Made by a program: the position numbers and the translations under genes
Shown: in pieces, positions 1-25,290 of the stretch
How positions within the stretch are numbered: the stretch's first letter is position 1
Layout of the letters: every line of letters begins with the position of its first letter
Notes under the pieces: model-generated
What the model was told of the DNA's origin: nothing
What the model saw: only the letters and a program-made list of their open reading frames with translations
Databases searched by the model: none
Source of the DNA: a virus
DNA length: 25,290 bases
Strand: one strand, 5' to 3'
IMG/VR virus record: IMGVR_UViG_3300047557_002118
Location: 1-25,290 of that record

Positions 1-79
1 CTTGTGGTGATGCGGGCAATGTAGGAGTAGGAGATGTGCTCGACGCGCTCCATGCAGTAACAGCAATTGATATAGCCAT
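1..79 (-). CDS. Start of a further tail-cassette gene, cut by window edge
   Basis: An ATG at 77-79 on the minus strand opens a frame with no stop up to base 1, giving 26 residues that start MAISIAVTAW and are rich in Ser, Thr and Pro. An AAAGG ribosome site lies about 8 bases upstream, and the start is only 2 bases after the stop of the preceding fibre gene, the same tight packing seen throughout this operon. The visible part is too short to assign a family. Position at the distal end of the tail-fibre cassette suggests another small structural or fibre-associated protein, but that is inference from context only. Confidence 0.6.
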   Translation of the reverse strand, partial: MAISIAVTAWSASSTSPTPTLPASPQ

Positions 80-81
80 AG

Positions 82-1242
82 TTATGCCTTTACAAAATAA
101 TTAGGTGATATATCTACATCCAATTCGCCTGCGCTATTTGCGTACCCAACGGCTCGGACAACATCACCAGTTGTGAATGATGCAACACTTGAAACGATTT
201 CACCAGCGACGAGCGACATAAACATTTGGTCGCCTGCGGTCATTGTAGGAAATACTGCATCAGCACGAATTTTTCCGCGCCTCAAAATCTTTGTAGCACT
301 TCCATCGCCTGCGGCGGCAAGGATACAAAAACCGGCTTTACCTTTTGCTGACGATGCGGCATCAGCATCAGACTTGACCCATTTCGAGGAACTGTTGAAT
401 ATGCAAATATTCCCAAAAGACAAAGCCTCGCCAGCAGTTCCATCCTCTGCCTCAACAGCACAATATTTACCATCAGCGGATAATGAATCGTCCAGAGTAA
501 ATGCAATGTTCTCAGGAAGGTCAACGCCAAAAATAAGCGTCAGCATTGCCGCGTAATCAGCCGCAGTAACAAGGCTTGAACCGTTTGCGCTCATTCCAAG
601 GTTTGTACGAGCGGTCCCGGCATTTGAAAGGTCGCTCAGATTGTTAGATGCCAGCAACGCGCCAGACAGATTGTGTTCAAGTACAATCCAACTTGTTCCG
701 ACTGATGCCTCTGTTCCGCCAGCATTATCAGCAGTAGCAATGTAAACATCTCCAACATCAACCGACTTTCCACTTGCTCCGCCCACCTTACCTGCCACAC
801 TCACGACATAAGAATCGCCCTTCGATGCAGATGGGTAGTTTGGATTTGAACTTGCATCAGTAGAACCCTTGAAATCAAGCAATCCAGTAACAGCATTATC
901 AACATAGGTTTTTGTTGCCTTTGCGGACGGAATTGTGTCGTGACTTGACGAAACACTGGACAGGTCATCATCAATAACAATGGCCGTCACCGTGCCGCCA
1001 GCGACACGGCCCAACACAGTCTGCTCAGTAAGCGCAAGAGCAGATGGAATCGCAGAGCTTCCGCTTGCGTTTGCGAGGACGGAGTTAGCAATTTGTGACG
1101 CAAGACCAACAGACAATGGCCCAACGACAGAGCCAGCATCATCAACATAATACAATCCGCCAGGCTTAAAATATAAACTCCACACGCCAGTCGGCGGAGT
1201 TGTGGGGTCTGCGGATTCCTCTGCAATAATTATCTTAGCCAT
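82..1242 (-). CDS. Tail fibre / receptor-binding-type protein
   Basis: A 386-residue protein. The start at 1242 is preferred because AAAAGGAGTCTTGTAT lies directly before it; a longer frame to 1314 has no such site. The N-terminus (MAKIIIAEES, then VWSLYFKPGGLYYVDDAG) looks like a phage virion-attachment segment. The middle carries NNLSDLSNAGTARTNLG (about residues 200-217), a short segment often found in phage tail fibres. The last 130 or so residues are Gly/Ala/Ser rich with regularly spaced short beta-type segments, like a fibre-tip barrel domain. It would sit at the tail tip and contact the host surface. It overlaps the upstream gene by 8 bases, so translation is probably coupled. The fibre assignment is good; receptor and fold are unknown. 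Confidence 0.7.
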   Translation of the reverse strand: MAKIIIAEESADPTTPPTGVWSLYFKPGGLYYVDDAGSVVGPLSVGLASQIANSVLANASGSSAIPSALALTEQTVLGRVAGGTVTAIVIDDDLSSVSSSHDTIPSAKATKTYVDNAVTGLLDFKGSTDASSNPNYPSASKGDSYVVSVAGKVGGASGKSVDVGDVYIATADNAGGTEASVGTSWIVLEHNLSGALLASNNLSDLSNAGTARTNLGMSANGSSLVTAADYAAMLTLIFGVDLPENIAFTLDDSLSADGKYCAVEAEDGTAGEALSFGNICIFNSSSKWVKSDADAASSAKGKAGFCILAAAGDGSATKILRRGKIRADAVFPTMTAGDQMFMSLVAGEIVSSVASFTTGDVVRAVGYANSAGELDVDISPNYFVKA

Positions 1243-1879
1243 ATACAAGACTCCTTTTGTTTCTTCTGTTCTGCAAAAATGAAAAAAAACGTTTTGTGTT
1301 CGTTGCGTACTCAACGGTTATGACAGGGCGATATTCAGCGGTCGTGTTTTCATTTGAAGCATGAGATATAAGGTCGTACACCTGAGTGTCTTTGAATAAA
1401 ACGATTCCATTATTGGTATATGTACCATCATTGAATTTTTGCATCTCATCAGGGTCAAGGCTCATCGTAAAAGAATGAGCGGAATTAAGGGTTGGGCTTG
1501 CCGCCTGCGATGCGCTTCCTATAACAACTGCGCCATCATAATCGCTTGTGGAATTAGAGCATCCATTCGCTCCCCAGTTATTTCCAGTTGAGTAGATATG
1601 CCATGTGCATTGAGCAATGTTCACGCTTTGCAAAATTCTGTGTGCATACATGGTTCGTGCGTTGTCAGAATTATCCAAAATAGGCGTCATCTTCAACGTT
1701 GCTGATGTGATTATCATTCCAGACACGGGGGAGAAGTCAGGAATAATAATCGCCCGCGTAATTGCTCCTGTGGGAGTTGCACCAACTGACAAAAACTCAC
1801 TGCCGCTTGTGTTTGTGTTTTCAACAGAAACACTACTGCCCATGTGCGCATCAGACAAAGATAAATCAACACTAGGCAT
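1235..1879 (-). CDS. DNRLRE-like beta-rich adhesin subunit of the tail-fibre cassette
   Basis: A 214-residue protein from ATG 1879 (GGAGAG ribosome site); a longer frame to 1909 lacks a comparable site and would overlap the upstream gene more. Features resemble the DNRLRE domain of surface adhesins and phage tip proteins: an early strand pattern with SATLKM, a Trp-His-Ile-Tyr segment followed by NNWGANG near residue 100, a GIVLFKD strand, and a closing YRPVITVEY (about 185-195). After this the chain ends in a short basic tail with RFFSFLQNRRNKR. It shares base 1879 with the upstream gene (TAATG) and its stop lies inside the start of the next gene, so the three are translated as a coupled set. 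Probably a tail-tip adhesin; family assignment is by eye. Confidence 0.55.
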   Translation of the reverse strand: MPSVDLSLSDAHMGSSVSVENTNTSGSEFLSVGATPTGAITRAIIIPDFSPVSGMIITSATLKMTPILDNSDNARTMYAHRILQSVNIAQCTWHIYSTGNNWGANGCSNSTSDYDGAVVIGSASQAASPTLNSAHSFTMSLDPDEMQKFNDGTYTNNGIVLFKDTQVYDLISHASNENTTAEYRPVITVEYATNTKRFFSFLQNRRNKRSLVYG

Positions 1880-2523
1880 TATGCACTCTCCGCAGAGATA
1901 CAACGCCATTTTGACGTAGCAACATTCCAGCGCAAAAGCACCTCCAATGTTTCGGTGTTCGTTGTGCCAGATGGTAGAGAACTTAACCCATCTTCAAATG
2001 ATGCACCCCATACAATAGAGCGTGAGGCTGTGCCTGTGATAATGAGGTAAAGAACTTGATTGCGAGTCGGTGTTCCTGAAAGGTTCGCGCTCATCGAAGT
2101 GATGTCGCCCGCAAGAGCGGTTATCTCGTAACTGTCGTACAGGTCTGTGTTGATCGCTGGGGTTGTTGATGATGTCGTGTTTCCTGCGCGATCAATGGAG
2201 TCGTTTCCTTCGATGATAACCAAGTCAGAATCGCCACTCAGCGTAATATCGTAAGAACCTGCATTAATGTATCCAGCGGTAATAAACGCCTCGCCATCAG
2301 CAAGAGCGAAATTTGCGGTAAGGTTTCTTTGAAAGATTGCAGATGCGCCACCGCTTGCGTCCAGGGCGCTCCAGACCCACGCAGAGCCGATATATGCACC
2401 ACGTTCCGCTGTGTCAGTGGCAATCGCCTCCATGCCCTCGAGGGCGCTTGTCCATGCTTCAATTGTGGCCTTTGTTCCAGTAAAGGCAATTTGGGGAGTC
2501 ATTGCCACGTCTTGTGTTTTCAT
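1879..2523 (-). CDS. Tail fibre-associated protein with C-terminal tip-like domain
   Basis: A 214-residue protein starting at ATG 2523, with an AAGGAG ribosome site 7 bases upstream. The N-terminal half (ALEGMEAIATDTAERGAYI, then an AWVWSALD segment) is not recognised. The second half, from about residue 125, has a pattern often seen at the ends of phage fibres: an early Asn/Gly-rich turn, YLIITGTASRSIVWGASF, a LPSGTT turn, then RWNVATSKWRCI near the C-terminus. It is acidic and beta-rich, with no signal peptide or membrane segment. The TAATG overlap with the next gene implies coupled translation and perhaps fixed stoichiometry. Probable role is host attachment or a fibre connector; this is context plus pattern, not a confirmed family. 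Confidence 0.5.
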   Translation of the reverse strand: MKTQDVAMTPQIAFTGTKATIEAWTSALEGMEAIATDTAERGAYIGSAWVWSALDASGGASAIFQRNLTANFALADGEAFITAGYINAGSYDITLSGDSDLVIIEGNDSIDRAGNTTSSTTPAINTDLYDSYEITALAGDITSMSANLSGTPTRNQVLYLIITGTASRSIVWGASFEDGLSSLPSGTTNTETLEVLLRWNVATSKWRCISAESA

Positions 2524-2532
2524 AAAAACTCC

Positions 2533-4410
2533 TTAAGCCGTCTTCTGAATCCACAATCCGAAAATCGTGGCATAGTAGGCGCTTGACGATGGATTCTTTG
2601 ATTCCATTTTAATTTTTATTTCGACGCTCCCGCCCGTGGAAACAACACCACCAGAGATTACGCCGACTATCGCAAGTGGCGTCCCGTAACTATCATAGGT
2701 TCCAACTTCAACGCCATCTAAATACCAGTGATAAACGCCTCTGTTGGTGTCCTTGATGTCAGAGATAAGCAGGTTGTAGGTGCCTGCTGGGAGGATGATA
2801 TTCCAGACGGCCTCGTCGTTGGCTGCTCCAGAACTTTGATACCAGACGCCGTACCCGCTCCCTGCTTGTATTGTGAATCCAACATTGCTATCAGGACCGA
2901 TACAGGGGAGTGTATAGCGGTCAAGGATCGGGGCGCCTTTTATAGTCACCTGCCCGCCACCGTCATCTACAACCTCTGCGTTCTCAACAACAATCGTGCT
3001 GACTCCACCGACCGTTGTTGTTCCGTCGCTCACGGTGATGGATGACGACCCGCCGCCTCCACCGCCAGTGCTTGACGATCCAGCGAGAGTAACAGAAGAT
3101 GCGCCGTCGGCCACTTCCGCGATCTGCATAATGAGCACGTCACCGGAAACGAAATCGGTTATCAATGGCGTGAATGAAGCCAGATTGTCGGTGTCTGTTC
3201 CCGACATTACTGGCCGATTGTCGGTGTACAAGTCTGTGAATATAGATACGTCTGCGCTTCCGACGCGCCGAAGCAAAACATCGAGAACGGTCTGACCGTA
3301 AATGTCCCCAAGTTCCTCGAGGTACATTGTCCATTCGCTAATTGTTGTCGGCTGAGTTATTAGTATTGGCGAAGTTGCTCTTTCGGAAACAACAAGGCGA
3401 CCGTCTGCGTAAAAAGATGTGGCGCCACCTCCACCACTGCTGCCACTACCTAAGAGAATCCAGACAGCGGCTCCCTCATCGTTATTCTTACAAACGTATA
3501 TGTCGTCAGTTAAGGAATCATTCCAGTGATCGTCAATGCGATAGCCTTCGCTTGAATCATCGTTTGCGTCTGGAGTGCCCGATCTTGACCACCTGCGGAT
3601 ATATATAGGATCGGTGTAGGTCAGGTCAGGCGGGAATGTCTCAGGCTTGCCAGTTATCGAGGACCAATCAACTGAGGTGGCAAGGCCGCCAGAGGCAACC
3701 CCGGTGAAGCGAGTGTCGAAAATGTCAGAGTCTTTCTCCGTTGCAATGATGCGGAGTTGCCCAAAGTAGCATTTCAGCGCAAAGCAGGAAGCCTTATCGG
3801 ATGCGGGATGGGGGATATTTTCAGGTGTGAGCAATTCCCTGCTTGCCAGCGTGTCGCCGTCTCTTAGCGTGATGGTTTTGTCCTCGGCAATTTCAGCAAG
3901 GACCCATCGAGCACCCGACGATGGAATGTGAGACGAAAAATCAACGTCTCCGTTATTTTTCGTGTGGTACCCATTCAGAAAGTAATTAAATCCTCGAAGG
4001 CTTACGATCATGCCCGTGTTGCTTTTTGGGTACGCAAGACCAGGAAGTATCTGATCGTGCGTGATCCACACAGGGTCGTAGCCCCATCGCTTGTGGCTGA
4101 TCTCAGCATGATTGGCAACAGGGGGATACGGTGGATCGAGATAGGCGTTTACCTGCCGTAGCACCTGCAATAAAGTAGAGTCTGATGAAGACTTGTCATA
4201 GCCAACAACCACAAGTAACTTAGCCTGATTCGGAACTCTTGTGTTTCTAACAGTCAGTTCGGTTTTGTCGTGGCGAATCACCCAAACATTATTTTTTTTA
4301 TCAGCCTCAACGACTCCGCTCGCGTTTCCTAGAAATGCGACAAACTCCCATTGCTCGTTGGGAGGTACAAGTATCTGCATACTTTTGGTTAGATCATTGA
4401 ATGCTGTCAT
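2533..4410 (-). CDS. Large tail fibre / tail-tip protein with Gly-rich linkers
   Basis: A 625-residue protein in what looks like four blocks. An N-terminal block of about 200 residues probably anchors it to the tail. A short segment around 300-325 ends in a linker GSGSSGGGG. A middle beta-domain of about 115 residues is followed by a second linker (SSSTGGGGGGSSS, near 440-452). A C-terminal domain of about 120 residues starts near APILDRYTLP and ends in IFGLWIQ, with the look of a jelly-roll carbohydrate-binding tip. Glycine-run hinges between beta-domains are typical of phage fibres. The start overlaps the upstream hub gene by 4 bases (ATGA), linking its translation to the hub on which it probably mounts. 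No enzyme motif is visible, so a depolymerase role is unsupported. Confidence 0.6.
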   Translation of the reverse strand: MTAFNDLTKSMQILVPPNEQWEFVAFLGNASGVVEADKKNNVWVIRHDKTELTVRNTRVPNQAKLLVVVGYDKSSSDSTLLQVLRQVNAYLDPPYPPVANHAEISHKRWGYDPVWITHDQILPGLAYPKSNTGMIVSLRGFNYFLNGYHTKNNGDVDFSSHIPSSGARWVLAEIAEDKTITLRDGDTLASRELLTPENIPHPASDKASCFALKCYFGQLRIIATEKDSDIFDTRFTGVASGGLATSVDWSSITGKPETFPPDLTYTDPIYIRRWSRSGTPDANDDSSEGYRIDDHWNDSLTDDIYVCKNNDEGAAVWILLGSGSSGGGGATSFYADGRLVVSERATSPILITQPTTISEWTMYLEELGDIYGQTVLDVLLRRVGSADVSIFTDLYTDNRPVMSGTDTDNLASFTPLITDFVSGDVLIMQIAEVADGASSVTLAGSSSTGGGGGGSSSITVSDGTTTVGGVSTIVVENAEVVDDGGGQVTIKGAPILDRYTLPCIGPDSNVGFTIQAGSGYGVWYQSSGAANDEAVWNIILPAGTYNLLISDIKDTNRGVYHWYLDGVEVGTYDSYGTPLAIVGVISGGVVSTGGSVEIKIKMESKNPSSSAYYATIFGLWIQKTA

Positions 4411-7364
4411 TTCACGTACCTAACAAATGATATGTTAATCAGGGGTGCAATGAAAGAAAGATTACCCTCCATGCTTTCCCATGTTTCTCCTACGTCTGGA
4501 GTGAATCGAATTGCAGTTCCGCCAGCAAATAGGAAACGAAAATCGTCCGCGCAGTTATCGACGGACCCCGTGCCTGCTGGCATGGTTCCGCCCATCGACT
4601 CCCATGTGTCTCCACCATCAAGTGAGCGATATGGTGTGCCGAGGCCGGTATCGGATGCCATGATAACAGTTCCGGTTGGGGATGCGGCCATTCCCTGACC
4701 TCCACGGGGATTAGGGAATGCGTCATCACTTCTGGTTTGAGTGAATGGATTTGACGATCCTTTGTTATAGCGGCCCGCACCTGATCCATCCCATTCAAAC
4801 CACGCATTTTGAGTTCCAATTGGAATCCCTCTGCGGTAGGTGAAATCTTGACCAACTGCCGTTGTCGCGTCTCCGGCTTCGAGACCCGCGCTGGCGTCGG
4901 AATTGAAAACGACATAATATGGCGTCGAAAATACACCAGTGAGGTCCCCGAAGTGAACCCAATATCCACCGGCGTAAAAGATGCACTGGCCTTGCATTCC
5001 CCAAAACGGCCTACGATAATGAATGGTGTGCCCCTTCGCGGAGTATGTCGCGCTGTCAGTTTCGTAAAGATCGTAGGCGTCGTTGAGGCCAGCAGAGAAC
5101 ACAACGCGGCACGACTGAAATGGGTCATGCCCTATTGCTGATATTTCAAAGCCAGCACCAATATCGTTTCCGGTAACCAGAGTTTTGAAGGGCCACCCGA
5201 TCCCGGCGGCTACGTGAATACTTCCGCTTGAGTGAACGCTATGCACCCAAACCTTGCCATCCGGGGTCAGGAACATATTATTGATTTGAGAATACTCATC
5301 CTCTGTGAGACCGTCGTTCATTGGATTCCACTCTATGTCCGCAACGTCATCGGCATTTCCGTTTTCTGTATAGAAAACGCCTTGATCTCCTGCGATTACA
5401 ACAACCGTCGGCCTCTCTCCGGTTGTCTCTGTTGGTGGAGTGATAACAATCGGAAGGGGCGGAGGGAGTACGCTATTGATCGGAGGATTGACGATTTCAA
5501 TAGACTCAATCACGCCAGGAATGTCACCTGTAACATTCAGGTCCTCGAAAGTTTCAGCCTCAAATTTTACTGTTGTAGAAAAAGAACCAGCCTCTTCATC
5601 CCAAGCAATAGAGAATGACCGAGGAACGATGTTTATATCCCGGTCAATTCCACGGATGGTATCAGACACACCGATTGTAATGTGACCATACTGAGGCGGA
5701 AAAAGAGTGAACATTCTATTGTTGGACGCGAGTTTTATCTGAATGTCAGGATATACATTGTTTTTCCATCCAGAGAGCAAGCCGCACAGTTCATTTGATT
5801 GGTCCTGAGACAAGAGCAAGATGCGCTCCATCATGAATACACTTCCGAATCTTCGGAAGACTCTGCCGGGGGACAGACTGAAATAAGACTTTCCCTTGCC
5901 TGCTTTATCAACGGATATTCCAGAAAAGAACAGTTGTGAAATTTCCGGGACGGTAGCCCTGTTGATCGTTATGCTCTCTTCCCATTCGTCGTAATCGAAC
6001 GTCTGAATCACAGGGATTGAGGCTCGATCTGCAACCGGCGTAACCTGCGGATCAATGGATACAAAAAATCTACCCATCGGGTCAAACCCCGGGGACGCAA
6101 AAATACTCGCGCTCGCGATCTCTGCAATCTGTCCCCAAAGGGACGAATTTGGGGACTTCGCAGCAGAGATAAACCTGCTGTCTCCGGTGAGTGTCACGTC
6201 ATGGGTTGCGGTCAGGGTGGTCCGCCAGTGGAGGAAGTGATACAAACCTTTATCGACCGTCAGTTCTGATACCTGAGTCCACTTCTCGGGAGTCTTTCCA
6301 GTAATGCCTACACCTGTCGGAAATCCGTTCATCTTTTCCATCCAGTGCTGGGCACCGTACACAGAAAACTTAACGGTTCCTCCTTCTGATGGATTCCACT
6401 CGATAGTTTCGAACGCCACCCATCCCACGGCGACTATATTCTCGCGGCCTTCTAATTGCCCAATGGAAACCCGGTGATCTCCGTAGTAATCTTCGGTGAA
6501 CAAGATGATCGGTGCTCGATCCCGCAGGCTTTCTCGCTCTACTTGACCAAAGAGTGTCACGTCAAATGAGATTCCGCCCTCGGAGTAATCACCTGTGATC
6601 TCGCTTACTGAAAACTCTGTGATCGGCCTGTGGCTAGAATCGTAAACCTTGATGTACCTGTATCCCGTATATTCAGCACCGGCCGCACTGGTAAGGGTCA
6701 GGGCAACTCGAATTTGCCCGCCCGTTGGGTACGAGGAAATTGTTAGCGTTGGGTCATCGGTTGTTTCATCTGACATGGTGCCAGCGGTTGCCGTCCAACT
6801 CCACGAACTGATCGTAGAGTCGAACACCCACGATCTATCGGCCTGTTTGAATAAGACCGTGGCAGGGTAGGCGTCAACATCAACGACCGCAGGACATCCC
6901 ATAATTGGGATTGGATCAAAAACAGTGTGCTGATCGACGTACTCAATATCTCTGTCCATGAAGACTGTTTGGTCGTTAGAGATAAATAAATGCTTTGCCC
7001 AAATTCCCATTTCGTCAACGATGGTCACGTACAGGTCATTCGCAAGGGCTATCTCTGACTCTTCGCCAATGGCAATCAGTGTTTCCGTGATTGGCTTCCT
7101 CAATCTTGCCTGGCCGTAGTCGTAACGCCCTGGCTGGCTTCCGATCCATACAGTCATGCCCGGAATTGCATCTGTGTAATCACCTGTTGGGGTGTCGTAT
7201 AAAAACTCATACACCTGATCGTGTGTCTCGAAGTCCTGCGCGATCATGCAAGAGAAAACGGTAGGGGGGTGTTCAGAGAATGCGAGATACTTCCGCGAGC
7301 GTTGTGCTGGCTCACGGAGTCTTGATAATTGCTCGACAGAGATTGGAGAGATTGGGTTTGTCAT
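4407..7364 (-). CDS. Tail hub / tail-tip protein with PKD-like domain and C-terminal Asp-box propeller
   Basis: A 985-residue protein directly after the Dit-like gene, the position of the tail hub (Tal-like) protein in siphoviruses. An N-terminal region is followed near residues 185-250 by a PKD-like beta-sandwich. Residues about 250-620 look hub-like, with paired strands and an Ile/Trp-rich closing segment. A Pro-rich hinge (NPPINSVLPPPLPIVITPP) near 650-670 leads to a C-terminal part of about 310 residues with two clear Asp-boxes, SLDGGDTW (914-921) and TPDVGETW (955-962). Asp-boxes mark sialidase-type beta-propellers but also non-enzymatic ones. No catalytic sialidase residues could be identified, so binding is likelier than cleavage. 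The gene lies 1 base after the Dit-like stop. Confidence 0.65.
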   Translation of the reverse strand: MTNPISPISVEQLSRLREPAQRSRKYLAFSEHPPTVFSCMIAQDFETHDQVYEFLYDTPTGDYTDAIPGMTVWIGSQPGRYDYGQARLRKPITETLIAIGEESEIALANDLYVTIVDEMGIWAKHLFISNDQTVFMDRDIEYVDQHTVFDPIPIMGCPAVVDVDAYPATVLFKQADRSWVFDSTISSWSWTATAGTMSDETTDDPTLTISSYPTGGQIRVALTLTSAAGAEYTGYRYIKVYDSSHRPITEFSVSEITGDYSEGGISFDVTLFGQVERESLRDRAPIILFTEDYYGDHRVSIGQLEGRENIVAVGWVAFETIEWNPSEGGTVKFSVYGAQHWMEKMNGFPTGVGITGKTPEKWTQVSELTVDKGLYHFLHWRTTLTATHDVTLTGDSRFISAAKSPNSSLWGQIAEIASASIFASPGFDPMGRFFVSIDPQVTPVADRASIPVIQTFDYDEWEESITINRATVPEISQLFFSGISVDKAGKGKSYFSLSPGRVFRRFGSVFMMERILLLSQDQSNELCGLLSGWKNNVYPDIQIKLASNNRMFTLFPPQYGHITIGVSDTIRGIDRDINIVPRSFSIAWDEEAGSFSTTVKFEAETFEDLNVTGDIPGVIESIEIVNPPINSVLPPPLPIVITPPTETTGERPTVVVIAGDQGVFYTENGNADDVADIEWNPMNDGLTEDEYSQINNMFLTPDGKVWVHSVHSSGSIHVAAGIGWPFKTLVTGNDIGAGFEISAIGHDPFQSCRVVFSAGLNDAYDLYETDSATYSAKGHTIHYRRPFWGMQGQCIFYAGGYWVHFGDLTGVFSTPYYVVFNSDASAGLEAGDATTAVGQDFTYRRGIPIGTQNAWFEWDGSGAGRYNKGSSNPFTQTRSDDAFPNPRGGQGMAASPTGTVIMASDTGLGTPYRSLDGGDTWESMGGTMPAGTGSVDNCADDFRFLFAGGTAIRFTPDVGETWESMEGNLSFIAPLINISFVRYVK

Positions 7365-7365
7365 T

Positions 7366-7755
7366 TTACAGAGTAGCCACTGATACGACCTTGAAGAGAA
7401 GCGAGAAGTTCAGGATGTAATCGCCGGACCAGTTATGAGGTGGCGGGGGCCAGAACATCATCGTTCTGGCACTTATCCATTCGTTGTTGTCGTTTAGAGT
7501 AATTGCGTAAACATCATTCGAGTACATGGATGTACTCGGGCAGAATGTCCTAAAAAATGCGACATCATCCTCTGAAACAAACGCCCAATTCCACTCGAAG
7601 TGAGGCCATCCGTAGCCTTTCACGCCTTGATCTCCAAGAGTCCGAACTTTCGTGTGAGGCGTGTACATGTGCTGCGGAGCAGGGATTCCGAATTGAAAGA
7701 GGTACGAGAAGTCTCCCGGGCTTGCAGTTAGAGAGAGTGCAAATTTTTGTCTCAT
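7366..7755 (-). CDS. Distal tail (Dit-like) or small tail-tip protein
   Basis: A 129-residue protein between tape measure and hub, where siphoviruses encode the distal tail protein that closes the tube. It starts MRQKFALSLTASPGDFSYLFQFG and is rich in aromatic residues and beta-type segments, with a WPPPPHNWSGDY stretch near the C-terminus. It is shorter than classical two-domain Dit proteins (roughly 250 residues), so it may keep only the ring-forming N-terminal part. Its start lies 3 bases from the tape-measure stop, and its TAA is followed by the hub ATG after one base. The role is inferred from gene order and size; a tail-completion function cannot be excluded. Confidence 0.5.
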   Translation of the reverse strand: MRQKFALSLTASPGDFSYLFQFGIPAPQHMYTPHTKVRTLGDQGVKGYGWPHFEWNWAFVSEDDVAFFRTFCPSTSMYSNDVYAITLNDNNEWISARTMMFWPPPPHNWSGDYILNFSLLFKVVSVATL

Positions 7756-7758
7756 TGG

Positions 7759-10680
7759 TTATCGCTTCCTTTGGGCCTTTTGGATTGCAAGAGCGACAGA
7801 TGCGAGCGTGTCTTCTTTGATTGCATTGCGAACATGAAGCGGAACATCACCACCGAAGACTCGGTGATCTTCCCAAACAATACTTACGCCACTTCCGCCT
7901 TTTGCGGCATTGGCAATATTGGCTTGCGTCAATTCCCCACCGACTGCCCTTTCGAGTAGTTTGGTGGTTGGACGATCAGCGGTGAAGCCCGGTCCAGATC
8001 GTGTGCTGGTGTATCCGCTTTTTGACGAACTTGACTGCGCGGGTCCGGCACTGCTTTGGACACTGGCAAGGTTCTTCATGTGCTGGTTTAGGTCGGCCAT
8101 GATGATGTCGTAATACTGGCGGCGCAAGGCTACCTCCGCCTGTAAATTTGTTCCGAGTTCTTGAAGCGCCTGACTCGCGGCGATGACCCTCTCTCGGCGC
8201 TCGTCTTCGAAGCGACGGCGCAGGTCATCCAGTGCCTCACGGGTTTGTCGATCAATCTCTTTTTTGCGCTCTTCATAGTTTGCTTGAGCCTGCTTTTTGT
8301 CTTCTTCGGCCTTTGCGCGGGCTTCGATAATCGCCTGCTTTGCACGTTCCTCGGCTTCTGCTTTTTGCTTTAGGTACTCATCTTCGCGTTGCTTACGCTG
8401 TTCTTCGTAATTCCTTGCGGCTTCCTCAAGTTGCAATCGCGTGTTTTCCCTGGCCTGCTCAACGGCCAAGGCGATACCTTCTTCAATTTCGTTTTTACGC
8501 TCTTCGTATGCCTTGTTTTCTTCATCCAGTGCATACGCATCGCGTTCGTCGATAATGCCCTTGAGGTTGCGCTGGTGCTCTCGTTCCAGTTGCTCAAGGT
8601 CGCGTTTGCCCTGTTCTTGTATCTGCTCGATCTCACGTTGCCCATTAGAGACGATCTCGCTGCGGGCCTGTTGGTACTCTTTTTCTGCTTGAAGATTCGC
8701 ATCGTTGAAACTGGCCTCGAGGTCCGCAAGGGTTGACTTGAGTTCACTTTGGATGCTGCCAATCGCCCTTGTAAGGTTTTGGGCGATCTCTGCCATCGTT
8801 GACGCAAGTTCTCGATTGGCATCATCAAGACTTCTACCGGATTCGATGAGGATGTCGCGGCGATCATCAGCAAATTTTCTTTCGGCTTCTGCCTGTTCTT
8901 GAGCAAGGTTTTTCAGGACCTCGAATCCTGCTGCTTCATTTTCTGCCGTATTGCCAAAATCCTCCAGGGCGCCCGCGGCTTTATTGGCACCGTCAACGAC
9001 TCCCTGCCACGCAGGGTCTCCCTCTTTGATTGCACCAAATACGCGACCGATAAGATATGTGAAAACCAGAGTCTTACGCTTCGCCTCTTCCTCGTCCATG
9101 CCGTTTGCGACGGCAATTTTTTCCATGCCTTGACCGGCAAGATTCGCACCACCCGCTGCGATAGTTCCAAAGCGGGCCTTGCCTGTGTACTTCGCAATCA
9201 GGTCATAGATAATTGTTCCAATTGTTGCGCCTGCCACGATCACAGCAAGGACAGTGGCAACGGTCGCGGCAATCGAGGCCGCACCTGCACCGACGCCACC
9301 AGCGAGTATTCCTTTCCCTGCCGCGCCTCCGGGGACCGCCTGACTCATAGCCATCTTGTTGACTGAGGCTTCAAACCTTCGAGTCGCAAGATCGAATTCA
9401 GCGTTGGCCGCAAGATACTTGAAATCAGCAACGACTCTGATGCCTCTGGATAAAAGAACCAGAGCACCACCGATGGTCGCTGCAATCGCACCTGCCGCAA
9501 ATATTGCTTTCGCAACCTCTGGATTGGCTTCAAAGTATTTCGATGCTTTTTCTGCAACACGAGACGCCGCTTCAAGATAGGGCAGGACTGTTTTTTCCCA
9601 AGCCCGGCCAATTCGCTGTGTTGATCGCTCGATGCGCTCTTGCGCTTTCAACCATGCCTTTGTTGTTTCATCTACCTTGCCTGTACCTTGCTGGCGCTGC
9701 GCCTCTCTGTTTGCCATGGCGAACGCGCCGCCCACAATAGCGGTTCCAGCAATAAGTAACCCCTGCCCCATTCTTGCTAATCTTTCAGAGGTATTCGCTA
9801 GGCGGTTGGCTTCTTTTGTTTGCTCTTGATACTTGCGAAGAATTTGACTCTCGATTTCCTGGCGTCTCTTCTCTCGCTCAAGCAATTCATCCTGTTTTTG
9901 CCTGCGCTCTCTGTCAGCACTGCGCTCGGCTTCCATTCTTTGATCCGAAGCGCGGGAAATCTCTTCGTAATACTCAAGGTTTTTACTCTTGAGCATTTCA
10001 AGTTCTTCTGCTTTTTTCTGCGCCTCAAGTGCTGGTCTTTGTGCTTCTTCCTGCATTGCAAGACGGCGCTCCCGCCTTGCCTGCAACTCCGCCTCTCTTT
10101 GAATTCTGACTCTTTCTGCGGTTTCGGCTTTTAGAATCTTGTCCTGCTCTACAAGCTCCTTCATCTTTTCAACAGTAACGCCATTCCATTCAGCCAGAGA
10201 TTTCCAGCGTTCTATATCCTGCTGCTCAGGCGAAAGACTATGAAGGTGATCTAATTGTTTTTGTATTCGCTCGTCCGGGGACATCTCCGCCAGTATTTCC
10301 TCTGGAGTCTTGATCCCTTTCATGACGCGCAAAACCTCAGCGTCTCGCTCTTTTCTTGACTTTCCTACAAGACTGACTGCGTTCCAAGGCACCTCATCTT
10401 TTGAACGAGAGTTAACAACGGCGCTTCTTTTTGTGGCCTTTTCAAGAGCGGCCGCCTCTTCTTCGTAAGCCTTTTTTCGTTTGCGAGAATTTTTTACAAC
10501 AGTTTCCGTCTCGGTAGTATCAACCTGAACCGACTGCGACTTCCTGGACTTCTTTCCGCCAGCAGGCGTGTTGACACCAAGCGAATCAATTTCGCTCTGA
10601 ACTTCTTTGATGCCCTTGATAGCCTTTTTCTTTGTGGCTTCGTCAAGTATGAGTTTAAGTATCAGCCTAAAGTCGGTCAT
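7759..10680 (-). CDS. Tail tape measure protein
   Basis: A 973-residue protein that sets tail length inside the tube and is ejected at infection. At about 1.5 angstrom per residue it would specify a tail near 145 nm (inference). It has a basic N-terminal region, then long charged coiled coil (about 120-300), three hydrophobic Gly/Ala-rich segments (about 310-335, 385-410 and 455-495) such as GQGLLIAGTAIVGGAFAMA, and a second very long coiled coil (about 590-870) dominated by Glu, Arg, Lys and Gln. The C-terminus is less charged. No peptidase or lysozyme motif is visible. The start at 10680 has an AAAGGA site and lies 11 bases after the frameshifted chaperone stop, the standard G-GT-tape-measure order. 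Confidence 0.93.
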   Translation of the reverse strand: MTDFRLILKLILDEATKKKAIKGIKEVQSEIDSLGVNTPAGGKKSRKSQSVQVDTTETETVVKNSRKRKKAYEEEAAALEKATKRSAVVNSRSKDEVPWNAVSLVGKSRKERDAEVLRVMKGIKTPEEILAEMSPDERIQKQLDHLHSLSPEQQDIERWKSLAEWNGVTVEKMKELVEQDKILKAETAERVRIQREAELQARRERRLAMQEEAQRPALEAQKKAEELEMLKSKNLEYYEEISRASDQRMEAERSADRERRQKQDELLEREKRRQEIESQILRKYQEQTKEANRLANTSERLARMGQGLLIAGTAIVGGAFAMANREAQRQQGTGKVDETTKAWLKAQERIERSTQRIGRAWEKTVLPYLEAASRVAEKASKYFEANPEVAKAIFAAGAIAATIGGALVLLSRGIRVVADFKYLAANAEFDLATRRFEASVNKMAMSQAVPGGAAGKGILAGGVGAGAASIAATVATVLAVIVAGATIGTIIYDLIAKYTGKARFGTIAAGGANLAGQGMEKIAVANGMDEEEAKRKTLVFTYLIGRVFGAIKEGDPAWQGVVDGANKAAGALEDFGNTAENEAAGFEVLKNLAQEQAEAERKFADDRRDILIESGRSLDDANRELASTMAEIAQNLTRAIGSIQSELKSTLADLEASFNDANLQAEKEYQQARSEIVSNGQREIEQIQEQGKRDLEQLEREHQRNLKGIIDERDAYALDEENKAYEERKNEIEEGIALAVEQARENTRLQLEEAARNYEEQRKQREDEYLKQKAEAEERAKQAIIEARAKAEEDKKQAQANYEERKKEIDRQTREALDDLRRRFEDERRERVIAASQALQELGTNLQAEVALRRQYYDIIMADLNQHMKNLASVQSSAGPAQSSSSKSGYTSTRSGPGFTADRPTTKLLERAVGGELTQANIANAAKGGSGVSIVWEDHRVFGGDVPLHVRNAIKEDTLASVALAIQKAQRKR

Positions 10681-10691
10681 TCGCGAATCCT

Positions 10692-11332
10692 TTATCGCTT
10701 ATCTTTTCTGACCTGCGCAAGAAGTTTTTCAAACAGGGCGTCAACGTACAAGACTCCATCCGTCAGTTTGCGCGGCTGGAGTCTTAGTACGCTGGGTGGT
10801 ATTCGCTTACCAGTGGCGCGATATTGTAGCCATGTGTGGCGAATTTCCGTAAACTCTTCCAGAGTGATGTCAGTCGTCAGCGGAAAAATTGCTTCTTCAT
10901 CATCCTTTGGGATCAGTTCAGCGAGTTGCCGCCTTATTTCTTTGGCGTCTTCCCTTTTTTTTTAAGGACTACTTTTTTCTCGGCATCGGTAAGAATTCTC
11001 TCGATGTCGTTCATCCACTCAAACCAATCATCGTTGAGTGACTTAGCGCTTACGATCCACGTTTCAATGTCGCTTCTACGCATGGTGTTCTTGAATTCAT
11101 CCTCGGTCGGAACGTCTCCTGTTGAGCAGGACACCAATGCGGCGTAGGTGTTGATGTACGTCAAGACCGCAAGGGAGGTCGGACCTCCGTCGTCAGCCTT
11201 TAGCCGTCCGTACATTTCGGCTATTTTGCGTGTGCGCTCTTCGTTCATCTGGTAGGAAGATTCCCATACGGTTATCTTCCTACCAGATAAATCAAGTTCT
11301 GTACTGAAAAGAGGGATGAAGTTTGCTGACAT
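10692..11332 (-). CDS. Tail assembly chaperone GT fusion made by -1 ribosomal frameshift
   Basis: The frame upstream of the tape measure is not a separate gene. Reading the upstream chaperone gene to its nine-A run (minus strand of 10955-10963) and stepping back one base gives an open frame of 87 further codons. It runs through REDAKEIRRQLAELIPKDD to a TAA at 10694-10692, for a fusion of about 213 residues. The added part has no ATG start of its own, while zero frame stops 6 codons after the slip run and +1 stops soon after. This matches the lambda G/GT logic, in which a minority of ribosomes make the extended protein and the T part recruits the tape measure to tail tube protein. The join is joint(11332..10955, 10955..10692). 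Confidence 0.85.
10934..11332 (-). CDS. Tail assembly chaperone, short (G-like) form
   Basis: A 132-residue acidic, mostly helical protein lying between tail tube and tape measure genes, where siphoviruses encode their tail assembly chaperone. It contains a helix-rich middle (MNEERTRKIAEMYGRLKADD) and ends in a Lys-rich tail KKVVLKKKGKTPKK that is simply the zero-frame reading of the slippery A run. It would be the major product, coating the unfolded tape measure during assembly but absent from the mature virion. The ribosome site is weak; its ATG lies 2 bases after the tail-tube stop, so re-initiation is likely. Sequence similarity to lambda G is not evident by eye; the call rests on position and the frameshift. 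Confidence 0.8.
   Translation of the reverse strand: MSANFIPLFSTELDLSGRKITVWESSYQMNEERTRKIAEMYGRLKADDGGPTSLAVLTYINTYAALVSCSTGDVPTEDEFKNTMRRSDIETWIVSAKSLNDDWFEWMNDIERILTDAEKKVVLKKKGKTPKK
10955..10963 (-). other. Programmed -1 frameshift slippery site (A9)
   Basis: The minus strand reads CTT AAA AAA AAA GGG in the zero frame of the chaperone gene. Any A-AAA-AAA heptamer inside this run allows tandem slippage by -1 with perfect re-pairing. The -1 frame is open for 87 codons and ends just before the tape measure. A short CGCC/GGCG stem with a 10-base A-rich loop lies about 7 bases after the run and could assist pausing; that stem is weak and tentative. Confidence 0.85.
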
Positions 11333-11334
11333 TT

Positions 11335-12195
11335 TTAGTCGTTGCTCTCGGTCTGGAAGAGGATAATAACTTCGGTGCCGCTTGCCTGACCAGCGTCAAA
11401 GGTGATTCCGTTGACAGTTGGAGTGTAATCGGCAGGGTCAACCAAAGTCGCTTCGTCGTCAGTTGGCGCCGCAGTGAATACGACCATATTGTCTGTGCTT
11501 ACTGCGGGCATGTTGGCAGGAAGATCGAAAACAGTTGTGTTTGATCCAGAGACAAAAGCGGCAATGCGGGGAATGTAATCACCAAAGCCCGAGAAGATAC
11601 CAGCTTCGGATGCGCCTGTTTCTGGTACGCCACTGAACAGATCGTAGATGTCAGAGAGCGGGGAGAGGGGAGCGCCCCACAGGTAATTTTCTGACGGGTT
11701 GATCGTAATGTCAAAGCGCATGTCAATCGGGTCATTTCCAGCGCCCGGCAGGATCGGAACCATGCGAGAAGACGAGATCATGTGATAGTGGTAGCCCGGG
11801 GTGGAGGTGCGCCGAGAAAGAGCGTCCTGCCAAAGAATGAGACCAACCTGCTTTTCCTTGCCCTGCAAGTCGGTGAGGTGCGGGAGCATTTTCAGGCCCG
11901 CAATTTCCTTGATTGTCGTTCCGGTCAATGCGGCAATCAAGTCAAGGTCCTCCGCACCCACCGCGAGTTCCGCGCTGGCCGCTTCCTGTCCGGGGAAGAT
12001 TTGAGTTTTCAAAAGGCGATCATTCCCTGGGTGTGGAACCTTGCGAGGCTGCGGAAGAGTCGGGTTGTAACTCTTCGTGGCATACATGGAAATCCCGGTG
12101 TATGCGACCAAGCCGGTACCTTTCGGTCGGCCCTTGCTGTTGAGAAGATACACGGCGGCATTCTGCAAGCCTGAGTAGACAAAAGTATTTTCCAT
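11335..12195 (-). CDS. Major tail tube protein
   Basis: A 286-residue protein between the tail terminator and the frameshifted chaperones, the usual place of the tail tube gene in siphoviruses. It has a strong AAGGAG site 7 bases before ATG 12195, in line with high expression. The N-terminus MENTFVYSGLQNAAVYLLNSKG leads into alternating strands; a central SSSRMVPILPGAG segment and a C-terminal part with PTVNGITFDAG look like tube core plus an outer Ig-like or spoke extension. It is acidic, lacks coiled coils and has no signal peptide. It would polymerise as rings around the tape measure. The assignment is by position, size and beta-rich composition; no diagnostic motif is seen. Confidence 0.7.
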   Translation of the reverse strand: MENTFVYSGLQNAAVYLLNSKGRPKGTGLVAYTGISMYATKSYNPTLPQPRKVPHPGNDRLLKTQIFPGQEAASAELAVGAEDLDLIAALTGTTIKEIAGLKMLPHLTDLQGKEKQVGLILWQDALSRRTSTPGYHYHMISSSRMVPILPGAGNDPIDMRFDITINPSENYLWGAPLSPLSDIYDLFSGVPETGASEAGIFSGFGDYIPRIAAFVSGSNTTVFDLPANMPAVSTDNMVVFTAAPTDDEATLVDPADYTPTVNGITFDAGQASGTEVIILFQTESND

Positions 12196-12212
12196 TTTCG
12201 TTCTCCTTTATC

Positions 12213-12228
12213 GCCTGATAGATCAGGC
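12213..12228 (-). other. Short hairpin at the end of the tail terminator gene
   Basis: GCCTGAT and ATCAGGC form a 7-bp inverted repeat around a two-base centre, overlapping the TGA at 12223-12225 and just upstream of the tail-tube ribosome site. No U-run follows, so it is not an obvious terminator; it might stabilise the tail-tube transcript or slow reading into the overlap. Could be chance. Confidence 0.3.
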
Positions 12229-12708
12229 TTTGTTGATTTTGAAAGTTACGGCTAATTGCATCGTTTGGCTGATGAAGATGGGGTCGCTCGGGGCGTCCTC
12301 TTCTCCGTAAGGAACAGGCTCGCTATCACCTGTAAGCAATACTTCCTTGACGCCAGCAGTTCGATTTAAGTTTCTTCCAACCTGGCTCACGTTGAAAAGG
12401 TTGAAAATATCCGACCGAAAGCGCCTGAACCGACCCCATGTGTCCTTTGTGTTTTTTTTGAATCTTACAAATATTTCAATGGACACATTCCATACTGTTT
12501 CGATAACTCCAGTTCCGGCGGACTCTGTTGGGAATGACCCCGGATATGTCAAAAAGAAGTAATCAAAACCAAGAGACAAAACGGAATCGTCGCTTTTTAC
12601 GACCTGCTTGTCTGGTTGCGGGAAATACTCAAGCCTATTTTCTAGGTGCTCCGCCACAAGTGCAATGACGGCGCTCTCTACTGCATCCTCGAAGTTTGGT
12701 ATTGTCAT
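12223..12708 (-). CDS. Tail terminator-like / minor tail protein
   Basis: A 161-residue protein just upstream of the tail tube gene. An N-terminal helix (FEDAVESAVIALVAEHLENRL) is followed by alternating strands, a basic helix (RFRRFRSDIFNLF), and a final strand segment TMQLAVTFKINKA. Helix-flanked beta-sheets of this size fit tail terminator proteins (lambda U-like or HK97 gp10-like folds) that cap the growing tube and join it to the head. AGGA lies 9 bases before ATG 12708. Its TGA falls within a small hairpin. The position is right for this role, but the family was not recognised by motif. Confidence 0.55.
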   Translation of the reverse strand: MTIPNFEDAVESAVIALVAEHLENRLEYFPQPDKQVVKSDDSVLSLGFDYFFLTYPGSFPTESAGTGVIETVWNVSIEIFVRFKKNTKDTWGRFRRFRSDIFNLFNVSQVGRNLNRTAGVKEVLLTGDSEPVPYGEEDAPSDPIFISQTMQLAVTFKINKA

Positions 12709-12711
12709 TGC

Positions 12712-13191
12712 TTATGTCCTGGAAAGTGCATTCCTGACCTCTTTTTGCGTCTGCCTCGGAAGCACCTTGAGTATTGATTCAACGACTTTTCCAATAAGAG
12801 GCCATCGACCCTTGTGGATTCTGGACTGGCCTTTCTTCTTGAAGTCTCCAGCAATAAAGCCTGCATACTTCTTGTTATTGAAGGCAGAGTACCCTCCACG
12901 AATTGCCTTTGATTTCCACGCTGCGATATATGCGCCGCGTCTCTTGTGGGGAATGCCACCTCCAAAACCTTTCGTGGCAAAGAACGCTCTTTTTTGCTTC
13001 TTGCTGTCCCATTGGATCGGGTAAGTTGGCTTCTTGCCCTTAACGCGCATTGATCGCACAACACTCGCAGACGACTTTCGAAACGAGCGAAGGATCGCAG
13101 ACTCCGCGTTCGGAATAACGTCTCCGAGACGGCGCATTACCAGACGCTTCCCGTCAACAGTATGAGACATTCGAATTGGAACAAGCGCCAT
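12712..13191 (-). CDS. Strongly basic head-tail joining / tail completion protein (HK97 gp10-like)
   Basis: A 159-residue protein with very high Lys/Arg content (for example KKQKRAFFATKGFGGGIPHKRRG). An early helix includes AESAILRSFRKSSASVVRSM, which fits the 'minor tail, HK97 gp10-like' group found between connector and tail terminator genes. A basic protein here probably touches DNA or the negatively charged connector lumen during head closure. Its start codon shares one base with the stop of the upstream connector gene (TAATG), so translation is coupled. Function is from gene order and composition; the exact step is unknown. Confidence 0.55.
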   Translation of the reverse strand: MALVPIRMSHTVDGKRLVMRRLGDVIPNAESAILRSFRKSSASVVRSMRVKGKKPTYPIQWDSKKQKRAFFATKGFGGGIPHKRRGAYIAAWKSKAIRGGYSAFNNKKYAGFIAGDFKKKGQSRIHKGRWPLIGKVVESILKVLPRQTQKEVRNALSRT

Positions 13192-13637
13192 TAGATCGTG
13201 TCCATAAACGCAGAGGTCTTTCCTATGGAACTTGTCGTAGTGCGCTCACCAGCCGCGAGCAATCCAACCTTATTCGAAGATACCCATGTGTTGAGTTCTG
13301 CGTTTACGGTTCTGATCGGAGATGTGCCGGACTCCATGGCTTTTTTGGTAAAAAAGCGACCAGACTTATGAGCGGCGTGGCATAGATCAGCGACAACACC
13401 TTCAACCTGAGACGCTGCACCAGCAAGGCCCGCCACGGTTGTCAAAGGTGTAATAAACCCCTCCCCATTAAGGGCAAGGTCAATCACACCTGACATTTGC
13501 GTCATCCATGTTTCGACTTGCGTCAGAGACGGAATGGACGCGCCATCACCATAAATATCACCGTCGGTGAATTCTCCGTTTTCGGTCCACGTCAATGCAA
13601 GAGCGGCGACGTTGCTGATTGATCCATAGTAGGCCAT
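13191..13637 (-). CDS. Head-tail connector (adaptor-like) protein
   Basis: A 148-residue protein downstream of the capsid gene, mostly helical, with several acidic residues near the N-terminus (TWTENGEFTDGDIYGDG) and Gly/Ala-rich helices in the middle (TVAGLAGAASQVEGVVADL). Its size and its place between capsid and gp10-like protein match adaptors that bind the portal and start the neck. The ribosome site is poor (AGG about 8 bases before ATG 13637), and a strong hairpin lies 14 bases upstream, so expression is probably far below that of the capsid. No known motif is recognised. Confidence 0.5.
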   Translation of the reverse strand: MAYYGSISNVAALALTWTENGEFTDGDIYGDGASIPSLTQVETWMTQMSGVIDLALNGEGFITPLTTVAGLAGAASQVEGVVADLCHAAHKSGRFFTKKAMESGTSPIRTVNAELNTWVSSNKVGLLAAGERTTTSSIGKTSAFMDTI

Positions 13638-13650
13638 AGTGAAACCTAAT

Positions 13651-13678
13651 AGACGGGGAGTCCATGGACTCCCCGTCT
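13651..13678 (-). other. 28-bp perfect palindrome after the capsid gene
   Basis: AGACGGGGAGTCCA is followed by its exact complement, giving a GC-rich 14-bp arm hairpin 7 bases after the capsid stop. In the leftward transcript it is followed by AUUAGG rather than a U-run, so it is a poor intrinsic terminator. It probably protects the 3' end of abundant capsid mRNA or partly reduces read-through into the connector genes. It has no open reading frame of its own. Confidence 0.6.
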
Positions 13679-13685
13679 CAATTGA

Positions 13686-14702
13686 CTAACAGCCTGTGAC
13701 GTGAACAATGCCACAAGCATCGTTGGCATCGTGCTTGACGCGGACAGTCAGAGCAGTAAACACACGGAAAGAAACCATGAAGCCGCTACCGTCTTCCCAC
13801 TGCACCGGGGTAGTCCCCTGCGCGACACCGAGGTCGGCAACGTCAGGGGAGAGTTGCCACACGATCATGTGACCGGAGGTCAACTTATCGGCGGGCTTAA
13901 GGAACGAGAGGCCCGGGATCTGCGCGACAATGGCAGCCATTTCAGAAACAGCGGTATTGGTAATCAGTTGGTTTACCTGGCTGTATTGATCGCGAGCCAG
14001 ATACACGCCAAACGGACCTGGGTATCCAAGAGCCTGCAAGAATCCAATCGCGCCATTGATGGTCTTATAGGCGTTACCACTGGTGCCAAAGTCACCACCA
14101 CCGCAATCAGCGGAGGTCTTTTGAAGGCGCTGGGGCTTTGTGGTCAGGCCATAAATAACGTTACCGCCAAGGCTTTGTGTGTCACCATTGAAGATCAAGT
14201 CATCGACTTTATCCTGAACGCGACGAGTGGCAACGCGGGCCTGTGTCGTGTCGAGGTTGCCGGGGTTGGGGCCGCGACGGGAAGCCTCGAGGGTGCGCAG
14301 GGAAAGCGAGAAGTCCTTGAAAATCAAAGGAACGGGGATGCTCTGCGGAGTGAATTCAACCGCATCGTTTTGCCCACGCACGATACCCTCCATGTTCATC
14401 TGAGCAGGAGTCATGTCGCTGAGTTGTTCATAGGTGGAGATTGTCACACCAAGGCCGTCGAGGGGCTGGGTCAACCCAAGGCGCAGGAAGTCATTGAGGG
14501 CAACATTCGGCTGACGGACCACATCAAGCACGGCGGCGTCAATCTGTTCCCATTCATAGCGACGCAGGAGAGCGTTTTGCACAACAGTTTCCTGACCGTT
14601 CGCGAAAACCACGGGCTGATTGCGCTTGTTGAAATACGGACGCATCAAGCCCACATCGAGAGCACCACCAGAGGCGGCCCAAGCATTGAAAATAGAAGTC
14701 AT
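13686..14702 (-). CDS. Major capsid protein (HK97 fold, encapsulin-like)
   Basis: A 338-residue protein forming the icosahedral shell. The order protease/scaffold, decoration, capsid, connector supports this. Sequence features fit the encapsulin-like branch of HK97-fold capsid proteins: a region with SIPVPLIFKDFSLSLRTLEA (about 115-135), a long spine helix with RVATRRVQDKVDDLIFNGD that leads to a glycine-rich stretch, and a C-terminal beta-rich half. There is no N-terminal scaffolding (delta) domain, which agrees with a separate scaffold encoded upstream. GGAGG precedes ATG 14702, which overlaps the upstream stop (TAATG). A strong hairpin follows. The fold is inferred from pattern and context. 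A same-length open frame on the other strand is a shadow. Confidence 0.82.
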   Translation of the reverse strand: MTSIFNAWAASGGALDVGLMRPYFNKRNQPVVFANGQETVVQNALLRRYEWEQIDAAVLDVVRQPNVALNDFLRLGLTQPLDGLGVTISTYEQLSDMTPAQMNMEGIVRGQNDAVEFTPQSIPVPLIFKDFSLSLRTLEASRRGPNPGNLDTTQARVATRRVQDKVDDLIFNGDTQSLGGNVIYGLTTKPQRLQKTSADCGGGDFGTSGNAYKTINGAIGFLQALGYPGPFGVYLARDQYSQVNQLITNTAVSEMAAIVAQIPGLSFLKPADKLTSGHMIVWQLSPDVADLGVAQGTTPVQWEDGSGFMVSFRVFTALTVRVKHDANDACGIVHVTGC

Positions 14703-15172
14703 TAGAGCACCTCCACCTTAATACGAACCGCTGCACCGCCAGTGCCCGGATCGTTGTCGATGTCTTCAAGGGCGCGAGCGACCGGGTTGGTGCTCGACAC
14801 CTTTAACGTACCATCACCATTGGACGCAAGCAAAGTACCGGCACCCGTAGTGTCGTTACCAGAACCAGCGGCCAGCCATGCGTACACCTCGTCACCAGGG
14901 CGGCAGTAGGCGAGGAACACAGTTTCACCATCGGTCTCGTAGACAGTATTAATGTTACGGCCTTCGTAGATCGAGTTTTGAATCGCAAACATCGGGGCCG
15001 CTTTTCCGGCGGCAGTTGCGTGAGGTTTGACCTCGTTGGTCAACGTGCGCTCACAGAGGTAGCCCGGGGTGATTCCGCCATCGCCATACACATCAAGCGC
15101 CTGCAAGGGAAGTTCCTTGTAGATCGGATCACCTGCAAGGATGATTACTTTCGGGGTTATCGATGAGGACAT
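14702..15172 (-). CDS. Head decoration / capsid-stabilising protein
   Basis: A 156-residue protein between protease/scaffold and capsid genes, the classical place of decoration proteins such as lambda gpD. It contains VYGDGGITPGYLCERT near residue 30, a Gly/Asp-rich middle and a closing AALE...GAAVRIKVEVL-like beta end (ARALEDIDND near 130). Phage proteins of this layout form small beta-barrels that bind the outside of the shell. AAGGAGG lies just before ATG 15172, a very strong ribosome site that predicts high expression. It lies 2 bases after the scaffold stop, and its stop overlaps the capsid ATG by one base. The decoration role is inferred; a capsid fibre is an alternative. Confidence 0.6.
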   Translation of the reverse strand: MSSSITPKVIILAGDPIYKELPLQALDVYGDGGITPGYLCERTLTNEVKPHATAAGKAAPMFAIQNSIYEGRNINTVYETDGETVFLAYCRPGDEVYAWLAAGSGNDTTGAGTLLASNGDGTLKVSSTNPVARALEDIDNDPGTGGAAVRIKVEVL

Positions 15173-15174
15173 TT

Positions 15175-15687
15175 TTACGCCTCCTTGCCATTGGCAGAAA
15201 ATAACGCCAGCATGTTCGGGGTCGCAAGCGGTTTATCGTCTGCGCTCGAGTTGTGGACGTATCCAGCGCCAAACGCCGCGTAGTTCACTGGCACAAAAGA
15301 GGCGGCCAGTTTCTCAAGCACGTCGAGTGACATTTGATTGAGGGTCGCTTCGTCGAAGGGGTTTGCGGAATTCTGCATAACCTTCTGAATGGCGGCCTTT
15401 TTTGCGACATCCTGCTGGGAAGCCGCGTTCTGCACAATTGTGTTCAACTGTGCTTGCATTCCTGCCACGGCATCAGGGAGTTTCGAGAGGGTCTCAAGGG
15501 TTTGAGTAAAAGCAACGACGCCGCCAGCATTCCGCACAACTTCGTTGAGTTGTACCAAGCCTTCAAGAGTCTTGCCGTCACCATCACCAGTGAGGACCAA
15601 TGAAACAGAATCGCCGTCTTCCGAAGCGGTCTTGACGTTGAAGCCGAGACTATTCAGGAATGTTTGTAGTGCGGGGAAATTCTTCAT
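15175..15687 (-). CDS. Scaffold protein from in-frame internal start
   Basis: Within the fusion gene, codons for KEYL are also an ideal ribosome site: AAAGGAG, six bases, then ATG at 15687 in the same frame. This would produce a separate 170-residue protein, starting MKNFPALQTFLNSLG, equal to the C-terminal part of the fusion. It has a helical middle (DAVAGMQAQLNTIVQ) and a DEATLNQMSLDVLEKLAA helix near residue 120, fitting a capsid scaffold. The arrangement mirrors lambda C/Nu3, where a protease gene contains its scaffold as a nested start. Expected: abundant scaffold, few protease fusions. Evidence is the ribosome site, frame and gene order; expression is not shown. Confidence 0.72.
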   Translation of the reverse strand: MKNFPALQTFLNSLGFNVKTASEDGDSVSLVLTGDGDGKTLEGLVQLNEVVRNAGGVVAFTQTLETLSKLPDAVAGMQAQLNTIVQNAASQQDVAKKAAIQKVMQNSANPFDEATLNQMSLDVLEKLAASFVPVNYAAFGAGYVHNSSADDKPLATPNMLALFSANGKEA

Positions 15688-16935
15688 TAGGTACTCCTTT
15701 GTAAAATGGGTTGCTATATCAGCGAACCAGGCACGCGCCGGGTTCGCGAATTGCCGATTGAATTGGATGTTAAGTCGCTGTGAATTCATGGCTACGCCCT
15801 TGTAGCCGTCGAGGGTGGCAGGGATCACCACGTCATCATCTACAACCAGAGACACTTCTGAAAAGTTGATCTCCATAGGCTCGATGGATTCGATTGGCAT
15901 GGGTTCGCCTTTTTTGACGTAGCCTATTGTCATGTGTGGGACAAACGAGTGAGCAGAGTGATAAGGGACTCTCCTGTCGTCTAACTCGGAGCGCACGCGA
16001 TTGTAGAGGCTCTGCATTTCTGGACTGTCAAAAAGAGCGACAACTACATCGCTGTCTCCCTCTCCGACAAATCGGGCAAGGCCGGTCATTTTCCCTTTTA
16101 TGCCGGAGGTGCTGCCAGCCGATGAAAGTAAAGCCTTGACTACCTGCTCAGTATCAAGGGTGCGACTATCGCCAAGGTAGACAATCGTAATATGCAGGCC
16201 GTCGCGAGTCTTATCATCCATCAGGGGGTACGCCTTCTGGAGATCGGCGCGGAGCACGTCAGGGATCATAAGTGCGATCATGGACTTTTCGGCGCCGCCC
16301 GGCTTATCCTCTGCTTCGTTTTTTGAAATGGCTTTTGATGGGCACGCAGAGCAATTGCCGCAATTCTGCACAACAAATTCGGAGTTGCGATTTACACCAC
16401 ACCCGTCCATGAGAGAGCACGCGCCGCGATCTTTCGTGAGAATCGCAATATGGTCAGGGTGGATATTTTTGTGAATTCCAATGTAGTCAGTGCCCTTGAA
16501 TTTCCCGCTTTCAAACACCACACCGGGAGCGTAGTACCCCGTTGACACCTCGAGCGGCTGCCCACGGAGAATAAGGTCGTACATCTTCGCGCCATCTTCG
16601 TTGGCAATAAGCACATCTTTCTCAAGCCAGAACTCGCCAACCAAACGACGGCCCTGCTCGTCAATGCTCGCATTGTAAAATCTTCCAACAACCGGGACAT
16701 CAGGGTAGGTCACGCGAGCCGCACCAGAATTCTGCGATGGGTGATTCAGCACAACCGGGACATCGTTCCAGTCAAACGGGTACATACTAAACTCATCAAA
16801 GGGAACATAATACTGATTGAGCACACCTTCGACAACTGGCACACCGGGAACAACAATGTACGACTTGCCATTCCGGTTGACCTCGCGCACGGACTTGAAA
16901 TCAAAATTGAAATTGTGGGAAAATATTTGAAGCAT
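15175..16935 (-). CDS. Fusion: DUF2213-type head maturation protease + 2H phosphoesterase domain + scaffold
   Basis: A 586-residue protein from ATG 16935 (AGGA site); a longer frame to 17010 runs through the palindrome and is rejected. Residues 1-185 resemble DUF2213 phage proteins, treated as prohead-protease-like: LNHP with His65, LEVSTGY with Ser131, and the ending HIAIL...GACSLMDGCG (162-180). A Cys cluster CGNCSAC (192-198) follows. Residues about 218-395 form a 2H (LigT-like) phosphoesterase: HITIVYLG (His248, Thr250) and HMTIGYV (His334, Thr336), the two HxT motifs whose histidines do catalysis. Residues 417-586 are helical and scaffold-like. The protease should process scaffold during capsid assembly; the 2H part may cleave cyclic or 2'-5' phosphodiesters in RNA or signal nucleotides. 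The fusion is directly visible; substrate and activity are unknown. Confidence 0.85.
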   Translation of the reverse strand: MLQIFSHNFNFDFKSVREVNRNGKSYIVVPGVPVVEGVLNQYYVPFDEFSMYPFDWNDVPVVLNHPSQNSGAARVTYPDVPVVGRFYNASIDEQGRRLVGEFWLEKDVLIANEDGAKMYDLILRGQPLEVSTGYYAPGVVFESGKFKGTDYIGIHKNIHPDHIAILTKDRGACSLMDGCGVNRNSEFVVQNCGNCSACPSKAISKNEAEDKPGGAEKSMIALMIPDVLRADLQKAYPLMDDKTRDGLHITIVYLGDSRTLDTEQVVKALLSSAGSTSGIKGKMTGLARFVGEGDSDVVVALFDSPEMQSLYNRVRSELDDRRVPYHSAHSFVPHMTIGYVKKGEPMPIESIEPMEINFSEVSLVVDDDVVIPATLDGYKGVAMNSQRLNIQFNRQFANPARAWFADIATHFTKEYLMKNFPALQTFLNSLGFNVKTASEDGDSVSLVLTGDGDGKTLEGLVQLNEVVRNAGGVVAFTQTLETLSKLPDAVAGMQAQLNTIVQNAASQQDVAKKAAIQKVMQNSANPFDEATLNQMSLDVLEKLAASFVPVNYAAFGAGYVHNSSADDKPLATPNMLALFSANGKEA

Positions 16936-16957
16936 TTTCTTATTCCTGCGAGAAACA

Positions 16958-16995
16958 GAAAACGCCTTGAGCGCAATTGCGCTCAAGGCGTTTTC
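16958..16995. terminator. 38-bp perfect palindrome, bidirectional terminator candidate
   Basis: GAAAACGCCTTGAGCGCAA is followed exactly by its complement (19-base arms). The GC-rich stem ends in AAAA/TTTT on both sides, so each strand ends in a short U-run, the layout of a bidirectional intrinsic terminator. It sits between the GT87-like gene and the protease gene, 23 bases before the protease ATG. No clear promoter fits between it and the ATG, so late transcripts probably read through by antitermination, or it is a processing hairpin. Confidence 0.75.
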
Positions 16996-17052
16996 CACTT
17001 CGGCTGTCAAATCTAAGGAGAAAAAACAGGAGTAATCCGAATCGCCGCCAGT

Positions 17053-17880
17053 TTAGCAGGTTTTGCTTTTTTGTGCAAGTCCCATAATTGCAAATGCCCA
17101 TGTGTAGAGAGTCAGATAGGGAGTAACAAAAGGGATCGCCATGAGTGCCCAGCGCAACTCGCGACGCTTTACGCCAATGAACAGCAGGATCAACCCAACA
17201 GGGATTCCCCACGGCCACGGGGCAGAATTCCACCCCTTCCCTACAGCATCAGCCGATCCGAGGAACCATGCCCCATAGACCAGAGTCGTTACGATCATGA
17301 GGATCACGAATGGGGTCACGCTGCCTGCGACCTTTCGGACTCTTTCCGCTATCGGCTCGCTTGATGTCAGGTAGGTCGCCACCCAAAAGATAACAATGGG
17401 CATCCCGATCTGAGGCTTAATCATGAGGACCAGCACGCCCAGCCACGTCGGGAACAAGAGGCCAAGCGCGACAAGGCCGTCGATATTCCCAAGAACTGAA
17501 TTCATCAGCACACCGCCGAACACAACCAGCGGAAGGATGAAAACGATCCTGACTCCCGTCTTCAACGCCACCCACGTATAGGCTGCGATATTGGCTACAA
17601 AAATGATCGGGACAGAGAGACTCAGCGGGAGCTTTGCGATAGGGATCAGCGGGACCAGTAGCCAAGCAGGATTCCAGTACCCATCAACGCGATACGGGGA
17701 ATCCCCACTGGCAAGCGCCCGCGCCGCAGGCTCAAAGTATAGGCGCCAATCAGCGCCCAGCACATTCGAAGCAAGTTCTCCGCCGCTGAAAAGCGCATAC
17801 CTGACAGCCATGGCGATTGCAACCATGGAGATCAACGAGACAATCAAAGACACAAGTTCAACTACTTTTATCTTCATCAT
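17053..17880 (-). CDS. GT87-like multi-pass membrane protein (GT-C superfamily), accessory gene
   Basis: A 275-residue, very hydrophobic protein with about eight or nine predicted membrane helices, starting with one at residues 7-29. Residues about 45-85 match the first loop of GT87/DUF2029 polyprenol-phosphate-mannose transferases: ADWRLYF, then ARALASGDSPY and WNPAWLLVPLIPIAKLP; Asp in this loop is the expected catalytic base. A later LMIKPQIGMP segment also fits. It is shorter than usual family members (about 400 residues), so it may lack terminal helices or be inactive. Overlap with the ASCH gene makes start choice uncertain: ATG 17880 or TTG 17886, both behind AGAGGA. It sits inside a phage head module, so it is likely a moron acting on host envelope glycans or blocking superinfection (inference). 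Confidence 0.65.
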   Translation of the reverse strand: MMKIKVVELVSLIVSLISMVAIAMAVRYALFSGGELASNVLGADWRLYFEPAARALASGDSPYRVDGYWNPAWLLVPLIPIAKLPLSLSVPIIFVANIAAYTWVALKTGVRIVFILPLVVFGGVLMNSVLGNIDGLVALGLLFPTWLGVLVLMIKPQIGMPIVIFWVATYLTSSEPIAERVRKVAGSVTPFVILMIVTTLVYGAWFLGSADAVGKGWNSAPWPWGIPVGLILLFIGVKRRELRWALMAIPFVTPYLTLYTWAFAIMGLAQKSKTC

Positions 17881-18154
17881 CGGCAATCCATTCCTCTGTC
17901 ACGTCAATTGCATACACCTCGGTTGGTACGTTTCCGAAGTGGGGATGCGTAATGACTTCTTTTTTTACGCCTTTCCACCTTCTGAGCATAAACCTACCTG
18001 CCTGAAACCCTCGCCACAAAACAACCTTTTCGTACTGCCGATTTTCTAGTTTACTTACCCAGTGCAGTCCGCGATACTCGAACTTCTTTTCTCCGCGCTC
18101 GATGGCGTCGTAGTATTCATATTTTAGATGCAAAACAAGGTTACTAGAAGCCAT
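17858..18154 (-). CDS. ASCH/PUA-like domain protein
   Basis: A 98-residue protein. LHLKYEYYDAIERGEKKFEYRG (the Leu-x-Leu strand, Ile-x-x-Gly-Glu-Lys-Lys helix and Glu-Tyr-Arg) is the hallmark start of ASCH-domain proteins of the PUA-like superfamily; a later VVLWRGF strand and VYAIDVTEEW also fit. The fold binds RNA or modified nucleotides; one branch (YqfB) is an N4-acetylcytidine amidohydrolase. Which activity applies here is unknown. A modest AAGG site precedes ATG 18154, which directly follows the TAA of the preceding small gene. It is cotranscribed with the GT87-like gene, overlapping it by 23 bases. Phages often carry ASCH genes as accessory functions. Confidence 0.72.
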   Translation of the reverse strand: MASSNLVLHLKYEYYDAIERGEKKFEYRGLHWVSKLENRQYEKVVLWRGFQAGRFMLRRWKGVKKEVITHPHFGNVPTEVYAIDVTEEWIADDEDKSS

Positions 18155-18397
18155 TTATTCAAACCTTTGAGAGACTATATCGTCAGCACCATAAGCGGTC
18201 TCAGCGCGAAATACAACCCGCTGAGACGCTTGAGCGAATGCGATCAGGTGGTGAAGCCTCAGTCGGTGCAATACGCCACGACGACGAATCTCAATGGTCA
18301 TCGTGGATGTATCCAGAGTCATCAAGAGCGATCCATCCATCCCGCGAACCTGCACGACTCTTCCCTCCGAATCTGTCTCTGGCTCAAACACTGTCAT
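18155..18397 (-). CDS. Small hypothetical protein of the accessory insertion
   Basis: An 80-residue protein starting MTVFEPETDSEGRVVQVRG, with alternating beta-type segments (LLMTLDTSTMTIEIRRRG) and then a helix ending in a basic, His-rich stretch. The ATG at 18397 overlaps the MuF-like stop as ATGA and is served by GGAG 6 bases upstream; an ATG at 18409 lacks a good site. A compact beta-sheet protein of this type could be a small binding or accessory protein, but no family is recognised. It links the MuF gene with ASCH, whose ATG starts immediately after its TAA. Confidence 0.55.
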   Translation of the reverse strand: MTVFEPETDSEGRVVQVRGMDGSLLMTLDTSTMTIEIRRRGVLHRLRLHHLIAFAQASQRVVFRAETAYGADDIVSQRFE

Positions 18398-19209
18398 TTT
18401 CCACTCCATTTCCGCGTTTCAATTTGACACAGGCAATTCGCCCTGCACGTCGCACCACCAAGCGGGACGATGTGATTTATCGGCATCCATCCAAGGTCCG
18501 CCAATTCTATACAGCCTGGCGTTTCTGCGGAGTCGGTGCAATGGTTTTCGTTCTCGCCAAGTACACGCCGCGCTTGATCGTGACCCATCGCGATCCCTCG
18601 TTGCAGTTTCACGTTTTGATAAAAGGCGTTTCCGTACCATCCATACGACCCAGCGCGTGACACAGCGGTCCCATCAAGGGCCTGCGCACCTGTGTCGAGT
18701 TGTCTTGCAAACTCTTCGAAGCGCCTAAACTGCATGAGCACAAAGATATAAAACAAATCTCTCCATGACTGATCGTCAAACAGAAATCCGCCAAGCCACA
18801 AAAGCCAGATGGTTGCGTAAAGGGCTTTCAGGATGTTCCGCGACCGCTCATACCAAACCACGAACATGATCGTTCCTGCGATGAGTTGCCTTGTTTCATT
18901 GCGCAGGCGCTCACGCGCATTTGCAGAGACACGCATTACCGAACGCCTCAATACATCCCCTGAGACTGCACGACCATTGGGATCGCGATAAACACCGGTA
19001 GCAGGATCGAAGGTGTAATCCTTCTCTCCCTTCGGTAGACTCCTGCTTACGCTGCCAGCAGGCCGAGCCGTCAGCAATCCGCGCATGGAAGTAGAGGAAT
19101 TCCACATCTCCTTCGCAAGTTCGACATCGTTGCTGTCTATGTCTGATATAAAACTCCGCACTTCGCCATCAGTGGGAAACGTGAAGGACTGCCAATTACT
19201 AGGTCGCAT
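18394..19209 (-). CDS. MuF-like phage head morphogenesis protein
   Basis: A 271-residue protein directly downstream of portal, the usual site of the MuF-like minor head protein. Its C-terminus has the expected Cys/His pattern: HCTDSAETPGC, INHIVPLGGATC and ANCLCQI, typical of the MuF C-terminal region. Unusual for the family, residues about 105-180 contain two strongly hydrophobic helices (LIAGTIMFVVWY and ALYATIWLLWLGGFLF), suggesting membrane or portal contact. AAAGGA lies 5 bases before ATG 19209. MuF proteins enter the virion at low copy number and help portal-capsid assembly or are ejected. Start, neighbours and motif all agree; the role of the hydrophobic part is unknown. Confidence 0.75.
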   Translation of the reverse strand: MRPSNWQSFTFPTDGEVRSFISDIDSNDVELAKEMWNSSTSMRGLLTARPAGSVSRSLPKGEKDYTFDPATGVYRDPNGRAVSGDVLRRSVMRVSANARERLRNETRQLIAGTIMFVVWYERSRNILKALYATIWLLWLGGFLFDDQSWRDLFYIFVLMQFRRFEEFARQLDTGAQALDGTAVSRAGSYGWYGNAFYQNVKLQRGIAMGHDQARRVLGENENHCTDSAETPGCIELADLGWMPINHIVPLGGATCRANCLCQIETRKWSGK

Positions 19210-19217
19210 TTTTTCCT

Positions 19218-20693
19218 TTACGCCGGAATAGACTGTTGCGTCTGTTCAGATTTCAAGCCATACTCAGCGGCCGCATCGGTGCCTTCCGTTGCCTGGTCCA
19301 CAGGTAAAGCCTCACCCTTCTTCTCTTCAATAACCGCCTCGTTGACGGTAACTTTGTACTTAAAGTTTTTGCGCAGGAAGTCAGCAATGTCGATGTATCC
19401 CTCCGGGACATTCCCGGTGATCGAAAGGATGGTCTTAGACTCTGTCTCGGCAAGGTTGGCTTTTTCAATTGTGGTCAACTGGAATAACTCGGGCCATTCA
19501 AGAGATATTTTTCCGGTAGGCTTTGGGATAATCTGCAAATCAACCAAGCGCATTGCAAAGTCCTTTACCCATCGGGTACATGTTTTCTTCTGGCGGGCCT
19601 CAACAACACTTGCCCAATTTGCGTCGTCAGACGATGACGCAAGTTCCCCACGCTCAGAGCCAACCAGTACACGCTGGGGCATCCTGGCGGTCCCTGCAAT
19701 GTCGGTGATAAGCAGGTCATGTTGCTGGCGTCCATCGACAACTTGCCCGCCAAGATCGTCCACGGTCACACCTTTGACGCGCATAGTACGACGGAGTCCA
19801 TGCTCCCACTCGTCAATCTCAGAAACCATATCGTTGTACTCGGGAGTTCCCTTTACTGGAAAGTTCGTGCCTTCTTGAGCACTGAGGATAAGACCTTTAC
19901 GGATCAGCATCCAAAACGCCTCACTGGACGAACCGACAACCTTCTCGAGGTCAGACAGCAGATTGTACGGCCTGCGCAGACGAGGGATTCCGTATATCCG
20001 AGACCTTCCGTATCCATCCTTCAAATGCACAACCCGACTCCAGTGTACGTTGATCGACTGCCCACCATCCTCGAGTTTGATCGTGTACGTCTCGGCCATT
20101 CCATAGCGAGGGCTGTTTGTGTTGCGATCAAATGTTGCAATCGGGGCCTGCCCCTCGTCGAAGACCTGAACATAAGCGATCTTGCCAGCATTCGCCCAAT
20201 TACCCTTGTTGTCAATAAGGGGGTCGGAAAACTCACCGGGGACCCCAAGAAGTATCACAGAGTAACGAGAAAACCCGAGGGCTATATCAGCCTCATTCAT
20301 GGCAGGCCAAATCTCAAGGTCATCAGCCAGGCGATTCCACGAGGATAGAAATTCGGTGTGCTGACTTGAGTTCTCGTCATCACCAAGGATACCCCCGTCT
20401 TTCATGATGGGTGGATTGCGCCAACTCTCATCAGCCAGAGAATCCACAAGCGCACCCGCGAGGCCATTTCGGTCGTACATATCAAACATGTCATTGTAGA
20501 CAAGATTTTTTTTCCATCCAAAAACATCGTAGTGATCTCGTGCGCCACCATGGGTTTGCCCCAGCGTACTTGCAAGCGCAGCCCTTGAGACAAGACCCGT
20601 GACGTTCTTGTACAAAGTTATAATTTCCTTTTTTGTCATGCGGGGGGATGGAACTGGAATTCTCAGGTATTTCAGATCATTTGCTTTAGCCAT
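19218..20693 (-). CDS. Portal protein
   Basis: A 491-residue protein after large terminase, forming the dodecameric DNA entry ring at one capsid vertex. The start at 20693 has GGAG 8 bases upstream; the longer frame overlapping terminase is rejected. It contains an N-terminal HYDVFGWKKN segment, a long stem-region helix stretch (DLEKVVGSSSEAFWMLIRKG), QQHDLLITDIAGTARMPQRVL, and SSSDDANWASVVEARQ, as in phage portals of the DUF1073 type. The last 60 residues are acidic and probably flexible. Spacing to the MuF gene is 8 bases. The order terL-portal-MuF makes this call firm, although the exact family is by pattern. Confidence 0.85.
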   Translation of the reverse strand: MAKANDLKYLRIPVPSPRMTKKEIITLYKNVTGLVSRAALASTLGQTHGGARDHYDVFGWKKNLVYNDMFDMYDRNGLAGALVDSLADESWRNPPIMKDGGILGDDENSSQHTEFLSSWNRLADDLEIWPAMNEADIALGFSRYSVILLGVPGEFSDPLIDNKGNWANAGKIAYVQVFDEGQAPIATFDRNTNSPRYGMAETYTIKLEDGGQSINVHWSRVVHLKDGYGRSRIYGIPRLRRPYNLLSDLEKVVGSSSEAFWMLIRKGLILSAQEGTNFPVKGTPEYNDMVSEIDEWEHGLRRTMRVKGVTVDDLGGQVVDGRQQHDLLITDIAGTARMPQRVLVGSERGELASSSDDANWASVVEARQKKTCTRWVKDFAMRLVDLQIIPKPTGKISLEWPELFQLTTIEKANLAETESKTILSITGNVPEGYIDIADFLRKNFKYKVTVNEAVIEEKKGEALPVDQATEGTDAAAEYGLKSEQTQQSIPA

Positions 20694-20697
20694 ATTT

Positions 20698-22284
20698 TTA
20701 TCTCCATGTGCCAGCACTTGCAGGCAGGGGCGCAAATGTCAGCATAAGACTCTCTGCACGATCAGGAGACCTACCTAGCAACTCCTTCATCGTGTCCTTG
20801 TCACTCACACGTATTCTACCACCTCGGATGAAGTAGGATGGCGCAGCCAATTCCTCAAGCAGATCATCATCAGGTGGGAGCATGGCCCCGGGGTCATCAC
20901 GTAGCCACACCATCACGCTCCACCACAATTGATCGCGCATCTGAAAAAACTCACCCATCTTCTCGTCAGGCGCAGCCATGGGCGCATACGTTGGTGAAGA
21001 CGCAACCATGACCCCTGTTGCACGACTCGCGCCAAGCCTTACCATGCGGGGGGCAACGCCCGCACCGACTCCTGTCCCATCAGTGAATATATAAATATCA
21101 TTCATGGGCAATCCAAGTTGCTTGAGAATTCCAAACCCTTTGATCGCCGTAGCGTCAGGGTCGATGCCGGACCAACCTTGCTGGCGTGGCACCCAGCCCC
21201 CATACCTCAAGGTCAACTGATTGGTGTCTCTGCCCATGTCGGCAATATCCAGACCTACAATTGGGCGTACATTGTGAGGCGGATTCTCTCCATACTTTGC
21301 GACATAGGTCAACCATCGACTGACGGCATTATCAAGCCAAACACGAGAAATCAATTGCGTCTCAGATCGCGGTGGGTAAATCCCTAGCACCATGTAAAAA
21401 AACGCTGGGTTGGTAACTCTTCTATGACCAGCAGGGAGCGGAGGATACTCAACATTCCCCATACTTCGAGCAACACTGCCCACAAGGAAATCAGGAACCT
21501 CAAAGCACTCCACATCGACCGTTTCATGGGGGGCAAGCGGGCGCGTCCATTCATTGATACGCCTGACAGTTTTTTCTCTGGATACCGCTCCAGAGATAAC
21601 ATCCTCACCAGTGGAAACATTGGGATGATCGAATGCGGACAAATGAATAACATTCCCCTCCCGCCGCTTCACCATGCCCGAAACAGTACCCACGTCGGCG
21701 CGGGGATTGAACATGATGAGCATACGAGTCATACCGCCGGACATGCAGGACTCTATACCCTTGAATACTTCTTGCGGAACCGCGTCGGCTTCATCGACAA
21801 TAAAAAGCATGTGGGGGGCGTGCTTGCCTGAGAACTTCGCCTCTCTCTGTTCTGGCGTTCCGGCCATAGGGATTGAAACACCAGTAATGAATGACTGCGG
21901 GCTACGTTGGATATTCATACCGCTGGACACATCACTACCGGGGAGGAGGTCCTGCCTCTTTCTGGTAAGCGAGCCAATTTCGCCCCACAGAATTTTTCTT
22001 AAGTTTCTTTCAGGGGGAGCAGCCGTCGTGTACACCTGGGCGTCCGGGTAGCACAAATAAAACCAGAGGGCGATACGCGCAGCAGCATGACTCTTTCCAG
22101 TTGCATTGGCCGAGACCGCAATAGTCACAGGGTTGTCGCGAACAGAATTCATAACTGTTTTGATTGGGTCCGTGTATCTTTCACCAAGGACCTCCGTACC
22201 AAAACGGACAGGGTTTTCGGCGTATTGCGAGAAATCAACAACTCCGGTCTGAGCAACCATCCCACTTTTGGAACTCTCACCCAT
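20698..22284 (-). CDS. terL: Terminase large subunit
   Basis: A 528-residue packaging motor and nuclease. ATG 22284 with AAGGA 6 bases upstream is chosen; frames reaching 22422 overlap the TerS gene without a ribosome site. Walker A is SANATGKS (58-65) and Walker B is MLFIVDEAD (159-167). A coupling segment (MLIMFNPRAD) follows. The C-terminal RNaseH-like nuclease half starts near residue 345 with GLDIADMGRDTN, then TDGTGVGAGV and a late conserved Asp region. It pumps DNA into the procapsid with ATP and cuts concatemers. The usual order TerS-TerL-portal is kept, with 19 bases to TerS and 4 bases to portal. Confidence 0.95.
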   Translation of the reverse strand: MGESSKSGMVAQTGVVDFSQYAENPVRFGTEVLGERYTDPIKTVMNSVRDNPVTIAVSANATGKSHAAARIALWFYLCYPDAQVYTTAAPPERNLRKILWGEIGSLTRKRQDLLPGSDVSSGMNIQRSPQSFITGVSIPMAGTPEQREAKFSGKHAPHMLFIVDEADAVPQEVFKGIESCMSGGMTRMLIMFNPRADVGTVSGMVKRREGNVIHLSAFDHPNVSTGEDVISGAVSREKTVRRINEWTRPLAPHETVDVECFEVPDFLVGSVARSMGNVEYPPLPAGHRRVTNPAFFYMVLGIYPPRSETQLISRVWLDNAVSRWLTYVAKYGENPPHNVRPIVGLDIADMGRDTNQLTLRYGGWVPRQQGWSGIDPDATAIKGFGILKQLGLPMNDIYIFTDGTGVGAGVAPRMVRLGASRATGVMVASSPTYAPMAAPDEKMGEFFQMRDQLWWSVMVWLRDDPGAMLPPDDDLLEELAAPSYFIRGGRIRVSDKDTMKELLGRSPDRAESLMLTFAPLPASAGTWR

Positions 22285-22303
22285 CCGAGTCCTTTTTTCA
22301 ATC

Positions 22304-22915
22304 TCAGCCGCCAGCAGCAGGCTTATCTGCTGGTTTATTATTTTTGTGCTGGACACCCGCGATGACGACAAGTGCATCCTCTCCTGCCTGAATTCTCTGC
22401 TGTATTTCAATAATTTCATCAAGAGAGAACTCAGACCAATTTATGTTTACATTGAAGTTGGGCTTTTCCTTTTCAGCCCAAAGCGCCTTGTAGTTCAAAT
22501 ACTGAGCGCGTTTATCCAAAATTGCCATGACCGCCGAAAAGTATATAGGATCCGGGGGGGGAGGCAGGTCCCCCTCTTCTTCTGGCTGTGGAATAGCAAG
22601 GGGGTAAACACGTTCAAACATTTCTTCAAGCCTCAAAAGGTCAAGGCGTAAATTCTCTTCGGCTAACTCCTTCTGATCTTCTATCAAGGTTCTGATTGCG
22701 TCCTTGCAATCCTTGTACGCAAGACCATGAGAATATGTCTGAGGAACCAATTTCAATTCCTTCAAGCGCCTTGCTATTTGACGATAGTTAAGTCCCTGGC
22801 GCTGGAGATCAAGTGCCCATGTGCGTCTTTGCAAAAGTTTCACTTCCTCGCTTGCCTGCGCAGTCGTTTTTTTCTTTTTTGGTGATTTACCTTCTCTCGT
22901 TGTTCTTGTTGCCAT
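22304..22915 (-). CDS. terS: Terminase small subunit
   Basis: A 203-residue DNA-recognition subunit of the packaging motor. ATG 22915 (GGAG 8 bases upstream) is preferred over a start at 22945. It begins with a very basic tail (REGKSPKKKKT) and a helix-turn-helix (DLQRQGLNYRQIARRLKEL, about 37-55), followed by a long oligomerising helix and a Pro-rich linker EEEGDLPPPPDP. The C-terminus is acidic and then Asn/Lys/Pro rich, fitting a terminase-binding tail. It lies directly upstream of terL and downstream of a terminator with a -10-like sequence, so it probably leads the late operon. Confidence 0.82.
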   Translation of the reverse strand: MATRTTREGKSPKKKKTTAQASEEVKLLQRRTWALDLQRQGLNYRQIARRLKELKLVPQTYSHGLAYKDCKDAIRTLIEDQKELAEENLRLDLLRLEEMFERVYPLAIPQPEEEGDLPPPPDPIYFSAVMAILDKRAQYLNYKALWAEKEKPNFNVNINWSEFSLDEIIEIQQRIQAGEDALVVIAGVQHKNNKPADKPAAGG

Positions 22916-22950
22916 TTGTTCAACTCCATATTCGCATTTGTTCAACTGGC

Positions 22951-22956
22951 ATTATA
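22951..22956 (-). promoter_or_regulatory. Candidate -10 of a late promoter before TerS
   Basis: The minus strand reads TGTTATATAATGCC right after the terminator U-run, giving a perfect TATAAT (and an extended TGTTATATA) about 35 bases before the TerS ATG. The expected -35 would fall in the terminator stem and is poor (TCGTGC). Start would be near 22944. A phage-encoded activator or a weak host promoter would explain the missing -35. Confidence 0.4.
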
Positions 22957-22960
22957 TAAC

Positions 22961-23001
22961 AAAAAAAAAGACCGCACGATAGCCATGCGGTCTTTTTTTT
23001 T
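22961..23001. terminator. Bidirectional intrinsic terminator
   Basis: AAAAAAAAAGACCGCA and TGCGGTCTTTTTTTTT flank a 9-base loop. The stem has a 7-bp GC-rich core extended by nine A:T pairs, and each direction ends in nine T. It ends the leftward 53-residue basic-protein unit 19 bases after its stop; in the other direction it would block rightward read-through. Confidence 0.92.
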
Positions 23002-23019
23002 GTTGATTGCACTCCTGAT

Positions 23020-23181
23020 CTAGGTCGAACTAGCCAGAGCCTTTGCGCGGGAACTGCGCTTTGCGAATGCAGCCTTGGATTCTTTCGAGCCTTTCTTGAG
23101 GTTCTTTAAAGCAGCACGCGCATTACGCTGGCGGGTTTTCCACTGCGCCAATTTCTTTTTACCTTTCGGCTTTGGACCCAT
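23020..23181 (-). CDS. Small strongly basic protein in its own transcription unit
   Basis: A 53-residue protein, more than a third Lys or Arg, starting MGPKPKGKKKLAQWKTRQ and then Ala/Lys/Ser helices like AFAKRSSRAKALASST. AAAGGAG lies 9 bases before ATG 23181, so the longer frame to 23277 (which crosses a good promoter) is rejected. The gene has a sigma70-like promoter (23222-23250) and a strong terminator (22961-23001) of its own. Composition fits a nucleic-acid-binding or ribosome-like tail protein, but also an early host-takeover factor. No known family is recognised. Its monocistronic layout suggests expression at a different time or level from the late genes. Confidence 0.75.
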   Translation of the reverse strand: MGPKPKGKKKLAQWKTRQRNARAALKNLKKGSKESKAAFAKRSSRAKALASST

Positions 23182-23221
23182 AGTAGCTTCTCCTTTCTTT
23201 GTCGTTTTGAACTGCACACAA

Positions 23222-23250
23222 ATTCTAATAACATCAGCATCAAAAATCAA
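23222..23250 (-). promoter_or_regulatory. Sigma70-like promoter for the basic-protein gene
   Basis: On the minus strand TTGATT (23250-23245), a 17-base spacer and TAGAAT (23227-23222) match the -35 and -10 consensus at 4 of 6 and 5 of 6 positions. Transcription would start near 23215, about 34 bases before ATG 23181. This is the best-matching promoter seen in the window. Confidence 0.7.
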
Positions 23251-23270
23251 GAAAACGCACCTTACAGTTT

Positions 23271-23372
23271 TTGACACTTTGCAGAGTTATATAACCAGAC
23301 TGCGGGGTGATGCGGTATATAACGTATAATGATAAAATTGGATGTTGCAAAGCAACAGAAACGGAGGCACTA
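23271..23372 (+). promoter_or_regulatory. Rightward promoter/operator region before the PAPS-reductase-like gene
   Basis: A perfect TTGACA lies at 23271-23276, but the nearest -10-like TATAAC (23290-23295) is only 13 bases away. A perfect TATAAT (23325-23330) has no -35 at normal distance. Two TATATAAC copies (23288-23295, 23316-23323) lie 28 bases apart and could be regulator sites. A small TGTTGC/GCAACA hairpin (23343-23357) precedes the ribosome site. A phage activator or repressor may act here; promoter call is weak. Confidence 0.4.
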
Positions 23373-24113
23373 ATGCACTTTCCAAACTCAAAGGCGCTAC
23401 TTGAATACATGAGCGCCAAATCCGACACCGTGATCCTTTCCTTCTCCAACGGGAAAGACTCGCTGGTGGCGTGGCTGGTATTGCGGAAATATTTCAAGAA
23501 GGTCATTCCGTTTTACCTATATGCTGTACCTGGGCTTGAGTTTATTGAGCAGGGCTTGAGCTACTACGAGGATTTTTTCAAGACTAAAATCCTGCGGTAC
23601 CCTCACCCATCCTTTTACAGGATGCTCAATAACCACGTATTCCAATCCCCGGAGAACTGCCTGCCTGTTGAAATGGCTGGACTCCCGGACTACGATTACG
23701 ATCACGTCCACAACATCATACATGAAGACTTTGACCTTCCTGATACCGTGTGGGTTGGCACCGGCATAACCGTATCAGACAGCATGACTCGCCGCGTTGC
23801 GCTCAAGCGCAATGGCCCCTTGAATGTCCACCGTAAAACATTCTTCCCCATCTTCGACTACAAAAGGGTTGACTTGGTGCGCGAGATCACAGAGGCAAAG
23901 GTCCGCCTTCCTGTGGATTACCGCGTTTTCGGAAGATCGTTTGACGGCATTCATATCCAGTACAGCGAACCCATGAAAAAGCATTTCCCTCGGGACTACA
24001 AGCGCCTTAAGGAATTCTTTGGCATGATCGAAATAGACATTCTTCGAATGAGATTCAGAGAGGACTACTACAATGGCACCGAAACAAGCGACGAAAATTA
24101 CACCTGCGCATGA
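23373..24113 (+). CDS. PP-loop ATPase, PAPS-reductase/adenine-nucleotide alpha-hydrolase family
   Basis: A 246-residue protein. ATG 23373 follows a near-perfect GGAGG six bases upstream; the longer frame from 23307 crosses the TATAAT and is rejected. The PP-loop SFSNGKDSLVAW (23-34) is the ATP-pyrophosphatase signature of PAPS reductase, ATP sulfurylase and DndC-like enzymes. Later segments TVWVGTGITVSDSMTRR, FFPIFDYKRVDLVREI and LPVDYRVFGRSFDG are in the usual order for the phage-borne branch. Cys residues are scarce, with no C-terminal ECGLH redox motif, so sulfate reduction is unlikely; nucleotide or tRNA/DNA modification is likelier. It heads a rightward operon and overlaps its follower by 41 bases. 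Confidence 0.8.
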   Translation: MHFPNSKALLEYMSAKSDTVILSFSNGKDSLVAWLVLRKYFKKVIPFYLYAVPGLEFIEQGLSYYEDFFKTKILRYPHPSFYRMLNNHVFQSPENCLPVEMAGLPDYDYDHVHNIIHEDFDLPDTVWVGTGITVSDSMTRRVALKRNGPLNVHRKTFFPIFDYKRVDLVREITEAKVRLPVDYRVFGRSFDGIHIQYSEPMKKHFPRDYKRLKEFFGMIEIDILRMRFREDYYNGTETSDENYTCA

Positions 24114-24510
24114 TGGCGAAGTGTCCCTACGTGCTCGCACGCAAAAGCCTGTAACCAAAAAGGCTAAAGAAAAACTTGACCGACAGAAGGCCGCCGCCGA
24201 AGAGATCGCCGCTTTATCAGATCACTTCAAGGCGATAAAAGAGAACGACAAAAAAATGCGTGCCCAGCGTGACGACACGATGGACTCCGAGTTCTGGATT
24301 GCCATTTGCTTCCAGAACCGCGCACAAAAAGAGGAATTTCTGCGCCTTGTGAAATTCCCCAAGACCATAGGCGACAAGTATCTGGACGGCATGAAGGTCG
24401 CTAAGATACTCGGGGTCAAGCTGACGACACCTGTACCGCCAAAGCGGAAACACAAGCACGAAGGTAAATTCTTTGCCGACCTTGCGCTTGATATTGACGG
24501 AAGCGTATAG
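24073..24510 (+). CDS. Phage protein of unknown function downstream of the PP-loop gene
   Basis: A 145-residue protein. Its first half is very basic and coiled-coil-like (KPVTKKAKEKLDRQKAAAEEIAAL), and the second half is compact with DSEFWIAICFQNRAQKEEFL and GDKYLDGMKVAKILGVKL, a pattern that looks like a conserved phage family but whose function I cannot name. It begins 41 bases inside the end of the PP-loop gene with GAGG upstream, so the two are likely coupled and may act together. It ends with KRKHKHEGKFFADL near the C-terminus. The gene is probably intracellular; no membrane segment is seen. Confidence 0.62.
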   Translation: MAPKQATKITPAHDGEVSLRARTQKPVTKKAKEKLDRQKAAAEEIAALSDHFKAIKENDKKMRAQRDDTMDSEFWIAICFQNRAQKEEFLRLVKFPKTIGDKYLDGMKVAKILGVKLTTPVPPKRKHKHEGKFFADLALDIDGSV

Positions 24511-24518
24511 GGAATCCC

Positions 24519-24845
24519 ATGTACAAGGTCTCTGTAAAAATACCGCGCATGAGCATACGCCATGATGCAGGTGTGTCCGCTTCATCGAATGTAACTATCA
24601 TGCGGGAAGGTCAAAACCCCGGCGTCGTTGTCACTGTCGGTCCGGGGATGTCGGCTTTTCTCATGGAGCTAGTTGGAGAGGCAAATAAAGCCGAAGCACT
24701 GCGCCCCATACTTGAGGAACTTGCGTCACTGGTGCGGGATCATGGACCTGCTGAATGGACGGGAAAAGCGAGCATGATCGAGCGCCTTACCACCCTCGGC
24801 CTCGAAGACATTGCCGAAGTAATCCAATCCGCGAGGGCATCATGA
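24519..24845 (+). CDS. Hypothetical phage protein
   Basis: A 108-residue protein with a beta-rich first part (YKVSVKIPRMSIRHD, then VVVTVGPGMS) and a helical second part ending in LEDIAEVIQSARAS. AGGGA lies 6 bases before ATG 24519, 8 bases after the previous stop. Its stop overlaps the ATG of the following nuclease-like gene as ATGA, so it is translated together with it. No family is recognised; it could be a partner of either neighbour. Confidence 0.6.
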   Translation: MYKVSVKIPRMSIRHDAGVSASSNVTIMREGQNPGVVVTVGPGMSAFLMELVGEANKAEALRPILEELASLVRDHGPAEWTGKASMIERLTTLGLEDIAEVIQSARAS

Positions 24846-25290
24846 CATCAAAGCACAGCAAAGTAACCGAGCAACACGTTCAGGCTATCATGATGAAATT
24901 CATCCTTGAGAAGATGAGGCATGAGGTCGTGATCCCGAACGTCGAAAGACTACTTCCTCATGAAGCCGATATGGTTTCCTACACGCGCAACCAGCTTTTG
25001 CATGAGTTCGAGATCAAGCTGGACAAGTACGACTTTCAGGAAGACAGGCATAAGCCGAAACACGCCACGATCCCCACAGCAAAGGAAAACTCACCTGCCT
25101 ACTTTTGGTACGTGACCTATAACTTCTCCATCCAGCCACCCGCTCACGCAGGCTGGATATTGATTAAGAACACAGGCGAGGTCCAGGTCATGAAGGAGGC
25201 TCCAAAGCATAACGAATGGAAGATGGAGGCAGATAAATTCAGGTATGCCGCCCTCACCCTTTCAAAGAGAGTGGCGCGAATGTATATGGC
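24842..25290 (+). CDS. PD-(D/E)XK nuclease-like protein, cut by the window edge
   Basis: An open frame from ATG 24842 that runs off the window; 149 residues are visible. The frame is too long to close here, so it is not a complete gene. Residues PHEADMVSYTRN (Asp43) and HEFEIKLDKYDF (Glu57 and Lys59) form the D...ExK core of the PD-(D/E)XK nuclease fold. KHATIPTAKEN, a YFWYVTYNFS strand and AGWILI follow, as in MmcB-like and phage-encoded small nucleases. It might be a repair, recombination or DNA-processing enzyme. The start overlaps the previous stop by 4 bases. The motif is clear; the specific family is not. Confidence 0.65.
   Translation, partial: MTSKHSKVTEQHVQAIMMKFILEKMRHEVVIPNVERLLPHEADMVSYTRNQLLHEFEIKLDKYDFQEDRHKPKHATIPTAKENSPAYFWYVTYNFSIQPPAHAGWILIKNTGEVQVMKEAPKHNEWKMEADKFRYAALTLSKRVARMYM

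Follow-up and report, generated by a model that had tools for sequence, protein, structure and literature searches.

A 2H phosphoesterase domain as an exchangeable passenger in a phage head protease-scaffold gene

The window (the whole stretch of DNA analysed here, 25,290 nucleotides of a 25.3-kb viral contig) carries a gene in which a head maturation protease and a scaffold are separated by a 2H phosphoesterase domain. This protease-2H-scaffold gene (15175..16935; all window features lie on the minus strand) encodes 586 amino acids from an ATG at 16935 with AGGAA upstream, and the open reading frame and coordinates given in the first-pass annotation were correct. Sequence comparison with relatives indicates that the junction between protease and scaffold is an exchangeable slot with the 2H domain as its passenger. 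The gene is probably nested, the scaffold being started also, and in excess, at an internal codon, so that a short second product is predicted. We favour, by a modest degree of confidence above even, the explanation that the gene yields two proteins and that the phosphodiesterase enters the prohead as cargo and reaches the host cell on infection. That explanation is built on computational observations of the domain, its fold, its catalytic residues, the slot, an exchange with portal tails and the internal start.

The gene is flanked by a terminase, portal and MuF-position cluster and by the decoration and major capsid genes. The cluster comprises the terminase large subunit (20698..22422; phrog_2, E 3e-21), a portal protein of 493 amino acids that lacks the 2H tail found at this place in related phages (19218..20699; PF06381, E 3e-28), and a minor head protein assigned to the MuF position by its location, its match phrog_24776 being of unknown function (18394..19209). 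The other two encode a head decoration protein (14702..15172; phrog_766, E 5e-7) and the major capsid protein (13686..14702; PF19774 and Linocin_M18, phrog_771). Residues 1-185 (16381..16935) are, by sequence, a DUF2213 head maturation protease. Pfam family PF09979 matches residues 58-171 with 25.8 bits against a cut-off of 22, the PHROG neighbours of the protein are labelled head maturation protease, and the gene occupies a position between portal and capsid. The protein has His65 (16741-16743) and Ser131 (16543-16545), as well as Asp161-His162. His65 and Ser131 are invariant in an alignment of four divergent DUF2213 proteins, which bears out the first-pass assignment of these residues to a DUF2213-like protease. 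A variable linker follows (residues 186-218, 16282..16380), delimited by alignment, domain identities and Pfam; in relatives a ChaB domain is found here. ChaB domains recur in the head-protease linkers of contigs L021, L025, L033, L037, L041 and L044, and we know of no role for ChaB in phage heads.

Residues 219-376 (15808..16281) are a 2H phosphoesterase domain that, judged from alignment and a structural model, looks catalytically intact. The Pfam family 2_5_RNA_ligase2 (PF13563) matches residues 242-346 with E=7.5e-10 and 39.5 bits, against a cut-off of 27. The catalytic motifs are H248-I-T250 (16186..16194) and H334-M-T336 (15928..15936). In an alignment of 72 phage 2H domains, every row has H248 and T250 (72/72 each), partly through selection, since most rows were retrieved by a pattern on the first HxT motif alone; for the same reason the conservation of the second motif, with H334 in 71/72 and Thr (58) or Cys (12) at position 336, is largely independent evidence. 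The relatives L025 (54% identical over the full length) and L021 (40%) retain both catalytic histidines, with H65, S131, H248, T250, H334 and T336 all kept. One portal-tail copy, in contig L038 (6031-6540, plus strand), lacks the second catalytic His (FSPGVT for F.PH.T) and appears decayed or repurposed, so 2H activity is not kept in every copy.

An AlphaFold2 model of residues 212-376, made with the 72-sequence alignment, has a pLDDT of 96.1 and a pTM of 0.90; a model of the full-length protein made without an alignment reached a pLDDT of 34 and was discarded. Foldseek comparison of the 2H model with the PDB placed LigT, ThpR and CPDase structures at the top (E down to 4e-8, for 1iuh; TM 0.72), followed by the rotavirus 2'-5' PDE, Burkholderia-phage Acb1 (TM 0.63), Usb1 and FBB1 Acb1 (TM 0.55). 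The ranking was the same in a profile search of the PDB (PH0099 1.2e-13, E. coli LigT 1.6e-8, Acb1 4.5e-4). Pfam, alignment, model and fold comparison together confirm the first-pass claim of a 2H domain with both HxT motifs between protease and scaffold, and structure prediction returned the expected fold in LigT-like form. Residues 218-395, to which the domain had been assigned, do contain it, and 219-376 are the better bounds.

The domain shares the fold and both HxT motifs with the LigT/ThpR RNA 2',3'-cyclic phosphodiesterases, its top profile and structural matches. These are stand-alone cellular enzymes, whereas the window domain is fused and falls under the cut-off of the ThpR/LigT equivalog TIGR02258 (38.8 against 65.7 bits). 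With the anti-CBASS nuclease Acb1 it has in common the 2H superfamily, the HxT/HxT tetrad and a phage genome; Acb1, however, is encoded by a stand-alone gene and is the weaker structural match. Against the Acb1 family PF23474, with its curated cut-off of 27 bits, the window protein scored 22.4 and its relative L025 26.6. We rejected Acb1 identity on this score, and the link to Acb1 that the first-pass annotation had drawn is weak. With the domain closer to LigT than to Acb1, an anti-CBASS role is one possibility.

No relative was found when viral contigs were searched with the window protein alone, and none in GTDB genomes; relatives were recovered by pattern searches and three-sequence alignments, a seven-sequence actinophage alignment being too diverse to serve as a query. 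Among these relatives the slot holds a 2H domain, ChaB and 2H (L032/L025 and L036/L021), ChaB and another domain, or nothing. L033 is 62% identical to the window protein in the protease and 52% in the scaffold, with ChaB and an unrelated stretch between them; in L035 the values are 59% and 43% and no domain is inserted. No 2H domain was found anywhere on the L033 and L035 contigs, both of them fragments, and in such close relatives this argues that the domain is dispensable. An independent arrangement, with 2H ahead of DUF2213, is found in L145/L173.

Outside the protease slot, the nearest 2H domains are the C-terminal tails of Phage_portal_3 proteins (L028, L046, L048, L049, L051, L050 and L038), which belong to the same 2H subfamily as the window domain. 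Among the contigs examined, which are fragments, each has at most one 2H domain, and portal and protease never carry it together. Portal ORFs are about 720-745 amino acids long with the domain and about 515-545 when it is the protease that has it. In a tree, all three copies from the protease slot group as one clade (95/90) that branches from within the portal-tail copies, and L145 is far away. This suggests a single transfer of the domain from portal to protease, on a tree whose rooting is uncertain and several of whose forks are weak. The portal of L044/L172 has a long tail that lacks 2H and instead has its match in the small alarmone synthetase 8vx3 (3.5e-18). This alarmone-synthetase-like tail makes up the C-terminal ~195 amino acids of the L172 gene (1111-3357, minus strand), which also shows a partial NCBIfam match to XopAD/skwp-type models.

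Other head proteins carry the domain as well. A motif-sampled set of 63 non-redundant long 2H ORFs, drawn from the window and viral contigs, included by Pfam 13 with MuF, about 11 with portal domains (counted over four families, with overlap possible) and a few with DUF2213 or S78; PHROG tallies of 'portal' and 'protease' were left out because some such profiles themselves contain a 2H domain. In cultured actinophages, as in the window, 2H and an annotated head protease share one ORF, the products being named 'RNA ligase' or 'capsid maturation protease' in GenBank. The arrangements are independent of that of the window gene: Arthrobacter and Microbacterium phages have 2H N-terminal to a different protease (Peptidase_S78_2), and Gordonia phages have it fused to another annotated head protease, as in the 941-amino-acid protein of EMoore with 2H in mid-protein, while in the window the domain is internal and the protease is DUF2213. 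In Gordonia phage EMoore (L002) an annotated histidine-triad nucleotide-binding protein (2746-3108, plus strand) is encoded between MuF and the 2H-protease, a further case of a nucleotide enzyme within a head module. The first-pass view that such an insertion is unexpected is not supported, given these pervasive fusions and the MuF and portal cases published in 2017 (PMC5512222). In that paper Iyer et al. describe, among polyvalent proteins, fusions of 2H with MuF and with portal proteins, and propose packaging and RNase or anti-nucleotide roles in defence (PMC5512222). The carriers named there are MuF and portal; the window gene uses a DUF2213 protease-scaffold that has a probable nested start and an exchangeable slot. 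The fusion of 2H to a head protein is thus a known theme, of which the window gene is a variant; no description of the slot was met in the literature searched, which covers few subscription journals.

The evidence for a nested gene comes from five related genes, those of the window, L032, L036, L033 and L035. In the window, the codons AAG GAG of K413-E414 (15694..15699) form a Shine-Dalgarno sequence six bases upstream of ATG417, where the conserved scaffold starts, and open an in-frame scaffold ORF of 170 amino acids (15175..15687). AAGGAG followed by ATG is present in 5/5, with spacings of 6, 6, 9, 6 and 6 in the order given, and AGGAG with a following ATG occurs once per gene. Between any two of the genes, 36-47% of codons agree where the residue is shared; the codons are saturated. 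Single-codon use is seen in 5/106 invariant columns (Met and Trp excluded) and, among the 11 invariant Lys or Glu columns, in the two of the Shine-Dalgarno pair; the nine others vary. Random synonymous recoding produced the signal in all five genes at a frequency of 0.001, a value to be read in the light of the relatedness of the genes, which are not fully independent. Conservation of AAGGAG and ATG despite saturated codons argues that the gene is probably nested. In-frame Shine-Dalgarno and ATG pairs also lie downstream of the protease in the distant relatives phiLM21, StAshley and L043, that of StAshley preceding an extra domain. The gene would resemble C/Nu3 of phage lambda, in which the scaffold start lies in frame inside the protease gene. 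Its protease is probably a different one, an enzyme is inserted between protease and scaffold, and the start is indicated here by the conserved Shine-Dalgarno and ATG. Lying upstream of the internal start, the 2H domain is confined to the long protease form.

The delivery explanation that we favour would run as follows. The scaffold tail would bring the long form (protease-2H-scaffold) into the prohead. The short form, begun at the internal AAGGAG-ATG (residue 417), would be scaffold alone. The 2H domain, which the long form carries as an exchangeable passenger, would reach the head interior at the copy number of the protease. The protease would mature the head and probably cut the domain free of protease and scaffold; the domain would be retained, then ejected with the DNA. 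In the new host it may cleave phosphodiesters without need of a metal, its candidate substrates being 2',3'-cyclic, 2'-5' and cyclic oligonucleotides, with a defence signal or damaged RNA ends as the likeliest targets. The steps of cleavage, retention and ejection are inferred, as is the substrate. Portal C-termini, MuF and scaffold are all located inside the head, so the three carriers point to one location; the swapping of 2H in, out and onto the portal in related viruses suggests that it rides inside the virus particle. The first-pass suggestion that the location hints at packaging gains support; packaging itself and release by the protease are predicted. A precedent exists in phage T4, whose internal proteins and Alt are packaged in the core, undergo trimming by the prohead protease and are later ejected (PMC9026906). 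IPI-III and Alt, which are enzymes or inhibitors that assemble together with the scaffold core, are encoded by separate genes with targeting peptides, whereas the putative cargo of the window gene forms one polypeptide with protease and scaffold. As a rule, propeptides are expected to exit the head (PMC10052503), so a released 2H domain of 17 kDa could be lost or degraded. A glycine-rich linker motif of some relatives was considered as a processing signal and rejected; the window protein lacks it, and it occurs in 1/66 long 2H ORFs.

We regard it as unlikely that the 2H domain instead acts late in the producing cell, either before assembly as part of the precursor or once set free, for instance on a late-acting defence signal, with the fusion to a late gene setting only timing and dose. 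The late position of the gene fits such a role, as do short separate 2H genes that adjoin portal genes in L005 and L004 and the separate acb1 gene of T4, whose product's activity was assayed in lysates of infected cells (PMC9117128). Timing alone, however, fails to explain why fusions to portal, MuF and protease-scaffold arose repeatedly, all ending inside the head, or why one 2H subfamily moved between two head-interior carriers. Still less probable is a structural spacer or assembly-binding module whose enzyme activity is irrelevant. The slot does accept other domains or none, and L038 has lost a catalytic His, but the catalytic His and Thr rank with the best-conserved residues of a family that is elsewhere about 20-60% identical, and the empty slot of L035 argues that no spacer is needed.

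The substrate is a question that overlaps with delivery, and our estimate for it is not additive with the others. There is an appreciable chance, though short of even, that the 2H domain, delivered or not, works on RNA rather than on an immune signal: it would either open the 2',3'-cyclic phosphates left on tRNA or rRNA by host RNase toxins, or be an RNase itself. The nearest profile and fold matches are RNA 2',3'-cyclic phosphodiesterases, and this similarity allows RNA 2',3'-cyclic ends as substrate. Against it, the window proteins scanned included neither an RNA ligase nor a kinase partner, and Iyer et al. 2017 never saw their 2H versions associated with RNA ligases (PMC5512222). Action on immune nucleotides has been demonstrated repeatedly for viral LigT-like phosphodiesterases (PMC11410667), and an alarmone-synthetase-like domain occupies the same position in a related portal; the viral record (PMC11410667, PMC9117128) and this alternative cargo favour a signalling-nucleotide substrate. 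PADLOC gave no match for the protease-2H-scaffold protein.

A wider and more doubtful proposal, which we offer tentatively, is that the protease-scaffold junction and the portal tail may be general cargo slots through which a family of tailed phages loads its virions with interchangeable enzymes of nucleotide signalling (2H phosphodiesterase, alarmone synthetase) that would disarm or rewire second-messenger immunity of the host at DNA entry. If packaged, the enzyme could neutralise a nucleotide alarm before phage gene expression, which newly made Acb1 cannot do. In phage genomes that lack annotation, the swappable slot would be a simple marker for effectors delivered by the virion, and the nested gene would indicate the position of the cargo and its rough copy number.

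Several further genes deserve mention. A 1080-amino-acid ORF of L031 (759-3998, minus strand) joins an inorganic-pyrophosphatase domain (PF18823) to a weak 2H match. In the window, 17858-18154 encodes a small phrog_625 protein within the head module that matches DUF3850 (possibly ASCH-like) below threshold. At 17053-17886, an odd spot between the MuF-position and protease genes, lies a hydrophobic, apparently multi-membrane-spanning protein for which no family match was found. The relatives L174 (2985-5478) and L175 (4614-7924) have extra genes of several ORFs between the MuF-position gene and the protease, and because these differ among relatives the interval looks like a second hypervariable site.

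Follow-up and report, generated by a model that had tools for sequence, protein, structure and literature searches.

A GT87-like GT-C transferase homologue carried in the head module of a phage that probably infects Anaerolineae

The window is a 25,290-nucleotide stretch of viral DNA, and its head genes are found on the minus strand. They run in the order terminase, portal (19218-20735; PF06381, 3.7e-28), MuF-like (18394-19209; phrog_24776), an 84-aa gene (18155..18409), a 98-aa gene (17858..18154), the GT-like gene that is the subject of this study (17053..17880), a DUF2213-type prohead protease with an internal 2H phosphoesterase domain (15175..17010) and the capsid protein. A previous sequence-only reading placed the GT-like gene between MuF and protease genes, and the neighbours are as it stated; the end coordinate it gave, 17880, is the ATG start of this minus-strand gene. 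The 84-aa gene is kept in the relatives L080 and L084 and forms one border of a variable slot, with the protease as the other border. The 98-aa product belongs to phrog_625 and has a weak DUF3850 match. The 3' end of its gene overlaps the start of the GT-like gene by ~20 nt, which suggests translational coupling, and it is possibly part of the same cargo. The best GenBank phage matches of the portal include haloarchaeal viruses (Hardycor1, 32%, 3e-53) and Brevundimonas phages.

Several other elements were seen in and around the head module. A perfect 19+19-nt palindrome (16958..16995, assigned to no strand) separates the GT-like gene from the probable protease start. A T-rich tail follows it on the minus strand, making it a candidate terminator; the promoter/terminator scan scored only a short inner version of it and not a full-length terminator. 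L084 also has a hairpin at its protease start, so the palindrome need not mark an insertion edge. The scan gave no promoter-like site just upstream of the GT-like gene, with overall promoter counts not above those of shuffled sequences. A second perfect palindrome (14+14 nt, 13651-13678) sits just after the capsid gene, a place where L081, L084, L086 and L088 have similar hairpins; it is probably a conserved terminator or attenuator. Residues 256-392 of the protease reading frame form the 2H phosphoesterase domain (PF13563, 8e-10), with both HxT motifs and a weak Acb1 match (1.2e-4). This domain is fused to the protease in L080 too and is at the end of the portal reading frame in L084, while the other relatives tested gave no match at 1e-3. 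It is possibly a mobile anti-CBASS-like or RNA-repair domain. On the strand opposite to the head genes, positions 23307-24113 (+) encode a PAPS-reductase-like moron (phrog_2302, 3.1e-20).

The minus-strand frame of the GT-like gene (17886..17053) has 277 open codons and a TTG start. The likelier start is the ATG at 17880 (or 17877), with GAGGA ~10 nt ahead of the ATG, which gives a protein of 275 aa. Residue numbers used here count from the TTG at 17886. In 100 Markov-1 randomisations of the window, the longest reading frame averaged 197 aa and reached a maximum of 396. The length of the frame is thus only mildly unusual in 25 kb and is not significant by itself, so the case for the gene rests on homology and conservation. 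The sequence-only reading had described a multi-pass protein with the motifs ADWRLYF, DSPY and WNPAW, and all three are present in the frame.

As a single sequence, the protein had no matches in Pfam, PHROGs, NCBIfam, PDB sequences, GenBank phages, plasmids or IMG/VR. Relatives were found by scanning IMG/VR with a degenerate DNA motif built on GNID-x20-KPQ. Two of the 14 stretches returned were true relatives, L005 (34%, E 4e-26) and L007 (30%, E 6e-18). In a second, tighter DNA scan, four out of four were true, adding two more viral contigs (L119/L121 and L120/L122). The family is therefore carried by five viral contigs, the window included. A search of GTDB with a three-row alignment found two genomes, both Anaerolineae. 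With a profile built from five sequences, 36 of the 298 Anaerolineae genomes sampled were positive; a seven-sequence profile, used at a stricter cut-off, detected the family in 10 of 301 sampled Chloroflexota genomes. Identity between the window protein and its nearer relatives is ~28-34% over more than 220 residues, with pairwise E-values down to 1e-43. Tandem copies were present in two Anaerolineae genomes (L047:1471-3343 and L024:604-2340). An open-literature search returned no paper on phage-encoded GT87 or DUF2029 proteins, a result that does not prove that there is none.

Across 29 family members, P82, P87, K157, P158 and G231 are invariant, and D46, Y65, Q159, W207, P225 and P256 are nearly so. 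Members are mostly 275-320 aa long, so the short length of the window protein is the norm for its family.

The relationship to GT87 was examined with profiles. The window protein has no match to PF09594 (GT87), for which the Pfam gathering cut-off is 25 bits. Nine of the 29 family members do match it at E <= 0.1 (best 8e-7), and two chromosomal relatives passed the cut-off in the genome search. When the family was compared by hhalign with nine aligned GT87 proteins taken from the same genomes, the two matched over 165 columns (98.3%, E 2.5e-14). The same nine-protein profile matches PimE (9dm5), a polyprenyl-P-mannose-dependent mannosyltransferase, at 5.5e-19, with PimE G162-Q163 and K195 in register. 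Among PDB sequence profiles, the best match of the family was GPI mannosyltransferase 1, or PIG-M (9wno; E 7e-6, positions 22-219).

Structure prediction, which the sequence-only reading had proposed as a check on its GT87-like assignment, gave a GT-C fold. The AlphaFold model made from seven sequences (pLDDT 83.3, pTM 0.79) aligned with PimE at a VIA-align Z of 17.1, covering 256 of 277 residues with an rmsd of 4.2 A. PIG-M followed at Z 15.7 and PIG-U, a GT-C fold protein that is not known to be catalytic, at Z 15. Further matches included ALG3, PMT, PglB, ArnT and AftB, among others. The 23 chains with Z >= 7.6 are GT-C without exception, after which the list drops to Z 3.6. The top Foldseek match was again PIG-M (probability 1.00, E 1.2e-3). 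No Foldseek E-value was below 0.001, and the structural claim rests on the probability of 1.00, the VIA-align Z scores and the consistency of the hit list. An earlier five-sequence model had the same top matches with lower scores, and BFVD gave no significant structural match.

Sequence profile and predicted structure both identify the window protein as a GT-C, GT87-like transferase homologue. The label GT87-like suits it better than GT87 member, since it fails the curated cut-off and alters part of the PimE donor site. It shares with PimE the predicted fold, over nearly its whole length, the order of elements, an Asp that opens the first juxtamembrane helix and a Lys ~23-32 residues after the G[NQ] motif. 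The two differ in length (275 aa compared to ~400), and the model stops at about PimE residue 348. With PIG-M, the window protein shares the first-loop elements D-Y/W, SPY and (N)xSxW. However, PIG-M is eukaryotic, has a longer C-terminal part and carries two Asp residues in a DID where the window protein has AD.

The sequence-only reading had also suggested a search for the GT-C catalytic Asp, and a candidate was found in D46, which stands in place of PimE D58 and aligns with the second D of D-I-D in PIG-M; Asp occupies this column in 28 of the 29 members. Since PimE G162-Q163 and K195 are in register in the profile alignment, N134 takes the position of Q163, K157 that of K195 and N72 that of Y92. 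The donor-site residues Y92 and Q163 are therefore both Asn in the window protein, as they are in most of the family. The PimE His pair is not kept according to the same sequence-profile mapping, in which H322 was also compared and the position of W319 is uncertain. PimE is inactive with any of the substitutions D58A, Y92A, Q163A and K195A, and is only less active with H321A or H322A (PMC12041525). Judged from the alignments, the window protein appears to retain the catalytic base (D46) and the phosphate-binding Lys (K157).

The C-terminus is the other region where the protein departs from its family. Both the window protein and its counterpart in L121 (G316) are without the family's last helix, and these two form a well-supported pair in the tree (96/93). 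G316 belongs to a phage with a different portal and terminase. A truncation common to the window protein and its closest relative in an unrelated phage argues against decay, and the short form is most simply explained as an inherited feature of a phage lineage rather than a broken gene. No other grouping of phage copies in the tree is well supported, and the tree speaks neither for nor against one phage origin for the whole family.

These differences bear on whether the protein is an enzyme at all. A non-catalytic GT-C pseudo-enzyme could bind polyprenyl-phosphate carriers or an envelope protein, for example sequestering carriers or blocking a receptor, and the sequence-only reading had allowed for a non-catalytic membrane effector. 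The loss of the PimE-equivalent Tyr, Gln and His residues, the shortened form common to the window and L121 and the fold match to PIG-U all fit this explanation. It is weakened, and in our view unlikely, because the window protein and nearly all of the 29 members retain both D46 and K157, even with other pocket residues differing. Most of the Asn substitutions are also family-wide, occurring in chromosomal members too, some of which adjoin glycan genes.

The short GT87-like proteins on Anaerolineae chromosomes are direct homologues with the same motifs. They differ in keeping the last helix that the window and L121 proteins are without, in having His in several cases at window Tyr261, and in lying beside housekeeping or glycan genes. 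The relatives in L019 and L054 adjoin GT87 genes and methionine synthase, the one in G128 adjoins a GT2 gene matching the GtrB family (phrog_841, 1.7e-32), and others adjoin genes that were read by eye as GT-C-like. These chromosomal neighbours support a role in lipid-carrier-dependent glycosylation. They also favour a host source for the phage copies, without proving in which direction the gene moved. One Anaerolineae genome contig has a related capsid gene (E 4e-72) and may itself be a binned phage contig. From this contig and the distribution of the family, both indirect indications, the phage hosts are probably Anaerolineae (Chloroflexota).

A search with an alignment of the major capsid protein found 15 related viral loci. 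In the closest relatives, L078 and L079 (TerL 73%, MCP 69%), only a 69-aa gene separates MuF from the protease, and the GT-like gene is absent. It is absent from the slot in L081 and L084 as well, and G002 has reversed small genes there. Because the contents of the slot vary among relatives, the MuF-protease interval is best described as a cargo slot and the GT-like gene as an accessory gene within it. In L080 (1755-7188) the slot holds ~5.5 kb of cargo, including DUF5131 and a tyrosine recombinase, and marks an insertion hot spot inside the head module.

Among these 15 records, only G002, which came up in the family and the capsid searches alike, has the family; the other 14, some of them fragments, lack it. 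G002 has capsid, portal, protease, tape measure and tail genes in common with the window. Its homologue comes after the tail genes, and beyond it lie genes for an FkbM methyltransferase, a serine recombinase and an HTH regulator, in that order. The homologue in G316 is upstream of a GH25 lysin, and the one in G317 comes after a D12-class adenine methyltransferase. The sequence-only reading had made its case depend on related phage genes at this locus. Such genes exist in other viral contigs, but as cargo at scattered positions and not at one conserved locus.

This sporadic presence, the scattered positions and the host-type family would also fit an active transferase that is only a passenger, bringing the phage little benefit or acting on lipid or glycan targets irrelevant to infection. 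We regard this as quite unlikely, since the frame is intact and the motifs are kept at ~34% identity, the gene is carried repeatedly (five viral records with different portal or tail modules), and a supported phage pair has a common truncation. That a bacterial gene or host fragment was misjoined into the phage contig during assembly is very improbable: the closest phage relatives do have a slot without the gene, but its start overlaps the upstream phrog_625 gene, the flanking genes are uninterrupted, the sequence nearest to it in the tree comes from another viral contig, and other relatives have variable cargo in the slot.

The explanation that we favour, with moderate confidence, is that the gene encodes a compact GT87-type GT-C transferase, derived from Anaerolineae and carried as solo cargo, which moves a sugar from a host carrier onto the host surface to the benefit of the phage. 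The family, predicted fold, key residues, cargo position and absence of GT2 and GtrA in five records are computed results, from which we infer activity, donor, acceptor, timing and benefit. The host would make and flip the donor, a polyprenyl-monophosphate sugar, and K157 and the pocket Asn residues would bind its phosphate. D46, in the first extracytoplasmic loop, would deprotonate the acceptor hydroxyl, and the sugar would pass to a host surface acceptor outside the membrane. No GT2 (PF00535) or GtrA (PF04138) was found in the window or in the four other records, which are possibly fragments, while control genomes were positive; the phage copies would thus act alone on host-made polyprenyl-P-sugars.

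The position in the head operon and the lack of a promoter-like site just upstream suggest late expression. The simplest benefit would then be an altered surface that keeps progeny from being lost to re-adsorption and excludes competitors. The G002 copy, beside a recombinase and a regulator, suggests lysogenic conversion instead. Several points count against the favoured explanation. The window protein is under every family cut-off, PimE Y92 and Q163 are replaced by Asn, the His pair is lost, the family's last helix is missing, PIG-U matches nearly as well, and a classical lysogenic-conversion gene would not usually lie in a head operon.

Most of what is known about phages modifying the host surface comes from the O-antigen systems of enterobacteria and Pseudomonas. 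The window protein resembles GtrC of the phage GtrABC systems in being a phage-borne multi-pass transferase expected to use a polyprenyl-P-sugar on the host surface. The logic is similar to that of GtrABC serotype conversion (PMC11436027), but no GtrA or GtrB was found in the five phage records, and the hosts here are probably Anaerolineae rather than O-antigen-bearing enterobacteria. Tentatively, and with more doubt than confidence, these proteins could represent a recurrent phage family of miniature, solo, near-core GT-C transferases that remodel the Chloroflexota surface with host polyprenyl-P-sugars, outside the Gtr/O-antigen world. The finding points to an equivalent surface modification in phages that probably infect a poorly cultured phylum, by a very small GT-C enzyme that goes unrecognised in phages with current family libraries. 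Being compact, the protein may be a useful construct for studying the minimal GT-C core, and it would give a handle on what phages recognise on Anaerolineae surfaces.
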